From Capillimicrobium parvum (GTDB lineage Bacteria > Actinomycetota > Thermoleophilia > Solirubrobacterales > Solirubrobacteraceae): 64,000 bases of DNA. The position numbers were made by a program, and so were the translations under genes. The DNA lies in contig NZ_CP087164.1 of assembly GCF_021172045.1 (NCBI RefSeq), forward strand, positions 5,332,001 to 5,396,000, read 5' to 3'. Below the pieces are notes generated by a model. It did not search any database, was not told the DNA's origin, and was given only the letters and a program-made list of their open reading frames with translations. Below, in pieces: positions 1 to 64,000 of this stretch (position 1 is its first letter; each line of letters starts with the position of its first letter).

Positions 1-137
1 CAGGCAATCCGCCGGCCCTTGAGCAAAAAACCGTTGCGTCGGTTTCTCTGGCGTTTTCCTGAAATCCGGCCGCAGGTGTTCAGTACGGCAACCGCAGGTT
101 TTGCGGACGGCACCCCTGGGGCCGGCCGGCCCGCCCC

Positions 138-143
138 TATGCT
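138..143 (+). promoter_or_regulatory. -10 box of the first asparagine synthetase gene
   Basis: TATGCT ends 7 nt before the ATG at 151, so the transcript would begin at or next to the start codon. I see no good -35 box. Positions 1-137 hold no supportable gene; the stretch is richer in A/T than the coding DNA, as expected for a promoter region. Confidence 0.4.
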
Positions 144-150
144 CGGCGGC

Positions 151-1992
151 ATGTGCGGCATCGGCGGCATCGTCGGCTCGCCCGCGCCGGAGCCCGGCGT
201 GCTCGAGCGCATGGCCGAGGCGATGGCCCGCCGCGGCCCCGACGGGCAGGGCACCTGGGCGGCCGGCGGCTGCGGCCTGGCCTTCCGCCGGCTGGCGATC
301 ATCGACCTCGCCGACCGGGCGATGCAGCCGATGAGCCTCGGCCCGCTGCGGCTCGTCTTCAACGGCGAGGTCTACGACTACCGCGAGCGCCGGGCCGAGC
401 TCGAGGCGCTCGGCCACGCCTTCGTCACCGAGTCCGACACCGAGGTCCTGCTGCACGCGTGGATGGAGTGGGGCGAGGGCGCCCTGGACCGCATCAACGC
501 GATGTTCGCGTTCGGCGTGTACGACGAGCGCGACCGCTCCCTGACGCTGGCCGCCGACCCGTTCGGCGAGAAGCCGCTGCTGTACGTGCACGACGACGAC
601 CGCCTCGTCTTCGCCTCCGACGTGCAGGCGCTGCAGGAGGCCGTGCCCGGCTGCGGCGCGCCCGATCGCGCCGCGATGGCCGCGTTCGTCTCGCACGGCA
701 CGATGCCGCCGGTCGACCGCACCTTCTTCGCGCGCATCCGCCGGCTGCCCGGCGGCCACGTGCTGCGCTGGCGCGACGGCGACCTGTCGATCCGCCGCTA
801 CTGGGCCCCGCAGCCGGTCCCGGTGCCGGATGCCTATCCGGACGCGGTGGCCGAGCTGCGCGAGCTGCTGCTCGACTCGATCCGGCTGCGTCTGCGCTCC
901 GACGTGCCGGTCGGCACGTCGCTGAGCGGCGGGGTCGACTCGAGCGCGATCGTCACGCTCTCCGCGTTCCTGGCCGGCGACCACCGCCGCCACGCCTTCA
1001 CCGCCCGCTTCCCCGGCTACGAGCGCGACGAGTGGCGCTACGCCGAGGCCGTCGCGCGGGCGGCCGGCGTCGTCGAGCACCACGCGGCCGAGCCGACGCT
1101 CGAGACGCTCGCGGGCGACCTGCGGGCGTTCGTCGGCGCCCAGCAGGAGCCGGTGCTCAAGCTCAACCAGTACGCGCAGTGGGCGGTGTTCGCGGCGGCG
1201 CGCGAGGCCGGCGTGACCGTCCTGCTCGACGGCCAGGGCGCCGACGAGCTGCTGGCCGGCTACATCCTGACGCGGGGCTTCGCGCTGCGGTCGCTGGGAC
1301 CGCGCGCGATGGCGCGCGCCTACGCCCGCGACCCGGCGACGCGGCTGCCGCTGCGCCTCGCGCTCGCCCGGGACCTCATGCCGCAGGCCGTCGCGACCCG
1401 GATGCGCGCCCGGCACGCCTCGCCCTACGCGACCGCGGCGGCCGCCGCCCGCGGGGCCGCCGCGGCGCCCGAGGAGCCGGACTGGCCGCGCACGCGCGAC
1501 CCGCTGCGCGACCAGCTCCTGCGCGAGGCGTTCTTCATCAGCCTCCCCCACCTGCTGCGCTACGGCGACCGCAACTCGATGGCCCACAGCCGCGAGGTCC
1601 GCCTGCCGTTCCTCGACCGGCGCGTCGCCGAGCTCGCGCTGTCGCTGCCGCCCGGCTTCCTGCTCGACGACGGCGTCACGAAGCGGGTGCTGCGCGACGC
1701 GGTGCGCGACCTCGTGCCGGCCGAGGTGCTCGCCCGGCGCGACAAGGTGGGCTTCGAGCCGCCGCAGGCGCAGTGGCTGGGCTCCGAGACGGGCCTCGCC
1801 TGGGCCGCCGAGGTGCTGCTGGACCCGGCCGCACGCGAGAGCGGGATCGTCGACGCCGGGGCGGTCGAGGCGGACCTGCGGGCGGGGGCCTGGCGGGACC
1901 CCGACGCGCTGTGGCGGGCGATGAACGTCGAGCTCTGGCGCGACGCGTTCGACCCGGCGCGGCGCAACTCGGCCGTCGGGGCCGCGTCCTAG
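151..1992 (+). CDS. asnB: asparagine synthetase (glutamine-hydrolysing)
   Basis: This enzyme makes asparagine from aspartate, ATP and glutamine in the cytosol; in polysaccharide loci such genes may instead amidate a sugar acid. The start at 151 is chosen because it places the catalytic cysteine at position 2 (MCGIGG), as the N-terminal nucleophile amidotransferase domain requires. A longer reading frame opens upstream but would bury that cysteine. The glutaminase domain spans roughly residues 1-200. The ATP-pyrophosphatase loop SGGVDSS is at 259-265, followed by the synthetase domain. The length of 613 residues is normal for the family. A TATGCT hexamer 7 nt upstream suggests a leaderless message. 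A paralogue lies at 17603-19426. The polytopic gene at 2007 follows closely. Confidence 0.92.
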   Translation: MCGIGGIVGSPAPEPGVLERMAEAMARRGPDGQGTWAAGGCGLAFRRLAIIDLADRAMQPMSLGPLRLVFNGEVYDYRERRAELEALGHAFVTESDTEVLLHAWMEWGEGALDRINAMFAFGVYDERDRSLTLAADPFGEKPLLYVHDDDRLVFASDVQALQEAVPGCGAPDRAAMAAFVSHGTMPPVDRTFFARIRRLPGGHVLRWRDGDLSIRRYWAPQPVPVPDAYPDAVAELRELLLDSIRLRLRSDVPVGTSLSGGVDSSAIVTLSAFLAGDHRRHAFTARFPGYERDEWRYAEAVARAAGVVEHHAAEPTLETLAGDLRAFVGAQQEPVLKLNQYAQWAVFAAAREAGVTVLLDGQGADELLAGYILTRGFALRSLGPRAMARAYARDPATRLPLRLALARDLMPQAVATRMRARHASPYATAAAAARGAAAAPEEPDWPRTRDPLRDQLLREAFFISLPHLLRYGDRNSMAHSREVRLPFLDRRVAELALSLPPGFLLDDGVTKRVLRDAVRDLVPAEVLARRDKVGFEPPQAQWLGSETGLAWAAEVLLDPAARESGIVDAGAVEADLRAGAWRDPDALWRAMNVELWRDAFDPARRNSAVGAAS

Positions 1993-2006
1993 CCTCCGAC
2001 GAACTC

Positions 2007-4205
2007 ATGGCCGACGTCGCCGTTCCCTTGCGCGAATCCCGTGCGCGCCGCGTGCCGGCGGTGCTCGCACGCGTGCGCTGGCCGCTCGTGGGCATCGTCG
2101 TCCTCGGCGCGCTGTGGACGATCTGGTTCGTGCTGCAGTGCACGCAGTACTTCATCCAGCCCGACGAGCTCGAGTACGTCAAGCAGTCGCGCCTGATCGC
2201 CGAGGAGCTGCACCCGCTGCTGCCGGGCGACCGGTACTTCAACTCGTGGTCGCAACTGCAGCCGTTGCTGCTCGCGCCGGTGTGGGCGATCCGCGACACG
2301 AACCTCGCCCACCAGATCATGGGCGTCGTCAACGCGCTGATCATGGCGTCGGCCGCGATCCCCGCGTACCTCCTCACCCGGCGCGTCGTCGCCGAACGCT
2401 GGGCCGCCTACCTCGTCGCGCTGCTGACGGTCGGCATCCCGTGGATCGCCGCCGCCGCGACGATGATGACCGAGGTCGCCGCGTACCCGGCGTGGCTGTG
2501 GGCGGCGTTCGCCGTCCACCACGCGATCGCGCGGCCGTCGCCGAAGGCCGACGTGCTCGGCCTCGCCGGCGTGGCGCTGGCCTTCTCGGCGCGGCCGCAG
2601 CTCGCCGTGCTCGGCCCGGCGCTGATCGCCGGCGTGGTCCTGCAGGAGCTGCGCTACGCCGGGACGGGCGGCGATCCGCTCGAGCCGCGCCGCGCCCGGA
2701 TCGGCCGGGCGCTGAAGCGCTCCGCGTCCCAGCACCGCGTGCTCCTGGCGCTGCTGGTCCCGGCGCTCGTCGTCTACGCGGTCGTCCGGCCGAACCTCTT
2801 CGGCGGCTACTCGAAGGTCGGCGTGACGAGCAGCGCGCTGAGCGTTCCCGGCCTGTGGGACTTCAGCCGCGAGCTTCTCGCGTACGTGGCCGTCGGCGTC
2901 GGGGTGCTGCCGCTGGCGATGGCGTTCGCGTGGGTGCTGCTGACGCTGTGGCGCCCGGCCGGGCGCGACCAGCACGCGTACGCGCTCGTCCTCGTCATCG
3001 CGGGCGCGCTGCTGACCGTCGCCGTCGGCTCGTTCACCGCCCGCTACACGCCGCAGGGCATCAACAGCCGCTACCTCTACTACCTGGCGCCGCTGCTGTT
3101 CATCGCGATGGCCGCGCTCGTCTGCGAGCGCCGCGCCGCCGCGCTGCCGCTCGGCCTGGGCGCGCTCTTCGCGGGTTGGATCGTCTACGGCGCCAAGCTG
3201 ACGCAGACCGGGCCGTCGCTCGTGGCGCCCGACCAGACGTTCCATCTCGTGCTGTCGGGGCGGACGTACCAGCTCGGCAACGCGATCGGCCTCCCGCACG
3301 TGAGCCTGGCGCACATGGTCGCCGTCGCCGGCGTCGTGCTCGTCGTCGCGCTGGCGATGGCGCGGCGGACGCACGCCGCCCGGGCCGCGAGCCTGGCCGC
3401 CGTCGGGCTGGTCGTCGCGTTCTGCCTCGTCGAGACCGGCTATTCGCTGCGCAAGATCGCCGATACGCAGAAGGGCGTCAGCGCCGAGTTCATCGACGGT
3501 CGGCACTGGATCGACGCGGTCGTCCCCGACGGGCAGCGCGCCCAGCTCATCCTCTCGACGATGGGCGACCCCGCCTCCGCGTACGGCGTCTGGTGGGACA
3601 CGTCGTTCTGGAACTCGTCGGTCGACCGCTCGATGCAGCTGCCGACCACGCCGGACCTCCAGCAGCCGTTCCCGGAGTCCTTCCAGATCCTCCCGGACGG
3701 GTCGTTCGCGGGCTACTCGTTCGGCCTCGGGCCGGCGTCGGTCAGCGGGCCCGGGCTGGGCGACGGGCCGTGGTTCGTGCGCGCGACCTCGGACCGCAGC
3801 TTCGGCTTCCGCGACGCGCAGGTCGTCGCCGAGCGCTTCGGCGTCGAGGTCGTGCGCACGCCGTCGCCGCCGCGCGCGTCCTGGGCGCTGTACGGCACGG
3901 CGGACGACACGGGGCGCATCCTGCGCGGCCAACCGGCGGCGACGCTCGCGGTGTACCCCGCGTCCAAGGACCGGACCACGCTGCCGGTGCATATCGTGCT
4001 CGGCACCCTGCCGGGCAGCGATCGCGGCCAGCGCTACGTGGTGGGCGACCGGCGCGGCCGCGTGCCGAAGGGCAGGACGGTGGAGGTCGACGTGGACGTG
4101 CCCGTCGGCTCCGGGCCGTACCCGGCGATCAAGCTGCGCGCGCCCGGCCGGCACGACCCGCAGCACCCGCGCGGGCTGCAGGTGCTCGAGGTCACGCCGG
4201 GTTAG
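2007..4205 (+). CDS. polytopic membrane protein, probable lipid-linked-sugar glycosyltransferase
   Basis: A 732-residue protein with a basic N-terminus, a first hydrophobic segment near residues 20-40 and about ten further hydrophobic segments in the N-terminal two thirds. The C-terminal 250 residues are hydrophilic and probably extracytoplasmic. An early acidic motif (QPDELEYVKQ, about residue 50) matches the catalytic Asp/Glu site of GT-C glycosyltransferases such as GT39 and its relatives. I infer transfer of a sugar from a polyprenyl-phosphate donor outside the membrane; the acceptor is unknown. TAGCCT at 1990-1995, overlapping the stop of the preceding gene, could be a -10 box 11 nt before the ATG. 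The 3' end overlaps the convergent glycosyltransferase gene by 4 bp. Confidence 0.75.
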   Translation: MADVAVPLRESRARRVPAVLARVRWPLVGIVVLGALWTIWFVLQCTQYFIQPDELEYVKQSRLIAEELHPLLPGDRYFNSWSQLQPLLLAPVWAIRDTNLAHQIMGVVNALIMASAAIPAYLLTRRVVAERWAAYLVALLTVGIPWIAAAATMMTEVAAYPAWLWAAFAVHHAIARPSPKADVLGLAGVALAFSARPQLAVLGPALIAGVVLQELRYAGTGGDPLEPRRARIGRALKRSASQHRVLLALLVPALVVYAVVRPNLFGGYSKVGVTSSALSVPGLWDFSRELLAYVAVGVGVLPLAMAFAWVLLTLWRPAGRDQHAYALVLVIAGALLTVAVGSFTARYTPQGINSRYLYYLAPLLFIAMAALVCERRAAALPLGLGALFAGWIVYGAKLTQTGPSLVAPDQTFHLVLSGRTYQLGNAIGLPHVSLAHMVAVAGVVLVVALAMARRTHAARAASLAAVGLVVAFCLVETGYSLRKIADTQKGVSAEFIDGRHWIDAVVPDGQRAQLILSTMGDPASAYGVWWDTSFWNSSVDRSMQLPTTPDLQQPFPESFQILPDGSFAGYSFGLGPASVSGPGLGDGPWFVRATSDRSFGFRDAQVVAERFGVEVVRTPSPPRASWALYGTADDTGRILRGQPAATLAVYPASKDRTTLPVHIVLGTLPGSDRGQRYVVGDRRGRVPKGRTVEVDVDVPVGSGPYPAIKLRAPGRHDPQHPRGLQVLEVTPG

Positions 4206-5224
4206 CCGTTGCGCAGCAGCGCGCGCACGCCCCACCAGTAGGCGCGCAGGGCGAGGCGCAGCACCCGCGAGCGACCCAGCGCGCCGAGGTACGGCGACGA
4301 CAGATCGGCGGTGAGGCCGTCCGCGAACCGCGCCGGGCTCACGGTCCGCGTCGCCTGGATCTCGCGGCGCTCGCGCAGCAGGCGGGGCAGCGCGCCGAGC
4401 ACGTCGACCGACGCGCGGGCCTTCTCGCCGCCCCAACCGCCCGCCAGCGCGGCGGGCCACAGCGCCAGCTCGAGGACGAGCAGCGCCGGCGCGACGGCGG
4501 CCAGCAGCGGTCCGGGATAGCAGCGCACGATCGTCGCCCAGCGGTTGCGCTCCAGCGCGCGCCACTTCGCCGGCCCTTTGGCGAACGCGTAGTCGTGGTG
4601 CACGCGGGCCGCCGGGTCGACCCCCACGCGCCCGCCGCGCAGGCGCATGCGCAGCGACAGGTCGACGTCCTCGTGGTACATGAAGAAGTCGGGCGAGAAG
4701 CCGCCGAGCGCCACCCAGGCCTTGCGCGGCAGCGCCAGGCACGCGCCCGAGGCGAACCCGACCGGCCGCTGCCCGCCGCCCCCGGGCGGCGGGGCCGGCT
4801 GCCCCGCCTCGCCCGCCCAGGCGAGGCCGGTGAAGTGCACGACGCCGCCGCTCGTGTTGACGACGTCGCCGTCGAGCACGAGGCCCATCCACAGGTCCCA
4901 GCCCTCGAGTCCCGGCCCGACGATCGCGTCGCGGAAGCCGGGCTCCGGGACCGCGTCCGGGTTGAGCAGCAGGAGCACGTCGCCCGTCGTCGCCGCGGCG
5001 CCCTGGTTGCACGCGGCCGCGAACCCGGTGTTCGCGCGATTGACGATGACGCGGGCGCCGGCGGCGCGCGCCAGTTCGGCCGAGCGGTCGCCGGAGCCGT
5101 TGTCGACGACCACGAGCTCGTCGCCGGGCGCGAGCTCCCGCCGCAGGGCGGCGAGGAGGGCCGGGAGGACCGCCGCCGATTCGAACGTGACGACGAGGAC
5201 GGAGAGGCGGGGCCGCGCGGGCAT
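4202..5224 (-). CDS. family 2 glycosyltransferase
   Basis: A 340-residue GT-A fold enzyme. It begins with the nucleotide-binding strand LSVLVVTFESA, then VVDNGSGD near residue 45 and a DVLLLLNPDAVPEPG segment carrying the metal-binding acidic motif near residue 90. YHEDVDLSLRMR near residue 165 matches the rhamnosyltransferase-type subgroup (WbbL-like). It should add a sugar from a nucleotide donor to a lipid-linked glycan at the cytoplasmic face. The start ATG at 5224 is preceded on this strand by TAGCAT (5240 down to 5235), 10 nt away. It diverges from the GT2 gene at 5348. Confidence 0.85.
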   Translation of the reverse strand: MPARPRLSVLVVTFESAAVLPALLAALRRELAPGDELVVVDNGSGDRSAELARAAGARVIVNRANTGFAAACNQGAAATTGDVLLLLNPDAVPEPGFRDAIVGPGLEGWDLWMGLVLDGDVVNTSGGVVHFTGLAWAGEAGQPAPPPGGGGQRPVGFASGACLALPRKAWVALGGFSPDFFMYHEDVDLSLRMRLRGGRVGVDPAARVHHDYAFAKGPAKWRALERNRWATIVRCYPGPLLAAVAPALLVLELALWPAALAGGWGGEKARASVDVLGALPRLLRERREIQATRTVSPARFADGLTADLSSPYLGALGRSRVLRLALRAYWWGVRALLRNG

Positions 5225-5277
5225 TCGGCCGGCGATGCTACGAGACCGCCCGATCGGCGATCTGCCCGGCATGCACG

Positions 5278-5283
5278 TACAAT
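5278..5283 (+). promoter_or_regulatory. -10 box for the 5348 glycosyltransferase gene
   Basis: TACAAT is a near-consensus -10 hexamer in an otherwise GC-rich divergent spacer. Transcription would begin near 5290, giving a leader of about 58 nt that includes a small GCCCG/CGGGC hairpin (5292-5296 with 5304-5308). No convincing -35 is visible. Most other operon heads here look leaderless, so this leader is an exception. Confidence 0.45.
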
Positions 5284-5347
5284 TCGTTCCCGCCCGCCCC
5301 CCACGGGCTCCGGTCAGCAGCGCAACTTTCGCCCGCGTCCATCCGTC

Positions 5348-6124
5348 ATGACCTCTGTGCGCCCAGACCTCCGCCACGTCGCCGTGGTGCCCGCCTACAA
5401 CGAGGCGGCCACCGTGGGCGACGTCGTCCGCCGCATCCACGCCGACGCCCCCGAGTGGGACGTCGTCGTTGTCGACGACGGGTCGACGGACTCGACCGCC
5501 GACATCGCGAAGGCGGCGGGCGCCCGCGTGCTGCGCCTCCCGTTCAACCTCGGCATCGGCGGCGCGGTGCAGGCCGGCTTCACGTTCGCGCGCGAGCACG
5601 GCTACGACGTCATGGCCCAGGTCGACGGCGACGGCCAGCACGACCCGGCCGAGCTGAGCAAGCTCGTCGACTACATGCGCACGCACCCGGAGCTCGACGT
5701 CGTCTGCGGCTCGCGCTTCCTGCTCAGCGGCGGCGACCACCGCTACCCCGCCCCGATCAGCCGGCGCACCGGCATCCACATCTTCGCGTTCCTGCTGTCA
5801 CGCTTCGTGCGTCAGCCGATCAGCGACCCCACGTCCGGCTTCCGCATCTACAACCGCCGAGCGATCCGGCTGTTCGCCACCGACTACCCGCACGACTACC
5901 CCGAGGTCGAGGCGATCCTGATGCTCCACCACCACCGCCTGCGCATGGAGGAGATCCCGGTGCGGATGTACGCGCGCGGCGGGGGCGTGTCGTCGATCTC
6001 GTCGGGCAAGTCGGCGTACTACATGGTCAAGGTCCTGCTCGCCCTCTTCGTCGGCCTGTTCCGGCGCCGCCCCCTGCCCGAGCCGGGGGGCAGCGCACCG
6101 GTCGCGGCGGAGACGGGGTTCTAG
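5348..6124 (+). CDS. family 2 glycosyltransferase, polyprenyl-phosphate type (DPM1/GtrB-like)
   Basis: A 258-residue enzyme of the dolichol/polyprenyl-phosphate sugar transferase group. It has VVPAYNEAATVGDVV at the N-terminus, VVDDGSTDST near residue 45 and QVDGDGQHDP with the DxD-type metal site near residue 98. SDPTSGFRIYNR near residue 160 is characteristic of this group. It probably loads a sugar onto undecaprenyl phosphate for later use by GT-C enzymes such as the 2007 product. The next gene, a DUF2304 membrane protein, begins 6 bp after the stop; that pairing is frequent for this GT2 group. Confidence 0.88.
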   Translation: MTSVRPDLRHVAVVPAYNEAATVGDVVRRIHADAPEWDVVVVDDGSTDSTADIAKAAGARVLRLPFNLGIGGAVQAGFTFAREHGYDVMAQVDGDGQHDPAELSKLVDYMRTHPELDVVCGSRFLLSGGDHRYPAPISRRTGIHIFAFLLSRFVRQPISDPTSGFRIYNRRAIRLFATDYPHDYPEVEAILMLHHHRLRMEEIPVRMYARGGGVSSISSGKSAYYMVKVLLALFVGLFRRRPLPEPGGSAPVAAETGF

Positions 6125-6129
6125 CTCGC

Positions 6130-6585
6130 ATGGACCATCGCATCCAGCTAGTCTCGATCGTCGGCGCCGCGGGGCTGTTGCTGTTCGTGCTCGAGATGGT
6201 GCGCCGGCGCCGGCTGCTCGAGCGCTACGCCCTGCTCTGGCTGTTCAGCGCGATCGTGCTGCTCGGCCTGGCGGTCTGGCGCGACGGGCTCGCGCGGCTG
6301 GCCAGCGCGGTCGGCATCGCCTACCCGCCCAACGCCCTGTTCTTCGTGGCGTTCGCGTTCGTCCTCCTGCTCCTGCTGCACTTCTCGGCGGCGGTGTCGC
6401 GGCTGGCCGACCAGACGAAGGTGCTCGCCCAGCGGCTCGCGCTGCTCGAGGAACGCCTCGAGGAGGCCGAGACGCGCGAGGACGGCGCCACGATCGGCGC
6501 GGCGCCGCGCGCCGCGGCCGCCGCGCAGCGGCTCGACGACGACGTGATCGAGCCCGTGGGAGCGCCCCGGGCGCGCCGCCGGTAG
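6130..6585 (+). CDS. DUF2304 membrane protein
   Basis: A 151-residue protein with three hydrophobic segments (about residues 6-22, 35-52 and 70-90), a short arginine-rich loop after the first, and a C-terminal charged region with a coiled-coil-like heptad pattern (QRLALLEERLEEAE). The hydrophobic layout and the RYALLWLFSAIVLL segment fit DUF2304, a family whose genes often sit just after polyprenyl-phosphate GT2 genes, as here. It may anchor or assist the preceding enzyme, or help flip its product; that role is inferred from context only. Confidence 0.78.
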   Translation: MDHRIQLVSIVGAAGLLLFVLEMVRRRRLLERYALLWLFSAIVLLGLAVWRDGLARLASAVGIAYPPNALFFVAFAFVLLLLLHFSAAVSRLADQTKVLAQRLALLEERLEEAETREDGATIGAAPRAAAAAQRLDDDVIEPVGAPRARRR

Positions 6586-6594
6586 CCGCCCCGC

Positions 6595-8085
6595 GTGGCC
6601 GTCGCCGTCGCCGCCCAGAGCCGTCCCCGGATCCGCGTGCGCGCGATCCCGCGCCCACTGCGAGGGCTGCTCGTCGCCTGCACGCTGCTCAGCGTCGCGT
6701 GGGCGGTCGTCATGGCCCCGCTGCAGGGCCCCGACGAGCACAACCACGTCGGCTACGTCCAGCACCTGGCCGAGACCGGCAGCGGGCCCACGTTCGGCGT
6801 CACGGCCGGGGCGAGCTGGTCGCGCGAGCAGCAGGAGCTGCACAAGTGGGGCAACCTCCTCGCGCTGATCGGGATCGTCGACGCCCGCCCGGGCTACACG
6901 GGCATCGAGCAGCTGCGCTTCTCGCAGTACGAGGACCACCTGCCGGCGGGCGCGCGCAAGGACGGCAGCGGCCCGAACCCGGTCGGCCAGAACCCGCCGC
7001 TGTACTACGGCTACGAGGCGATCCCGTACTGGATCACGCGCTGGACCGAGCTGCCGACGCGGCTGCTGTTCATGCGGCTCGCGAACCTGCCGCTGTACCT
7101 GCTGATCGTCGCGTTCACGTGGCTGGCCGCCGGCGAGGTGTTCGGCCGCCGCCGCCGCGCCCAGACGATCGCCGCCGGCAGCGTCGGGCTCCTGCCGCAG
7201 CTCGCGTTCATGTCGGGCGTCGTGAACCCCGACATCCTGCTCACGACGGTCTGGGCGGCGTTCGCCTACGCGGCGCTCGTCGCGGTGCGGGTCGGGCCGA
7301 GACCCTGGGCGCTGCTCTCGCTCGGCGGGCTATCCGCGCTCTCCGTGCTCACCCACGGCCGCGGCCTGGCGATCATCGGCCCGCTGCTCATCGTGCTCGC
7401 GGTGCTGCTCTGGCGCGCGCGGCCGCTGCGGATGAAGGTGCTCGGCTGGGTCGCCGGGCTGTTCGGGACGCTGGCCGTGGGGCTCGGGCTCGCCGTCGCG
7501 TACTCCAACGCTCACGGCGGCGGGGCGTCGATCAGCGGCGAGGCGGCGTCGAGCACCGGCGCGGGCAACCTGTCGGGCTTCGTCTCCTACCTCTGGCAGT
7601 TCTATCTGCCGCCGCTGCGCACGATGAGCCCGCAGGGGCCGCCCTACGGCTACCGGCAGGTCTACATCGAGGGGCTCGCCGGCACGTTCGGCTCGCTCGA
7701 GATCCAGTTCCCGCTGTGGGTCTACGACGCGATGCAGTTCGCCGCCGCGCTCGGGCTGCTGCTGCTCGCCGGGATCATCGTGCGGCGCTTCGAGCGGCTG
7801 CGCGGCCACGGGCCGCAGATCGTCGTGCTGGCGAGCCTGGTGCTGTGCATGCTCGTCGTCCTGCACGTCTCGGCCTACCGCGACCTGCAGGGGCCGCCGT
7901 TCGATCCGCTGCTCGTCGGCCGCTACCTGTTGCCGCTGCTGCCGGTCATGGGGATCGCGATCGCGTACGTGTGCGTGAACCTGCCCCGGCGGGTCGGGTC
8001 GGCGCTCGGGGCGCTCGTCCTGACGACGTTCACGATCCTCGGCCTGTGCGGCCTCGGGCTGACGATCGCGAGGTTCTATGCGTAG
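6595..8085 (+). CDS. DUF2142-like polytopic membrane protein, copy 1
   Basis: A 496-residue integral membrane protein with about ten hydrophobic segments and a GTG start. The N-terminal part has PLQGPDEHNHVGYVQ, with the acidic DE pair just after the first membrane segment, as in GT-C glycosyltransferase-like proteins; the order matches DUF2142. QNPPLYYGYE near residue 140 and VGRYLLPLLPV near residue 440 are shared with the copy at 11821-13380, so the two are paralogues. It overlaps the next gene by 8 bp, making a fixed two-gene module that is present twice. The function is unknown; a membrane glycosyltransferase role is likely. Confidence 0.75.
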   Translation: MAVAVAAQSRPRIRVRAIPRPLRGLLVACTLLSVAWAVVMAPLQGPDEHNHVGYVQHLAETGSGPTFGVTAGASWSREQQELHKWGNLLALIGIVDARPGYTGIEQLRFSQYEDHLPAGARKDGSGPNPVGQNPPLYYGYEAIPYWITRWTELPTRLLFMRLANLPLYLLIVAFTWLAAGEVFGRRRRAQTIAAGSVGLLPQLAFMSGVVNPDILLTTVWAAFAYAALVAVRVGPRPWALLSLGGLSALSVLTHGRGLAIIGPLLIVLAVLLWRARPLRMKVLGWVAGLFGTLAVGLGLAVAYSNAHGGGASISGEAASSTGAGNLSGFVSYLWQFYLPPLRTMSPQGPPYGYRQVYIEGLAGTFGSLEIQFPLWVYDAMQFAAALGLLLLAGIIVRRFERLRGHGPQIVVLASLVLCMLVVLHVSAYRDLQGPPFDPLLVGRYLLPLLPVMGIAIAYVCVNLPRRVGSALGALVLTTFTILGLCGLGLTIARFYA

Positions 8086-8767
8086 CCGGCGCACGCTGTG
8101 GCTGCCGGCGGCGTGCGGGGCGCTGATCGTGCTCGCGCTGCTCGTCTGGGGCATCCCGTGGGTGACGAAGGAGCGCGCCGACGTCACCTCCACGCCGACG
8201 CCGCCCGCGTTCAGCACGGTCACGCCGATCACCCTGTCGCCCGGCTCGCGCGCGTGCGAGAGCTCGGTCGCGTTCAGCCCGCAGACCCGCTCGCTGATCC
8301 TCCTCGCCGCCAAGCAGGACGGGCCCACGCCGCCGCTGCGGATCACCGCCCGAGCCCCCGGCTACCGGGCGGGCGTGACGATCCCGGGCGGCTACGCGGG
8401 CCTCTCGTCGCTGGTCGCCGCGGTGCCGCCGCCGCAGGGCAGCGTCCTGGGCGAGGTGTGCGTCGAGAACGCAGGCCGGCGCAAGGTGCAGCTGCAGGCG
8501 ACGGCCGAGGGCCGCATCCAGAACCGGGCGACCACGAGCGTGGACGGCGAGCCCGTCCAGCCCAAGATGACCCTCCTGCTCACGGAGGGCGTCAACCGCT
8601 CGCTCGCCGACCGTCCCGGGGAGATCCTCGACCGCATCGCCGCGTTCAAGCCGCCGTTCGTCGGCTCGGTGTCGCTGGCGCTGCTGGCGCTGCTCGTGGT
8701 GGTGGGGGTGCCGGCGGGAGTCCTGTACGCGATCTGGCGCGGGCTGGCCGCGGCGGACGACGGGTAG
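8078..8767 (+). CDS. membrane-anchored partner of DUF2142-like protein, copy 1
   Basis: A 229-residue protein of unknown function. It has an N-terminal membrane segment (about residues 8-27), an extracytoplasmic domain of about 160 residues and a second membrane segment near residues 198-220. It therefore looks like a two-pass protein whose middle faces outside. The start overlaps the end of the DUF2142-like gene by 8 bp, suggesting translational coupling. The protein at 13373-14071 has the same layout and shared patterns such as PITLSPGSRACE against PLTLKPGQEACQ. It probably forms a complex with its upstream neighbour. Confidence 0.7.
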   Translation: MRSRRTLWLPAACGALIVLALLVWGIPWVTKERADVTSTPTPPAFSTVTPITLSPGSRACESSVAFSPQTRSLILLAAKQDGPTPPLRITARAPGYRAGVTIPGGYAGLSSLVAAVPPPQGSVLGEVCVENAGRRKVQLQATAEGRIQNRATTSVDGEPVQPKMTLLLTEGVNRSLADRPGEILDRIAAFKPPFVGSVSLALLALLVVVGVPAGVLYAIWRGLAAADDG

Positions 8768-8771
8768 CGGC

Positions 8772-10259
8772 TCAGGGGAACAGCGTCAGCGAGGCGTCGA
8801 TGCCCGACACGGTCTGCGCCGATGCGAGCGTGAGCACCGTGGCCGTCGTGTAGGTCGGCTGGTGGTCCCACCACTGGTGATAGTGGTGGCTGTCGCCGAG
8901 CTCGACGTAGTACTGGCCGGGCGGGATCCTGTCGAGCGTGTACGTGCCGTCCGCCGCGGTGTACGTGTACACGCCGAACGTGCGGCTCGGGTATGGGTGC
9001 ACCACCACCAGGACGTCGTCGAGCGGGACGCCGAGGGTGTCGGTCACGCGCCCTTCGAGCGTCGCGCCCACGACGAGCTGGACGTCGATCGTGGTGCTCG
9101 TGTTCCACGGCAGCGTGATCGAGCGGCCCTGTTCGGCGTAGCCGGCGCCCTCGGGTCCCGCGAACCAGACACGGTACGTCCCGCCGCGCAGCGCCAGGCG
9201 GTAGCGGCCATCCGGCCCGGTGGTGGCCTCGCCGAACTGCTTCACGCCCGCGGTGTCGGTCGCCTTGACGACCGCATCCTCCAGCGGCGCCCCGCCGGCC
9301 TTCGTGACCTGCCCGGTGAGGATTGCCAGCTCGTCCGTGCGGTGCATGACGACGTTCGTCGTGTACGTCTGGCCGGCGCGCAGGTAGCGCTTCGGCGCGT
9401 CCTCGTCGACGTAGCCCTCCTTGCGGAACCGCGTGACGTACTCGCCCAGCTCACCGGGCGCCTGGCGGATGCCGACGATGCGATAGCTGCCGTAGGTGTT
9501 CGTGACCCCGGTGCCGACCGGCGGGTCGGTGCCGTGGGCGACCTCGATGCTCACGCCGCCGATGCCGTTCGCGTCCGAGTCGCTGACGAAGCCCGTCAGG
9601 ACCGCGCCCCGGGCCAACTGCGCATCCGCGGTCCGCGTCGCGCCCGAGCCGACCGTGATGGGTGTCGCGTGGGCGGCGTCGGCCGCGTCGTCGTAGAACT
9701 CGACGATGTAGTTGACCCCGGAGGCGGGCGAGAAGCGCAGGGTGTACGAGCCGGGAACGAGCCCGCCGAGCGCGTAGCGGCCGTCCGCGCCGGTCGTCGC
9801 CGTCGCTCCGGTCGGGCCCGTCGCCTGGACGACGACGTTCTTGATGCGGTCACCCGTGCGCTCATCGGTGACGCGTCCGGTGATCGTCGCGGGAGGCCGC
9901 GTCAGCGTCGCGTCGATGGGCCGGGTCCATGCCCCGCTGCGGACGGTCACCGGCGTGGCGTGGGCGGCGTCGGGCTGATCGTCGTAGTACTCCTCGCGCA
10001 GCGGCGAGCCCACGGGCGGCGAGAACCGGACGGTGTAGGAGCCGTCGACGAGCCCCTGGACCGTGTACGTCCCGTCCGCCTTCGTGCGCTTGGCGGCCGA
10101 CATCGGCCCGGAGATGCTGACGGTGGCGCCGGCGAGCGGCGCTCCGAGCTCACCGCGGACCGTGCCCTGCATGCCCGCGGCGCCGGCCGCGCCCGCCGCG
10201 ACGCCGGACGTGGCGACGATGGCCGTGGCCGCCAGCAGGATGCGCGCCGCTCGGAGCAT
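8772..10259 (-). CDS. secreted protein of carboxypeptidase-regulatory-like / Cna-B-type repeats
   Basis: A 495-residue exported protein. A signal peptide is visible at residues 1-29 (hydrophobic core ILLAATAIVATSGVAAG, Ala-rich cleavage region). The remainder is about five repeats of 85-95 residues of the carboxypeptidase regulatory-like beta-sandwich type, with recurring GxVTD, ADGxYT and GSYTVRFSP patterns. Two repeats carry near-identical YYDDQPDAAHATPVTV and FYDDAADAAHATPITV blocks. No enzyme domain or sortase signal is seen, so it is probably a cell-surface or secreted adhesive or structural protein. TAGGGT (10272 down to 10267) lies 7 nt before the ATG. It converges with the gene ending at 8767. 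Confidence 0.8.
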   Translation of the reverse strand: MLRAARILLAATAIVATSGVAAGAAGAAGMQGTVRGELGAPLAGATVSISGPMSAAKRTKADGTYTVQGLVDGSYTVRFSPPVGSPLREEYYDDQPDAAHATPVTVRSGAWTRPIDATLTRPPATITGRVTDERTGDRIKNVVVQATGPTGATATTGADGRYALGGLVPGSYTLRFSPASGVNYIVEFYDDAADAAHATPITVGSGATRTADAQLARGAVLTGFVSDSDANGIGGVSIEVAHGTDPPVGTGVTNTYGSYRIVGIRQAPGELGEYVTRFRKEGYVDEDAPKRYLRAGQTYTTNVVMHRTDELAILTGQVTKAGGAPLEDAVVKATDTAGVKQFGEATTGPDGRYRLALRGGTYRVWFAGPEGAGYAEQGRSITLPWNTSTTIDVQLVVGATLEGRVTDTLGVPLDDVLVVVHPYPSRTFGVYTYTAADGTYTLDRIPPGQYYVELGDSHHYHQWWDHQPTYTTATVLTLASAQTVSGIDASLTLFP

Positions 10260-10322
10260 GCCCGGAACCCTATGAGCCGCCCGGCGCCGCCGCCGCCGTA
10301 GTTGTCCGCGGCCCGGCTGCGG

Positions 10323-11507
10323 CTATCGCGCGTTGTCGATGCGGCGCAGCCCGAGGATCGACAGCAGGAACGAGGTGAAGAACACCTGCATGCCGAGGAT
10401 GACCAGCGTCGTGGCCAGGACCGCCGCGCCGCCGTTGCCGAGGTCCGCGAAGCCGCGGTGCGCCCAGGCGATGAAGATGACCACGCACATGATCAGGCCG
10501 GCGAAGAGCAGGACGCCCCCGAGCATGAGGCCGTGCTCGAGCCGGAAGCGCGCGCGCATGCGGTCGAACCACGGGTCGCGCTCGCCCATGAAGTAGGAGC
10601 CGTAGGCATGCGCCGCGAGGCCGAGGCCCACGATCTGCGTGCCGCCGATGACCATCATCGCGCCGGCCAGCTCGGCGTGGATGCCCCACACCCGCCCGAG
10701 GATGCTCACCTCGGACAGGACGATGCCCATGATCAGCGCGCCCAGGAGCAGCAGCACGGTGCCCGGGATGACGAAGAGGTGCGTCGGGCTGTGGACGAGC
10801 AGGAAGCGCAGGTGGCGCCAGCCGTCGCGGAAGCTCGACAGCTTCGACTCGCCCCCGCGCGGGTGGTACTCGATCGGGAACTCGCGGATGTCCAGCTTCT
10901 CCTTCGAGGCCCGGATGACCATCTCGGAGGCGAACTCCATGCCGGTCGTGCGCAGGTCGAGGATCGGCAGGATGTCGCGGCGGAACCCGCGCATGCCGCA
11001 GTGGGCGTCCGAGACGCCGGTGCGGAAGAAGAGGTTGAGGATGCCCGTGAGCACCGGGTTGCCGACGTAGCGGTGCAGCCACGGCATGGCGCCCGGATGG
11101 ATGTTGCCCATGCGGTCGCCCATGACGAGCTGGGCGCCCTGGTCGAGCTCGGCGACGAAGCGCGGGATCTCGTTGAAGTCGTACGTGAGGTCCGCGTCGC
11201 CCATGACGATGTACTCCCCGCGCGCGGCGCCGAAGCCCGCCAGGTAGGCGGAACCGTAGCCGCGGCGCGGCTCGTGCACCACGCGGGCGCCGGCGGCCGC
11301 GGCGAGCTCGGCGGAGCCGTCCGAGGAGTCGTTGTCGGCCACGACGACCTCGCCGGGGATGTTCGCGCCGTCCATCGCCGCGCGGGCGCGGCGCACGCAC
11401 TCCTCGATGTTCTCCGCCTCGTTGAGGCAGGGGATCACGACCGACACAAGCGGCGTCCGGACCGGGGCGCCCGGACCACGCAGGGCGCTCTGCTCGATGG
11501 TGCTCAT
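10323..11507 (-). CDS. family 2 glycosyltransferase with C-terminal membrane region
   Basis: A 394-residue GT2 of the DPM1-like group. The N-terminal catalytic domain has SVVIPCLNEAENIEECV, VVADNDSSDGS and GDADLTYDFNEIP (metal-binding acidic motif near residue 110). The C-terminal 150 residues hold about four hydrophobic segments, so the protein is membrane bound. SDAHCGMRGFRRD matches the group signature. It should transfer a sugar to a polyprenyl carrier. The ATG at 11507 gives a normal N-terminus; an in-frame start at 11528 would add seven residues. It reads away from the structured intergenic element at 11568-11730. Confidence 0.85.
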   Translation of the reverse strand: MSTIEQSALRGPGAPVRTPLVSVVIPCLNEAENIEECVRRARAAMDGANIPGEVVVADNDSSDGSAELAAAAGARVVHEPRRGYGSAYLAGFGAARGEYIVMGDADLTYDFNEIPRFVAELDQGAQLVMGDRMGNIHPGAMPWLHRYVGNPVLTGILNLFFRTGVSDAHCGMRGFRRDILPILDLRTTGMEFASEMVIRASKEKLDIREFPIEYHPRGGESKLSSFRDGWRHLRFLLVHSPTHLFVIPGTVLLLLGALIMGIVLSEVSILGRVWGIHAELAGAMMVIGGTQIVGLGLAAHAYGSYFMGERDPWFDRMRARFRLEHGLMLGGVLLFAGLIMCVVIFIAWAHRGFADLGNGGAAVLATTLVILGMQVFFTSFLLSILGLRRIDNAR

Positions 11508-11567
11508 CCGATGACAGACAACGCGCAACGAGGCTGAAGGTCGCGCGGATTCCGATTCGACACTCTA

Positions 11568-11730
11568 GTGGGTCTCCCGGGGGACGCTGTGCTCGAAATG
11601 CGGGGATGCCGGCGCCGCCAGGCAAGGACGCAGACCCGAAGGAATCCCTCTGGGATTTCGAGTGGTCGAGGACACAGCCTGGCGGTGATCGGCGCCCCGC
11701 ATATCGGGTGCAGCGTTCCCGGGGGCCCAC
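11568..11730. repeat. long imperfect inverted repeat, structured RNA or mobile remnant
   Basis: Within the 313-bp divergent spacer (11508-11820) the arms 11568-11623 and 11677-11730 are reverse complements over most of their length. Both begin GTGGG and end CCGCCAGGC when read inward, with matching ACGCTG, ATGCGGGG and GCCG blocks and a few mismatches and one- or two-base gaps. The loop 11624-11676 holds its own hairpin, AATCCC-TCT-GGGATT. No convincing gene lies in the element. It could be a small structured RNA, a MITE-like remnant or a transcription barrier between the divergent operons. Confidence 0.75.
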
Positions 11731-11771
11731 TGGCCACGGTGGGGGTCGGGACGCCTTTCGCCACCGTCTTC

Positions 11772-11777
11772 TAGCCT
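11772..11777 (+). promoter_or_regulatory. -10-like box upstream of the 11821 gene
   Basis: TAGCCT lies between the inverted repeat and the membrane-protein gene. Transcription would start near 11784, giving a leader of about 37 nt that contains a GGAG ribosome-binding site at 11808-11811, 9 nt before the GTG. If this is the promoter, the inverted repeat lies upstream of it and not in the mRNA. Confidence 0.35.
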
Positions 11778-11820
11778 GCTTCCGGTCCATGGGCACCTCG
11801 CCGGCGATGGAGACTGCTGC

Positions 11821-13380
11821 GTGGCCGGCGCCGAGCTGACGGCGCCGGCACCCCCGCGCGACTCCGCGCTGCGCCGCCGGCTGGCCGCGGCCGGGACCGC
11901 GGTGCGGCGCGTGCCGCGGCCCCTGGTCGCGCTCCTGCTGGCCGCGACCGTCCTCTCGGTCGCCTGGGCGGTCGTCACCGCACCGCTCGACGGCCCCGAC
12001 GAGATCGGCCACGCCGCGTACGTCCAGCAGCTGGCGGAGACGGGCGACGGCCCGCACGGCGGCGAGACCGGCACGCCCAGCGGTCCGCGCGACGTCTCGA
12101 CCGAGGCGCGCGCCCTGCTGTTCTGGGCCAACCTCGACGCCCTCGCCCGCAACGACGGAACCCGGCCGGCGTGGTCGCAGGCCGAGCAGGACGCGTACGG
12201 CCGCGCGGCGCGCGGCGCCGCCCGCGACGACGGCGCCGGGCCCAACCCGCTCGCCCAGAACCCGCCGCTGTACTACGCGTACGAGACGGTCCCCTACGCC
12301 GTGGGCAGCGGCTGGTCGCTGCCCGCGCGGCTGCTGCTCATGCGGCTCGCCAACCTGCCGCTGCTGTGGCTGGTCGTCGGCTTCTCGTGGCTGATCATGG
12401 GCGAGCTGTTCGGCCGCCGCCGGCGCTTCGTGCAGACGGTCGGCACCGGCGCCGTGGCGCTGCTGCCCATGGTCACGTTCCTGTCGGGGGTCATCAACCC
12501 GGAGATCGCGTTGACCGCGGTGACGACGGCGGCGATCGCGCTCGGCCTGGCCGCGCTGCGGCTCGGCCCGCGGGTGCCCGTCGTGCTCGGCCTCGGCGCC
12601 CTCGGCGCGGCCGGCGTCCTGATCCACGCGCGCGGTCTCGCCCTGCTGCCGGCGATCGCGATCGTCCTCGCGCTCGTCCTGTGGCGCGCCCGGCGCGAGC
12701 CCGGCGGCGGCCGGCGGTTGCTGGTGGCCGGCGGCGCGCTGGCGCTGATGGGCGTGGCGCTCGCCGCGGCGCTCGCCTACTCCAACCGCCATGCCGACGT
12801 CGGCAACTTCAGCGGCGAGCTGACCGGCTCCGGCTCCAGCGGCCTCACCAATCTCGGGGGGCTGGCGAGCTACGTCTGGCAGTTCTACTTCTCGCCGCTG
12901 GCGGGCATGCTGCCGCCGCCCGGGGAGGGCGGCGTCCCCGGTTACCGCCAGATCTACGTCCAGCAGTTCCTCACCGGCCAGTTCGGCTCGCTCGAGGTCC
13001 AGTACGGGGACACGGTCTATGCCGTCCTGCAGGTCGTGCAGGCGCTCGGCCTGATCGCCCTGTTCGCGCTCGTCGTGCGCCACCTCGGCCGCGTGCGCGC
13101 CCATGCCGCGCAGATCGTCGTGCTGGTGGCCTTCCTCGTCTCGATGCTGGTCCTCCTGCACGTCGCCGCATGGCAGGACATCAGCTCGCCGGCCCACGCC
13201 AGCCTGCTGGCCGGCCGCTACCTGGTCTGCCTGGCCGCGATCCTCGGGGTCGCGGTCGCGTCGGTCGTCGCGCTCCTGCCGCGACGCGTCGGCGTCGTGC
13301 TCGGCGCGTTCGTGCTGGCGACCGGCGCGGTCCTCTGCGTCGGCGGGATCCTCGTGAGCCTGGTGCGGTTCTATGCGTAG
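11821..13380 (+). CDS. DUF2142-like polytopic membrane protein, copy 2
   Basis: A 519-residue membrane protein paralogous to the 6595-8085 product. It shares the order of the acidic LDGPDEIGHAAYVQQL motif, QNPPLYYAYE, YVWQFYFSPL and LAGRYLVCLAAI, with about ten hydrophobic segments. The GTG start at 11821 is supported by GGAG 9 nt upstream; the ATG codons just before it are out of frame. The 3' end overlaps the next gene by 8 bp, exactly as in copy 1. A GT-C-like role in handling lipid-linked sugars is likely, but the substrate cannot be read from the sequence. Confidence 0.75.
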   Translation: MAGAELTAPAPPRDSALRRRLAAAGTAVRRVPRPLVALLLAATVLSVAWAVVTAPLDGPDEIGHAAYVQQLAETGDGPHGGETGTPSGPRDVSTEARALLFWANLDALARNDGTRPAWSQAEQDAYGRAARGAARDDGAGPNPLAQNPPLYYAYETVPYAVGSGWSLPARLLLMRLANLPLLWLVVGFSWLIMGELFGRRRRFVQTVGTGAVALLPMVTFLSGVINPEIALTAVTTAAIALGLAALRLGPRVPVVLGLGALGAAGVLIHARGLALLPAIAIVLALVLWRARREPGGGRRLLVAGGALALMGVALAAALAYSNRHADVGNFSGELTGSGSSGLTNLGGLASYVWQFYFSPLAGMLPPPGEGGVPGYRQIYVQQFLTGQFGSLEVQYGDTVYAVLQVVQALGLIALFALVVRHLGRVRAHAAQIVVLVAFLVSMLVLLHVAAWQDISSPAHASLLAGRYLVCLAAILGVAVASVVALLPRRVGVVLGAFVLATGAVLCVGGILVSLVRFYA

Positions 13381-14071
13381 GGCCGCGCTCGTCACGCTCT
13401 TCGTGGTGCTCCTCGTCGGCGCGTTCGCGATGGCGAAGCTGCTGCTGCGCGACCGCGTCGCCGTCACCGCGGTCGCGACGCCGCCGCCGATCATCACCGC
13501 CGAGCCGCTCACGCTCAAGCCCGGACAGGAGGCCTGTCAGCGCGAGGTGCCGGTCGATACGACCACGCGGGTCGTGCGGATCTACAGCGCGTCGCCGGTC
13601 CCCGACGTCCCGCGGCTGCGCGTGACGCTGCGCGCGCCCGGCTGGTCGCAGGAGGCGCTGTCGCCGCCCGGGCCCGGGCGGGGGACGGGCAGCGACGGCA
13701 TCTACGACACGCCGATCGACCCGCCCCGGCGCTCGGTGCTGGCCACGGTGTGCGCCTCGTCCGCCGGGGACCGCCCGGCGATCCTGGCCGCCTCACTGGA
13801 GGACCGCGTCCGGGCGCGGACGAAGACGCTCGTCGACGGCAGGGCGATCGAGCCGCGGCTGGGCATCGTCCTGCTCGAAGGACCCTCGCGGTCGACCATC
13901 TCCCGGCTGCGCACCGTGCTCGACCGCGCGGCCTTCTTCCAGGCCCCGATCGTGGGCTGGTTCTCGCTGGCGCTGCTGCTGGTGCTCGTCGTCGTCGCCG
14001 TCCCGGGCGCCGCGGTCTACGCGACGCTGCGGGCGCTGCGCGACGACGAGGACGCCGCCACGCGCCGGTAG
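13373..14071 (+). CDS. membrane-anchored partner of DUF2142-like protein, copy 2
   Basis: A 232-residue protein of unknown function and the counterpart of the 8078-8767 product. It has an N-terminal membrane segment (about residues 4-22), an external domain with paired cysteines (EACQ near residue 53 and TVCAS near 125), and a C-terminal membrane segment near 195-220. The 8-bp overlap with the upstream gene is conserved between the two copies. Divergence between the copies is substantial, so the duplication is not recent. Confidence 0.7.
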   Translation: MRRAALVTLFVVLLVGAFAMAKLLLRDRVAVTAVATPPPIITAEPLTLKPGQEACQREVPVDTTTRVVRIYSASPVPDVPRLRVTLRAPGWSQEALSPPGPGRGTGSDGIYDTPIDPPRRSVLATVCASSAGDRPAILAASLEDRVRARTKTLVDGRAIEPRLGIVLLEGPSRSTISRLRTVLDRAAFFQAPIVGWFSLALLLVLVVVAVPGAAVYATLRALRDDEDAATRR

Positions 14072-14084
14072 CCTGCGGCCGCCG

Positions 14085-15233
14085 ATGCGCATCTGCCTGG
14101 TCTACGACTGCCTGTACCCGCACACGATCGGCGGCGCCGAGCGCTGGTACCGCAACCTCGGCGAGCGCCTCGCGGAGGCCGGGCACGACGTCACCTACCT
14201 CACTCGGCGCCAGTGGCCCCGCGGCGCGGACCCGGGCGTGCCGGGCGTCGACGTCATCGCGGTCATCGGCGAGATGAGCCTCTACACGCCCGGCGGGCGG
14301 CGCAAGATCACGCCGCCGATCGTCTTCGGCCTCGGCGTGCTGTGGCACCTGCTGCGCCACGGGCGCCGCTACGACATCGTCCACACGGCCGCCTTTCCGT
14401 ACTTCTCGGTCATCGCGGCGGCGGCCGCCCGTCGTTCGGGGCGCTACTCGCTGTTCGTCGACTGGCACGAGGTGTGGACGCGCGCCTACTGGGAGGAGTA
14501 CCTCGGCACGGCGAAGGGCCTCGTCGGCTGGGCGGTGCAGAAGCTGTGCCTGAAGATCCGCCAGCGCCCGTTCTGCTTCGCGCAGATGACGGCCCGCCGC
14601 TGCCACGAGGAGGGCCTGCGCGACCCGGTGACCGTGCTGAGCGGGCTCTACACCGGCACGCACGAGCTCAGCGACGTCACCGAGTCCCAGCCGCTGGTCA
14701 TGTTCGCCGGCCGCCACATCCCGGAGAAGCGCGTGCCGGACCTCGTCCCGGCGATCGAGCGCGCCCGCGAGCGGCTGCCCGACCTGCGCTGCGTGATCTT
14801 CGGCGACGGCCCGGAGCGCGCGAAGGTCGAGGCCATGGTGGCCGGCCACGGGCTGAACGACGTCATCGAGGTGCCGGGCTTCGTCGACGGGGAGCGCATC
14901 GACGAGACGATGTCGCGGGCACTGTGCATGGTCCTGCCGTCGCGGCGCGAGGGCTACGGGATGGTCGTCGTCGAGGCCGCGTCGTGGGGGACGCCGAGCA
15001 TCGTCGTCGACGACCCCGACAACGCGGCGACCGAGCTCGTCGCCGACGGCGAGAACGGCATCGTGGCGGCGAGCACGTCCGCCGAGGACCTCGCGTCGGC
15101 GATCCTGCAGATCCACGACGAGGGCATGGCGCTGCGCCGGTCGACCGCCGCGTGGTTCCAGCGCAACGCCCCACGCGTGGCGCTGTCGCGCTCGGTCGAG
15201 CAGGTCGCGGAGATCTACGCGCGGCGGCCGTGA
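14085..15233 (+). CDS. family 4 glycosyltransferase
   Basis: A 382-residue GT-B enzyme. The N-terminal domain has IGGAERWYRNLGERLAEAG, typical of GT4 proteins. The C-terminal Rossmann domain has MFAGRHIPEKRVPDLV near residue 206 and the EX7E region as PSRREGYGMVVVEAASWG near residue 285. It should move a hexose from a nucleotide sugar onto the growing glycan in the cytosol. TAGCCT at 14069-14074, overlapping the upstream stop, is a possible -10 box 10 nt before the ATG. The next gene starts within its stop codon (GTGA). Confidence 0.87.
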   Translation: MRICLVYDCLYPHTIGGAERWYRNLGERLAEAGHDVTYLTRRQWPRGADPGVPGVDVIAVIGEMSLYTPGGRRKITPPIVFGLGVLWHLLRHGRRYDIVHTAAFPYFSVIAAAAARRSGRYSLFVDWHEVWTRAYWEEYLGTAKGLVGWAVQKLCLKIRQRPFCFAQMTARRCHEEGLRDPVTVLSGLYTGTHELSDVTESQPLVMFAGRHIPEKRVPDLVPAIERARERLPDLRCVIFGDGPERAKVEAMVAGHGLNDVIEVPGFVDGERIDETMSRALCMVLPSRREGYGMVVVEAASWGTPSIVVDDPDNAATELVADGENGIVAASTSAEDLASAILQIHDEGMALRRSTAAWFQRNAPRVALSRSVEQVAEIYARRP

Positions 15234-16024
15234 GGGCGAGCGTCCTCATCGGGGCGTTCGACAGCGCGGCGACGCTGCCCCGGGCGATCGACGCGGTGCT
15301 CACCCAGACGGTGGCGGACCTCGAGCTGATCGTGATCGACGACGGCTCGAGCGACGACTCGGCGGCGATCGCCCACGCGGCGGCGGCGCGCGACCCGCGC
15401 GTCCGGGTGCTCGAGATGGGCCGCAACGTCGGGATCGCGCGGTCGCTGAACGCGGGGATCGAGGCGGCGCGCGCGCCGGTCGTCGCGGTGCAGGACGCCG
15501 ACGACTTCTCCGCGCCGCAGCGGCTCGAGCGCCAGCTGTCGGTGCTCGATCGCTGGGCGGACGTGGCGGTCGTGGGATGCCGGATGCGCGAGGTCGACGG
15601 GGCCGGCCGCGAGCTGGCGCCTCGCACGACGTTCGCCTCGGGCGACGTGCGGAAGGCGCTCGCGCACTTCAACCCGATCCCGAACACGTCGGCGGCGCTG
15701 CGCCGCGACGCCGTGCTCGCCGCCGGCGGCTACGACCCGCGCTACTGCTACGCGATGGAGTACGACCTGTGGCTGCGGCTGGCCGAGCGCTGGCGGGTCG
15801 TCGCGCTCGACGAGGTGCTCGCGACCCGGGTCATGGGGTCGGCGAACGTCGCCGCACGCGCGGAGCGGGCGCAGACGCGCGAGGCGATCGCGATCCGCGT
15901 GCGGGCCCTGCGGCGGCGCCGGACGCTGCGGGGGGCCTCCGGGCTGGTCGCGCCCGTCGTGTCCTACCTCACGCCGATGACGGTCAAGCGGGCGCGGCGG
16001 CGGCGCCTGGGCCAGGCGCCGTGA
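15230..16024 (+). CDS. family 2 glycosyltransferase
   Basis: A 264-residue GT2 with SVLIGAFDSAATLPRAIDA at the N-terminus, VIDDGSSDDS near residue 40 and AVQDADDFSAPQRLERQ near residue 85, which holds the acidic metal-binding site. AMEYDLWLRLAERW near residue 180 carries the expected catalytic-base region. The GTG start overlaps the preceding TGA by 4 bp, so the two transferases are probably co-translated and act in sequence. The C-terminus is basic and could bind the membrane surface. Confidence 0.85.
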   Translation: MRASVLIGAFDSAATLPRAIDAVLTQTVADLELIVIDDGSSDDSAAIAHAAAARDPRVRVLEMGRNVGIARSLNAGIEAARAPVVAVQDADDFSAPQRLERQLSVLDRWADVAVVGCRMREVDGAGRELAPRTTFASGDVRKALAHFNPIPNTSAALRRDAVLAAGGYDPRYCYAMEYDLWLRLAERWRVVALDEVLATRVMGSANVAARAERAQTREAIAIRVRALRRRRTLRGASGLVAPVVSYLTPMTVKRARRRRLGQAP

Positions 16025-16086
16025 GGGGGCGGGTCTGCGGGGGTAGGGGTGTCCCGACGGCAGGTCTCGCGAAGGGAGATGGACGC

Positions 16087-16632
16087 ATGAGGTGGGGACT
16101 GGCGCTGCTGCGCATCATCGTGGGCGGCGCGTTCATGGCACACGGGGCGCAGAAGCTGTTCGGCTGGTTCGGTGGGTATGGCCTCGAGGGCACCGGGAAG
16201 TTCTTCGAGGAGGGGCTGCAGATGGCGCCCGGCAAGCGCAACGCGGCGGCCGCCGGCGTGTCGGAGTTCGGCGGTGGCGCGCTCCTGGCGGCCGGGACGG
16301 CGGTGCCCGTGGCCGCGATGGCGCTGACGGGCACGATGACGACGGCGATCTGGAAGGTCCACAAGGAGAAGGGCTTCTTCAACACCGAGGGCGGCTACGA
16401 GTTCAACCTGCTGCTCATCGCGGCGGTGTTCGTGCTGGCCGACGAGGGTCCCGGGGCCCTGTCGGTGGGCAGCGGCGAGGGGGCGGGCTCGCTCATCGCC
16501 CTCGCGTCGGTCGCCGCCGGCGTGGCGGGCGGCTTCGCGGCGATGGAGCTCGGGAGCCGCGAGCACGCCAAGCTCCAGAGCGCCGGTCAGGGCGACGGCG
16601 CGTCCTCCGCGAGCGCCCCGGCCGCGGCGTAG
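16087..16632 (+). CDS. DoxX family membrane protein
   Basis: A 181-residue protein with four hydrophobic segments and the DoxX opening RIIVGGAFMAHGAQKLFGWF. DoxX proteins are small membrane proteins linked to redox or thiol stress in actinobacteria; the exact activity is unclear. The ATG at 16087 is favoured by AAGGGAG just upstream; longer in-frame starts have no such site. The low-complexity C-terminus (SSASAPAAA) overlaps the convergent glycosyltransferase gene by 46 bp, so those last residues may be a by-product of that overlap. It does not obviously belong to the sugar pathway. Confidence 0.8.
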   Translation: MRWGLALLRIIVGGAFMAHGAQKLFGWFGGYGLEGTGKFFEEGLQMAPGKRNAAAAGVSEFGGGALLAAGTAVPVAAMALTGTMTTAIWKVHKEKGFFNTEGGYEFNLLLIAAVFVLADEGPGALSVGSGEGAGSLIALASVAAGVAGGFAAMELGSREHAKLQSAGQGDGASSASAPAAA

Positions 16633-17606
16633 AGCGCGCCCATCCGCGCCAGGAAGCGGGCGACGGAGAACTCGGCGGCGGCGCGGGCCCGGCCCCCCGC
16701 CGCCCGCCGCTCGCGCTCCGCCGGATCGGCGGCCAGCCGCTGCAGCGCGGTGCGCAGGGCGGCCTCGTCGCCGGCCGGGAAGACGATCCCGGCGTCGCCG
16801 ACCGCCTCCGGGTTGCCGGGACCGTCGGACACCACGCACGCCGTGCCCGACGCGAGCGCCTCGAGCACGGCGAACGACAGGCCCTCGTGGCGCGACGGCA
16901 TGACCAGGACGTCGGCCGCCGCCAGGAGCCGCTCGGGGTCGCGGCGGAAGCCGAGCATGCGCGCGCCGGCGGCGGCGAGCTCGTCGCGCTGCGGGCCGTC
17001 GCCGGCGACGAGCATCGTCGTGCCGGAGAGGCCGCGCGCGGCCCGGACCGCGAGCAGCGGGTCCTTGCGGGCCTCGAGCTGGCCGAGGTAGAGGATCGCG
17101 ACCTCGCCGTCGCCCAGGCCGAGCTCGGCGCGCACGGCGGCGCGGTCCACGGCCGGCGGGGGCTCGATGGCGTTGTGGACGACCTCCAGGCGGCCGGCGT
17201 GCAGCGGCGCGAGCTCGTCGCGCTCGGCGTAGGAGGTGCAGACGGTGACCTCGGCGGCGGCGCAGGCGGCGCGCAGCGCGCGCCGCACCGCGGCGCCGCG
17301 GGCGCCGTGGGAGCGGCGCGAGAAGTGCAGGCCGTGCGTCGTCCACAGCGACGGGCCGGCGCGCAGCATCGGGATCGACAGCATCGCCGGCAGGTCGCCG
17401 TGGACGTTGACGAGGTCGGCGCGGCGCGCTTCGCCCAGGATGCGCGGCCAGTTGCGCGGGATCGAGGCGGCGCCCTGCGCGGGCATGCGCCCGGTCGAGA
17501 GGGCGGCGCGGGCGTGGACGTAGCCGGGCAGCCGCTCGAGCAGGTCGATGTGCGTCTCCGCGCCGCCGCCCGGGTGCGGCAGGATGTGCAGGACGCGGCG
17601 CGTCAT
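16587..17606 (-). CDS. family 4 glycosyltransferase
   Basis: A 339-residue GT-B enzyme. The N-terminus has HILPHPGGGAETHIDLL and the central loop carries TTHGLHFSRR. The C-terminal donor-binding domain has LYLGQLEARKDPLLAV near residue 175 and PSRHEGLSFAVLEALASG near residue 250, the EX7E-type motif. The start ATG overlaps the stop of the upstream asparagine synthetase gene by 4 bp (ATGA), so the two genes form an operon. Its 3' end overlaps the convergent DoxX gene by 46 bp. Confidence 0.86.
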   Translation of the reverse strand: MTRRVLHILPHPGGGAETHIDLLERLPGYVHARAALSTGRMPAQGAASIPRNWPRILGEARRADLVNVHGDLPAMLSIPMLRAGPSLWTTHGLHFSRRSHGARGAAVRRALRAACAAAEVTVCTSYAERDELAPLHAGRLEVVHNAIEPPPAVDRAAVRAELGLGDGEVAILYLGQLEARKDPLLAVRAARGLSGTTMLVAGDGPQRDELAAAGARMLGFRRDPERLLAAADVLVMPSRHEGLSFAVLEALASGTACVVSDGPGNPEAVGDAGIVFPAGDEAALRTALQRLAADPAERERRAAGGRARAAAEFSVARFLARMGALYAAAGALAEDAPSP

Positions 17607-19426
17607 GCGGCGGCGACCGGCTCCGGGACCCGCTCGAACGCCCGCAGCCACAGCTCGAGGCTGAGCGCGCGCCACGCGCCGGCGGGATCGCGCCAGGTCC
17701 CGGCGCGAGCGTCGGCCTCGAGCGCGGAACGGTCGACGAGCGCGGCCGTGCGCGCGCCCGCGTCGAGCAGGACGTCGCGGGCGTGGGCGGCGAGCGCGGG
17801 GTCGGCCATCCAGCGCGCCTGCGGCGGCTCGAAGCCGACCTTCTCGCGGCGGTCGAGGACGCGGTCGGGCACCGTGCCGCGCAGCGCGTCGCGCAGGACG
17901 GCCTTGGTCTCGCCGTCGCGGTACAGCAGCTGCGCCGGCAGCGAGAGGGCGAACTCGGCGATGCGGCGGTCGAGGAACGGCAGGCGCACCTCGCGGGCGT
18001 GGGCCATCGAGTCGCGGTCGGCGTAGCGCAGCAGCTCGGGCAGCCGGGTGGCGAACGCCTCGCGCAGCAGCTCGCGGCGCAGCGGGTCGCGGCCGCCGCG
18101 GTCGGGCGGGCGGGTCGCGGCGGCACCGGCGGCCTTCGCGTCCGCGGTGGCGTAGGGCGTGGCGAGGCCGATCCGGTGGCGGCGGGCGAGCGGCTCCGGC
18201 AGGCGCTCGGCCCCGAGCGCGCGGACCAGCCACTCGCGCTCGCCCGGGGTGCGCAGTGCGCGGGCGGCGGCTCGCGGGCCCTGCGAGCGGGCCGCCCAGC
18301 CGATGAGCGCCGGGTAGCCGGCGAACAGCTCGTCGGCGCCCTGGCCGTCGAGCATCACCGTGACGCCCGCCTCGCGCGCCGCGCGGGCGACGCGCCACTG
18401 CGCGTACACCGACGTGCTCGCGGCGGGCTCCTCCTGGTCGCACACGAGCGCGTCGAGGTCGGCGAGCAGGTCGGCGGCGGTCGGCTCGACCGCGTGGTGC
18501 TCGACGACGCCGGCCGCGAGCGCGGTCTCGTGCGCGTAGGACCACTCGTCGCGCTCGAAGCCGGGGAAGCGGGCGGTGAACGCGTGGCGGCGGTGGTCGC
18601 CGGCGAGCTGGGCGCTGAGCGCGACGATCCCGGACGAGTCGACGCCGCCGCTCAGCGACGTGCCGACGGGGACGTCGGCGCGCAGGCGCAGAGCGATGGC
18701 GTCGAGCAGCAGCCCACGCAGGTGGGCGGCCGCGGCGGCGGGCTCGCGGGGGGTGTCGATCGGCTGTGGCGTCCAGTAGCGGCGCTGCGTCACCCGGCCG
18801 TCGCGGAAACGCAGCAGGTGCGCGCCGGGGAGGCGGCGCACGCCCGCGAAGAACGTGTCGCCGCCGGACGGCATGGCGCCGAGCGCGAGGAAGGGCGCGA
18901 GCGCGCGGGGGTCGGGGGCGTCGAGCTCGGGGCGCGCCGCGAGGAGCGCGCGCACGTCCGAGGCGAACAGCAGGCGCTCGCCGTCGCGCGCCCACAGCAG
19001 CGGCTTCTCGCCGAACGGGTCGCTCGCCAGCGTGAGGGCGCGCCGCGCCGCGTCCCAGAGCCCGAACGCGAACATGCCGTTGAGGCGGTCGAGCGCCCCC
19101 TCGCCCCACTGCGCCCACGCGTGCAGGAGGACCTCGGCGTCGCCCTCCGTGCGGAACTCGTGGCCGAGCGCGCGCAGCTCGTCGCGCCGCTCGCGGTAGT
19201 CGTAGATCTCGCCGTTGAAGACCAGCGTGAGCGGCCCGAGCGTCATCGGCTGCATCGAGCGGTCGTCGAGGTCGATGATCGCCAGGCGCCGGAACGCGAG
19301 CCCGCACGTCTCGTCGTGCCAGGTCGCCTGACCGTCGGGCCCCCGGTGGGCGACCGCGAGCGCCATGGCCTCGAGCATCCGGGGATCCGGAGGCGCGCCG
19401 CCGACGATGCCCGCGATCCCGCACAT
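17603..19426 (-). CDS. asnB: asparagine synthetase (glutamine-hydrolysing), second copy
   Basis: A 607-residue protein with the N-terminal nucleophile Cys2 (MCGIAGIVGG), a glutaminase domain to about residue 200 and SGGVDSS at 259-265 in the synthetase domain, at the same residue number as in the 151-1992 copy. The two are clear paralogues. Having two amid glycosyltransferases suggests that one amidates a sugar-linked carboxylate or supplies asparagine for a modified glycan; the sequence does not decide. TACCCT (19442 down to 19437) is 10 nt before the start, fitting a leaderless message. Confidence 0.92.
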   Translation of the reverse strand: MCGIAGIVGGAPPDPRMLEAMALAVAHRGPDGQATWHDETCGLAFRRLAIIDLDDRSMQPMTLGPLTLVFNGEIYDYRERRDELRALGHEFRTEGDAEVLLHAWAQWGEGALDRLNGMFAFGLWDAARRALTLASDPFGEKPLLWARDGERLLFASDVRALLAARPELDAPDPRALAPFLALGAMPSGGDTFFAGVRRLPGAHLLRFRDGRVTQRRYWTPQPIDTPREPAAAAAHLRGLLLDAIALRLRADVPVGTSLSGGVDSSGIVALSAQLAGDHRRHAFTARFPGFERDEWSYAHETALAAGVVEHHAVEPTAADLLADLDALVCDQEEPAASTSVYAQWRVARAAREAGVTVMLDGQGADELFAGYPALIGWAARSQGPRAAARALRTPGEREWLVRALGAERLPEPLARRHRIGLATPYATADAKAAGAAATRPPDRGGRDPLRRELLREAFATRLPELLRYADRDSMAHAREVRLPFLDRRIAEFALSLPAQLLYRDGETKAVLRDALRGTVPDRVLDRREKVGFEPPQARWMADPALAAHARDVLLDAGARTAALVDRSALEADARAGTWRDPAGAWRALSLELWLRAFERVPEPVAAA

Positions 19427-19495
19427 GCGGTGGCCGAGGGTAGTGGCGCCGCACGAGCCTCCGGCGCCCCGGCTGCGCGACGTTCGGCTGCTGGT

Positions 19496-19606
19496 GCCCG
19501 CTCAGCGGGCCTGGACGCCCAGACGTCCGACCACGGCGCCGGACTGTTGCCGTATGGGCGCTGGCGCCCGCTCAGCGGGCCTGGACGCCCGGACGCCCAG
19601 ACGTCC
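19496..19606. repeat. intergenic direct repeats with GCCCGC/GCGGGC hairpins
   Basis: A 25-bp unit starting GCCCGCTCAGCGGGCCTGG occurs at 19496-19520 and again at 19566-19590, and each copy is followed by AGACGTCC. Every copy contains a 6-bp perfect stem (GCCCGC, loop TCA, GCGGGC). The spacer 19427-19638 holds no gene. The repeats lie upstream of the asparagine synthetase gene and just beyond the end of the glycosyltransferase gene, so a terminator or attenuator function is possible. There is no T-run. Confidence 0.7.
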
Positions 19607-19638
19607 ACCGCGGCGCGGCGGCGCGGCCGGCGTGCCGC

Positions 19639-20667
19639 TCAGGGTCGGCGGCGCACGAGCGGCGCGGCGGCCGCGGCGAGCGAGCGGGCGCGCTCGCCGA
19701 GCGTGTCGCCCGCCCACGGCTCCGGGCTCATCGCCGCGTCGATCGCCGCGACCGGTACGCGCCGGCCCGCCTGGATCGTGCGGCGCTTGCGCCACGTCGC
19801 CGGCAGCATCCGCGCGACCTCGCCCAGCGCGCGGACGTGCTCGCCGAGCATCCCGTCGCGCGCGCTCGCCGCCAGCCAGGCGAGGTGGTGGCCCGCCACC
19901 GCGGGCGCATGCACCGCCAGCGCCCGTGCCGGATAGTCCTTGAGGACGAGCAGCAGCTGGTTGCGCCGCTGCAGGCGGCCGTAGTAGCGCGCGTTGCGGC
20001 TGGTCGTCGCACCGCCGACGTGCAGCACCTCGGCGCACGGCTCGTACCGGGCGGTCCAGCCCCGCAGGCGCGCGCGGAAACCCCAGTCGACGTCCTCCAG
20101 GTACGCGACGAAGTCGCCGTCGAACGGGCCGACGTCCTCGAACGCGGCCATCCGGTACACGGCGGCGCCGCCGCAGGCGCTGAACACCTCGCCCGGCTCG
20201 TCGTAGCGGCCGTCGTCCGGCTCGCCGTAGCCGCGCCGCGACGCCGCGCTGGACCACTGCAGCGCGTCGCCGGCGCCGTCCAGCCGCGCCGGGTCGCGCG
20301 CGCTGCGCATCTTCCCGATGACCGCCGCCGCTCGGGGGTGTGCGTCGAGGACGGCGACGAGCCGCGACAGGTAGTCGGGCGCGAGCTCGAGGTCGTTGTT
20401 GAGCAGCGCGAGGTACTCGCTGCCGGCCGCGAGCTCGACCGCCCGGTTGAACGCCCGGGTCACGCCGAGATTCTCCGGGTTGCGCACGACCTCCAGCCAG
20501 CCGAAGGCGTCCGCCGCCCACTCGGGCGAGCCGTCGGCCGACCCGTCGTCGAGCAGGACGTGGCGCGCGCCGTCCGAGTCCTGGGCGGCCAGCGTCGGCA
20601 GCATCCGCTCGAGCAGCTCGCGGCCGTCGAGGTTCAGCACCACGGCGGTCAGGCGGGGGGCGCTCAT
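19639..20667 (-). CDS. family 2 glycosyltransferase
   Basis: A 342-residue GT2 with AVVLNLDGRELLERMLPTL at the N-terminus, VLLDDGSADGS near residue 38, ALLNNDLELAPDY near residue 88 and YLEDVDWGFRARLRG near residue 188. These fit the rhamnosyltransferase-like subgroup. It overlaps the upstream GT2 gene by 4 bp (ATGA) and is the last gene of a flippase-GT2-GT2 operon, so all three probably act on the same repeat unit. Confidence 0.86.
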   Translation of the reverse strand: MSAPRLTAVVLNLDGRELLERMLPTLAAQDSDGARHVLLDDGSADGSPEWAADAFGWLEVVRNPENLGVTRAFNRAVELAAGSEYLALLNNDLELAPDYLSRLVAVLDAHPRAAAVIGKMRSARDPARLDGAGDALQWSSAASRRGYGEPDDGRYDEPGEVFSACGGAAVYRMAAFEDVGPFDGDFVAYLEDVDWGFRARLRGWTARYEPCAEVLHVGGATTSRNARYYGRLQRRNQLLLVLKDYPARALAVHAPAVAGHHLAWLAASARDGMLGEHVRALGEVARMLPATWRKRRTIQAGRRVPVAAIDAAMSPEPWAGDTLGERARSLAAAAAPLVRRRP

Positions 20668-21596
20668 CGGCGCCGGAGGCTAGAGACGGCGAGCGCGGCA
20701 CCGCGTCGCGCGCCCTCCCACCACGCCGCGGCCAGACCGTGCCGGCCCAGGACGGCGAACGTGGCCGCGCGCGCCGCGCCGGACGCGGCCAGCGCGAGCC
20801 CCAGCACCAGCCGCGCGCCGCGCGGCAGGTGCACCTCGGCGTAGTGGGCGATGCCGAGCAGCCGGCTGCGCAGCCCGCGCTCGCGCCCCCACGCCGCGAA
20901 CGTGCCGCCGCCGAGGTGCTCGAACACCGCGCCGCCGACGTGCAGCAGGACGCCGCGCGCGCGCAGGCGGCGTGCGAGGTCGACGTCCTCGTACCAGAAC
21001 CAGAAGCGCTCGTCGAAGCCGCCGACCGCGTGCAGCGCCTCGCGCCGCACGAGGATGCAGGCCCCGGCGGGCTGGTCGCAGGCGACGGTGCCACGCTCGG
21101 CGAGCATGGCCGGGTCCGGGCCGCCGGGACGCAGCAGCTCCAGCCCCGTGACCCGCGCGACGAGCGTGCCGAGCCCGGGGTACAGCTGCGGGGCGTACGC
21201 GGGCTGCGTGGCGTCGGTGCCCGGATCGACGAGCCGCCCGCCCGCCGCCACCGCGTCCGGCCGCGCCTCGAGTGACTCCACGAGCCGGTCCAGCGCCCCC
21301 GGCCGCGCGAGCACGTCGCTGTTGAGGAACAGCACGAGCGCCGCCGTCCCGCGGGCCGCGCCGCGGTTGCAGGCCTCGGCGAAGCCCACGCCGCGCTCGA
21401 GCCGCACGACCTCCGCCTGCGGGAAGCGCACCGCGACCGCCTCCGCCGTGCCGTCGGTCGACCCGTTGTCGACGACGATCGCGCGGCCGCGGTCCAGCCG
21501 GGCGAGGCACTCGAGCGTCACCTCGCGCGTGTCGAAGGTGACGATGACCACGTCGAGGCCCGTCGCAGCGTGCTGGTGGAGGGACCCCGGCCTCAC
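20664..21596 (-). CDS. family 2 glycosyltransferase
   Basis: A 310-residue GT2 with VVIVTFDTREVTLECLARL, IVVDNGSTDGTAE, VLFLNSDVLARPGAL and FWYEDVDLARRLRARG, the standard order for WbbL-type enzymes. The GTG start at 21596 overlaps the flippase stop by 4 bp, and the stop overlaps the next start by 4 bp. The C-terminal part has a hydrophobic stretch that may hold the protein at the membrane. The sugar specificity is not evident. Confidence 0.84.
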   Translation of the reverse strand: MRPGSLHQHAATGLDVVIVTFDTREVTLECLARLDRGRAIVVDNGSTDGTAEAVAVRFPQAEVVRLERGVGFAEACNRGAARGTAALVLFLNSDVLARPGALDRLVESLEARPDAVAAGGRLVDPGTDATQPAYAPQLYPGLGTLVARVTGLELLRPGGPDPAMLAERGTVACDQPAGACILVRREALHAVGGFDERFWFWYEDVDLARRLRARGVLLHVGGAVFEHLGGGTFAAWGRERGLRSRLLGIAHYAEVHLPRGARLVLGLALAASGAARAATFAVLGRHGLAAAWWEGARRGAALAVSSLRRR

Positions 21597-23032
21597 CGCT
21601 TCAGGACGTCCCGGACCTCGGGCGGGAAGCGCCGCACGAGCACCAGCCCGGCGACGAACACGACGTTGCCGATGACGAGCCCCACGAGCGACGGCACCCC
21701 GGTCAGGAGCCCGGCCGCCACCGCGGCGCCCGCGACGAGCAGGATGAGCGGCGCGCCCGCGAGCCCGCGCGCCAGCGCCGGCCGCGCGTGGATCAGCGCG
21801 ATCAGCACGCCGGCCGCGCCGACCGACTCGGCCCCGAGCGTGGCGATCGCCGCGCCCTTGGCCCCGAGCGGCCCGACGAGCGCGAGCGTGAGCACGATGC
21901 TCCCGGTCAGCGCGAGCGCGTTCATCCACAGCAGCTCGCGGTACCGGCGCAGCGTCAGCAGCCCGTACCCGGCGCCGACCGCCAGGCCCGTGGCGATCAG
22001 CGTGAGCCCCTGGATCCGCAGCACCTCGACGGCGGGCTGCGCCTGGTCGCCCGCGAGGATGTCGATCGCGACCTGCGCGCCCACCGCGCAGCACATCGCC
22101 ATCCACGTCCCGAGCAGCAGGGACAGCTCGAGGATCCGCCGCATCGCGTAGACGAAGCGCGCGTCGTCGTTGGCCGCGGCCCGGGCCAGGATCGGGTACG
22201 CCGCGCCGACCACGAGCGCCGGGATCGTCAGCAGCACCTCGACCACGCGGAACGAGGTCGCGAAGTAGCCGGTCTCGAGCTCCGTCGCGCTGACCGACAT
22301 GACGAGGATCGTCACGCGGAAGTACACGACGTTCAGCGCCACCGCGGCGGTGTAGGGCAGCGTGTCGCGCAGCAGCGGCCAGATGTCGGCCCAGCGCAGC
22401 GAGGGCCGTAGCGGCATCTCGCCGCGCACGAGCACGAGGGTCAGGCCGAGCAGCAACGCGCCCACCGGCGCGGTGATCCACAGGAACGGCACGAGGCCGG
22501 CGTCGGCGAAAACGAGCACGACGATCAGCGCGACGGTCAGCGCCTGCCCGAGGAGCTGCATGATCGACAGCCACCCGAAGCGCAGCTCGCCCTGCAGCGG
22601 GACGGAGACGAGCATCTGCACGGCCTGGAAGACCACGCCCACGCCGGCGCCGATCGCGCCCACGACGAGCGGCGAGTCGTAGCCGGCGACGAGCGCGAAC
22701 GCGATGCCGACCGCCACGCCGACGAGGCTGAGCGCCAGCCGGATCCCCATCAGGCCGCGCAGCGCGGCCCGTCGCGCGTCGCCGCGCAGCGTCGCGTACT
22801 CGCGCAGCGCGATCGCGTTCAGACCGCCCTCGGTCACCCCCGCCACGAGGTTCATCAGGGAGACGACCGTGACGTACTGGCCGAACCGCGCGACCCCGAG
22901 GTGGCGGATCAGCAGCGGGGCGGAGGCGATCGACAGCGCGACGCCGGCGAGATAGGCGCCGCTGCGCAGCGCGCTGCCGCGCAGCGCGGCGGGTCCCGCG
23001 TCCCGGCTGTCGAGGACGTCCGTCTCGCTCAC
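21593..23032 (-). CDS. polysaccharide flippase (Wzx/MATE-like)
   Basis: A 479-residue protein with about fourteen hydrophobic segments and the N-terminal pattern RGSALRSGAYLAGVAL, then RHLGVARFGQYVTVVSL, typical of oligosaccharide flippases. It would move lipid-linked repeat units across the inner membrane. A GTG at 23032 is chosen; another in-frame GTG at 23044 would add four residues. A -10-like TAGTGT on this strand (23046 down to 23041) lies 8 nt before 23032 and overlaps the promoter of the divergent aminotransferase gene. A paralogue sits at 45717-47141. Confidence 0.85.
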   Translation of the reverse strand: MSETDVLDSRDAGPAALRGSALRSGAYLAGVALSIASAPLLIRHLGVARFGQYVTVVSLMNLVAGVTEGGLNAIALREYATLRGDARRAALRGLMGIRLALSLVGVAVGIAFALVAGYDSPLVVGAIGAGVGVVFQAVQMLVSVPLQGELRFGWLSIMQLLGQALTVALIVVLVFADAGLVPFLWITAPVGALLLGLTLVLVRGEMPLRPSLRWADIWPLLRDTLPYTAAVALNVVYFRVTILVMSVSATELETGYFATSFRVVEVLLTIPALVVGAAYPILARAAANDDARFVYAMRRILELSLLLGTWMAMCCAVGAQVAIDILAGDQAQPAVEVLRIQGLTLIATGLAVGAGYGLLTLRRYRELLWMNALALTGSIVLTLALVGPLGAKGAAIATLGAESVGAAGVLIALIHARPALARGLAGAPLILLVAGAAVAAGLLTGVPSLVGLVIGNVVFVAGLVLVRRFPPEVRDVLKR

Positions 23033-23040
23033 CGCGCGTG

Positions 23041-23050
23041 ACACTAGGGT
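23041..23050. promoter_or_regulatory. bidirectional promoter with shared -10 box
   Basis: ACACTAGGGT reads TAGGGT on the plus strand (23045-23050, 11 nt before the ATG at 23062) and TAGTGT on the minus strand (23046-23041, 8 nt before the GTG at 23032). The central TA is common to both. Only 29 bp separate the two start codons. The same geometry appears at 42321-42330. Confidence 0.5.
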
Positions 23051-23061
23051 GTGCCGGCGCC

Positions 23062-24153
23062 ATGGCCGTGCCGCTCTTCGACACGTCGACACCCCTCGCA
23101 GCGCTGCGCCCGCGGCTGCTCGAGGTCATGCAGGAGGTCGTCGAGGACGGCCGCTACATCCTCGGCCCGAACGTCTCCGCCTTCGAGCAGGAGTTCGCCG
23201 CCTACTGCGGCGCCGGACACGGCATCGGGGTCGGCAACGGCACGGATGCGCTGACGATCGCCCTGCGCGCGCTCGGCGTCGGCCCCGGCGACGAGGTCGT
23301 CGTCCCCTCCTTCACCTTCTACGCGTCCGCCGAGGCGATCCCGCCGACCGGCGCGACCCCCGTCTTCTGCGACGTCGACCCGGACACGTTCTGCGTGACC
23401 CCGGAGACCGTGAAGGCCGTGATGACGCCGCGCACGAAGGCGGTCATCGCGGTCGACCTGTTCGGCAACGTCGCCCCGGTGCGGGAGATCGAGGCGCTCG
23501 GGGTGCCGGTCGTGGAGGACGCCGCGCAGGCCGCCGGTACGACGTACGTGCACGGCCGGCCCGGCGGGCTGGGCACGATCGCGACGTTCTCCTTCTTCCC
23601 GTCAAAGAACCTCGGCGGGTTCGGCGACGGCGGCATGATCACGACGAACGACGCCGAGATCGCCGACCGCGTGCGCATGCTGCGCTTCCACGGCTCCTAC
23701 GACAAGGTCACCTACCAGCACGTCGGCTACAACTCGCGCCTCGACGAGCTGCAGGCGGCGATCCTGCGCGTGCTGCTGCCGCAGCTCGACGGCTGGGCCG
23801 ATGGACGGCGCGCGGCGGGGCGCCACTACGCGGAGGCGGGGCTCGGCGAGCTCGTCACACTGCCCCAGCCGTCGCCCGGCGCCGATCCGGCGTGGCACCT
23901 CTACGTGGTCAGGCACGAGCGCGCGGACGACCTGGCCGGCGCCCTGGAGGCGCGCGGCATCGGCCAGAAGGCGTACTACCGCGTGCCGATCCACCGCCAG
24001 CCCGCGATGGCCGGCCTCGGCGCCGGCGCCGACCTCCCGGCCACCGAGGAGGTGGCCCGCACGCACCTGGCGATCCCCATGAGCGCGGTGCTCGACGCCG
24101 ATCAGGCGGCCGAGGTGGTGGCCGCGGTGCGCGGGTTCGCGGCCGGCGCGTAG
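23062..24153 (+). CDS. nucleotide-sugar aminotransferase (DegT/DnrJ/EryC1/StrS)
   Basis: A 363-residue PLP enzyme. The N-terminal GRYILGPNVSAFEQEFAAYCG and GVGNGTDALTIALRALG match sugar aminotransferases. VVEDAAQAAGTTY carries the PLP-binding Asp near residue 155, and FSFFPSKNLGGFGDGGM holds the Schiff-base Lys near residue 182. That last motif resembles WbpE/WlbC enzymes, which aminate the 3-keto group of UDP-GlcNAc-derived uronic acid. It is followed 4 bp later by a UDP-GlcNAc 2-epimerase-like gene; together they would complete the diacetamido-mannuronate route begun by the genes at 39388-42312. The ATG at 23062 is favoured by the closely spaced -10 box. Confidence 0.88.
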   Translation: MAVPLFDTSTPLAALRPRLLEVMQEVVEDGRYILGPNVSAFEQEFAAYCGAGHGIGVGNGTDALTIALRALGVGPGDEVVVPSFTFYASAEAIPPTGATPVFCDVDPDTFCVTPETVKAVMTPRTKAVIAVDLFGNVAPVREIEALGVPVVEDAAQAAGTTYVHGRPGGLGTIATFSFFPSKNLGGFGDGGMITTNDAEIADRVRMLRFHGSYDKVTYQHVGYNSRLDELQAAILRVLLPQLDGWADGRRAAGRHYAEAGLGELVTLPQPSPGADPAWHLYVVRHERADDLAGALEARGIGQKAYYRVPIHRQPAMAGLGAGADLPATEEVARTHLAIPMSAVLDADQAAEVVAAVRGFAAGA

Positions 24154-24157
24154 CTCG

Positions 24158-25219
24158 GTGCGCGTCCTCACCGTCCTCGGCAACCGGCCGCAGTCGGTCA
24201 AGGCCGCCGCCGTGTCGCGCGTCCTGCGCGCCCGCCACGAGGAGGTGCTCGTCCACACCGGCCAGCACTTCGACGACGAGCTCTCCACCATCTTCGAGCG
24301 CGAGCTCGGGGTGCCCCGGCCCGAGATCCAGCTCGGCCTCGGCGGCGGCACGAACACCGAGCAGACCGCCAAGCAGCTCGCGGCCCTCGGCCCGCTCGTC
24401 GCCGAGCAGCGCCCCGACGTCGTGCTCGTCTACGGGGACACGAACTCGACGCTCACCGGTGGGATCGCCGCGGCGCAGGCCGGGATCCCGGTCGCCCACG
24501 TCGAGGCCGGGATGCGGTCGTGGGACTGGGCGATGCCCGAGGAGCAGAACCGCGTGCTGACCGACGCGCTCAGCGACCTGCTGCTCGTCCCGTCACGCAC
24601 GGCCGAGGACAACCTGAAGCGCGAGCACCCGCGCGGGCGGATCATGTACGTCGGCGACGTGATGGTCGACGTCGCCGACCTCTTCCGGCCGCGGGCGCGC
24701 GAGAACGTGGCCGCGCTGGAGCGTGCCGGCGTGCGCCCCGGCGAGTTCGTCGTCTGCACGACGCACCGCGCCGCGAACGTCGACGACCCCGCGCGCCTGC
24801 GGCTCCTCGTCGACCTGCTGCTCGCCGTGCCGTACCCGGTGGTCCTGCCGCTGCACCCGCGCACCCGGGCGCGCCTGACCGCGGCCGGGTGGCTCGACGA
24901 GCTCGCCGGCGGCGTGATCCTCTCGCCGCCGCTCGGCTACCTCGACTTCACCGCGCTGCTCGTCCACGCCCACGCGGCGCTGACCGATTCCGGCGGCGTG
25001 CAGAAGGAGGCGTTCCTCGCCCGCACCCGCTGCGTGACGCTGCGCGACACGACCGAGTGGGTGGAGACGGTCGACTCCGGATGGAACGTCCTCGTCGACC
25101 TCGACGCGGCGCGCGCGATCGAGGCGCTCGACCGCCCGCTGCCCGGCGAGCACCCGCAGCCCTACGGCGACGGACACGCCGCGGAGCGCGTCGTGGACGC
25201 GCTCGACCTGCTGCCGTAG
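24158..25219 (+). CDS. wecB: UDP-N-acetylglucosamine 2-epimerase-like enzyme
   Basis: A 353-residue GT-B-fold epimerase with a GTG start. It begins VLTVLGNRPQSVKAAAVSR, where family members usually read GTRPE, so the loop is slightly altered. HTGQHFDDELS, VYGDTNSTLTGGIAA, HVEAGMRSWDWAMPEEQNR and TDSGGVQKEAF are all recognisable catalytic or UDP-binding blocks. It would invert C2 of a UDP-GlcNAc-type sugar. Next to the aminotransferase, a WbpI/WlbD-like role on the diacetamido uronic acid is as plausible as simple UDP-ManNAc synthesis. After it lies 660 bp of non-coding repeats. Confidence 0.87.
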   Translation: MRVLTVLGNRPQSVKAAAVSRVLRARHEEVLVHTGQHFDDELSTIFERELGVPRPEIQLGLGGGTNTEQTAKQLAALGPLVAEQRPDVVLVYGDTNSTLTGGIAAAQAGIPVAHVEAGMRSWDWAMPEEQNRVLTDALSDLLLVPSRTAEDNLKREHPRGRIMYVGDVMVDVADLFRPRARENVAALERAGVRPGEFVVCTTHRAANVDDPARLRLLVDLLLAVPYPVVLPLHPRTRARLTAAGWLDELAGGVILSPPLGYLDFTALLVHAHAALTDSGGVQKEAFLARTRCVTLRDTTEWVETVDSGWNVLVDLDAARAIEALDRPLPGEHPQPYGDGHAAERVVDALDLLP

Positions 25220-25233
25220 GCGGCGCGCTGCAT

Positions 25234-25617
25234 CCCGCCCCGGCCGGCCCGGCGGGCTCGGCGGGCTCGGCCGCCGCGGACGGCTCGACGACGGGGAACG
25301 GGGTGAGTCGTGGAGCGGGGCCGGCGGGCTCGGCGGCGCCGGTCCTGTCGCGTTGACGGCGCCCCACGCCGGAACCGCGACAGGGACCGGTTCGCTGCGC
25401 GTCTGGAGCAGCCCGTGAACCGGCGCGAACGCGGCTCGCAGCCCACCCGCGCCGCTTCCCGCCCCGGCCGGCCCGGCGGGCTCCGCCCCCGCGGACGGCT
25501 CGACGACGGGGAACGGGGTGAGTCGTGGAGCGGGGCGGGCGGGCTCGGCGGCGCCGGTCCTGTCGCGTTGACGGCGCCCCACGCCGGAAACGCGACAGGG
25601 ACCGGTTCGCTGCGCGT
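25234..25617. repeat. two long direct repeats in non-coding DNA
   Basis: A segment at 25234-25402 recurs nearly exactly at 25458-25617, 224 bp downstream. Both start with a CCCGCCCCGGCCGGCCCGGC block and end GGTTCGCTGCGCGT; copy 2 is about 9 bp shorter. Each holds an extended hairpin (arms 25339-25352 with 25376-25390, and 25554-25567 with 25591-25605) built from CCTGTCGCG and CGCGACAGG. No gene is supportable between 25220 and 25879, although open frames run through because stop codons are rare at this GC content. Confidence 0.8.
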
Positions 25618-25635
25618 GTGTCAAGGCGAACGTCT

Positions 25636-25671
25636 GTCGAGTTGACGTCGCAGGCGAGACGTCAACTCGAC
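25636..25671. terminator. perfect 14-bp hairpin
   Basis: GTCGAGTTGACGTC (25636-25649) and GACGTCAACTCGAC (25658-25671) form a perfect 14-bp stem with an 8-base loop. There is no T-run, so a classic intrinsic terminator is not certain. It lies between convergent genes ending at 25219 and 25880, where a bidirectional terminator would fit. A protein-binding palindrome is the alternative. Confidence 0.5.
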
Positions 25672-25687
25672 TCGACCGCGCGGAGCG

Positions 25688-25878
25688 GCCCGTGAACCGG
25701 CGCGCACGAGGCCCGGACCCTGGCCCGGGAACCGGCGTGAACGAGGCCCGGGCCCGGCCCGTGAACCGGCGCGCACGAGGCCTCCGCCCCGTCCCCGTCG
25801 CCGCCCAGCGCGAAGCGGCCCGACGCGGCCCCGGCCCAGGCCCCGGCCCAGGCCCGGCCCCGGCCCCGGCCCCGGCCG
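25688..25878. repeat. short GTGAACCGGCG repeats and a GGCCCC tract
   Basis: A unit close to CCCGTGAACCGGCGCGCACG occurs near 25688, 25723 (as CCCGGGAACCGGCGTGAACG) and 25757; a fourth, diverged copy is at 25411 between the two long repeats. From about 25820 to 25878 the DNA becomes a low-complexity run of GGCCCC/CCGGCC units. The tract ends directly at the stop of the nuclease-like gene. It probably arose by slippage and unequal exchange. Confidence 0.65.
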
Positions 25879-25879
25879 C

Positions 25880-27154
25880 CTACCGGTTCGACGCCCCCGC
25901 GCAGGTCCCGTCGCCCCATGCCACGCACGCCAGCACGCTGTCGGTGAACGTGCTCAGCCGGACGTCGCCGCCCTTGTCGCGCAGGATCCCGAAGATCTGG
26001 CTCCAGCCCTTGATCAGCGGCTGGTCGCGGTCGGAGTCGCGCGTCGTGTAGACGCGCAGCGACTCGCCCGGCTGCAGCACCGCGTCGGACTCGAACGCGT
26101 ACGTGTGCGCTCCGCTCGTCAGCCGGTAGCCCTCCATGCCGATCGGCGCCGGTCCCGTGTTGCGCACGCTGACGAACTCATTTCCGCGCGGCGAGACGCC
26201 GAGCTCGAGCATGCCCAGGTTCGGGTCGCCGCACGTCGTCCGGCACGGGTACACCATCCAGGCGCGCAGGTCGCCCTGCGGGTCGAAGAGGTAGGCGCCG
26301 TCGCCGGACTCGCGGGAGCGGTCGACGTTGTCGAACACGGGCTTGTCGAGGCCCCAGTACAGGTTCGCGTCGTCGCGGATGCCTTCGCCGACGTGGACGG
26401 TCAGCACGCCGCCGGGCGCGAGCACCGTGCCCGACGGGAAGCGGTACTGGCGGCGCATCGCGTCGCGCAGCGCCCAGCCGCCCAGCGGGAGCGGGTTGAC
26501 CGCATCGAGGTTGCGCAGCCTGGCCCACTCGCCGTCCGGGCTGCCGGTCCCGTCGCTCTGCCAGTTCACCCACAGCTTCAAGGGATGACCGTCGTCCGGG
26601 CCCGGTCCGCAGGCGCTCGTGTTCCAGATGCCGACGTGCGCCGCGGCCGCCTGCTCCGCGAGGACGCTGTAGCGCGGGTTCCACGCCCACTCGGTCCGGT
26701 TGGGCATCCAGAGCGCCAGGCCCTCCGCGAGCAGCGTGCGCCCGACGTCGCGCCAGCGGCCGCCGAGCTTCACGGCGACCGAACGGCGCTGGCGGCCGTG
26801 CGAGTTGCTGCGCACGTCCTGGGCGGTGAGGCGCACGCGGCCCTTGGCGGCCTTGACGAGCTGGTCGAGCCGGTCGGCGGCCTCCACCGCGTGGCACTCG
26901 CCGGCCCGATGGCGCGAGTTGTAGTCGGTCAGCTCCTGGGCGTTGATGCCCGTGACGCGTACGTGCCAGCTGCGGCTGCCGACCTTCACGTGCAGCGTGT
27001 CGCCGTCGTCGACCCACTGGACCCGCCCCTCCCAGATCGAGCAGCGCGGCCCGTTCGTCTCGCCGTCGACGCATGGCCCGGTCGTGCGGGCGACCGCCGT
27101 GCTCGCGCACACGAGCAGGCAGAAGAGGACGAGGAGCGGCAGCAAGCGGCGCAT
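25880..27154 (-). CDS. secreted staphylococcal-nuclease-like protein with lamin-tail domain
   Basis: A 424-residue exported protein. Residues 1-22 are a signal peptide (LLPLLVLFCLLVCASTAVA). Residues 35-165 match the thermonuclease fold: VQWVDDGDTLHVKVG, VRVTGINAQELTD and a GRQRRSVAVKLGGRWRDVG segment around the usual catalytic arginine positions. Residues about 180-290 and 300-410 resemble lamin-tail domains (LRNLDAVNPLPLGGWALRD; FVSVRNTGPAPIGMEGYRL). It may degrade extracellular nucleic acid. ATG 27154 is chosen because it starts the signal peptide cleanly; an ATG at 27175 would add seven residues. It is divergent from the hopanoid operon. Confidence 0.78.
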   Translation of the reverse strand: MRRLLPLLVLFCLLVCASTAVARTTGPCVDGETNGPRCSIWEGRVQWVDDGDTLHVKVGSRSWHVRVTGINAQELTDYNSRHRAGECHAVEAADRLDQLVKAAKGRVRLTAQDVRSNSHGRQRRSVAVKLGGRWRDVGRTLLAEGLALWMPNRTEWAWNPRYSVLAEQAAAAHVGIWNTSACGPGPDDGHPLKLWVNWQSDGTGSPDGEWARLRNLDAVNPLPLGGWALRDAMRRQYRFPSGTVLAPGGVLTVHVGEGIRDDANLYWGLDKPVFDNVDRSRESGDGAYLFDPQGDLRAWMVYPCRTTCGDPNLGMLELGVSPRGNEFVSVRNTGPAPIGMEGYRLTSGAHTYAFESDAVLQPGESLRVYTTRDSDRDQPLIKGWSQIFGILRDKGGDVRLSTFTDSVLACVAWGDGTCAGASNR

Positions 27155-27214
27155 GACCGAGTCATGAACCCACATCGGCAGCGTGCGTTGCGGTCGTGCA
27201 ATCGCGCTCTCACC

Positions 27215-27246
27215 GGGAACCCCCCGCTGAACGGGGGGTCGTTCCC
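27215..27246. promoter_or_regulatory. near-palindrome over the -35 region of the hopanoid operon
   Basis: CCCCCC (27220-27225) and GGGGGG (27233-27238) form a stem that can be extended by GGGAA (27215-27219) and TTCCC (27242-27246) around a TCG bulge. It lies where the -35 box for the TAAGGT at 27261-27266 would fall. It may be an operator, or a barrier between the divergent genes. Confidence 0.4.
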
Positions 27247-27260
27247 GTCCGGCCCGGAGA

Positions 27261-27266
27261 TAAGGT
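27261..27266 (+). promoter_or_regulatory. -10 box of the hopanoid operon
   Basis: TAAGGT ends 9 nt before the TTG at 27276, the spacing seen at most other operon heads in this window. It supports both a leaderless operon transcript and the choice of TTG as the start codon of the cyclase gene. Confidence 0.45.
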
Positions 27267-27275
27267 CTTGGCGTC

Positions 27276-29180
27276 TTGCCGGTCGGTCCAGAACTTCCGA
27301 GCGCCGTCTCCCCCCGCCCCGCTTCACCGCCAGACGCCCGTGAGGCGCTGGCCCGCGGGGTCGCGTTCCTGCGCGCGCAACAGGCGCCGGACGGCTGGTG
27401 GAAGGCGCCGCTGGACACGAACGTGACGATGGACGCCGAGGACCTCCTCATGCGCGAGTTCCTCGGCGTGCGCACCGAGCGCGAGACCGCGGCGGCGGCC
27501 CGCTGGATCCGCTCGCAGCAGCGCCCCGACGGGACGTGGGCGACGTTCCACGGCGGGCCGGGCGACCTCTCGACGACCGCCGAGGCGTGGGTCGCCCTGC
27601 GCCTGGCGGGCGACCCCGCGGACGCGGCGCACATGCGCGAGGCGGCGGCGTTCGTCCTCGACGGCGGCGGTCTCGAGGCGTCCCGCGTCTTCACCCGGAT
27701 CTGGCTGGCGCTCTTCGGGCTGTGGTCCTGGGACGACGTGCCGGCGATGGTGCCCGAGGCGGTCCTGCTGCCGAAGTGGTTCCCGCTGAACCTCTACGAC
27801 TTCGCCTGCTGGGCGCGCCAGACGATCGCGCCGCTGACGATCGTCGGCGCGTACCGGCCGCAGCGCCCGCTGCCCGTCGGCGTCGACGAGCTGCGCCGCG
27901 GCGGTCCCATCCAGCCGCCCCGAAGGTCGCTGCGCGACTGGCCCGGGCGCCTCGGCTGGCTCGACCACCTCCTGCACCGCTACGAGCGCCACCCGGTCGG
28001 CCCGCTGCGGCGCATGGCCCTCGACCGCGCGGAGCGCTGGATCGTGGCCCGCCAGGAGGCCGACGGCTCATGGGGCGGGATCCAGCCGCCGTGGGTGTAC
28101 TCGCTCATGGCGCTCAGCGTGCGCGGCTATCCGAACGACCATCCGGTGATGCGCGCCGGCCTGGCCGGCCTCGACACGTTCATCATCGAGGAGGGCGACC
28201 AGCGCCGCCTCGAGGCGTGCCAGTCGCCCGTCTGGGACACCGCGCTGGCGATGATCGCGCTGGCCGATGCCGGCGTGCCGCCCGACGACGAGGACCTCGC
28301 GCGCGCGGCGCGCTGGACCCTCGCCGAGGAGGTCCGCGTGCGCGGCGACTGGGCCGTGCGCCGCCCTGCGCTCGAGCCGGGCGGCTGGGCCTTCGAGTTC
28401 GCCAACGACAACTACCCGGACATCGACGACACGGCCGAGGTCGTGCTCGCCCTGCGGCGCACGCGCCTCGGCGAGGCCGGCGCCGACGCCGAGCCCGCCA
28501 TCCGGCGCGGCATCGACTGGGCGATCGGGATGCAGTCCAACGACGGCGGCTGGGGCGCGTTCGACGCCGACAACACCCGCGAGCTGTGCGTCCAGCTGCC
28601 GTTCTGCGACTTCGGGGCGGTCATCGACCCGCCGTCCGCGGACGTCACCGCCCACGTGGTCGAGATGCTCGCGCTCGAGGGGCGCGCGAGCGATCCCGCC
28701 GCCCAGCGCGGCATCCGCTGGCTGCTCGACGCCCAGGAAGCCGACGGCTCCTGGTTCGGCCGCTGGGGCATCAACCACGTCTACGGCACGGGCGCGGTCG
28801 TCCCAGCGCTCGTCGCGGCGGGCATCCCGGCGGGCGATCCGGCCATCCGGCGCGCCGTCGACTGGCTCGGCGCCCACCAGAACGCCGACGGCGGCTGGGG
28901 CGAGGACGCCCGCTCCTACGTCGACCCGGCGTGGATCGGCCGCGGCCAGAGCACCGCCTCGCAGACGGCGTGGGCGCTCCTGGCGCTCGAGGCGGCCGGC
29001 GAGCGCGACGGCGACGCGGTCGCGCGCGGCGTGGCCTGGCTGGCCGCGTCCCAGCGCCCCGACGGCGGCTGGGACGAGCCACAGTTCACCGGCACCGGCT
29101 TCCCGGGCGACTTCTACATCAACTACGGCCTGTACCGGCAGGTGTTCCCGCTCATGGCGCTGGGCCGATGCCTGCGGTGA
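27276..29180 (+). CDS. shc: squalene-hopene cyclase
   Basis: This membrane-associated enzyme cyclises squalene to hopene and hopanol. The 634-residue length fits the family. The acid motif DIDD is at residues 382-385 (DxDD, protonating aspartates). Several QW repeats are visible: QQRPDGTW, QEADGSW, QSNDGGWGAF, QEADGSWFGRWG, QNADGGWGED and SQRPDGGW, ending with GTGFPGDFYINYGLYR. No ATG or GTG gives a sensible N-terminus, so TTG at 27276 is used, supported by the TAAGGT box 9 nt upstream. It is the first gene of a six-gene operon and overlaps hpnC by 13 bp. Confidence 0.93.
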   Translation: MPVGPELPSAVSPRPASPPDAREALARGVAFLRAQQAPDGWWKAPLDTNVTMDAEDLLMREFLGVRTERETAAAARWIRSQQRPDGTWATFHGGPGDLSTTAEAWVALRLAGDPADAAHMREAAAFVLDGGGLEASRVFTRIWLALFGLWSWDDVPAMVPEAVLLPKWFPLNLYDFACWARQTIAPLTIVGAYRPQRPLPVGVDELRRGGPIQPPRRSLRDWPGRLGWLDHLLHRYERHPVGPLRRMALDRAERWIVARQEADGSWGGIQPPWVYSLMALSVRGYPNDHPVMRAGLAGLDTFIIEEGDQRRLEACQSPVWDTALAMIALADAGVPPDDEDLARAARWTLAEEVRVRGDWAVRRPALEPGGWAFEFANDNYPDIDDTAEVVLALRRTRLGEAGADAEPAIRRGIDWAIGMQSNDGGWGAFDADNTRELCVQLPFCDFGAVIDPPSADVTAHVVEMLALEGRASDPAAQRGIRWLLDAQEADGSWFGRWGINHVYGTGAVVPALVAAGIPAGDPAIRRAVDWLGAHQNADGGWGEDARSYVDPAWIGRGQSTASQTAWALLALEAAGERDGDAVARGVAWLAASQRPDGGWDEPQFTGTGFPGDFYINYGLYRQVFPLMALGRCLR

Positions 29181-30040
29181 CCGCGGCGGACGCCGCGGCG
29201 GCGATGGCACCCCCGTCGGCGGCCGCCGTCATGGCCCGCGCGGCCCACGAGAACTTCCCGGTCGCCACCCGCCTACTGGCTCCGGCCGAGCGCGAGCACC
29301 TCCTCGCGATCTACGGCTACGCCCGCCTCGTCGACGACATCGGCGACGAGGCGCCGGGCGACCGCGGCGCGCTCCTGGACTGGGTCGCCGCCGAGCTCGA
29401 CGCCATCTACGCGGGCGAGCAGCCGACCCACGCCCTCATGGTCCGGCTCGCCGCCACCGTGCGCGCCTGCACCATCCCGCGCAGCCCCCTCGACCGGCTC
29501 GTCGCCGCCAACCGGGCCGATCAGGTCGTGACCCGCTACGCGGACTTCCCCGCGCTCCTGCGCTACTGCGACCTGTCCGCGGCGCCCGTGGGCGAGCTCG
29601 TCCTGCACGCCTTCGGCTGCGCGACCCCGGAGCGGATCGCGCTGTCGGACCGCGTCTGCGCGGGCCTGCAGGTCACCGAGCACCTCCAGGACGTCGCGGA
29701 GGACCTCGCCGCGGGCCGCATCTACCTGCCGCGGGCCGACATGACGGCCTGCGGCGCCACCGAGGACCACCTGCGGGCCCCGTCGCCCGGCCCCGAGCTG
29801 CGGGCGGTCATGGCCCTGGAGGCCGAGCGCGCCCGCGAACTGCTCGCCGCCGGCATCCCGCTGGGCCGCAGCCTGCCGGGCCGCCCAGCGTTCGCCGTCG
29901 CCGGGTTCGTCGCCGGCGGCAGGGTCGCCCTCGATGCGCTCGAGGCCGCGGGCTGGGACGTCCTCGGCCGGCGCCCGCGCCCGTCCAAGACGGCGCTCGC
30001 AATCGGAACCTTCCGCGCGCTTGCAAAGATGCGGCGATGA
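29168..30040 (+). CDS. hpnC: hydroxysqualene synthase, HpnC type
   Basis: A 290-residue trans-isoprenyl diphosphate synthase-fold protein. ENFPVATRLLAPAEREHLLAI marks the HpnC subgroup. The first aspartate motif is DDIGDE near residue 57; the second region reads QDVAEDLAAGRIYLP near residue 177. In the known three-enzyme route HpnD makes presqualene diphosphate, HpnC converts it to hydroxysqualene and HpnE reduces that to squalene. It starts inside the shc gene and its stop overlaps the hpnD start by 4 bp, so synthesis of the proteins is coupled. Confidence 0.9.
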   Translation: MPAVTAADAAAAMAPPSAAAVMARAAHENFPVATRLLAPAEREHLLAIYGYARLVDDIGDEAPGDRGALLDWVAAELDAIYAGEQPTHALMVRLAATVRACTIPRSPLDRLVAANRADQVVTRYADFPALLRYCDLSAAPVGELVLHAFGCATPERIALSDRVCAGLQVTEHLQDVAEDLAAGRIYLPRADMTACGATEDHLRAPSPGPELRAVMALEAERARELLAAGIPLGRSLPGRPAFAVAGFVAGGRVALDALEAAGWDVLGRRPRPSKTALAIGTFRALAKMRR

Positions 30041-30897
30041 AGACCGCCACGATCCAGGGCGCGTACCGCGCCTGCGAGGAGACGACCCGGCGCGAGGCGG
30101 CCAACTTCTTCTACGGGATCCGCCTGCTGCCGCCGGACAAGCGCCGCGCGATGAGCGCCGCGTACGCGTTCGCCCGCCGCGTCGACGACATCGGCGACGG
30201 CACCATGCCCGACGACGCCAAGCTCGCCGCGCTGGCCCGCGAGCGCGACGGCATCGCCCACCTGCGCTCGGGCGTCCTCAACGGCCACACCGACAACACG
30301 CTGATCGCGCTCGCCGACGCGCGCGAGCGCTTCGACCTGCCGCTCGACGCGTTCGATCAGCTCGTCGACGGCGTCGAGCTCGACGTGCGCGGGACGACGT
30401 ACGAGACCTTCGACGAACTGCGCCACTACTGCATCTGCGTCGCCGGGTCGATCGGGCGCCTGTGCGTGGCGATCTTCGGCTCGACCGACCGCGAGCGCGC
30501 GATGGATCTCGCCGAGCAGCTGGGAATCGCGATGCAGTTGACGAACATCCTTCGTGACGTGCGCGAGGACCTGGCCAACGGCCGCATCTACATCCCGGGC
30601 GAGGACCTGCGCCGGTTCGGCCTCGACGATCCCGTCTCCGGCGATCCGGCGGCGATCCAGCAGCTCGTGCGCTTCGAGGCGCAGCGCAACCGCGAGTGGT
30701 TCGCGCGCGGCATGGCGCTGACCGCCCTGCTCGACGGCCGCAGCACCGCGTGCCTGCTGGCCATGACCGGCATCTACCGGCGGATCCTGTCGCGGATCGA
30801 GCAGGATCCGCTCGCCGTGACGCGCGGGCGCATCTCCCTGTCGGGCTGGGAGAAGGCGCGTGTGGCCGCGAGCAGCCTCGCCAGGAGCGCCGCATGA
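30037..30897 (+). CDS. hpnD: presqualene diphosphate synthase, HpnD type
   Basis: A 286-residue squalene/phytoene-synthase-family enzyme that condenses two farnesyl diphosphates to presqualene diphosphate. RREAANFFYGIRLLPPDKR near residue 18, DDIGDG near residue 50 and QLTNILRDVREDLANGRIY near residue 170 give both aspartate-rich metal sites. It is tied to both neighbours by ATGA overlaps. A carotenoid role is unlikely given the cluster. Confidence 0.91.
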   Translation: MKTATIQGAYRACEETTRREAANFFYGIRLLPPDKRRAMSAAYAFARRVDDIGDGTMPDDAKLAALARERDGIAHLRSGVLNGHTDNTLIALADARERFDLPLDAFDQLVDGVELDVRGTTYETFDELRHYCICVAGSIGRLCVAIFGSTDRERAMDLAEQLGIAMQLTNILRDVREDLANGRIYIPGEDLRRFGLDDPVSGDPAAIQQLVRFEAQRNREWFARGMALTALLDGRSTACLLAMTGIYRRILSRIEQDPLAVTRGRISLSGWEKARVAASSLARSAA

Positions 30898-32258
30898 CCG
30901 GGCGCGCGCCGCGCATCGCCGTCGTGGGCGGCGGCCTGGCCGGCATCACGGCCGCGCTGGACTGCGCCGAGGGCGGCGCGCAGGTCACGCTGCTCGAGGT
31001 CCGGCCCCGTCTCGGCGGCGCCGCGTACTCCTACGAGCGCGACGGCCTGCGCATCGACAACGGCCAGCACGTCTTCCTGCGCTGCTGCGGCGCCTACCGC
31101 GCGCTCCTGCGGCGCATCGGCTCCGACGGCGATGTCGTGCTCCAGCCGCGGCTGGACATCCCCGTGCTCGTGCCCGGCCGCCGGCCGGCGCGCCTGAGCC
31201 GGACCCGCCTGCCCGCTCCGCTCCAGCTCTCGGCGTCGATGGCGCGCTTCCCGCTGCTGAGCGCCGCCGGAAAGGTCCGCGTGGCCCGGGCCATGCTCGC
31301 CCTGCGCTCGGTCGACCCCGACGACCCGTTCGCCGACGCGCGCTCGTTCGGCGACTGGCTGGCCGAGCACGACCAGGGCGCCGAGGAGATCGAGGCGGTC
31401 TGGCGCCTCATCGGGCTGCCGACGCTCAACGTCGATCCCGCCGAGGCCTCTCTCGCCCAGGCCGCGTACGTCTTCCGCACCGCCCTGCTCGAGCACTCGA
31501 GCGCCGCGGACATCGGCTGGGCGCGCGTGCCGCTGTCGGACCTGCACGACGGACCGTCGCAACGGGCGCTCGCCGCGGCCGGCGCCGAGGTCCGGCTCGG
31601 CGCCCGGATCGAACGCGTCGTGGCCCGCCCGGGCGCCGGGTTCCTCGTCGAGGGGCCGGCCGACGGCATCGAGGCCGACGCCGTCGTGGTCGCCCTCCCG
31701 TCGCAGCGGGTCGCGGGGCTGCTGCCGCCCGGCGCGCTGGCCGATCCGGCCGCGCTCGAGCGGCTGGGCCGCTCGCCGATCGTCAACCTCCACGTCGCCT
31801 ACGACCGCCGGGTGCTTCACGAGCCGTTCGCAGTCGCCGCTCGCTCGCCCGTCCAGTGGCTGTTCGACCGCACGGACGGCTCCGGGGTCGAGCACGGGCA
31901 GCTGGTCGCCGTCTCGCTGTCGGGCGCCGACGAGGAGGCCGCCATGGACGCCGACGCGCTGCGAGAGCGGTTCGTCCCGGCGCTGGCCGAGCTGCTGCCC
32001 GCGGCCCGCGGGGCGCGGGTCGAGCGCTTCCTCGTGACGCGCGAGCACGCCGCCACGTTCCGCCCCGGCCCCGGCGTGCGGTCGGTGCGCCCGGGCCCGC
32101 GTACGGGCATGCCCGGGCTGGCGCTGGCCGGGGCGTGGACGGACACCGGCTGGCCGGCGACGATGGAGAGCGCGGTGCGCAGCGGCCACGCCGCCGCGCG
32201 CGAGGCGCTCACCGCGGCGCGCGCCGCCGCGGGCGCGGTGACGGCGGTGGCGGCATGA
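30894..32258 (+). CDS. hpnE: hydroxysqualene dehydroxylase, HpnE type
   Basis: A 454-residue FAD-dependent amine-oxidase-fold protein. The dinucleotide-binding motif VVGGGLAGITAALDCAEGG is at residues 9-27, followed by a Glu at the end of the second strand (LLEVRPRLGG). IDNGQHVFLRCCGAYR near residue 60 and the C-terminal LALAGAWTDTGWPATMESAV (FAD contact) are typical of HpnE. It performs the last step to squalene. Both ends overlap their neighbours by 4 bp. Confidence 0.9.
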   Translation: MTGRAPRIAVVGGGLAGITAALDCAEGGAQVTLLEVRPRLGGAAYSYERDGLRIDNGQHVFLRCCGAYRALLRRIGSDGDVVLQPRLDIPVLVPGRRPARLSRTRLPAPLQLSASMARFPLLSAAGKVRVARAMLALRSVDPDDPFADARSFGDWLAEHDQGAEEIEAVWRLIGLPTLNVDPAEASLAQAAYVFRTALLEHSSAADIGWARVPLSDLHDGPSQRALAAAGAEVRLGARIERVVARPGAGFLVEGPADGIEADAVVVALPSQRVAGLLPPGALADPAALERLGRSPIVNLHVAYDRRVLHEPFAVAARSPVQWLFDRTDGSGVEHGQLVAVSLSGADEEAAMDADALRERFVPALAELLPAARGARVERFLVTREHAATFRPGPGVRSVRPGPRTGMPGLALAGAWTDTGWPATMESAVRSGHAAAREALTAARAAAGAVTAVAA

Positions 32259-33811
32259 CGGTCGCCCCCGAGCGCACCGGCGAGCCGTCCGCGCCGAGCG
32301 CGCGCAGCCGCGAGCTTCTGATCCTCGCGCCGATGTCCATCGAGGCCGCGGCCGCCCGGGGCGGCGCGCCGTGGGCGCGGGTCGAGCGCTTCGGCATGGG
32401 CCCCCAGCGCGCCGCGCGCGCCGCGTCGCTCACCCACGGCATCGACCCTGGCCCCGTCCTCATCGCGGGCGTCTGCGGCGCTCTTGACCCGTCGCTGCGC
32501 CCCGGTGACGTCGTCCTGGCCAGCGAGCTGCGCGGCCCGACCGGCACGACGCAGTGCGCCGACCCGTCGGTCCTCGCGGGTGTCCTGCGCCGCGGCGGCC
32601 TGAGCGTCCACGTCGGGCCGATCGCCTCGAGCCAGCGGCTGGTCGTGCGCGAGCGCCGGCGCGCACTGCACCGCAGCGGGGCGATCGCGGTCGACATGGA
32701 GTCGGCGTGGCTGGCGGCCGAGGCCAAGGGCCGGCCGCTCGTCACGCTGCGCGTCGTGCTCGACACCGCCGAGCGCGAGCTGCACTGGCCCTGGCACGCC
32801 GCAATCGGCACCGCGAAGGCGCTGCGGGTCCTGCGGCGCGCCTGCGCGCTGACCCGCGAGTGGGCCGAGGCGCTCATGGAGCGCGAGGTCGTCCTCGCCG
32901 CCCCGCGCGCCTCGTGCGCCGGGGTGGTCCGCGCGGTCGACACCGTCGAGCGGCTCCTGCGCGAGCACGGGCCGCCCGTCTACGTGCGCCGCCAGATCGT
33001 CCACAACGCCCGGGTCGTCGCGGACCTCGAGCGCCGCGGGGCGATCTTCGTGGAGGAGCTCGACGAGGTCCCCGCGGGCGCGACCGTCATCTTCTCCGCG
33101 CACGGCGTGTCGCCCGCCGTCCGCGAACAGGCGGCCGAGCGCGGGCTCGACGCCATCGACGCGACGTGCCCGCTCGTGGCCAAGGTCCACGCCGAGGCCC
33201 GCCGGTTCGCCGGCGCGGGCATGGACGTCATCCTCGTCGGCCACGAGGGCCACGAGGAGGTCGACGGGACCACGGGCGAGGCGCCCGACCGCATCCAGGT
33301 GATCGCCAGCGCGGACGAGATCGAGACGCTGCGCGTCGAGGACCCCGAGCGGGTCGCCTACCTGACGCAGACGACGCTCGCGGTCGACGAGACCGCGGGG
33401 GTCGTCGACGCGCTGCGCGACCGCTTCCCCGCGCTGATCGGCCCGAGCTCGGACGACATCTGCTACGCCACGCAGAACCGCCAGGACGGCGTGCGGGCGC
33501 TGGCCTCCGACTGCGACCGCATCGTCGTCGTCGGCTCGGCGAACTCGTCGAACTCGCGCCGCCTCGTGGAGGTCGCCGAGCGCGCCGGTTGCCCGGCGCT
33601 GCTGGTCGACGAGCCGTCCGACCTGCCACCATCCTTCGTGGCCGGCGCACGACGCGTCGGCATCACCGCCGGAGCCTCGGCGCCGGAGCGCCAGGTGCAG
33701 GACGTCGTGTCCGCGCTCGCCGGCTTCGGCGGCGTGACGGTGTCCGAGCGAACCGTGACCACCGAAGACGTGCAGTTCAAGCCGCCCCCGCGGCGATCGA
33801 GAAGGAACTAG
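32255..33811 (+). CDS. ispH: fusion of hopanoid nucleosidase (HpnG-like) and IspH reductase
   Basis: One 518-residue frame joins two enzymes. Residues about 20-205 resemble HpnG/MTA-SAH nucleosidases (IAGVCGALDPSLRPGDVV; the ribose-binding Met148-Glu149), which remove adenine from adenosylhopane. Residues 208-518 are a complete IspH, the last enzyme of the MEP pathway. The three [4Fe-4S] cysteines are C221 (APRASCAGV), C305 (DATCPLV) and C403 (DDICYATQ), and HEEVDGTTGE holds the catalytic Glu335. A Met at 208 (ATG at 32876) could start IspH alone and would give 311 residues, the normal length. No stop separates the halves. IspH would supply isoprenoid units for the squalene made by its neighbours. 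Confidence 0.88.
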   Translation: MTVAPERTGEPSAPSARSRELLILAPMSIEAAAARGGAPWARVERFGMGPQRAARAASLTHGIDPGPVLIAGVCGALDPSLRPGDVVLASELRGPTGTTQCADPSVLAGVLRRGGLSVHVGPIASSQRLVVRERRRALHRSGAIAVDMESAWLAAEAKGRPLVTLRVVLDTAERELHWPWHAAIGTAKALRVLRRACALTREWAEALMEREVVLAAPRASCAGVVRAVDTVERLLREHGPPVYVRRQIVHNARVVADLERRGAIFVEELDEVPAGATVIFSAHGVSPAVREQAAERGLDAIDATCPLVAKVHAEARRFAGAGMDVILVGHEGHEEVDGTTGEAPDRIQVIASADEIETLRVEDPERVAYLTQTTLAVDETAGVVDALRDRFPALIGPSSDDICYATQNRQDGVRALASDCDRIVVVGSANSSNSRRLVEVAERAGCPALLVDEPSDLPPSFVAGARRVGITAGASAPERQVQDVVSALAGFGGVTVSERTVTTEDVQFKPPPRRSRRN

Positions 33812-33820
33812 AGGACCCGA

Positions 33821-34825
33821 ATGCCCGTATCGATGAGGCAGAGCTTGCGAGTCGGCAGCTACCTGGCGCGCCAGAAGCTCATGCGCCGCGAGAGGTACCC
33901 GCTGATCGTCGAGCTCGAGCCGCTGTTCCAATGCAACCTCGCGTGCGAGGGCTGCGGGAAGATCCAGCATCCCGAGCACGAGCTGCGCCGGAGGATGCCC
34001 GTCGAGCAGGCGGTCGCGGCGGTCGAGGAGTGCGGGGCGCCGATGGTGTCGATCGCCGGCGGCGAGCCGCTCATCCACCCGGAGATCGACAAGATCGTGG
34101 GCGAGCTGGTCGCACGCAAGAAGTACGTCTACCTATGCACGAACGCGCTGCTGATGAAGAAGAAGCTCGACCTCTTCACGCCGGGCCCGTACTTCAGCTG
34201 GGCCGTGCACATCGACGGCCTGCGCGAGCGCCACGACGCGTCCGTCGCGCGCGCCGGGGTGTTCGACAAGGCCGTCGAGGCGATCAAGCTGGCCAAGGAG
34301 CGGGGCTTCCGCGTCACGACGAACACGACGTTCTTCACCCAGGACTCGCCGGAGACGGTGCGCTCGGTCCTCGACTTCCTCAACGACGAGCTCGAGGTCG
34401 ACGACATGATGATCTCGCCGGCCTACGCGTACGAGAAGGCGCCCGACCAGGACCACTTCCTCGGCGTGCAGCAGACGCGCGAGCTCTTCCGCTCGGCGTT
34501 CGCCGACGGGCGGCGCAAGAAGTGGCGCCTCAACCACAGCCCGCTGTTCCTCGACTTCCTCGAGGGCAAGGTCGACTACGAGTGCACGCCGTGGGGCATC
34601 CCGAGCTACTCGCTCTTCGGCTGGCAGAAGCCCTGCTACCTGATGGCCGACGGCTACACGAAGACCTACAAGGAGCTCGTGGAGACGACGGACTGGAGCA
34701 AGTACGGCCGCGGCAAGGACCCGCGCTGCGACAACTGCATGGCCCACTGCGGCTACGAGCCGACGGCCGTTATGGCGACGGCGAACTCGGCGAAGCAGTC
34801 GCTGCGCGCGCTCGTGCGCAGCTGA
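33821..34825 (+). CDS. hpnH: adenosyl-hopene transferase, radical SAM (HpnH)
   Basis: A 334-residue radical SAM enzyme that joins a 5'-deoxyadenosyl group to hopene, the first step to C35 side-chain hopanoids. The cluster-binding CxxxCxxC is C38, C42 and C45 (FQCNLACEGCGKIQHP). SIAGGEPLIHPEID near residue 73 is the SAM-binding GGE motif. A C-terminal cysteine group (CDNCMAHCGYEP) is also typical. It starts 9 bp after the fusion gene with GAGG upstream, so it closes the operon. The fused nucleosidase would act on its product. Confidence 0.93.
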   Translation: MPVSMRQSLRVGSYLARQKLMRRERYPLIVELEPLFQCNLACEGCGKIQHPEHELRRRMPVEQAVAAVEECGAPMVSIAGGEPLIHPEIDKIVGELVARKKYVYLCTNALLMKKKLDLFTPGPYFSWAVHIDGLRERHDASVARAGVFDKAVEAIKLAKERGFRVTTNTTFFTQDSPETVRSVLDFLNDELEVDDMMISPAYAYEKAPDQDHFLGVQQTRELFRSAFADGRRKKWRLNHSPLFLDFLEGKVDYECTPWGIPSYSLFGWQKPCYLMADGYTKTYKELVETTDWSKYGRGKDPRCDNCMAHCGYEPTAVMATANSAKQSLRALVRS

Positions 34826-34831
34826 CGCCCC

Positions 34832-34857
34832 GCCCGGGTGACCAGGCCCGCATCCGG
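34832..34857 (+). terminator. possible terminator hairpin after the hopanoid operon
   Basis: CCCGGGT (34832-34838) can pair with ATCCGGG (34851-34857), including one G-T pair, just after the hpnH stop. There is no T-run. GGGTAA at 34855-34860 also resembles the -10 of stress sigma factors and might serve the next gene. Confidence 0.3.
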
Positions 34858-34904
34858 GTAACGCTGCGGAACTTCCCGTTCCAGCCACCCGGAGGTCTCA
34901 TCAC

Positions 34905-35201
34905 ATGATCGGCGCACTCATCCTCGGGCTCGTCGCCGGGGTCATCGGCCGCGCGCTCGTCCCCAACGACGCGTTCGAGCACATGCGCGGCCCGGCGTCG
35001 TGGCTCGTCTCGATCGTCCTCGGCCTGGTCGGCGCGTTCGTCGGCTATCTCATCTTCACGCGCGTGCTCGGGATCGGCGACGACGACGCCTTCGATCTCG
35101 GCGGCATCCTCAGCGCGATCATCGGAGTGGTGATCGTCCTGCTGCTCGCGAACCTGCTCCTGCGGGGCCGCGGCGGGGGACGCGGCGCGCGCACCGCGTA
35201 G
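34905..35201 (+). CDS. GlsB/YeaQ/YmgE-type small membrane protein
   Basis: A 98-residue protein with three hydrophobic segments: ALILGLVAGVIGRALVP at the N-terminus, SWLVSIVLGLVGAFVGYL in the middle and IIGVVIVLLLANLLL near the end. The glycine-rich first segment and the length fit the transglycosylase-associated GlsB/YeaQ family, often induced by stress. GGAGG lies 9 nt before the ATG. It is probably its own transcription unit. Confidence 0.8.
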   Translation: MIGALILGLVAGVIGRALVPNDAFEHMRGPASWLVSIVLGLVGAFVGYLIFTRVLGIGDDDAFDLGGILSAIIGVVIVLLLANLLLRGRGGGRGARTA

Positions 35202-35210
35202 GCGCCCGGC

Positions 35211-36584
35211 TCAGCCGCACGTCTGCTTGACCTCCCAGCCCTCCCCGCGCGGATGGAACCGCGTCCCGGTGGGCCGGGGGGGTGCGCCGACGTGCGCCTC
35301 CTGGAGGTGCAGGAGGTACGCGACGATCTGCGTCTGCAGGGCGGTGGTGGAGACCGGCCCGCAGCGCTTGATCGCGGCCTCGCCGCCCGCTCGATCGATC
35401 GCCGCGGGCAACGCCTCCGAGAGCTTGGCGGCGCTGCGCATCTGGTCCATCTCGTCGCCGAAGCGCCTGGCGTCGCGCACGACGAACGCGGCGCTCGCGG
35501 CGAGCGCCACGACGCCCGCGCCGATGGCGACGGCGAGCCCGAAGCGGCCGCGCAGCGCGCCGAGGAGGCGGGACCAGCCGACGCCGGCCAGAACGCAGAC
35601 CAGCGCGGCCGGCAGCGTCACGTAGCGCAGGTTGCCGGTGAAGCCGATCTCGGCGAACACCGCGACGATGACCATGAGCGCGGCCGCGATGAGCGCGATA
35701 GCGAGCACGGGGCCGTCCTGGCGCCGCCGCCGCCAGGCGACCCCCGCGAACGCGATGGCGAGGATCGCCCCCGCATAGACGGGGATCGACAATGCGCTGT
35801 GGGAGTTCTCGAAGACCGCCAGGAACGGCCGGTCCGCCTGCGCCGGGGAGTTCGCGACCGGCTCGCGGGCGCGCGACGCCGCACGCAGGAAGTCGCCGGA
35901 GCCGATGTACTCGGGCACGAGCCACAGAGCGATGACGGCGATCCCCGAGCCGGCGACGATCGCGATCGTCCGCCACGGCGGCGCCCCGCGCCAGTCCTTC
36001 CAGATCAGCCACAGGCCGTAGACGGCCAGGAACGGCCAGACCTCGGGCCGCAGGAGCCCCGCGGCGACGGCGATGCCGAACGCCTGCCAGCGGCGGCCGT
36101 CCAGGTGACGCTCGATCGCCCACAACGACAGCGCGACGAGCAGGCCCTCCGAGTTGCCGCGCCAGAAGTTGTAGACGAACTGCTCGGCGAGCACCATCGC
36201 CACGACGGCGACGACCCCCGCGAGCACGCCGCCCAGGCGCGCGGCGAGCCGGAAGCCGAGCGCGATCGCGAACAGCCCGCCCGCCCGGGCGACGACGAGC
36301 CACAGCAGCGGCGCCGCGTCGTCGCCGAACAGGGCGAACGGCGTCGTGAAGATCACCGGCAGCGGCTTCCAGGACGGTCCGAAGGTCGTGTGGAAGTCCC
36401 AGTCGACGATGCCGCGGCCCCAGATGAGCCAGGCGGTGGGGTCGTAGGTCGCCCTGCTGGGGCCGAGCAGGGAGAGGGTGGCCAGCGCGAAGCAGGCGAG
36501 GAGGATCCAGGCGGTCGGCGGCACGGCGGCCACGCGCCGCCGTGCGGTCGCGGGGGGCGGTCCGCTGAGGGTCGAGGAGCTCAC
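35211..36584 (-). CDS. polytopic membrane protein, probable GT-C glycosyltransferase
   Basis: A 457-residue protein with about ten hydrophobic segments and a soluble C-terminal tail of about 90 residues. YDPTAWLIWGRGIVDWDFHT near residue 48 sits in the first external loop, where GT-C enzymes carry their catalytic acid. The protein is probably a mannosyl- or arabinosyl-type transferase using a polyprenyl-phosphate sugar. The divergent neighbour at 36649 is a polyprenyl-phosphate GT2 that could make its donor. The start is ATG 36584; a further in-frame start exists but has no support. Confidence 0.7.
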   Translation of the reverse strand: MSSSTLSGPPPATARRRVAAVPPTAWILLACFALATLSLLGPSRATYDPTAWLIWGRGIVDWDFHTTFGPSWKPLPVIFTTPFALFGDDAAPLLWLVVARAGGLFAIALGFRLAARLGGVLAGVVAVVAMVLAEQFVYNFWRGNSEGLLVALSLWAIERHLDGRRWQAFGIAVAAGLLRPEVWPFLAVYGLWLIWKDWRGAPPWRTIAIVAGSGIAVIALWLVPEYIGSGDFLRAASRAREPVANSPAQADRPFLAVFENSHSALSIPVYAGAILAIAFAGVAWRRRRQDGPVLAIALIAAALMVIVAVFAEIGFTGNLRYVTLPAALVCVLAGVGWSRLLGALRGRFGLAVAIGAGVVALAASAAFVVRDARRFGDEMDQMRSAAKLSEALPAAIDRAGGEAAIKRCGPVSTTALQTQIVAYLLHLQEAHVGAPPRPTGTRFHPRGEGWEVKQTCG

Positions 36585-36632
36585 GAGCGGCCCCGGAACC
36601 TAGTGGAGGGGCTCGTTTCGGACGTCGGGTCC

Positions 36633-36638
36633 TAGACT
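36633..36638 (+). promoter_or_regulatory. -10 box of the 36649 glycosyltransferase gene
   Basis: TAGACT ends 10 nt before the ATG, matching the leaderless layout seen elsewhere. The complementary strand reads TAGGAC here, so this site is not a symmetrical bidirectional -10. Confidence 0.4.
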
Positions 36639-36648
36639 CAGCGCGACG

Positions 36649-37452
36649 ATGGCCATCCGGACGAGCGACAGCGGCACGAGAACGCTCGGCCCGGCCACGG
36701 CCGCGGTGCGCGAGTCGGCGGCCGCCGCCTTCGAGCGCGACTACCCCGATCTGCGCTTCGGCCCGGTGGTCGTGGTCATCGCGGCGCTCAACGAGGCCCC
36801 GTGCATCGGCGACGTCCTGACCGACATCCCGCCGCAGGCCCACGGGCTGGCGATCGACACGCTCGTGGTCGACGACGGCAGCACCGACGGCACGAGCGAC
36901 GTGTCGCGCGGCCACGGCGTCCACGTCGCCCGCCTCGAGCGCAACTGCGGGCACGGCGTGGCGCTGCGCCTCGGCTACCGGCTCGCCCGCGAGCACGGCG
37001 CCCGCTTCATCGTCACGCTCGACGCCGACGGCCAGTGGGATCCCGTCGAACTGCCGAAGGTCCTCGAGCCGCTCGTCCGCGACGAGGCCGACTTCGTCAT
37101 CGGCTCCCGCGTCCTGGGGCGGGCGGAGACCGACGACGGCTTCCGCCAGGCCGGCGTGCACGTCTTCGCCGCGCTCGTGCGCCTGCTGACCGGCGCGCAG
37201 GTCACCGACACCTCCAGCGGCTACCGGGCGATGCGCGCCGAGGTGACCGCGACGGTGCCCCAGCACCAGGTGCAGTACCAGACCTCCGAGCTGCTCATCG
37301 GGGCCGTCTACCAGGGCTACCGGATCGCCGAGCGTCCCATCGTGATGCACAAGCGTGCAGCGGGCGAGAGCAAGAAGGGGCACAATCTCCTCTACGGCGC
37401 GCGCTACGCCCGGGTGATCCTGGGAACCTGGTGGCGGGAGCGTCGCCGGTGA
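36649..37452 (+). CDS. family 2 glycosyltransferase, polyprenyl-phosphate type
   Basis: A 267-residue enzyme with a 35-residue N-terminal extension, then VVVVIAALNEAPCIGDVL, LVVDDGSTDGTSD near residue 75 and VTLDADGQWDPVELPK near residue 122 (DxD site). TDTSSGYRAMRAEV near residue 185 is the subgroup signature. It likely makes a polyprenyl-phosphate sugar for the divergent GT-C-like protein. The sulfoquinovose-synthase-like gene begins about 90 bp downstream. Confidence 0.87.
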   Translation: MAIRTSDSGTRTLGPATAAVRESAAAAFERDYPDLRFGPVVVVIAALNEAPCIGDVLTDIPPQAHGLAIDTLVVDDGSTDGTSDVSRGHGVHVARLERNCGHGVALRLGYRLAREHGARFIVTLDADGQWDPVELPKVLEPLVRDEADFVIGSRVLGRAETDDGFRQAGVHVFAALVRLLTGAQVTDTSSGYRAMRAEVTATVPQHQVQYQTSELLIGAVYQGYRIAERPIVMHKRAAGESKKGHNLLYGARYARVILGTWWRERRR

Positions 37453-37467
37453 ACGTTTCGGCCCGAG

Positions 37468-37498
37468 TTGCCGCGAAGCCGTGTGGCGAAGGCATACT
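37468..37498 (+). promoter_or_regulatory. promoter of the SQD1-like gene
   Basis: TTGCCG (37468-37473) and CATACT (37493-37498) are spaced by 19 bp. Transcription would start near 37505, which lies downstream of the GTG at 37481 and so argues against that codon as the start. The leader then carries GGAGG at 37534-37538. Confidence 0.4.
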
Positions 37499-37543
37499 GC
37501 GGGGAACTTCAGGGGTCAGTCGACACACGGACCGGAGGATCTT

Positions 37544-38746
37544 CTGCGCATCTTGATCTTGGGAGGCGACGGCTTCTGTGGCTGGCCCACCTCCCTGCAC
37601 CTGTCGGCCTGCGGGCACGACGTCGCGGTCGTCGACAACCTGGCGCGGCGCAAGGCCGACGTGGAGCTCGAGGCGGAATCGCTGACCCCGATCGCCCCGA
37701 TGAGCACGCGCATCGCCGCCTGGGAGGAGATCTCGGGCCGGCGGCTGGGCTTCCACAACATCGACGTCGCGCAGGACTACGCCGAGCTGCTGGCGCTGCT
37801 GCGCGCGTGGCGCCCGGACGCCGTGGTGCACTTCGCCGAGCAGCGCGCCGCGCCGTACTCGATGAAGAGCTCGTGGCACAAGCGCTACACGGTCAACAAC
37901 AACGTCAACGCGACGCACAACCTGCTCGCCGCGCTCGTCGAGGCCGAGCTGGACGCCCACATCGTCCACCTCGGAACGATGGGCGTCTACGGCTACGGCA
38001 CGGCCGGCGTGAAGATCCCCGAGGGCTACCTGCGGGTGCGCATCGACGCCGACGACGGCGGCGAGATCGAGCAGGAGATCCTGTACCCGGCCAACCCGGG
38101 CAGCGTCTACCACATGACGAAGACCCAGGATCAGCTGCTGTTCGCGTTCTACAACAAGAACGACGAGATCCGGGTGACGGACCTGCACCAGGGCATCGTC
38201 TGGGGCACCCAGACCGCCGAGACCCGCCTCGACGAGCGGCTCATCAACCGCTTCGACTACGACGGCGACTACGGCACGGTGCTCAACCGCTTCCTCATGC
38301 AGGCGGCGATCGGCTACCCGCTCACCGTTCACGGGACCGGCGGGCAGACCCGCGCGTTCATCCACATCCAGGACAGCGTGCGCTGCATCCAGCTGGCGAT
38401 CGAGAACCCGCCCGAGCATGCCGAGCGCGTCAGGATCTTCAACCAGATGACCGAGGTCCATCGCGTGATCGACCTCGCGGAGATCGTCTCGCGGATCACC
38501 GGCGCCGAGATCGACCTGGTCGAGAACCCCCGCAAGGAGGCCGACCAGAACGAGCTGTTCGCCGAGAACGCGCAGCTGCTGCAGCTCGGCCTGGAGCCGA
38601 TCCGGCTCGAGGACGACCTGCTCGCCGAGGTGACGGAGGTCGCCCAGCGCTACATGCACCGCTGCGACCGCGAGCGCATCCCGTGCCGGTCGCGCTGGGT
38701 GCGCGCCCGCGCGGACGCCGACGCGGACCGCCTGATACCCGGCTGA
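37544..38746 (+). CDS. NAD-dependent epimerase, UDP-sulfoquinovose synthase-like (SQD1)
   Basis: A 400-residue short-chain dehydrogenase-fold enzyme closely patterned on SQD1, which makes UDP-sulfoquinovose from UDP-glucose and sulfite. RILILGGDGFCGWPTSLHL is the NAD-binding motif. SLTPIAPMSTRIAAWEEISG, EQRAAPYSMKS and the YHMTKTQD catalytic Tyr-xxx-Lys follow the SQD1 order. I place the start at CTG 37544: GGAGG (37534-37538) ends 5 nt before it and it begins exactly where family members begin. A GTG at 37481 would add 21 unrelated residues. The product could feed sulfolipid or a sulfoquinovose-containing glycan; no sulfolipid synthase is visible here. Confidence 0.85.
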   Translation: MRILILGGDGFCGWPTSLHLSACGHDVAVVDNLARRKADVELEAESLTPIAPMSTRIAAWEEISGRRLGFHNIDVAQDYAELLALLRAWRPDAVVHFAEQRAAPYSMKSSWHKRYTVNNNVNATHNLLAALVEAELDAHIVHLGTMGVYGYGTAGVKIPEGYLRVRIDADDGGEIEQEILYPANPGSVYHMTKTQDQLLFAFYNKNDEIRVTDLHQGIVWGTQTAETRLDERLINRFDYDGDYGTVLNRFLMQAAIGYPLTVHGTGGQTRAFIHIQDSVRCIQLAIENPPEHAERVRIFNQMTEVHRVIDLAEIVSRITGAEIDLVENPRKEADQNELFAENAQLLQLGLEPIRLEDDLLAEVTEVAQRYMHRCDRERIPCRSRWVRARADADADRLIPG

Positions 38747-38762
38747 GCCGCCGTCCGGCGGC
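38747..38762 (+). terminator. hairpin directly after the SQD1-like gene
   Basis: GCCGCC-GTCC-GGCGGC forms a perfect 6-bp stem starting at the base after the stop codon. It lacks a T-run. Position and symmetry suggest a terminator adapted to a very GC-rich genome. Confidence 0.45.
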
Positions 38763-38885
38763 GCGTGGCGAATAGCGTCGTCCCAGGCGAAGCTCATCGC
38801 CAACGGCGCTCCCGATCGGTCATGCGGCCACTCCTGACGCCGGGCGCGGCGGCCGCGCCGCCCGCCGGCCGATCCATGGGGTGCC

Positions 38886-39485
38886 ATGGATGGCAGGAAG
38901 CTCAGCACGATGCTGGCGGCGGTCGCGCTCGCCCTCACCGGCGCCTCGACCGCCACCGCCGCCCCCGGCGACGACACCGGCGCCGCGCCCGAGGTGCGTT
39001 TCGGCGTCGGCACGCCGGCGATGCTCGCCGCGCAGGACCTCGCGCGACGCACATGGGGCACCGACCCCTGCGGCGGCCGGATCGACATCGTCTGGGACGT
39101 CGACGCGGCCACGATCAACGCCCGTTCGTCCTGGGCCAACCCGCGCTCGGCCTACGACGCGCCGGAGCTCAACGTCCAGTGCCGGATCGTCCTCAACCGG
39201 CTCATCGACTACGACTGGGCGCGCTTCTGCACCGTGCTCGTCCACGAGTACGGCCATCTCGCCGGCCGCGCGCACACCGCGGACGGCCCGGACGTCATGT
39301 CGCCGATCTACCGCGGCCCGCTGCCGGCCTGCCTGGAGGTCGCCGATCCGGCGGCGGCGTCCGCGGCGCCGGTCGCGGCGCCGGCGCCTACCGCCAGCGC
39401 TCGAGCAGATCGTCCTCGGGGACGTCGCGGATCACGCGCGCGGGCACGCCGAGCACCACTCCGCGCGGCGGCACGTCGCGGGTGA
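38886..39485 (+). CDS. small secreted metzincin-like zinc protease
   Basis: A 199-residue protein with a signal peptide (residues 1-26, core TMLAAVALALTGASTATA). HEYGHLAGRAH at 120-130 is a full HExxHxxGxxH zinc site, and DVMSPIY at 137-142 provides the Met-turn expected of matrixin-type metzincins. Cysteines at 62, 99 and 115 could form a disulfide. The catalytic domain is short (about 110 residues), so this may be a minimal or diverged protease. The last 40 residues are low-complexity and lie over the 3' end of the convergent acetyltransferase gene (98-bp overlap). No prodomain is visible. Confidence 0.7.
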   Translation: MDGRKLSTMLAAVALALTGASTATAAPGDDTGAAPEVRFGVGTPAMLAAQDLARRTWGTDPCGGRIDIVWDVDAATINARSSWANPRSAYDAPELNVQCRIVLNRLIDYDWARFCTVLVHEYGHLAGRAHTADGPDVMSPIYRGPLPACLEVADPAAASAAPVAAPAPTASARADRPRGRRGSRARARRAPLRAAARRG

Positions 39486-40080
39486 CGAGCGCGCCCGCCG
39501 CGACGAAGCCCTCCTCGCCGACCTCGACCCCCGGCGTCAGGACCGCCCCGCCGCCGATCCGGCACGCCCGCCGCAGCGTCGCGCCGCGCAGCTCGTACTC
39601 GGGCCCGTGGCGGCTCATCGTGTCGTCGTTGGTCGTCATCGCGCACGGCCCGACGAACACGTCGTCCTCGATGACCGAGAACGCGGTCACGTAGACCATC
39701 GTCTGGATCCGGCACCGCGCGCCGATCGCCACGTCGTTGTCGACCGCGGTGCCACGGCCGCACACCGTGTCCTCGCCGATCACCGTGCGCTCGCGCACGT
39801 AGGACTGGTCGCCGAGGATCGCCCGGTCGCCGATCCGCGCGCCCGCGAACACGACCGCACCGGCGCAGACCGTCACGCGCTCGCCGAGGACCAGCGGCGG
39901 CGGCGGCTCCCGGCCCGCCGCGGCGCTCGTGCGCGCGAGCTTCGGGACCTTGCCGAGGACGGCGTTGTCCTCGATCACGCATCCGTCGCCGATGACCGTC
40001 CCCGCGTGCACGACGACGCCGGAGCCGAATTCGACGCCCTCGCCGACCTGCACGCCGTCGCCCAGCACCGGATCAGCCAT
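39388..40080 (-). CDS. hexapeptide-repeat N-acetyltransferase (WbpD/WlbB-like)
   Basis: A 230-residue left-handed beta-helix protein. Hexapeptide repeats run through most of the chain (VVVHAGTVIGDGCVIEDNAV; VVFAGARIGDRAILGD; GGGAVLTPGVEVGEEGFV). The family adds acetyl groups to amino sugars. It overlaps the upstream oxidoreductase by 8 bp, and that gene overlaps a UDP-sugar 6-dehydrogenase by 4 bp. This order matches the WbpA-WbpB-WbpD part of the UDP-ManNAc3NAcA route, in which this protein would acetylate the 3-amino group. Confidence 0.86.
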   Translation of the reverse strand: MADPVLGDGVQVGEGVEFGSGVVVHAGTVIGDGCVIEDNAVLGKVPKLARTSAAAGREPPPPLVLGERVTVCAGAVVFAGARIGDRAILGDQSYVRERTVIGEDTVCGRGTAVDNDVAIGARCRIQTMVYVTAFSVIEDDVFVGPCAMTTNDDTMSRHGPEYELRGATLRRACRIGGGAVLTPGVEVGEEGFVAAGALVTRDVPPRGVVLGVPARVIRDVPEDDLLERWR

Positions 40081-41068
40081 GCCGCTCCCTCCGCGATCGA
40101 TCGAGCTCCTCCTGCAGGCGCTCGAGCACCCGTACGACCCGTACCCCGCTGGCGCCGTCGCTGACCGGCGCGCGGCCCTCGGCGATGCACTCGAGGAAGT
40201 GCTGGCACTCGAGCCGCAGGGGCTCGTGGTTGGGCACCTGCGGGCTCCAGATGTCGCCCGAGCGCATGATGTACTCGCCGTAGGAGTGGATGGACTCGTC
40301 GAAGCCCTTGTCGTACAGGGTGACCTTGCGCTCGATGTCCATGTCGTCGAACGTCGCCATCCGCTTGGACCCGACGACCGTGAACCGGCGCTCCTTGTGC
40401 GGGTCCAGCCAGCTCAGGTGCAGGTGCGCGGACAGGCCCGACGGGAAGCGCATGAAGCCGAACACGACGTCCTCGATCCCGTGGCGCATGTAGCTCTCGC
40501 CGCGCGCGGAGAACTCGTAGGGCTCCTCGTCGCCGGCCAGGTGCAGCACGACCGAGATGTCGTGGGCGCCGAGCGACCACAGCGCGTTCTCCTCGGCACG
40601 CAGCTGGCCGAGGTTCAGGCGGTTGCCGTAGATGTAGTGGATGTCGCCGAGCTCGCCGGAGCGCACGAGGCCGCGCAGCTTGTTGACGCCCGGGTGGTAC
40701 TGCAGCAGGTGGCCGACCATCAGCACCTTGCCGGCCCGCTCGGCGGCCGCCACGGCGCGCTCGGCGTCGGCGACGCGCGTCGCCAGCGGCTTCTCGACGA
40801 AGCAGTGCTTGCCCGCCTCGAGCACCTCCACCGCGAGGTCGGCGTGGGTGGGCACCGGCGTGGCGAGCACGATCGCGTCGAGCGCGTCGTCGGTCAGCAG
40901 GTCGCCGAGCTCGCCGGTGAACCGCGCGCGCCGGTACAGCGGCTCGTAGCGGGCGCGGACGTCCTCGCGGCCGTCGCACAGCCACGTGAGCTCGCAGCCG
41001 GGAAGCGCGTCGAAGTTGCGTGCGAGGTTCGGGCCCCAGTAGCCGAGGCCGACGACGCCCAGGTTCAC
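40073..41068 (-). CDS. Gfo/Idh/MocA oxidoreductase, UDP-GlcNAcA 3-dehydrogenase-like
   Basis: A 331-residue NAD-dependent oxidoreductase with a GTG start. GVVGLGYWGPNLARNFDAL is the Rossmann motif. HCFVEKPLATRVADAERAV near residue 92 contains the conserved EKP. GAHDISVVLHL near residue 165 holds the usual catalytic region. The order resembles WbpB/WlbA, which oxidises C3 of UDP-GlcNAc uronic acid so that an aminotransferase can act. It is flanked by 4-bp and 8-bp overlaps, so the three-gene unit is one operon. Confidence 0.86.
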   Translation of the reverse strand: MNLGVVGLGYWGPNLARNFDALPGCELTWLCDGREDVRARYEPLYRRARFTGELGDLLTDDALDAIVLATPVPTHADLAVEVLEAGKHCFVEKPLATRVADAERAVAAAERAGKVLMVGHLLQYHPGVNKLRGLVRSGELGDIHYIYGNRLNLGQLRAEENALWSLGAHDISVVLHLAGDEEPYEFSARGESYMRHGIEDVVFGFMRFPSGLSAHLHLSWLDPHKERRFTVVGSKRMATFDDMDIERKVTLYDKGFDESIHSYGEYIMRSGDIWSPQVPNHEPLRLECQHFLECIAEGRAPVSDGASGVRVVRVLERLQEELDRSRRERHG

Positions 41069-42312
41069 AGGCGGATCACGTTCTGCGCCTCGACCCCGCG
41101 CGTGACGCCGCGCAGGTCGAGAACCGACGGCACGCCCGCCGCCACCCGCGCGTGGTCGATCCCCGGATGCGCGGTGACGATCACGACGAGGTCCGCGCCG
41201 TCGAGCGCCTCGTCGAGCGGCTCGTCGCGCAACCCCTCGTCGCGCAGCTCGGGCACGAACTCGTCGTGGTAGTGGACGTCGGCGCCGAGCGCCTGCAGCA
41301 GCGCGATGATCTTCAGCGCCGGCGACTCGCGCACATCGCCCACGCCGGCCTTGTAGGACACGCCGAGCAGGGCGATCTTCGCGCCGCGCACCGCCTTGGC
41401 CTGGTCGTTGAGCGCGCGCTCGACGCGCGCCACGCAGTGGTAGGGCATCTGCTGGTTGACGCGGCCCGCGAGCTCGATGAACTCGGTCGTCATGTCGAAC
41501 TCGCGCGCGCGCCAGCTCAGGTAGAACGGGTCGACGGGCAGGCAGTGGCCGCCCATGCCGGGGCCCGGCTCGAAGCGCATGAACCCGTAGGGCTTGGTGG
41601 CGGCGGCGTCGACGACCTCCCAGATGTCGATCCCCATGCGGTCGGTGAGCATCGCCAGCTCGTTGACGAGCGCGATGTTCACGCTGCGGAAGATGTTCTC
41701 CAGCAGCTTCGTCAGCTCGGCCACCTCCGGGCTCGACACGCGCACGACGGTGTCGCAGACGCGGCCGTACAGCTCGACGGCGCGATCCCCGCACGCCTCG
41801 GTCAACCCGCCGACGACCTTCGGGGTGGTGCGCAGCGTGTAGTCGGTGCGGCCGGGATCGACGCGCTCGGGGCTGAACGCGACGTTGAAGTCGCGCCCGG
41901 CGCCGAGCCCGGACTCCTCGAGCAGCGGGACGAGCTGCTCGCGGGTCGTGCCCGGGTACGTCGTGGACTCGAGCACGACGAGCTGGCCGGCCTGCAGCAC
42001 GCTCGCGACGGCGCGACTGGAGTCCAGCAGCGGCCCGAGGTCCGGCTCGCGGTTCCGCGTCAGCGGGGTGGGCACGGCGATGACGATCGCCTCGGTGCCG
42101 GCGAGGTCGGCGTAGCGCGTCGTCGCCCGGATGAGCCCGTCGACGCCCCGCAGGCGGTCGGACGGGATGTCCTCGATGTAGGAGTCGCCGTTGCGGATGG
42201 CAGCGACCTTGCGCTGGTCGAGATCCAGCCCGACGACGTCGTGACCGGTCTCGGCGAAGGCCACCGCAAGCGGCAGGCCGACGTAGCCCAGCCCCACGAT
42301 GCCGATGCTCAT
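41065..42312 (-). CDS. UDP-N-acetylhexosamine 6-dehydrogenase (WbpA/WecC-like)
   Basis: A 415-residue nucleotide-sugar dehydrogenase oxidising C6 to a uronic acid in two NAD-dependent steps. IGIVGLGYVGLPLAVAFAETG is the N-terminal Rossmann motif. FSPERVDPG near residue 150 and AELTKLLENIFRSVNIALVNE near residue 205 are family blocks. PGMGGHCLPVDPFYLSW near residue 255 contains the catalytic Cys. DVRESPALKI near residue 335 belongs to the UDP-binding domain. TACCCT (42326 down to 42321) is a -10 box 8 nt before the start. Confidence 0.9.
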   Translation of the reverse strand: MSIGIVGLGYVGLPLAVAFAETGHDVVGLDLDQRKVAAIRNGDSYIEDIPSDRLRGVDGLIRATTRYADLAGTEAIVIAVPTPLTRNREPDLGPLLDSSRAVASVLQAGQLVVLESTTYPGTTREQLVPLLEESGLGAGRDFNVAFSPERVDPGRTDYTLRTTPKVVGGLTEACGDRAVELYGRVCDTVVRVSSPEVAELTKLLENIFRSVNIALVNELAMLTDRMGIDIWEVVDAAATKPYGFMRFEPGPGMGGHCLPVDPFYLSWRAREFDMTTEFIELAGRVNQQMPYHCVARVERALNDQAKAVRGAKIALLGVSYKAGVGDVRESPALKIIALLQALGADVHYHDEFVPELRDEGLRDEPLDEALDGADLVVIVTAHPGIDHARVAAGVPSVLDLRGVTRGVEAQNVIRL

Positions 42313-42320
42313 GGGCCCGG

Positions 42321-42330
42321 AGGGTAACGT
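42321..42330. promoter_or_regulatory. bidirectional promoter with shared -10 box
   Basis: AGGGTAACGT reads TAACGT on the plus strand (42325-42330, 11 nt before the ATG at 42342) and TACCCT on the minus strand (42326-42321, 8 nt before the ATG at 42312). The central TA is common to both strands. The start codons are only 29 bp apart, exactly as at 23032/23062. Confidence 0.5.
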
Positions 42331-42341
42331 GCGCGGCCGCC

Positions 42342-43556
42342 ATGACCGACTGGGCCACACCACCTCCCGACCGCTGCGACCTCGCCGTCGTCGGCGCGGG
42401 CATCGTCGGGCTCGCCGTCGCGCGCGAGCTGGCGCACCGGCACCCGCAGCGCAGCATCGCGGTGCTCGAGCGCGAGATGGAGGTCGGGACGCATCAGACG
42501 GGACACAACTCAGGAGTGATCCATGCCGGCATCTACTACCTCCCCGGATCGTTGAAGGCACGGTTGTGCGTGGAGGGCGCGCAGGAGATGCGCGAGTTCT
42601 GCGAACAACGCGGCGTCGCGCACGAGACTTGCGGCAAGGTGATCGTGGCCACGGATCGCTCGGAGCTCGGCCGACTCGAGGAGCTCGAGCTCCGGGGGCG
42701 GGCCAACGGCGTCCCCGGCCTGCGGCGCCTCGACGCCGACGGCATCCGCGAGCTGGAGCCGCACGCGGCCGGCATCGCCGGGCTGCACTCGCCCGCCACC
42801 GGGATCGCCGACTTCGGGGCGGTGGCGCGGGCGCTGGCGGCCGACGTCGGCGGCGTGCACTGCGGCTGCGGCGTCGAGGCCGTCCAGGAGCGCGAGCGCA
42901 CCGTCGTGCTGCGCCACGCCCGCGGCCACCTCGAGGCGCGACAGGCGGTGTTCTGCGCCGGCGCGTGGTCGGACCGACTGGCGGTCGCCGCCGGCGCCGG
43001 GACGGACCCGCGCATCGTGCCGTTCCGGGGCGCCTACCTGCGGCTCGTGCCCGAGCGGCGCCACCTCGTGCGCTCGCTGATCTACCCGGTGCCCGACCCG
43101 GCGCTGCCGTTCCTCGGCGTGCACCTCACCCGCCACACGAGCGGCGACGTGCTCGTCGGCCCGACCGCGCTGCTGGCCGGGGCGCGCGACGCCTACCGCC
43201 TCGGCCGGGTGCGCCCGCGCGACCTCGCCGACACGCTGCGCTGGCGCGGCACCTGGCGGATGGCGCGTCGCTGGTGGCAGACCGGCACCGTCGAGATGCG
43301 CCACGCGGCCAGCCGGAGCGCCTTCGTCCGCGCCGCGGCCCGGTTCGTGCCCGAGCTGGCGCCCGGCGACGTGGAGCCCGCCTTCGCCGGCGTGCGCGCG
43401 CAGGCGCTCGGCCGCGACGGCCGGCTCGTCGACGACTTCGTCTTCTCGCGGACCGGCCGCGCCCTGCACGTGCGCAACGCACCGTCACCGGGCGCGACGT
43501 CCGCCCTGGCCATCGGCCGTCACATCGCCGAAGAAGTGGGAAGGATGATGACATGA
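42342..43556 (+). CDS. lhgO: L-2-hydroxyglutarate oxidase-like FAD enzyme
   Basis: A 404-residue FAD-dependent oxidoreductase of the DAO family. LAVVGAGIVGLAVARELAHR is the FAD-binding motif at residues 14-33. HQTGHNSGVIHAGIYYLPGS near residue 51 is the strongest LhgO signature. VGPTALLAGARDAY and GVRAQALGRDG near residue 350 also fit. The enzyme oxidises L-2-hydroxyglutarate to 2-oxoglutarate at the membrane. Its stop overlaps the start of the glucan phosphorylase gene by 4 bp; the metabolic link between them is not obvious. Confidence 0.88.
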   Translation: MTDWATPPPDRCDLAVVGAGIVGLAVARELAHRHPQRSIAVLEREMEVGTHQTGHNSGVIHAGIYYLPGSLKARLCVEGAQEMREFCEQRGVAHETCGKVIVATDRSELGRLEELELRGRANGVPGLRRLDADGIRELEPHAAGIAGLHSPATGIADFGAVARALAADVGGVHCGCGVEAVQERERTVVLRHARGHLEARQAVFCAGAWSDRLAVAAGAGTDPRIVPFRGAYLRLVPERRHLVRSLIYPVPDPALPFLGVHLTRHTSGDVLVGPTALLAGARDAYRLGRVRPRDLADTLRWRGTWRMARRWWQTGTVEMRHAASRSAFVRAAARFVPELAPGDVEPAFAGVRAQALGRDGRLVDDFVFSRTGRALHVRNAPSPGATSALAIGRHIAEEVGRMMT

Positions 43557-45679
43557 GCGATCTCGAGCGTGCCGCAGCCTCACTGGCGGCCCGCCTCCCC
43601 GAACCGCTGCGTCCGCTGGCCCCGCTGGCGTACAACATGCGCTGGTCGTGGATGCCGGGCGGCGACGAGCTCTTCGCCTCGATCGACCGCGAACGCTGGC
43701 AGCGCTGCCGGGCGAACCCGGTGCGCCTGTTGCTGGAGGCGTCCAACGAGGCGCTCGAGGCGGCCGCGGCCGACGACGAGTTCCTCGCGCGGATGGGCGA
43801 GCTCACGGCAGCGGTCGAGGCCGACCTCGCCCGGCCGGACTCGACGGCCGTCGACGGCACCGTCGCGTTCTTCTGTGCCGAGTACGGCGTCCACCGCTCG
43901 CTGCCGATCTACTCCGGCGGCCTCGGGGCGCTCGCCGGCGACATCCTCAAGCAGGCGTCCGACGACGCGCTGCCGGTCGTCGCGGTCGGCCTGATGTACC
44001 GCGAGGGCTACTTCCGCCAGCGGATCGACGTCACGGGCTGGCAGCAGGAGTCCTGGGTCGACAGCGACCCCGACCGGCTGCCGATGGCGCTCATCACGAC
44101 GCCCGACGGGGGCCCGCTCTCCGTGCGCATCCCGGTCGGCGAGAGCGACATCACCGCGCAGGTCTGGGAGGTGCGCGTCGGCCGCGTGCGGCTGCTGCTG
44201 CTCGACACCGACCACCCCGCCAACGACGGCGTGTCGCGCTGGATCACCGCGCGGCTGTACGTCGGCGACCCGGGGCTGCGCCTGGCGCAGTACCTCGTGC
44301 TCGGCATCGGCGGGATGCGCGCGCTCGACGCGCTCGGCATCGACCCGGCGGTCCTGCACCTCAACGAGGGCCACGCGGCGTTCGCCGCGCTCGAACTGGC
44401 GGCGCGGGAGCAGCGCGGCGGCGCCTCCCTCGACGAGGCGATGGCGGCGGCCCGCGCGCGGACCGTCTTCACGACGCACACGCCGGTGCCGGCCGGCAAC
44501 GACACGTACGGACCGAACCACGTGGCGCACGCGGTGCACCGCGCCGCGGACGAGATGGGCCTCGGCGTCGAGAGACTCGTGCGGACGGGGCGCACGAACC
44601 CCGACGACCCGCACGAGCCGTTCGGCGTCACCCAGTTCGCGCTGCACACCAGCCGCGCGGCCAACGGCGTGAGCGCCCGCCACGGCGAGGTCGCGCGCGC
44701 CATGTGGAACGGGCTGTGGCCCGACCGCTCGGTCGAGGACGTGCCGATCACGTCGGTGACGAACGGCGTGCACCTGCCGACCTGGGTCGGCGGCCCCATC
44801 CGCCACCTGCTCGACCGCCATCTCGGCGAGGGCTGGGCGGCGCGGGCGACCGACCCGCGCACGTGGGACGCGCTGGACGCGATCTCCGACGAGGAGCTGT
44901 GGGACGCCCGCTCCCGTCAGCGGTCCGCGCTCATCAGCCACGTGCGCGAGCGCAGCGTGCGCGAGCGACTCGCCCGCGGCGACACGCTCGACTACGCCCG
45001 CGCGGCCGCGCACTTCGACCCGGACGCGCTGACGATCGGGTTCGCGCGCCGCGTCGCGACGTACAAGCGGATCGGCCTGCTCCTCGGCCAGCTCGACGCG
45101 AACCTGTCCCTGCTGGCCGGCGACACGCCCGTGCAGCTGCTGATCGCCGGCAAGGCACACCCGCGCGACGAGGAGGCCAAGCACTCGCTGCAGGAGCTGT
45201 TCTCCGTGCGCGGCGCCGAGGGCGTCAGCGGCCGGGTGGCGTTCCTGGAGGACTACGACCTCGACACGGCGGCGCGCCTCGTGGGGGGCTGCGACGTGTG
45301 GGTGAACCTTCCGCGCCCGCCGCTGGAGGCGAGCGGCACGAGCGGCATGAAGTCCGTCGTCAACGGCGGGCTGCACCTCAGCGTGCTCGACGGCTGGTGG
45401 GCGGAGGCCTACGACGGCTCCAACGGCTGGGCGCTGCCCGGCGAGGTGTGGGAGGACACCGGCGCCCAGGACGCCCGCGACAGCGCCGAGCTGCACCGGC
45501 TGCTCGCCGATGAGGTGCGGCCGTTGTTCTGCGACCGCGGCGACGACGGCATCCCGCACCGGTGGCTCGAGCTCGTGCGGGCGTCGATGCGCACGCTCGC
45601 ACCGCGGTTCGGCGCCGGCCGGATGCTCGAGGACTACATCGAGCGGATGTATCCGGCCCGCGCGAGCACCCCGCGGTAG
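43553..45679 (+). CDS. glgP: alpha-glucan phosphorylase, short form
   Basis: A 708-residue GT35 enzyme of the shorter bacterial type, releasing glucose 1-phosphate from alpha-1,4-glucan. LAYNMRWSWMPGGDELF at the N-terminus and AFFCAEYGVHRSLPIYSGGLG near residue 103 mark the subfamily. HLNEGHAAF near residue 268 and FARRVATYKR near residue 500 are substrate and phosphate blocks. EASGTSGMKSVVNGGLHLS near residue 590 contains the PLP lysine. It is co-translated with lhgO (ATGA overlap). It may provide glucose 1-phosphate for nucleotide-sugar synthesis from stored glycogen. Confidence 0.9.
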   Translation: MSDLERAAASLAARLPEPLRPLAPLAYNMRWSWMPGGDELFASIDRERWQRCRANPVRLLLEASNEALEAAAADDEFLARMGELTAAVEADLARPDSTAVDGTVAFFCAEYGVHRSLPIYSGGLGALAGDILKQASDDALPVVAVGLMYREGYFRQRIDVTGWQQESWVDSDPDRLPMALITTPDGGPLSVRIPVGESDITAQVWEVRVGRVRLLLLDTDHPANDGVSRWITARLYVGDPGLRLAQYLVLGIGGMRALDALGIDPAVLHLNEGHAAFAALELAAREQRGGASLDEAMAAARARTVFTTHTPVPAGNDTYGPNHVAHAVHRAADEMGLGVERLVRTGRTNPDDPHEPFGVTQFALHTSRAANGVSARHGEVARAMWNGLWPDRSVEDVPITSVTNGVHLPTWVGGPIRHLLDRHLGEGWAARATDPRTWDALDAISDEELWDARSRQRSALISHVRERSVRERLARGDTLDYARAAAHFDPDALTIGFARRVATYKRIGLLLGQLDANLSLLAGDTPVQLLIAGKAHPRDEEAKHSLQELFSVRGAEGVSGRVAFLEDYDLDTAARLVGGCDVWVNLPRPPLEASGTSGMKSVVNGGLHLSVLDGWWAEAYDGSNGWALPGEVWEDTGAQDARDSAELHRLLADEVRPLFCDRGDDGIPHRWLELVRASMRTLAPRFGAGRMLEDYIERMYPARASTPR

Positions 45680-45716
45680 CGCCCGGCCGCGGTGCGCGGC
45701 GTCATCGTCTGGTCGA

Positions 45717-47141
45717 TCATCCTCTGAGCGCGAGCGCGCGCAGCGGCAGCCCGCCGAGGGCGCGCAGGACGGCGGCGAAGAGGGCCAGGCCGACCACGGC
45801 CTGGACGGCGGACGGGACCGGGATCAGCGCGGCCGCCGCCCCGACCGCGCCGGCGCCCAGGACCTTCGCGAGCATGACGGGCGCCGTGGCGATGGCGTTC
45901 GGGCGGGTGCGGTGCAGGGCGACCGCGAAGGCGACGGCGAGCCCGGCCTCGCCGAGGACGGTCGCCAGCGCCCCGCCCTTCGCGTCCGCGGCCGCGATGA
46001 GCACGGCGGCGAGCGCGGCGGCGAGCGCGAGGCCGGCGAGGTTCAGCCACATCATCGTTCGTTCGCGCTGAAGGCTCAGGAGGGCGAAGCCCCAGGGCGC
46101 GGCGACGAACGAGGCGGCCAGCGCGAGACCCTGGATGCGCAGCACGGGCACCGCGTCGTCGAAGTCGCTGCCGGCGATGACCGCGATGACCGCGGGGGCG
46201 CCGAGCGCGAGGCCGAGGGCGAGCGCACCGCCCGCGGCCGCACACACCTCGGTGGTGCGGGCGACGGCGCGGGCGAGGCGGGCGTCGTCGTCGGCATGCG
46301 CAGCCGCGGCGAACACCGGGTAGGCGGCGCTCACCGCGAGCGCGGGCAGGGCGGACAGGACCTCGATCACCCGGAACGACGCGCCGAACAGGCCGGTCTC
46401 GCGCTCGGTCGAGATGAGCGACATCTCGACCACGGCGACGCGGAAGAAGAGGACGCTCGCCGCCGCGGCGATCGCGAACGGGACTGTCTGGCGCATGAGC
46501 GCCGTCCAGCGGCCCGGCGTGCGGCTCGGGGCGACGCGGGTCGAGGCGGCGCTCGCGACCACGACGGCGAACCCGGCGAGCGCGGCGGGGATCAGGACGG
46601 CGAAGAAGACGAGCAGGCCGGCGCCCGCGGCGACCCCGGCGATGATCAGCGCGGCCGCGACGACCTGGCGGGCGAGGTCGGCGAGCGCCATCCGGCCGGC
46701 CCGGAGGCGGACGAGCAGGTCCATCCCGAGCGTGGCGCCCGCGTTCTGGACCAGCAGGCCCGCGCCCGCGAGCGCGATGCCGGCGACGACCGTGGCGCCG
46801 TAGCCGGCGACCGCGCCGAACGCGACGACGAGGACGACGCCTGCGGCGGTGGCGGCGAGCCGGAGGCCGAGCAGGTCGGCCAGCAGGGGGCGGCGGGCGT
46901 CCGGCTCGGCGGTGCTCAGCTCCCGCACGCCGAGCGTCGTGAGGCCGAGGTCGGTGAGGCCCTGCACGATCGCGACGAGCGAGAGGACGGTGACGTAGCG
47001 CCCGGTGTCGTCGACGCCGAGGTGGCGGAACAGCAGCGCGACCGCCCCGACGGTGAGCAGCTGGCCGGCGAGGTAGCCCCCGGCCCGCAGCGCGCCGCCC
47101 CGGGCCGCATGCCGGCCCTCGCGCTCGCGCTCGGCCTCCAT
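45717..47141 (-). CDS. polysaccharide flippase (Wzx/MATE-like), second copy
   Basis: A 474-residue protein with about fourteen hydrophobic segments, paralogous to the 21593-23032 product (RGGALRAGGYLAGQLL; RHLGVDDTGRYVTVLSL; FGASFRVIEVLSALPALAVS). It probably exports a different repeat unit. ATG 47141 is chosen; the frame stays open upstream without support. TACCGT on this strand (47156 down to 47151) lies 9 nt before it. It converges with glgP across a 37-bp spacer. Confidence 0.84.
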   Translation of the reverse strand: MEAEREREGRHAARGGALRAGGYLAGQLLTVGAVALLFRHLGVDDTGRYVTVLSLVAIVQGLTDLGLTTLGVRELSTAEPDARRPLLADLLGLRLAATAAGVVLVVAFGAVAGYGATVVAGIALAGAGLLVQNAGATLGMDLLVRLRAGRMALADLARQVVAAALIIAGVAAGAGLLVFFAVLIPAALAGFAVVVASAASTRVAPSRTPGRWTALMRQTVPFAIAAAASVLFFRVAVVEMSLISTERETGLFGASFRVIEVLSALPALAVSAAYPVFAAAAHADDDARLARAVARTTEVCAAAGGALALGLALGAPAVIAVIAGSDFDDAVPVLRIQGLALAASFVAAPWGFALLSLQRERTMMWLNLAGLALAAALAAVLIAAADAKGGALATVLGEAGLAVAFAVALHRTRPNAIATAPVMLAKVLGAGAVGAAAALIPVPSAVQAVVGLALFAAVLRALGGLPLRALALRG

Positions 47142-47247
47142 AGGCGCGCAACGGTACTTCGGTGGGCGGCGGGCCGGGGGCGCCGTCCGACCTGCGCGGG
47201 GCGATGGCGGCCGTCCTGCGCGAGCGGCGATCGAAGCGCGACACAGG

Positions 47248-47253
47248 TAGGGT
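47248..47253 (+). promoter_or_regulatory. -10 box for the WecG-type gene
   Basis: TAGGGT is the best -10 hexamer in the 220-bp divergent spacer. It predicts transcription from about 47260, and so a leader of about 100 nt. Most other operon heads in the window appear leaderless. Confidence 0.4.
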
Positions 47254-47259
47254 GTCCGG

Positions 47260-47361
47260 GCGCACAGGGTCCGTCCCGCCTGGCAACTCCGCGACCTTCG
47301 GGTCGGTCGCCCGTCTGGGTGGGGGAGCCATCCGGCCCGTCCGCCACGCTCTTCGCACGCC
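47260..47361 (+). ncRNA. structured 5' leader, possible riboswitch
   Basis: This is the predicted leader of the WecG-type gene. TGGC (47281-47284) and TCC (47288-47290) can pair with GGA and GCCA inside GGGGGAGCCA (47321-47330), enclosing a hairpin GCGACC/GGTCGC with a TTCG-containing loop (47291-47310). Upstream CCCGCC can alternatively pair with GGTGGG near 47318, which would give two exclusive folds. I cannot assign it to a known class. Confidence 0.4.
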
Positions 47362-48228
47362 ATGCGCTCCTCACCTGACCCCGAGCCCCGCCCGCGCCCC
47401 GTCCACGGCGCGCCGGCCGGCACGGGCGCGAGGGCACCCGAGGCGCCCGGCGACGCGCAGGCGCTGCGCCCGCGGGTGCTCGACGTGGTCGGGATCCCCC
47501 TCGCGCTGACGAACTACGACCGCACGATGGACTGGATGGACGCCGTCGTGCGCGAGCGCGACAAGGCCGTCGTCACCGCCGCGGCCGTGCACCTCGTCAT
47601 GGTCGCCCGCGAGAACGCCGCCACCCGCGCCGCGATCAGCCAGCCGCACGTGCTCGCCGTCCCCGACGGCCAGCCGCTCGTCTGGGCGCAGAAGGCGCTC
47701 GGCCACCGCAGCGCGTCCCGCGTCTACGGGCCCGACCTCATGGCGAAGTACCTCGAGCGCGGCACGCGCACCGGCACCCGCCACTATCTCTATGGCGGCC
47801 GCAACCAGGGCGCGCTCGTCCAGCTCGTCAACGAGCTGCGCCGTCGCTACCCGGGCCTGCAGATCGTCGGCGGCTACTCGCCGCCGTTCCGCCCCCTCAC
47901 CGAGGACGAGGCCGCCTTCGTCGTCGACGACGTCAACCGCTCAGGCGCGGACGTCGTGTGGGTCGGCACCGGCCAGCCCAAGCAGGAGCTGTGGATGGCC
48001 GAGATGCGCGACCGCCTCGACGCGCCGATCCTCGCCGGGGTCGGCGCCGCGTTCGACTTCCACGCCGGGCTCGTGCCGCAGGCCCCGGCCTGGATGCAGG
48101 CCAGCGGTCTCGAGTGGGCCTACCGGCTGATGCACGAGCCGCGCCGCCTGTGGCGTCGCTACGCGCGCTACAACCCGCTGTTCGTCGGCGCGTTCGCCCG
48201 TCAGTGGGTCGAGCACCGGCGCGCCTGA
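47362..48228 (+). CDS. WecG/TagA/CpsF family glycosyltransferase
   Basis: A 288-residue GT26 enzyme, the family that adds N-acetylmannosamine or its uronic acid to lipid-linked GlcNAc. VVGIPLALTNYDRTMDWM near residue 42, VTAAAVHLVMVAREN (the family usually has THN here) and VPDGQPLVWAQKALG near residue 95 are recognised. VYGPDLMAKYLERG, YLYGG and VWVGTGQPKQELWM near residue 195 fit strongly. The first 38 residues are Pro/Ala-rich and may not be translated; a GTG at 47476 would remove them. The UDP-ManNAc-type donors encoded elsewhere in the window suit it. Confidence 0.86.
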   Translation: MRSSPDPEPRPRPVHGAPAGTGARAPEAPGDAQALRPRVLDVVGIPLALTNYDRTMDWMDAVVRERDKAVVTAAAVHLVMVARENAATRAAISQPHVLAVPDGQPLVWAQKALGHRSASRVYGPDLMAKYLERGTRTGTRHYLYGGRNQGALVQLVNELRRRYPGLQIVGGYSPPFRPLTEDEAAFVVDDVNRSGADVVWVGTGQPKQELWMAEMRDRLDAPILAGVGAAFDFHAGLVPQAPAWMQASGLEWAYRLMHEPRRLWRRYARYNPLFVGAFARQWVEHRRA

Positions 48229-48265
48229 GGGCCTGGACAGGGCCGCCGATACCCTCAGGAGTCGC

Positions 48266-49513
48266 ATGCGCTACGACGTCTCCATCGTGGGTCTGGGCCG
48301 CGTCGGGCTGCCGCTCGCCCTGAGCTTCGCCGCCCGCGGACTGAGCGTTCTCGGCATCGACAACGACCCGGAACGCCTGCGCGCGCTGGGCGAGCGGCGG
48401 ATGCCGTTCGAGGAGCCCGGCGCCCAGGAGCTGCTCGACACGGTCGACCTCCCGCTCTCTGACCGGGTGAGCGACGCCGCACAGGCTCGCCACATCGTCA
48501 TCACGCTCGGCACGCCGTCCTTCAGCCATGTCGAGATCGACATGCGCGACATCCGCTCCGCGCTCGACGACCTGCTCCCGGTGCTGACCGAGGGCCACGC
48601 GCTCCTGCTGCGCTCGACCGTCGCGCCCGACACCACCGACTTCGTCGCCGGGTATCTCGAGAAGCATCGCGGATTCAGGGTCGGCGACGACGTCTTCGTC
48701 GCCCACGTGCCCGAGCGCATCGCGGCCGGGCGCTTCATCGAGGAGATCTCCACCCTGCCGTGCATCGTCGGCGGCGTCGGCGAGGGCTCCGGCGAGGTCG
48801 CGGGCAAGCTGTTCGAGATCCTCGGCGCGCCGATCGTCCAGACCACCGCGGTCCAGGCCGAGCTGGCGAAGATCTGGACGAACATCCTGCGCTACGCGCA
48901 CTTCGCGCTGCCCAACCTCCTGATGATGGACTGCGAGCAGCACGACGCGAACGTCTTCGAGGTCATCGACCTCATCAACCGCGACTACCCCCGCGGCGGA
49001 ATGGCCCAGCCGGGCCTGACGGCCGGCACCTGCCTGCGCAAGGACTTCGCGTTCTCCGAAGAGCGGTCGCCGGCACCGGGCATGCTGCTCGCCGTCCACC
49101 GCGTCAACGAGACCGTCCCGCGCTTCCTCGTCGAGGGCATCAAGCGCCGGATCGGCAGCCTGCGCGGCCAGAAGGTCGCCGTCCTCGGCCTCGCCTTCAA
49201 GGCGGGCACCGACGACGAGCGCGACTCGCTCGCCCACAAGCTCATCCGCCTGCTCGAGCGGGAGCTCGCGGACGTCACCGTCCACGACCCGCACGTGCAG
49301 ACCCCGACGTCCTCGTTCGACGAGGCGGTCGACGCGGCCGACGTCGTCGTCGTGGCGACCAACCACGCGGAGTTCTGCGGGCCGGGGGCGCTGCGCGCCA
49401 TCCGCTCCCAGGCGCGGGAGGGGGCCCTCATCGTCGATCCCTGGAACTGCTTCGGCGTCGCGCAGGTGTTCGCCTACGCCGCCGAGATCCAGGCGCTGAG
49501 CCCGCGCGGGTAG
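48266..49513 (+). CDS. nucleotide-sugar dehydrogenase (UDP-glucose/GDP-mannose dehydrogenase family)
   Basis: A 415-residue enzyme with SIVGLGRVGLPLALSFAARG at the N-terminus, a conserved STVAPDTTDFV segment near residue 115, ELAKIWTNILRYAHFALPN near residue 205 with the active-site Lys, and AGTCLRKDFAF near residue 252 with the catalytic Cys. The usual CLPKD is CLRKD here. It oxidises a UDP- or GDP-hexose to the uronate; it is distinct from the enzymes at 41065 and 57898. TACCCT at 48250-48255 is 10 nt before the ATG. The next gene begins 8 bp later. Confidence 0.87.
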   Translation: MRYDVSIVGLGRVGLPLALSFAARGLSVLGIDNDPERLRALGERRMPFEEPGAQELLDTVDLPLSDRVSDAAQARHIVITLGTPSFSHVEIDMRDIRSALDDLLPVLTEGHALLLRSTVAPDTTDFVAGYLEKHRGFRVGDDVFVAHVPERIAAGRFIEEISTLPCIVGGVGEGSGEVAGKLFEILGAPIVQTTAVQAELAKIWTNILRYAHFALPNLLMMDCEQHDANVFEVIDLINRDYPRGGMAQPGLTAGTCLRKDFAFSEERSPAPGMLLAVHRVNETVPRFLVEGIKRRIGSLRGQKVAVLGLAFKAGTDDERDSLAHKLIRLLERELADVTVHDPHVQTPTSSFDEAVDAADVVVVATNHAEFCGPGALRAIRSQAREGALIVDPWNCFGVAQVFAYAAEIQALSPRG

Positions 49514-49521
49514 CGACCTCC

Positions 49522-50487
49522 GTGAGTCGCGTCCTCGTCACCGGCGGTGCCGGCACCATCGGTCAGGCGGTCGTGCGGCGGCTGCTGTCAGATCCCGCGT
49601 ACGAGGTGCGCGTGTCCGACCAGCGCACGCCGCCGCAGTGGGTGCGCGAGGGCTGCGAGGTCCATACGGGCGACCTGCGCGACCGCGCCGAGGCGCGCGC
49701 GGCGATCGAGGGCTGCTCGCACGTCGTGCACCTCGCCGCGATCGTCGGCGGCATCGCGAACTTCCACAAGCTCCCCTACACGCTCACCGACGTGAACGCG
49801 TCGCTGTACAACGGCGTGATCGGCGCAGCGCTGGACGCGGGGGTCGAGCGGTTCCTCTACGTCAGCTCGTCGATGGTCTTCGAGCGCGCGACCGAGTACC
49901 CCACGACGGAGGACCACGTGTGGGAGGTGGCGATGCCCCGCTCGGCCTACGGCTTCAGCAAGCTCGCCGGCGAGGTCTGGGTCCGCGCCGCCCATGAGGA
50001 GCACGGCCTGCCGTACACGATCTGCCGGCCGTTCAACGCCTACGGGCCCGGCGAGATGCCCGAGGACGAGCCCGGGATCGCCCACGCGGTCCCGGACCTC
50101 ATCCGCAAGGTGCTCTCGGGCCAGCGTCCGCTGCAGATCTTCGGCGACGGCACCCAGACGCGCACCCTCACGCACGTCGACGACATCGCCGACGGCATCG
50201 TGACCGCGCTCGGCCACCCCGCCGCGCTGCACCAGGACTTCAACGTCTCCGCAGCGGACGAGATGACCGTCGCCGAGATCGCCCGCGTCATCTGGGCGGC
50301 GTGCGGGCGCGATCCCGAGGACTTCGAGCTCGAGCACCTGGCGTCGTTCCCCGTCGACGTGGTCCGGCGCTGGCCGAGCGTCGAGAAGGCCCGCACGCTG
50401 CTGGGCTGGGAGGCGCGGATCGGGGTGCGCGAGGGCATCGAGGAGACCGTGCAGTGGCTCAAGCGAATGGACGTGACGACGACATGA
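49522..50487 (+). CDS. NAD-dependent nucleotide-sugar epimerase/dehydratase
   Basis: A 321-residue extended short-chain dehydrogenase with a GTG start. [19 protein letters not shown] is the NAD-binding motif, [14 protein letters not shown] near residue 115 gives the catalytic Ser region, and [11 protein letters not shown] near residue 145 the Tyr-xxx-Lys pair. [18 protein letters not shown] near residue 172 resembles GDP-mannose 3,5-epimerase-like and related enzymes. The exact substrate is uncertain; its position between a sugar dehydrogenase and GDP-mannose dehydratase suggests a GDP-sugar. It overlaps the dehydratase start by 4 bp. Confidence 0.83.
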
Positions 50488-52475
50488 GCAACCGACGTGC
50501 GCTGATCACCGGGATCACCGGGCAGGACGGCTCCTATCTGGCCGAGCTGCTGCTGGAGAAGGGCTACGAGGTCCACGGCATGGTGCGCCGGGCCTCGACG
50601 GAGAAGTTCGACCGCATCGAGCACCTGCGCGACCGGATCACCCTGCACCAGGGCGACCTGCTCGACCACCGCTCGCTCACCGACGCGCTGCGCAACTCGC
50701 GCCCGGACGAGATCTACAACCTGGCCGCGATGTCGTTCGTCGCCGTCTCCTGGATCCAGCCGACGCTGACGGCCGAGTTCACCGGCGTCGGCGTCACGCG
50801 GCTGCTGGAGGCGATGCGCGAGGTCTGCCCCGGCGCGCGCTTCTACCAGGCGTCGAGCTCGGAGATGTTCGGCAAGGTCCTCGAGGTCCCGCAGACCGAG
50901 AGCACGCCGTTCTACCCCCGCTCTCCGTACGGCGTGGCGAAGGCCTACGGCCACTTCATCACGGTCAACTATCGCGAGTCCTACGACCTCCACGCCACTT
51001 CGGGAATCTTGTTCAATCACGAATGCGTGCCTGCAACCACTCCGTTGCACGTTCGGGAGAACGGCGTCATCGGCATCAAGACGCCGACGGACCTCGTGAA
51101 GCTCCGGCGCAAGGGTTCCAGCACCCAGCAGTTCACCCCTGACGGGCTGCTCGAGGTCTGGGACGGCGAGGACTGGACGCCGATCACCGCGATCACCGCG
51201 ACCCGGCGGCGCGCCACCGACCCGGACCACCGCCTGCTGTCGACCCAGACGCGCGCGGGCGTGGTGGACACCACCGCCCACCACCACATGCTCGACAGCG
51301 ACCGCGAGGTCCTGCGGGCCGACACGTTGAAGCAGGGTGACCGGCTGGCCCTGGCCGAGGCGATGCCTGAGCCGACCGGCTGGAGCGTGGTGACCGAGGA
51401 GCTCGCACAGCTGCTCGGCTACCTCGCGGCCGACGGCTACGTGCCCCGCCCGGGCGACACGACGGTCAGCTTCCGCAACAACGATGCCCTCCTGCGGGCT
51501 CATGTCGCCCAGCTCTGGTCTCGGTGCTTTCTCGGCACCTCCCGGGAGGACACGGGCATCTCCGGCTTCACCGGCGGCGAGACGCACGCGGTTCAGCTCG
51601 CGGGAGCGCCATCGGTTGCCGCGTGGCTCCGCGACCAGCTCTACACCGCGACCGGCCTCAAGCAGGTTCCGCCGGTCATCCTCAACGCCGATGCAGCGAC
51701 GCAGTACGAGTTCCTCGTCGGCTACTACGACGGCGACGGGCTCAAGCGGGGCAAGGGCCTGTCGGTCAAGACGAACAGCGCGGTGCTCGCCCAAGGCGTC
51801 TGCTGGCTGTTCCACAACCAGGGCATGCCGGCATCTGTCTACGCCGAGCAGCGCAACGGCGCGACCTACTACCAGCTGAACCTGCACTCGGCCGTGAAGG
51901 TCGGGGCCAAGGGCCAGCATCTCGCGAAGGACCCCGCCGAGGTCCAGCAGATCGTCGATGCGCATGTCGCCGACGACGACTGGGTGTTCGACCTCGAGAC
52001 CGAGAGCGGCGCCTTCTGCGCAGGGGTCGGGCGCGTGATCGTGCACAACTCACCGCGCCGAGGGCTGGAGTTCGTGACCCGCAAGATCACCTGGCACGCG
52101 GCCGCGATCCGGCTCGGGCAGCGCGACCACCTCGCGCTGGGCAACCTCGACGCCGAGCGCGACTGGGGCTACGCGAGGGACTACGTAGAGGCCATGTGGC
52201 TCATGCTCCAGCGCGACGAGGCCGACGACTTCGTGATCGCGACCGGCAAGTCTCATTCGGTGCGTCAGTGCGTGGAGATCGCGTTCGATCACGTGGGGCT
52301 CGACTGGGAGCAGTACGTGCGCCTCGACCCGCAGTTCGTGCGGCCGGCCGAGGTCGATCACCTCATCGGCGACCCGACCAAGGCGCGCGAGCAGCTCGGC
52401 TGGGAGCCGCGGACGAGCTTCGAGGAGCTGATCCGGCTGATGGTCGATGCCGACCTGAAGCTGCTGGCCCGTTAG
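50484..52475 (+). CDS. gmd: GDP-mannose 4,6-dehydratase interrupted by an intein
   Basis: A 663-residue precursor. The extein is residues 1-180 plus 523-663, which is 321 residues after splicing, normal for the enzyme. It converts GDP-mannose to GDP-4-keto-6-deoxymannose, the branch point to GDP-rhamnose and GDP-fucose. [19 protein letters not shown] is the NADP motif; Ser125-Ser126-Glu127 and Tyr149-xxx-Lys153 are the catalytic residues. The intein (181-522) splits the very conserved motif after GILFNHE and before SPRRG, so activity needs splicing. The ATG overlaps the preceding stop by 4 bp. A partly similar, intein-free paralogue is at 53008-53967. Confidence 0.95.
51024..52049 (+). mobile_element. 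intein with LAGLIDADG homing endonuclease in gmd
   Basis: A 342-residue in-frame insertion. It starts with Cys1 ([10 protein letters not shown]) and ends VIVHN followed by extein Ser, the standard class 1 splice chemistry. The block B pattern is TTAH at intein residues 83-86. The first dodecapeptide is LLGYLAADG (130-138) and the second [10 protein letters not shown] (230-239), with the acidic residues Asp137 and Asp238 intact. Block F reads [15 protein letters not shown] (320-334). The element looks capable of both splicing and homing. Codons just outside the 5' junction (ACT, GGA, TTG, AAT, GAA) are unusual for this genome, consistent with co-conversion of flanking DNA during homing. Confidence 0.93.
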
Positions 52476-52529
52476 CGTGGACGGTCGCCGGGTACCGGTT
52501 GGCGAAGGACACGATCGCGAGGAGCGTTG

Positions 52530-53024
52530 ATGAACGTCATCCCGAAGCGGAAATCCAAGAAGCAGAAGGCCCTGAAGAAGGCCGGCAAGACCGCCGCCAA
52601 GGCCAAGGCCGTCCAGAAGGCGCCGAAGGCCGCCGCCACCGTCTGGGCCGGCAAGCGCAGCGGCAAGATCGTCAAGGGGGCGATCGTCGCCGTCGTCGGC
52701 GTCGTCACCCTCAAGGCGATCCGCAGCAAGATGAAGGGCGGCGACCAGCCCGCCCCACCCCAGCCGCAGAGCTACCGCGCGACGGAGACGCCGGCGTCCA
52801 GCCAGCAGACCGGCGCGACGCCGGGCCACCCGTCGCCGTCCGGCCCGACCGCCACCGCAGCGGCCAAGGACGATGCGGTCGCGTCGGCGGCCACGGCCTC
52901 GCCGGCCTCGTCGGCGCCGAAGGAGAGCACGCCGGGGAACGCCGAGCCGGCGCCGGATCCGGGCCAGTCGGCCACGCCGCCGCACGGCGACAAGGCCGCC
53001 GACGATCTCAAGGGCACGAGCTAG
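52530..53024 (+). CDS. lysine/alanine-rich protein with one membrane segment
   Basis: A 164-residue protein of unknown function. Residues 1-50 are rich in Lys, Ala and Gln (KRKSKKQKALKKAGKTAAKA), like histone H1-type tails. Residues about 52-70 (IVKGAIVAVVGVVTLKAI) are hydrophobic, and the remainder is a Pro/Ala/Ser-rich low-complexity tail. GAGGAG lies a few bases before the ATG, supporting this start. The basic face may hold nucleic acid or acidic polymer near the membrane. Its 3' end overlaps the convergent gene by 17 bp. Confidence 0.6.
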   Translation: MNVIPKRKSKKQKALKKAGKTAAKAKAVQKAPKAAATVWAGKRSGKIVKGAIVAVVGVVTLKAIRSKMKGGDQPAPPQPQSYRATETPASSQQTGATPGHPSPSGPTATAAAKDDAVASAATASPASSAPKESTPGNAEPAPDPGQSATPPHGDKAADDLKGTS

Positions 53025-53967
53025 GAGGTTCGCGCGCGGCCTGCAGATCACGCAGGTCGTGCGCGACCATGTCCCCGATCAGCTCCTCGAAGCTGATCGT
53101 CGGTCGCCAGCCGAGCCGCTCGCGGGCCTTCTCCGGGTCGCCGACCGGGAGCGTCGCCTGCGGGGCGCGCACGAGGGCCTCGTCGACGCGGATGTGCTCG
53201 TCCGGGTCGACGCCGGCCGCGGCGAACGCCACGTCGACGAGCTCGCGCACCGTGCGTCCCACCCCGCTGGCCAGCACGTAGTCATCGGGCTCGTCCTGCT
53301 CGACCATCAGCCGCGCCGCCGCGACGACGTCGCGCGCCGCCGACCAGTCGCGCACCGCGTCGAGGTCGCCGAGCACCAGCTCGTCGGCGAGGCCGAGGGC
53401 GATCGCCGCCGCGCCCCTCGTGACCTTGCGGGTGACGAAGCGCTCGGGCCGGCGCTCGGACTCGTGGTTGTAGGCGATGCCCGCGCTGACGTGCAGCCCG
53501 CGGCCGCGCCAGACGCGCGCGAGCTGCAGCGCCGCCAGCTTCGCGACGCCATACGGGGTCAGGGGCCGGCACGGGGACGCCTCGTTCTGCGGCGACTCGC
53601 CCGCGTCCCCGAAGATCTCCGACGAGCTGCTGGCGTAGACGCGCACGTCGCGATCCAGCGAGGCCGCGGCGTCGAACAGCACGGCGGTCGCCGCGGCGAT
53701 CGCCGTGAACGTCTCGACGGGGCGCTCCCACGAGAGCGGCACGAAGCTGGGCGCGCCGAGGTGGAAGATCCAGTCGGGCTCGGCCTCGGCGACCGCGCGG
53801 CGCAGCGACTCGGCGTCGAGCAGGTCGCCGTGGACGAGCCGCACCCCGTCGAGCGCGACGTCGGGCTCGCGGCGCACCAGCCCGGCGACCTCGTGGCCGT
53901 CCTCGAGCAGCATCTCGCTGAGGATCGAGCCGTCCTGGCCCGCGACGCCGGTGACCAGAGCCCGCAC
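53008..53967 (-). CDS. GDP-mannose 4,6-dehydratase-like enzyme, no intein
   Basis: A 319-residue extended short-chain dehydrogenase with a GTG start. LVTGVAGQDGSILSEMLLEDG is the NADP motif of the dehydratase group. The catalytic blocks are YASSSSEIFGDAG and TPYGVAKLAALQ. NHESERRPERFVTRKVTRG corresponds to the motif split by the intein in gmd and is intact here. It may be a second dehydratase or act on the keto product as a reductase or epimerase; the close GMD pattern favours a dehydratase-like activity. Confidence 0.84.
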   Translation of the reverse strand: MRALVTGVAGQDGSILSEMLLEDGHEVAGLVRREPDVALDGVRLVHGDLLDAESLRRAVAEAEPDWIFHLGAPSFVPLSWERPVETFTAIAAATAVLFDAAASLDRDVRVYASSSSEIFGDAGESPQNEASPCRPLTPYGVAKLAALQLARVWRGRGLHVSAGIAYNHESERRPERFVTRKVTRGAAAIALGLADELVLGDLDAVRDWSAARDVVAAARLMVEQDEPDDYVLASGVGRTVRELVDVAFAAAGVDPDEHIRVDEALVRAPQATLPVGDPEKARERLGWRPTISFEELIGDMVAHDLRDLQAAREPPSSCP

Positions 53968-53978
53968 GGCGTCCGATG

Positions 53979-55382
53979 CTAGCCGGGCAACCCCCGCCGG
54001 CCGCGTGCCAGCACGGCGCTCGGGTCGTACGTCGCGTGCCCGGGCGCTTCGACGCGGGCGACGACGATCCGCCAGGGCTCGCCGCCCGCGTGAAGGTCGA
54101 CGTGGCCGACACGCGTGGCGAAGACCGGGCACGGGAGGCTGATCGGGAACGTGGCCGGATTCTCCGTCTGCCAACCGAGCCACTCCGCCGGGTGCCCGGC
54201 GACCAGCGCGTCTCCGGCGTGGACACTCACCGCAAGCAGGTCGCGATACGGCGTCGGCTCGCGCCACGCCGCGATCGGCGCCCCGGCGATGAGGTACCCC
54301 TGGCGCGCCTGGGTCTCGCGGACGGCCTGGGCGAGCTTGCCGGTGTCCCAGAGGCAGTTGAACAGCGTGCCCGCCTGCCTCGCCCACTTGAGCTCGAGCC
54401 ACACCGGCGGAGTCGTCTCGCCGAGTTCGATGTCCAGTGGGCCGATGCGCGGCCACGCCGCCAGCCGCCCGCGGATCGCCACCTGGGTGCGGACCGCCGT
54501 CAAGCGGCGCAGCTGCGCGGCGAGCGCGCGCTCGAACATCGACTCCCGGAGGGTCGCCGGGTCCTGACCGGCCTCCTCGCATTCGGCCGCCCATGCCCGT
54601 ATCGCATGAAGGATCAGATGCTCGGTGGCGTCGCGCTCGTCCGGGACGTCGTCGAGGGCCGCACCCACGTCGAACCCGGGCCACAGCTCGCGCCCCACGA
54701 GCCGTTCACAGGCGAGCAGGAGCCGGACGAACTCCTGGGTCGGCTCCAGGGACCCGTCAGGTGGATACGAGTTCACGCCGGCACTGCGCACCTTGTCGAC
54801 CTGAGAGACGTATCTCAGCGACCACGCCAGGCCGTCGGTGGCCAGGACCGGATACTCGGTCCAGGACTCGAGGCGCAGCAGTGAGAGCTCCGCCCGAAAG
54901 CGCGCCCATTCGTCAGCCGCGATGCGGACGCCGCGACGTACCGGCCGACGGTCGGGCAGGCGGATGTCGACCTTGGCCCCCGCGACCCCGGAGCGCGAGA
55001 CCGCCTGGACGCGAACCTCGCTGTCCGTGAGCCCGGCCGTCAGCCGCAGGTCGAACGCGGCGTCCGCGAGCGCGCCCCCCGCCGGCGCCGCGGGGTCGCC
55101 GTCGACGGCCCGGCCCACGCGCTGGCCCGCCACGTACGCGTCGCGTTCGTCGTGCGACGAGAACCGCCGCACACGCGTCGCGCGCCGCCACTCGAGCTCG
55201 TCCACGTCGTCCTCGGCAAGGAGGTCCAGCAGCGTCCCGCCGTGCGAGACGCAGCAGGCCGTCGGCCCGTCCGTTCCGACGGAGACGGCGACGCCCTCAC
55301 CGGCGAGCATGAACCGATGGTCGGTCAGACGGGCGATGGTTGCGGCGGCCTCCGGCCCCTGCTCCACGACGAAGGCGGTCAT
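53979..55382 (-). CDS. uncharacterised protein with PD-(D/E)XK nuclease-like motif
   Basis: A 467-residue protein that I do not recognise. No signal peptide or membrane segment is seen. The C-terminal half contains Glu284, then IGPLDIEL with Asp317, then PVWLELKW with Glu330 and Lys332, a spacing that matches the D...ExK core of PD-(D/E)XK nucleases, followed by a helix-rich QAVRETQARQGYLIAG segment. The N-terminal 200 residues are rich in short beta-strand patterns. It sits between sugar genes but shares no sugar-enzyme motif. A defence or DNA-repair function is possible. It starts at ATG 55382. Confidence 0.65.
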   Translation of the reverse strand: MTAFVVEQGPEAAATIARLTDHRFMLAGEGVAVSVGTDGPTACCVSHGGTLLDLLAEDDVDELEWRRATRVRRFSSHDERDAYVAGQRVGRAVDGDPAAPAGGALADAAFDLRLTAGLTDSEVRVQAVSRSGVAGAKVDIRLPDRRPVRRGVRIAADEWARFRAELSLLRLESWTEYPVLATDGLAWSLRYVSQVDKVRSAGVNSYPPDGSLEPTQEFVRLLLACERLVGRELWPGFDVGAALDDVPDERDATEHLILHAIRAWAAECEEAGQDPATLRESMFERALAAQLRRLTAVRTQVAIRGRLAAWPRIGPLDIELGETTPPVWLELKWARQAGTLFNCLWDTGKLAQAVRETQARQGYLIAGAPIAAWREPTPYRDLLAVSVHAGDALVAGHPAEWLGWQTENPATFPISLPCPVFATRVGHVDLHAGGEPWRIVVARVEAPGHATYDPSAVLARGRRGLPG

Positions 55383-55427
55383 GGGGGCATGGTCGCGGCG
55401 AGGCCGAACGACCTGACAGACACCGGA

Positions 55428-55503
55428 CTACCGCGACGCGGCCGTCGCCCACTTCATCGTGCGCCGCAGGCCGTCACGCAGCTCGACGTCGGCGGTCCAT
55501 CCG
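55428..55503 (-). pseudogene. remnant of an epimerase 3' end
   Basis: About 68 bp just beyond the epimerase stop repeat its last codons with a 71-bp period. On this strand the fragment encodes WTADVELRDGLRRTMKWATAA plus two residues and a stop, against a WATAA end with one Lys/Glu change in the intact gene. It is probably the leftover 3' end of a second epimerase gene after a recombination or deletion, or the result of a slipped duplication. Confidence 0.75.
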
Positions 55504-55504
55504 G

Positions 55505-56437
55505 CTACGCGGCCGTCGCCCACTCCATCGTGCGCCGCAAGCCGTCACGCAGCTCGACGTCGGCGGTCCATCCGAGCTCCTCGCGGGCGCGGGTGACGTC
55601 GAGGCAGCTGCGCTCGAGCTCGCCCGCGCGCGCGTCGGCGAACTCGGGCTCGAAGTCCCCTTCGGCGAGCGGGCGCAGCACCTCGACGATGTCGAGCACC
55701 GAGCTCTCGCGGCCGGTGCCGACGTTGTACTCGCCGTGCGCCTCGGGGTGCGCGAGCACCGCGATCAGCGCGGCGACCACGTCGGCGACGAACACGTAGT
55801 CGCGAGTCTGGCGGCCGTCGCCGTAGATGACGGGGCGCTCGCCGCGCTCGAGGCGGCCGCAGAAGATCGCGACGACCCCCGCCTCGCCGAGCGGATCCTG
55901 GCGCGGGCCGTAGACGTTGCCGAGCCGGACCGACGCGGCGGGCGTCCCGTAGAGGCGCGTGAACAGCCCGAGGTAGCGCTCGGCGCAGAACTTCGACTGA
56001 CCGTACGGCGCCTCGGGCAGCGGCTCGACGGTCTCCGGCGTCGGGATCAGGTCGGTCTCGCCGTAGATCGCCCCGCCGGTCGAGACGTTGATCATCCGGC
56101 CCTCGACCGAGCGCACGCCGTTGAGGACGTTGATCGTCCCTTCGATGTTCGTGCGCGCGTCGAAGGCCGGGTCGGCGACCGAGCGGCGCACGTCGATCTG
56201 CGCCGCGAGGTGGAAGGCGACCTCCGGCTTGACCTGGGCGAAGACGTCGTCGACCTCGAGCGGGTTGCGCACGTCCGCCCGGTGGACCGTCGCGCCGGCA
56301 GCGAGCGCGGGCCCGAGGTTCTCCTCCTTGCCGGTCGAGAAGTCGTCGAGCACCGCCACGTCATGGCCCTCGCCGAGCAGCCGGTCCACGAGGTTCGATC
56401 CGATGAATCCGGCACCGCCGGTGACGAGGGTTCGCAT
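55505..56437 (-). CDS. NAD-dependent UDP-sugar epimerase (GalE-like)
   Basis: A 310-residue extended short-chain dehydrogenase. LVTGGAGFIGSNLVDRLLGEG at residues 4-24 binds NAD. NVSTGGAIYGETD near residue 118 and APYGQSKFCAERY near residue 143 carry the Ser/Thr and Tyr-xxx-Lys triad. NVYGPRQDPLGEAGVVAIF near residue 173 is typical of UDP-glucose/GlcNAc 4-epimerases of the short actinobacterial type. TAGCCT on this strand (56449 down to 56444) is 6 nt before the ATG. Its 3' end is partly duplicated downstream. Confidence 0.87.
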   Translation of the reverse strand: MRTLVTGGAGFIGSNLVDRLLGEGHDVAVLDDFSTGKEENLGPALAAGATVHRADVRNPLEVDDVFAQVKPEVAFHLAAQIDVRRSVADPAFDARTNIEGTINVLNGVRSVEGRMINVSTGGAIYGETDLIPTPETVEPLPEAPYGQSKFCAERYLGLFTRLYGTPAASVRLGNVYGPRQDPLGEAGVVAIFCGRLERGERPVIYGDGRQTRDYVFVADVVAALIAVLAHPEAHGEYNVGTGRESSVLDIVEVLRPLAEGDFEPEFADARAGELERSCLDVTRAREELGWTADVELRDGLRRTMEWATAA

Positions 56438-56601
56438 CCGACGAGGCTATCTCGACCCGACGCGATGTAGCCCTGTATCACCGCAGGCATCGCACCCGGA
56501 TCACCCTGACGGATCGGCCGTGTGCACGGCTGCGCGACGAGCCCGCAGAACCGGCTGCTCGTTCGGGGAGCCGATCGCCCGCCGTGGTGACCGCCGCCGC
56601 A

Positions 56602-56607
56602 TAGGAT
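56602..56607 (+). promoter_or_regulatory. -10 box of the alcohol dehydrogenase gene
   Basis: TAGGAT ends 7 nt before the ATG at 56615, predicting a leaderless mRNA. The rest of the 177-bp divergent spacer 56438-56614 shows no gene. Confidence 0.45.
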
Positions 56608-56614
56608 CGCCGCC

Positions 56615-57718
56615 ATGCAGATCCGCGCAGCAGTTCTCGAGGAGTTCGGAAAGCCCTTGGTCGTGCAGGACGTCGAGCTGGCCGGCCCCGGGCCCGGCGA
56701 GGTGCTCGTCCGGCTCGAGGCCTGCGGCGTGTGCCACACCGACCTCTACACGGCGTCGGGCGCGGACCCGTCGGGCTACGCGCCGACGGTGCTGGGCCAC
56801 GAGGGCGCGGGCGTCGTCGAGGCGATCGGCGAGGGCGTCGCGAGCGTCGCGCCCGGCGACCACGTGGTGACCTTGTTCTCGCCGCAGTGCGGCGAGTGCG
56901 TGCACTGCGTCTCGCCGAAGACGAACCTGTGCCTCGCGATCCGCGAGCAGCAGAACAAGGGCTTCCTGCCCGACGGCACGACCCGGCTGTCGCGAGGCGG
57001 GGAGACGATGCGCCACTTCATGGGCACCTCGACGTTCGCCGAGGCGACGGTCATGCCCGAGATCGCGCTGGCGAAGGTGTCGCCCGAGGCGCCGCTCGAG
57101 GCGGCCGCCCTGTTCGCGTGCGGCCTGACCACCGGGCTGGGCGCGGCAATGTACACCGCGAAGGTCGAGGCGGGGTCGTTCTGCGTCGTCTTCGGCGCGG
57201 GCATGGTCGGCCTCGGCGCGGTCGTCGGCTGCCGGCTGCAGGGCGCCGAGCGGATCGTCTGCGTCGACATGTCCGACGACCGCCTGCAGCTGGCCAAGCA
57301 GCACGGCGCGACCGACCTCATGCGCGGCGGCCCCGAGGCGACCGACGCGATCCTCGAGATGACCGGCGGCTTCGGCGCCGACCACACGTTCGAGTGCACC
57401 GGCCTCGTCGGCGTCATGCGCCAGGCGGTCGAGTCGGCGCGGATGGGCTGGGGGCTGTGCACGGTGTGCGGCGTGGCCGGCAAGGGCGAGACGCTCGACA
57501 TCGTGCCGCGGTTCCTGATCACCGGACGGCGGGTGTGCGGCTCGAGCTTCGGCGGCGCCAAGGGACGCGAGAACGTGCCGCAGCTCGTCCAGCGCTACCT
57601 CGACGGCGACATCGACGCGGAGGCGTTCATCTCGCACCGGCTCTCGCTCGACGACGTCAACCACGGCTTCGAACTGATGGAGCGCCAGGACGGCATCCGC
57701 AGCGTCATCGGCTTCTGA
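56615..57718 (+). CDS. zinc-dependent class III-type alcohol dehydrogenase
   Basis: A 367-residue medium-chain dehydrogenase. ACGVCHTDLYTASG near residue 36 and GHEGAGVVEAIGEGV near residue 60 give the catalytic zinc ligands. CGECVHCVSPKTNLC near residue 94 holds the four structural zinc cysteines. FGAGMVGLGAVVG near residue 193 is the NAD motif. The pattern fits class III enzymes acting on thiol adducts of formaldehyde; in actinobacteria the thiol is often mycothiol. It is unlinked in function to the surrounding sugar genes. Confidence 0.86.
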   Translation: MQIRAAVLEEFGKPLVVQDVELAGPGPGEVLVRLEACGVCHTDLYTASGADPSGYAPTVLGHEGAGVVEAIGEGVASVAPGDHVVTLFSPQCGECVHCVSPKTNLCLAIREQQNKGFLPDGTTRLSRGGETMRHFMGTSTFAEATVMPEIALAKVSPEAPLEAAALFACGLTTGLGAAMYTAKVEAGSFCVVFGAGMVGLGAVVGCRLQGAERIVCVDMSDDRLQLAKQHGATDLMRGGPEATDAILEMTGGFGADHTFECTGLVGVMRQAVESARMGWGLCTVCGVAGKGETLDIVPRFLITGRRVCGSSFGGAKGRENVPQLVQRYLDGDIDAEAFISHRLSLDDVNHGFELMERQDGIRSVIGF

Positions 57719-57745
57719 GCGCTGGGTCCATCCGGTGAACGCCGC

Positions 57746-57774
57746 TTGACGGTGCGCGCCGGCTGACCTACAAA
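57746..57774 (+). promoter_or_regulatory. promoter of the 27-residue gene
   Basis: TTGACG (57746-57751) and TACAAA (57769-57774) are separated by 17 bp, the best complete promoter in the window. The ATG at 57781 falls at the expected transcription start, so the message would be leaderless. Confidence 0.6.
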
Positions 57775-57780
57775 TCCGAT

Positions 57781-57864
57781 ATGTCCTATCGAGAAGCTGC
57801 TGAGTGGGTGGCGATCGTGCTCGCCCTCCCGGTCATCGTCGTCCTGTGGACGCTGGCCGGCTGA
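57781..57864 (+). CDS. 27-residue single-span membrane protein
   Basis: An ATG-to-TGA frame of 28 codons encodes MSYREAAEWVAIVLALPV plus nine residues: a short charged N-terminus followed by one hydrophobic segment. It is preceded at the correct distance by a near-consensus promoter, which makes a chance open frame less likely. No ribosome-binding site exists, as expected for a leaderless mRNA. The function is unknown; proteins of this size often regulate or stabilise membrane enzymes. Confidence 0.5.
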   Translation: MSYREAAEWVAIVLALPVIVVLWTLAG

Positions 57865-57897
57865 GGCCAGCAGGAAGTCGACGCGCCGCGGCGCCGG

Positions 57898-59241
57898 TCA
57901 GGTGACCGGCGCCGGCGCCCGGCGCGTGGGCGACGACGACCCGGCTGCCGTGTACTGCGCTCGGCCGACCGCCTCGTAGGCGAGGCCGGCGGCGCGGACC
58001 GCCTCGGGATCGAGGGCGTTGCGCCCATCGATCACCGTCGTGCCGGCCATGCGCGCCGCGACCTCGACCCAATCGAGCTCGCGAAACTGCGGCCACTCCG
58101 TGACCAGCACCACCGCATCGGCGCCGTCCACCGCCCCGAGCTCCGTGTCGGCGAAGTCGACATTCGGAAGCAAACGCCGCGCCTCGTCCTCGGCCACCGG
58201 ATCAAACGCCACCACGCTCGCCCCATCGGCCTGCAACCGCGCCGAGAGCACCAACGACGACGCCTCCCGCATGTCATCCGTATTGGGCTTGAACGCCAAC
58301 CCGAACAGCGCGATCCGCTTGCCCACCAACCCACCCAGATGCTTCTGCAACTTGCCGATCACCCGCCGCTTCTGCAGCTCATTGACCTCGATCACCGAGT
58401 TCAACAACTGAAAGTGATAGCCCGAATTGCCCGCCAACTGCTTCAACGCACTGACGTCCTTGGGAAAACAACTCCCCCCGAACCCGATCCCCGCCCGCAA
58501 GAACTTCGGCCCGATCCGCTCATCAAGCCCCATCCCCCGCGCGACCTCCAACACATCCGCGCCCGTCTCCTCACACACATTCGCGATCTCGTTGATGAAG
58601 CTGATCTTCGTCGCCAAAAACGCATTCGCCGCCAACTTCACCATCTCCGCCGACGCAATATCCGTCCGCACCAACGGCGCCCCCAACGGCGCATACAGCC
58701 CGACGACCGCATCACCCGCCCAATCGCCGTCATCGCCCACCACAACCCGATCCGGCCCCAGGAAATCCGCGACCGCCGACCCCTCCTTCAAAAACTCCGG
58801 ACACGACACATAGCGAAACTCGCCCTTGCCCTGCTCCTTGAACAGCCGCTGGATGTGGCGGCCGGTGCCGACCGGCACGGTCGACTTCATCACCAACGCA
58901 TGGCGATCCGACGGCGACATCGCGTTGACGACCGCGCGCACCGCGCTCAGATCCGCATCCCCCGAATACGTCGGCGGCGTCCCCACCGCCACGAACAACA
59001 ACCGCGCATGCCCCAACGCATCCGCGATATCCGTCGAGAAATGCAACCGCCCACGATGCCGCTCGACCAACTCCCCCAACCCCGGCTCCCAGATCGGCAC
59101 CTCCCCCGCCCGCAGCCGCGCCACCTTCTCCGCATCGACATCGATGCACCACACCTCATGGCCCAACTCGGCAAACCCCGCCGCCGAGACCAGACCCACA
59201 TATCCGGTGCCGATGACACCGATCGGTTCCCGCGTAGTCAT
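57898..59241 (-). CDS. ugd: UDP-glucose 6-dehydrogenase
   Basis: A 447-residue enzyme oxidising UDP-glucose to UDP-glucuronate. IGVIGTGYVGLVSAAGFAEL is the NAD motif, FVAVGTPPTYSGDADLSAV near residue 85 and GGSCFPKDVSALKQ near residue 255 (catalytic Cys) are typical. LFGLAFKPNTDDMREASS near residue 325 belongs to the UDP-binding domain. Codon use over about 58020-59241 differs sharply from all neighbours (many TTG, GGG, GTG, AAT and TTT codons), while the last 40 codons look native. This suggests foreign or recombined DNA. TAGAGT on this strand is 11 nt before the ATG. Confidence 0.93.
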   Translation of the reverse strand: MTTREPIGVIGTGYVGLVSAAGFAELGHEVWCIDVDAEKVARLRAGEVPIWEPGLGELVERHRGRLHFSTDIADALGHARLLFVAVGTPPTYSGDADLSAVRAVVNAMSPSDRHALVMKSTVPVGTGRHIQRLFKEQGKGEFRYVSCPEFLKEGSAVADFLGPDRVVVGDDGDWAGDAVVGLYAPLGAPLVRTDIASAEMVKLAANAFLATKISFINEIANVCEETGADVLEVARGMGLDERIGPKFLRAGIGFGGSCFPKDVSALKQLAGNSGYHFQLLNSVIEVNELQKRRVIGKLQKHLGGLVGKRIALFGLAFKPNTDDMREASSLVLSARLQADGASVVAFDPVAEDEARRLLPNVDFADTELGAVDGADAVVLVTEWPQFRELDWVEVAARMAGTTVIDGRNALDPEAVRAAGLAYEAVGRAQYTAAGSSSPTRRAPAPVT

Positions 59242-59600
59242 AGAGCCGAAGCACTCTAGAGCGGCCGTCCCGCGACGGCCCATCGGCCGATGCTCCAAGT
59301 TCATGGCCGTCGCGTGAAGATCGAGTACACGACCTTGACGCCGCGGCCCGGGTCGGGCGATGCTTGCTACGGCCCGACCCAACGCTTCGGAACTTGGACA
59401 AATGTTCGGGACAAATTGGCCCCCGTGGCGGGGCGAGTGTTGGTAGGTTTGGCATCGCCACGCCGAGAACAGCCGTGGCAACGTGATCCGGGGATCGGAT
59501 CCGCGCCAGCGAAAGGGAGCTACGGCGCGTTGATCTCGAAGCCGGCCACGCGGGACACAACTTTCAACTCGTGACGCGGGATCGCGAGGAGGCAAGCTGG
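59242..59600 (+). promoter_or_regulatory. 359-bp leader and promoter region of the initiating sugar transferase
   Basis: No gene is visible here. The region holds a 9-bp perfect hairpin (GGGTCGGGC 59350-59358 with GCCCGACCC 59372-59380), a long-range inverted pair (TCCAAGTTC 59294-59302 with GAACTTGGA 59390-59398), two direct GGACAAAT boxes (59396-59403 and 59409-59416), a -10-like TAGGTT at 59444-59449, and a small GATCCG/CGGATC hairpin (59485-59501). The leader would be about 140 nt. The repeated boxes may be operator half-sites. Confidence 0.45.
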
Positions 59601-60458
59601 ATGCAGGTCGACGCCGATAGGTCGTTCTCTAGACCGACGGTTTCCACGATCGACGAGAACGCCATCGACGCTCAACCCCTGGACGCTCAAGTCGGTGACG
59701 GCTGGGCTGGACGGTTGATCGACCCTCGCCGGCTGTTCGACATCTCCGTGACGATCATCGTCGCGCCGTTCGCGATGCTCGTCGGCGCGATCACCGCGCT
59801 GGCGATCTTCCTGGACTCCCCGGGGCCGGTCTTCTATCGATCGACGCGCATCGGCGCGAGCGGTCGCTCGTTCCGGATGCTGAAGTTCCGGAAGTTCCGC
59901 TGCTCCGCGGCCGGCACGCCGCTGACCACCGACGGCGACGACCGCTTCACGCCGATCGGGCGGTTCCTCGCGGTCACGAAGCTCGACGAGCTGCCGCAGC
60001 TGTGGAACGTGCTGCGCGGCGACATGCGCCTGGTCGGGCCGCGGCCGGAGGTCATCGAGTTCGTCGAGTGCTATCCGGAGCACTACGAGCACATCCTGCG
60101 CGTCGTCCCGGGGATCACCGGGCCCGCGGCGCTCGAGTACGCCGACGAGAGCTACCTCCTCGGCGAGCAGCCCGACCCCGTGGCCTTCTACCGCAGCGAG
60201 CTGCTGCCGCGCAAGATCGCCATCGACATGGCCTACGTCGACCGCCACAACGTGCGCGGCGACATCGCCATCCTCGTCCGGACCGCCATCGTCCCGGCGC
60301 GCCAGCTGCTGCGCCGCATGCGGTTCGTCGCCACGCACCCCGAGGCCTCCCACCACGGGCCGGCACGCCATCACCACCACATGCGCCTGGTGCCGGTCGC
60401 GCTCGCCGGAGCGCTGGTGATCGTCTGCTTCGCGCTGGCCACGTCGTCCCCGCTGTAG
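59601..60458 (+). CDS. polyprenyl-phosphate sugar-1-phosphate transferase (WcaJ/WbaP C-terminal type)
   Basis: A 285-residue initiating transferase that puts the first sugar phosphate on undecaprenyl phosphate. After a variable 45-residue N-terminus comes the re-entrant segment LIDPRRLFDISVTIIVAPFA, then DSPGPVFYRSTRIGASGR and MLKFRKFR, where most relatives read KFRTM. TKLDELPQLWNVLRGDMRLVGPRPEV near residue 133 is the catalytic core. A last hydrophobic segment at 270-282 is unusual. AGGAGG at 59586-59591 supports ATG 59601 over a GTG at 59571. It lacks the N-terminal membrane domain of long homologues. Confidence 0.87.
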   Translation: MQVDADRSFSRPTVSTIDENAIDAQPLDAQVGDGWAGRLIDPRRLFDISVTIIVAPFAMLVGAITALAIFLDSPGPVFYRSTRIGASGRSFRMLKFRKFRCSAAGTPLTTDGDDRFTPIGRFLAVTKLDELPQLWNVLRGDMRLVGPRPEVIEFVECYPEHYEHILRVVPGITGPAALEYADESYLLGEQPDPVAFYRSELLPRKIAIDMAYVDRHNVRGDIAILVRTAIVPARQLLRRMRFVATHPEASHHGPARHHHHMRLVPVALAGALVIVCFALATSSPL

Positions 60459-60502
60459 GCGATGCGCCGGACTTCGTCCGCACACGACTAGGCTGGCCCA
60501 GG

Positions 60503-61636
60503 ATGACGCTGTCCGGACGGCGCGCGACCGCGCCCGCCACGACCTTCGCCGCGCTTCTGGCCGCTGTCGCGCTCGCGCTCGTGCTGACCGCGTGCGCCTC
60601 CGCCGCGCCGAGCCGCGACGGGGCGCCGGCGCGCGCCCAGGCGGCGCGCGCGCCGGTCGAGAAGGCGATCTGGGGCCCGGTGGCGATGCCCGACGGCTCG
60701 TCCGCGTTCCCCGTCTACAAGCAGCTGAAGGTCGACGTGTTCCAGGTCCAGCTCAACTGGGCCCAGACCGCGGCGAGCCGCCCCGCCGACCCCACGAACC
60801 CCGACGACCCGGCCTACCGCTGGCCGAAGCTCGTCGACACCGCCGTCGCGGACGCCGGCGGCCAGGGCATCCAGGTCGCGATCATGGTCCGCGGGACCCC
60901 CGGCTGGGCCAACGGCGGCAAGGACGCGAGCTGGGCGCCCGACGACGCGGCCGACTACGCCGCGTTCGTCACGGCGGCGGCGAGGCGCTATCCCCAGGTC
61001 CGGCGCTGGATGATCTGGGGCGAGCCGACGCGCGAGGGCAACTTCCAGCCGATGCCGGCGAACTCGAAGACCGGCCCGCGCCGCTACGCGCTGCTGCTCG
61101 ACGCCGCCTACGGCGCCCTGAAGGCCGTCAGCGCGCGCAACGTCGTGATCGGCGGCATGACCTGGACCGTCGGGCTCGTGCGCCCCGCCGACTTCGTGAA
61201 GTGGATGCGGCTGCCCAACGGCAACCCGCCCCGCCTGGACTGGTACGGGCACAACCCGTTCTCCACGCGCTTCCCGAAGCTGAAGGCCAAGCCGTACGTG
61301 AAGGGCCTGCGCGACCTGTCGGACATCGACACGCTGCACCACGAGCTCGCGCGCGCCTACGGCGCCCGCGCCGCGCCGAAGCTGTGGCTCTCGGAGTTCA
61401 CGATCTCGTCGGACCGCGCCAACCGCGCCTACAACTTCTCGGTCAGCCGCAAGGAGCAGGCGCGCTGGGTCACCGCCGCCTTCCGGCTCGTCAACTCCGT
61501 CAGCTACGTGGCGGGGCTCGGCTGGTTCGACCTCTACGACGAGGACCCGTCGGTCGCCGGCAGCCTCACGAACGGCCTGATGACCTACTCCGGCGCGCGC
61601 AAGCCGGCCTTCACCGCCTACCGCGACGCGAAGTGA
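60503..61636 (+). CDS. lipoprotein glycoside hydrolase (clan GH-A-like)
   Basis: A 377-residue exported protein. A lipobox LVLTACAS ends the signal peptide near residue 32, so it should be lipid-anchored. RRWMIWGEPTREGNF near residue 175 supplies the acid/base Glu, and LWLSEFTISSD near residue 295 the nucleophile Glu, the arrangement of (beta/alpha)8 retaining glycosidases such as GH5, GH39 and GH42. It may trim or release the polysaccharide made by the surrounding genes. TAGGCT at 60489-60494 is 8 nt before the ATG. Confidence 0.78.
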   Translation: MTLSGRRATAPATTFAALLAAVALALVLTACASAAPSRDGAPARAQAARAPVEKAIWGPVAMPDGSSAFPVYKQLKVDVFQVQLNWAQTAASRPADPTNPDDPAYRWPKLVDTAVADAGGQGIQVAIMVRGTPGWANGGKDASWAPDDAADYAAFVTAAARRYPQVRRWMIWGEPTREGNFQPMPANSKTGPRRYALLLDAAYGALKAVSARNVVIGGMTWTVGLVRPADFVKWMRLPNGNPPRLDWYGHNPFSTRFPKLKAKPYVKGLRDLSDIDTLHHELARAYGARAAPKLWLSEFTISSDRANRAYNFSVSRKEQARWVTAAFRLVNSVSYVAGLGWFDLYDEDPSVAGSLTNGLMTYSGARKPAFTAYRDAK

Positions 61637-62796
61637 GGCGGGGCGTGCGCGTCTGCATGCTCCTGCACAAGACGGTCGTGCACGACTCGCGGGTGCGGCG
61701 GGAGGCGAGCACGCTGGTCGAGGCGGGCTACGCCGTCACGGTCCTCGAGCTGGCGCCGGTCCCGGCCGCCGAGCGCACGCTCGACGGGTTCTCGCGCCGG
61801 TCGGCGATGCCGCCGGGCTGGGTGAGGCGGGCGCTGCCCTTCCACGCCTATCGCGCGGTGTTCCTGCTCAGCTTCCTGGCGAACGTCGTCCGGCTGCGGC
61901 CCGACATCATCCACGCCCACGACGCCGCGATGCTCCTGCCCGGACTCGTCGGCGCACGGCTCACCGGCGCGCGGCTCGTCTACGACTCGCACGAGCTGGC
62001 GACGAGCGTCCCGTACCGCGAGAAGGCGTGGGCCTGGTTCGTCGGGGCGATCGAACGCCTCGCCGTCCCGCGCGCCGCGCTCGTCATCACCGTGTCCGAC
62101 GGGATCGCCGACCGGCTGCGCGACCGCTACGGACTCTCCGGCACGCCGGTCGTCGTGCGCAACGTCAGCGCCCTCGTCGAGGCGGAGCCCGGCGGTTCCG
62201 CCCCGGGCCTGCGCGAGCGGCTCGGGCTCGGGCCGCGCACGCCGCTCGTCCTGCACCAGGGCGCGGCCGCGCCGATGCGCGGCTGCACCACGCTCGTGCG
62301 GGCCGTGGCCGCCCTCGACGACGCGCACCTCGTCTTCCTCGGCGACGACGACGTCCGCGGCTTCAACGGGGAGCTCGCGCAGCTCGCATCCGGGCTGGGC
62401 GCGGGCGACCGGGTGCACTTCGCGGCCAGCCAACCGCTCGAGCGCCTGCTCGCCCTCACGCGCGAGGCCGACGTCGGGGTGACCCTGCTCGAGGACACGT
62501 GCGTCAACCATCAGCTCGCGCTGCCGAACAAGCTCTTCGAGTACGTCGCGGCCGGCATCCCCGTCGTGGCCAGCGACCTGCCGGAGATGGGCGCCCTCGT
62601 GCGCGAGCGGCACATCGGCTGGACCGCGGACCCGTCCGATCCCGAGGCCGTCGCGGGCGCCCTGCGCGTGGCTCTCGCCGCCGGGCACCTCGAGCCCCTG
62701 CGTGCGCGGCTGCGGGAGGCGGAGGCGGAGCTGCGCTGGCCGGTGGAGCGCCGGCGCCTCCTCGACGCCTACGCCCGGCTGGCGGCGCGCACGTGA
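61633..62796 (+). CDS. family 4 glycosyltransferase
   Basis: A 387-residue GT-B enzyme. HDSRVRREASTLVEAGYAV near residue 17, IIHAHDAAMLLPGLVGARL near residue 96, VYDSHELATSVPYRE near residue 117 and VLHQGAAAPMRGCTTL near residue 212 match one GT4 subgroup. LPNKLFEYVAAGIPVVASDL near residue 297 is the donor-binding block. The GTG at 61633 overlaps the preceding stop by 4 bp; GTG 61645 is an alternative start. The next gene overlaps its end by 4 bp. Confidence 0.86.
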   Translation: MRRGVRVCMLLHKTVVHDSRVRREASTLVEAGYAVTVLELAPVPAAERTLDGFSRRSAMPPGWVRRALPFHAYRAVFLLSFLANVVRLRPDIIHAHDAAMLLPGLVGARLTGARLVYDSHELATSVPYREKAWAWFVGAIERLAVPRAALVITVSDGIADRLRDRYGLSGTPVVVRNVSALVEAEPGGSAPGLRERLGLGPRTPLVLHQGAAAPMRGCTTLVRAVAALDDAHLVFLGDDDVRGFNGELAQLASGLGAGDRVHFAASQPLERLLALTREADVGVTLLEDTCVNHQLALPNKLFEYVAAGIPVVASDLPEMGALVRERHIGWTADPSDPEAVAGALRVALAAGHLEPLRARLREAEAELRWPVERRRLLDAYARLAART

Positions 62797-64000
62797 GCCG
62801 GCGCGGGCTGATCGTCGTCCGCAACGGCGTGACGCACGACGCCCGGGTGCTGCGCGAGGCGGCGACGATGGCCGAGGCCGGGCTCGAGCCGCTCGTGCTC
62901 GGCGTGCAGACGACGACCGAGCGCCGCCGACGCTCCGTCGAGGCGGGCTTTCCCGTCCTGCGGCTCGATCCGATGGCGTCGTGGCGCCGGACGCTCAGCC
63001 GGCTGCGCCCGGGCTGGGCGGTGGCGGCGCCGGACGCCGGCGCCGCGCCTGCGTCCACCTCCGGCGGTCGGGTCGCGCCGCCCGCCGTGCCGGGGCCCGC
63101 CCCGGGCCGCCGCGCACATGTGCGCCGCCTGCTCGTCGCGCTGGACTTCTACCGCCAGGCCATCGGCGTGACGCGCCGGCTGCGCCCGGCCGTCGTGCAC
63201 TGCAACGACCACAACACGATGTGGGTCGGCGTTGCGGCACGGCTGCTGACCGGCGCGCGCGTCATCTACGACAGCCACGAGCTGTGGCCGGACCGCAACG
63301 GCCGCCCGGAGTGGCGGCCGGCGCTGCTGGCCGGCGAGGCGCTGTTCGTGCGCGCCGCCGACCTCGTCATGACCACGAGCCCCGGCTACGCCGACGTCAT
63401 CGCCCGCCGCTACCGGGTCGCACGCCCTGCGGTCGTGCGCAACGTGCCGGCCGGCCTGCCCGGGGGCGCGCCGGAGCCGCAGCCGCCCGACGGCGATCCC
63501 GTGGCGGTGTACGTGGGCGGCATCCTGCGCGGCCGCGGCATCGAGCAGGCCATCGACGCGCTGCCGATGGCGCCGGGCGTGCGGCTGCGCTGCATCGGGC
63601 CTGGCGCGGGCGCCTACCGCGCCGAGCTCGCCCGGCGCGCCGCGCAGCGCGGGGTCGGCAACCGCGTCGAGCTCGTCGAGCCGGTCGCACCGGACGCGGT
63701 CGTCGCGAGCCTGCGGGGGGCGGCCATGGGGCTCATGCTCATCCAGCCCGTCTGCCTCAGCTACGAGCTGACGCTGCCCAACAAGATGTTCGAGTACGCC
63801 GCCGCCGGCCTGCCGATGGTCGTCAGCGACCTGCCGGTCATGGCCGGGATCACCCGCGAATACGGGTGCGGGGTGGTCGTCGCGCCCGCCGACCCGGGGG
63901 CGATCGCCGCCGCCATGCACCGCCTGCTGGACCCGCGGCTGCACGAGGCCTGCGCAGCGGGGGCCCGCCGGCTCGCAGCCGAGGTGACGTGGGACGGCGA
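62793..64000 (+). CDS. family 4 glycosyltransferase, cut by the window end
   Basis: At least 402 codons from GTG 62793, still open at the last base. THDARVLREAATMAEAGLE near residue 13, VVHCNDHNTMWVGVAARLL, VIYDSHELWPDRNGRPEW near residue 156 and LPNKMFEYAAAGLPMVVSDL near residue 328 mirror the upstream gene, so the two are tandem paralogues. An insertion rich in Ala, Pro and Gly (about residues 75-110) separates the first helices. The GTG overlaps the preceding TGA by 4 bp. Little of the chain should be missing, as the donor domain is nearly complete. Confidence 0.84.
   Translation, partial: MSRRGLIVVRNGVTHDARVLREAATMAEAGLEPLVLGVQTTTERRRRSVEAGFPVLRLDPMASWRRTLSRLRPGWAVAAPDAGAAPASTSGGRVAPPAVPGPAPGRRAHVRRLLVALDFYRQAIGVTRRLRPAVVHCNDHNTMWVGVAARLLTGARVIYDSHELWPDRNGRPEWRPALLAGEALFVRAADLVMTTSPGYADVIARRYRVARPAVVRNVPAGLPGGAPEPQPPDGDPVAVYVGGILRGRGIEQAIDALPMAPGVRLRCIGPGAGAYRAELARRAAQRGVGNRVELVEPVAPDAVVASLRGAAMGLMLIQPVCLSYELTLPNKMFEYAAAGLPMVVSDLPVMAGITREYGCGVVVAPADPGAIAAAMHRLLDPRLHEACAAGARRLAAEVTWDG

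What the first reader, a model, noticed from the sequence alone, without database searches (positions are those of the whole stretch)
11568..11730. Long imperfect inverted repeat with an internal hairpin
Arms of 56 and 54 bp pair over most of their length and enclose a loop with a further AATCCC/GGGATT hairpin. Several differences between the arms are single substitutions, yet pairing blocks are kept. It sits between divergent glycan operons and no gene explains it. It could be a new small RNA, a MITE or an insulator.
Basis: seen in the sequence. Interest (0 to 1): 0.7.

Follow-up and report, generated by a model that had tools for sequence, protein, structure and literature searches.

The report
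Transposable hairpin repeat with conserved RNA core
The long inverted repeat is one of about twenty copies, in this bacterium, of a short jumping DNA element that tends to land on the stop codons of genes and carries a folded, strand-specific hairpin conserved across a whole class of soil bacteria, which points to an undescribed structured RNA (or single-stranded DNA) module that spreads with such elements.

Summary
Window 11568-11730 is a 163-bp imperfect palindrome flanked by TA (11566-11567) and a decayed TA (TG, 11731-11732). It is not unique: the genome has about 19 copies with the core, plus copies without the core or with only fragments. About half of 299 sampled genomes of the class (76 of 114 genera) carry the core, some with 40-61 copies. 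The chassis is a non-autonomous MITE of IS630 type: TA at the ends (mostly CTAG), ends resembling those of IS630-family insertion sequences found in relatives, and empty sites at gap-pgk in same-genus genomes. In 32 of 53 copies with clear ends, the end coincides with a neighbouring gene's stop codon, which the element rebuilds as TAG. The unexpected part is the core: a stem with an invariant symmetric internal loop (AAGGACGCA / GAGGACRCM) and an inner hairpin whose sequence changes while its pairing is kept (21 of 24 pairs with double changes). The pairing is strand-specific: mispairs are G-U, not A-C (304:40), so selection acts on one single strand, probably RNA. The same core sits in elements with different ends. 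No Rfam family matches. What the core does is inferred, not shown.

The parts
11566..11567 (.). TA, left copy of the target dinucleotide (in context CTAG)
   Evidence: 40 of 53 copies with resolvable ends have CTAG on the left
11568..11623 (+). left arm: IS630-type terminal repeat GTGGGTCTCCCGG... running into the core stem ...GCCGCCAGGC
   Evidence: fold; similarity of this subfamily's ends to IS630 ends
11624..11632 (+). 5' strand of the conserved symmetric internal loop, AAGGACGCA
   Evidence: almost invariant in copies found by covariance model; model match 87.1 bits
   Evidence: sequence differs between genera, pairing kept
11668..11676 (+). 3' strand of the conserved internal loop, GAGGACACA (consensus GAGGACRCM)
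11677..11730 (+). right arm: core stem GCCTGGCGGTGATCGGCG... to the terminal repeat ...GGGGGCCCAC
11731..11732 (.). TG, decayed right copy of the TA target duplication
   Evidence: other copies have TA here
11605..11697 (+). core module matched by covariance model R2 (the only match in the window)
   Evidence: E 6e-20

Best explanation
It is a non-autonomous miniature transposon (MITE) of IS630 type that carries a conserved, strand-specific structured hairpin. Shown: it is repeated, ends in inverted repeats next to TA, a sister copy interrupts a site that is intact in close relatives, and its relatives' ends match those of IS630-family insertion sequences. Inferred: an IS630-type transposase acting in trans cuts it at the inverted repeats and inserts it at TA, mostly CTAG. 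Because the element begins with G right after the duplicated TA, insertion into the TA of a stop codon rebuilds TAG at both ends; this explains why it sits harmlessly at gene ends. Shown: the core keeps its structure by compensatory changes, and only one strand (here the plus strand) is preserved as a paired single strand. Inferred: that strand acts as RNA, forming a rod with a tandem G.A internal loop that a protein or RNP recognises. Pairing is kept more strictly between lineages than among copies within a genome, which suggests that the structure serves the element's own propagation or tolerance rather than each neighbouring gene. Confidence refers to MITE chassis plus selected single-strand structure; the MITE part alone I put near 0.9, the RNA (rather than ssDNA) reading near 0.6.
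For: About 20 copies at 75-93% identity in the genome, 19 by covariance model. TA/CTAG ends and terminal repeats. Empty gap-pgk site in three same-genus genomes. DDE_3 insertion sequences in relatives with ends TA-GTG(G/C)..C(C/T)TCTCG, 25/30 identical to the MITE end in the same genome. Stop codon at element end in 32/53, against 9% of non-coding TA and 34% of CTAG sites. Covariation: 95.1% cells paired vs 64.4% shuffled, score 0.745 vs 0.196, 21 of 24 pairs with double changes; independent alignment gives 90.7% vs 72.7%. Strand specificity: G-U vs A-C mispairs 304:40, 905:192, 180:54; plus-sense strand folds better in 88 of 95 representatives; within-genome changes 99:54.
Against: The window's own genome holds no DDE_3 transposase, so present mobility, or the helper, is not shown there. 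The window copy's left end alone does not match IS630 ends significantly; its sister copy (L017) and its right end do. Some core-bearing elements end in TGACGAG..CCGTCA without TA, so IS630 ends are not universal. The preserved strand is antisense to co-directional genes 79:30, unexpected for an mRNA element. No expression data were available.
Confidence: 0.75

Rival explanations
1. Plain DNA MITE: the palindrome is only a transposition relic and the core is passively carried filler, with arms kept alike by conversion between them.
For: Chassis evidence as above; copies without the core exist in the genome; within-genome copies decay with only a modest G-U excess.
Against: Conversion or dsDNA constraint does not explain a one-sided excess of G-U over A-C mispairs, better folding of one strand, near-invariant loop bases in copies from many genera, or the same core in elements with different ends.
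Confidence: 0.12
2. REP-like element moved as single-stranded DNA by a Y1 (RAYT-type) transposase; the preserved strand is the transposing DNA strand.
For: Strand-specific hairpin, location at gene ends, TAG or CGTC-like end tags as in GTAG/CGTC repeats (PMC3733652); G-T pairs are also tolerated in DNA (own knowledge).
Against: No Y1 transposase in the window's genome nor in G690, which has 61 copies; the element is about 165 bp with TA duplication, not 20-40 bp; ends match IS630.
Confidence: 0.07
3. The preserved strand is the RNA of a host-useful regulatory sRNA or mRNA element, for example a CsrA-type decoy (two ANGGA motifs in the loop), a terminator or a processing site.
For: Loop AAGGACG/GAGGACG resembles the CsrA motif (own knowledge); CsrA genes exist in this family, three in the window's genome; copies avoid divergent intergenic regions: 28 convergent to 11 divergent, background 95 to 108.
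Against: CsrA is absent from five genomes with 23-61 copies; orientation is mostly antisense to co-directional genes; neighbours are diverse.
Confidence: 0.06

Closest known systems
RUP of Streptococcus pneumoniae (107 bp, IS630-Spn1-related MITE)
   Same: Short non-autonomous repeat, TA duplication, ends like an IS630-family element, tightly folded (PMC2229807, PMC3049150).
   Different: RUP is A+T-rich and pneumococcal; here the element is G+C-rich, spread over a class, with a core shared by unrelated ends and strand-specific pairing.
ERIC / IRU (127 bp, enterobacteria) and Correia/NEMIS (107/155 bp, Neisseria)
   Same: Intergenic imperfect palindromes with TA at the ends; Correia also exists with and without an internal module, there an IHF-site insert (PMC2229807).
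   Different: No sequence relation was seen; the internal module here is a covarying hairpin, not a known protein site.
GTAG/CGTC-tagged REPs and RAYTs
   Same: Palindromes mostly downstream of genes, between unidirectional or convergent genes (PMC3733652).
   Different: REPs are 20-40 bp without TA duplication; Y1 transposases are missing from the window's genome and from the highest-copy genome.
IS630-Tc1/mariner insertion sequences (ISY100, IS630)
   Same: TA target, similar terminal repeats.
   Different: The element encodes no protein; none of the IS630 copies inspected carries the core.

Membership tests
MITE (IS630 type) | many dispersed copies, short, no coding capacity | tested here: met
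   about 163-166 bp, no conserved ORF
MITE (IS630 type) | terminal inverted repeats and TA duplication | tested here: met
   the window copy has TA left and TG right
MITE (IS630 type) | ends similar to an autonomous IS630-family element | tested here: met
   for relatives and for this subfamily (L017); weak for the window copy's left end; no such element in the own genome
MITE (IS630 type) | insertion polymorphism (empty sites) | tested here: met
   gap-pgk junction of sister copy L018; the window copy itself was not tested
MITE (IS630 type) | mobilisation in trans by the transposase | not testable with these tools
   needs an experiment
REP/RAYT | dedicated Y1 transposase in the genome | tested here: not met
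   none in G000 or G690
Any Rfam 15 family | score above the gathering threshold | tested here: not met
   only low-scoring miRNA-type hairpin matches
CsrA-binding RNA | CsrA present wherever the element is | tested here: not met
   absent from five high-copy genomes
Structured RNA | compensatory changes beyond controls | tested here: met
Structured RNA | transcript exists | not testable with these tools
   no RNA-seq available

The most novel reading that the evidence does not exclude
The core is an undescribed structured RNA module that acts in RNA form, perhaps as the recognition part of an RNP or as a propagation signal, and that has been passed between several unrelated miniature-transposon chassis across Thermoleophilia and some other Actinomycetota.
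Probability: 0.4. Interest if true: 0.82.

Novelty: new variant of a known kind. Interest (0 to 1): 0.62.

Why it matters
Bacterial MITEs are usually treated as DNA palindromes whose RNA folding is incidental. Here one strand's fold is conserved over a class and the same hairpin core recurs in elements with different ends, so something recognises it. That makes testable whether small bacterial transposons can carry RNA (or ssDNA) modules that promote their spread or make them tolerable. The stop-codon-rebuilding TA-G end also gives a simple account of how such an element can settle at gene ends without breaking genes.

Tried and rejected
Rfam at gathering and relaxed thresholds: nothing credible. 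Plasmid collection: no match. CsrA target: rejected as the general partner. REP/RAYT: rejected as the general mover. Exact-pattern scan of named genomes: 120 stretches, of which about 70 of 118 evaluated matches pass a hairpin filter; hits in Streptomyces, Nocardioides, Blastococcus, Prevotella and others lacked the hairpin and look like chance matches, many of them coding. Automatic end-finding by stem extension overshot in G+C-rich sequence and was not used. Literature searches found no description of this element; the library is incomplete.

Full report
Check of the observation. The inverted repeat is present at exactly 11568-11730. As + strand RNA the 181-nt stretch folds to -128.6 kcal/mol, z -9.9 against dinucleotide shuffles; the minus strand gives -95.9, z -5.0. 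The left end is preceded by CTA (TA at 11566-11567) and the right end is followed by TG, a decayed TA. The flanking genes are a family 2 glycosyltransferase (minus) and a DUF2142 membrane protein (plus), so the element lies between divergent genes. Rfam has nothing for it.

It is a repeat. A search of the whole 5.95-Mb genome gave 21 places; covariance model R2 gives 19 core copies. Two (window and 2689397) share the same outer ends ('type A'); most others have related but different ends (GTGGTTCGTCTCG...) around the same core. Three shorter palindromes without the core (2807974, 1721832, 3514309) show that core and ends are separable. In the family, 72 of 146 genomes have the core by model R1; in the class sample 156 of 299 genomes and 76 of 114 genera by model R2; in the phylum-wide sample 30 of 396, 15 of them outside the class. 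Copy numbers reach 61, 41, 40 and 30.

The chassis is an IS630-type MITE. Copies begin TA-GTGG and end CCAC-TA; among 53 copies with resolvable ends the flanking tetramer is CTAG in 40 (left) and 36 (right), and the median length is 166 bp. The gap-pgk gene junction, interrupted in this genome by one copy, is uninterrupted in three genomes of the same genus. IS630-family (DDE_3) elements of about 1.19 kb in relative G006 have ends TA-GTGGGCCTTCTCGG and TA-GTGCTCCGTCTCG; the MITE of that genome matches 25 of 30 terminal positions, this genome's type B ends 22 of 30, and the window's sister copy 20 of 30. The own genome holds no DDE_3 gene, so a lost or foreign helper must be assumed.

Stop codons. 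Only 9% of non-coding TA sites, or 34% of CTAG sites, lie in stop codons. The sequence explains why such insertions are harmless: the duplicated TA plus the element's first G restores TAG on both sides. Copies avoid divergent intergenic regions (28 convergent, 11 divergent; background 95 and 108); the window copy is one of the divergent exceptions.

The core. In copies found by BLAST and by covariance model, the loop strands AAGGACGCAG and GAGGAC are nearly invariant, while stems change. In a plain MAFFT alignment of 42 diverse copies, 10 stem pairs give 90.7% paired cells against 72.7% shuffled and covariation 0.473 against 0.151. In the model-based alignment of 63 copies, 95.1% against 64.4%, 0.745 against 0.196, and 21 of 24 pairs with changes on both sides; that alignment leans to the structure. 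The inner hairpin differs almost completely between genera yet folds. Invariance in the pattern-scan set is built in by the pattern and is not used; the models were partly trained on that set, so the loop invariance is not fully independent of it, whereas the BLAST-found set is. The consensus pairs GGAC with GGAC around tandem G.A, a stable RNA motif (own knowledge).

One strand is preserved. At stem positions G-U type mispairs exceed A-C type 304:40 in the inner arm, 905:192 in the outer arms and 180:54 in the inner hairpin, with a filter symmetric for both. The plus-sense strand folds better in 88 of 95 representatives less than 75% identical, median difference 20.6 kcal/mol, also for core and outer arms separately. 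A dsDNA palindrome or arm-to-arm conversion would be symmetric. Cells are not independent events, and a modest base skew of this strand (G 0.38, C 0.31) may contribute; a count of changes from consensus within four genomes gives 99:54, the same direction but weaker. I read this as constraint acting mainly on the copies that propagate. RNA is the simplest carrier; transient ssDNA is not excluded.

Orientation. The preserved strand is antisense to co-directional neighbours in 79 of 109 cases (p 3e-6, uneven between samples). It is therefore not a conserved mRNA element; sense insertions may be harmful, or insertion may be oriented. This is unexplained.

Different ends, same core. Besides the CTAGTG types there are core copies with CTAGGAGG.., TTAAGGGCCTGTCCAGAAAGT.., TAGAACTCGTTTCAGAATGA.. 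and TGACGAG..CCGTCA ends. The core therefore behaves as a module that is exchanged between, or acquired by, different miniature elements.

Verdict. The element is a MITE comparable to RUP, ERIC and Correia (PMC2229807, PMC3049150), and differs by its class-wide, strand-specific, covarying core. Function of the core is inferred.

Noticed in passing
window 6595-8767 and 11821-14071: Two copies of a gene pair (DUF2142 membrane protein followed by a short membrane-anchored protein) on either side of the element's neighbourhood.
   Followed up: partly
G000:C1:2807974, 1721832 and 3514309 (L034, L035, L213): Short palindromes with the same ends but no core; they could be precursors or deletion products.
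   Followed up: partly
L343 (G053, gap-pgk junction): An independent, decayed remnant starting TAGTGGTCGCCCATCTCG sits at the same gap stop codon as the copy in the own genome, suggesting repeated use of one site.
   Followed up: no
G690: L301, L306, L314, L319: Core-bearing elements with TGACGAG..CCGTCA ends that overlap or follow TGA stop codons, apparently always in one orientation; a second, non-TA chassis.
   Followed up: partly
L096, L140, L143, L149, L163, L168: A further recurring internal-loop pair outside the core, GCGAAAA / TTTGCAGCC, in several subfamilies.
   Followed up: no
G000:C1:1059394, 5549037, 58688: Three CsrA genes in this genome, and CsrA in the other Solirubrobacteraceae tested but not in the other families of the class tested.
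   Followed up: no
L277 and L050: Core copies clustered in tandem (100 bp apart in L277; three copies within 2.3 kb in L050).
   Followed up: no
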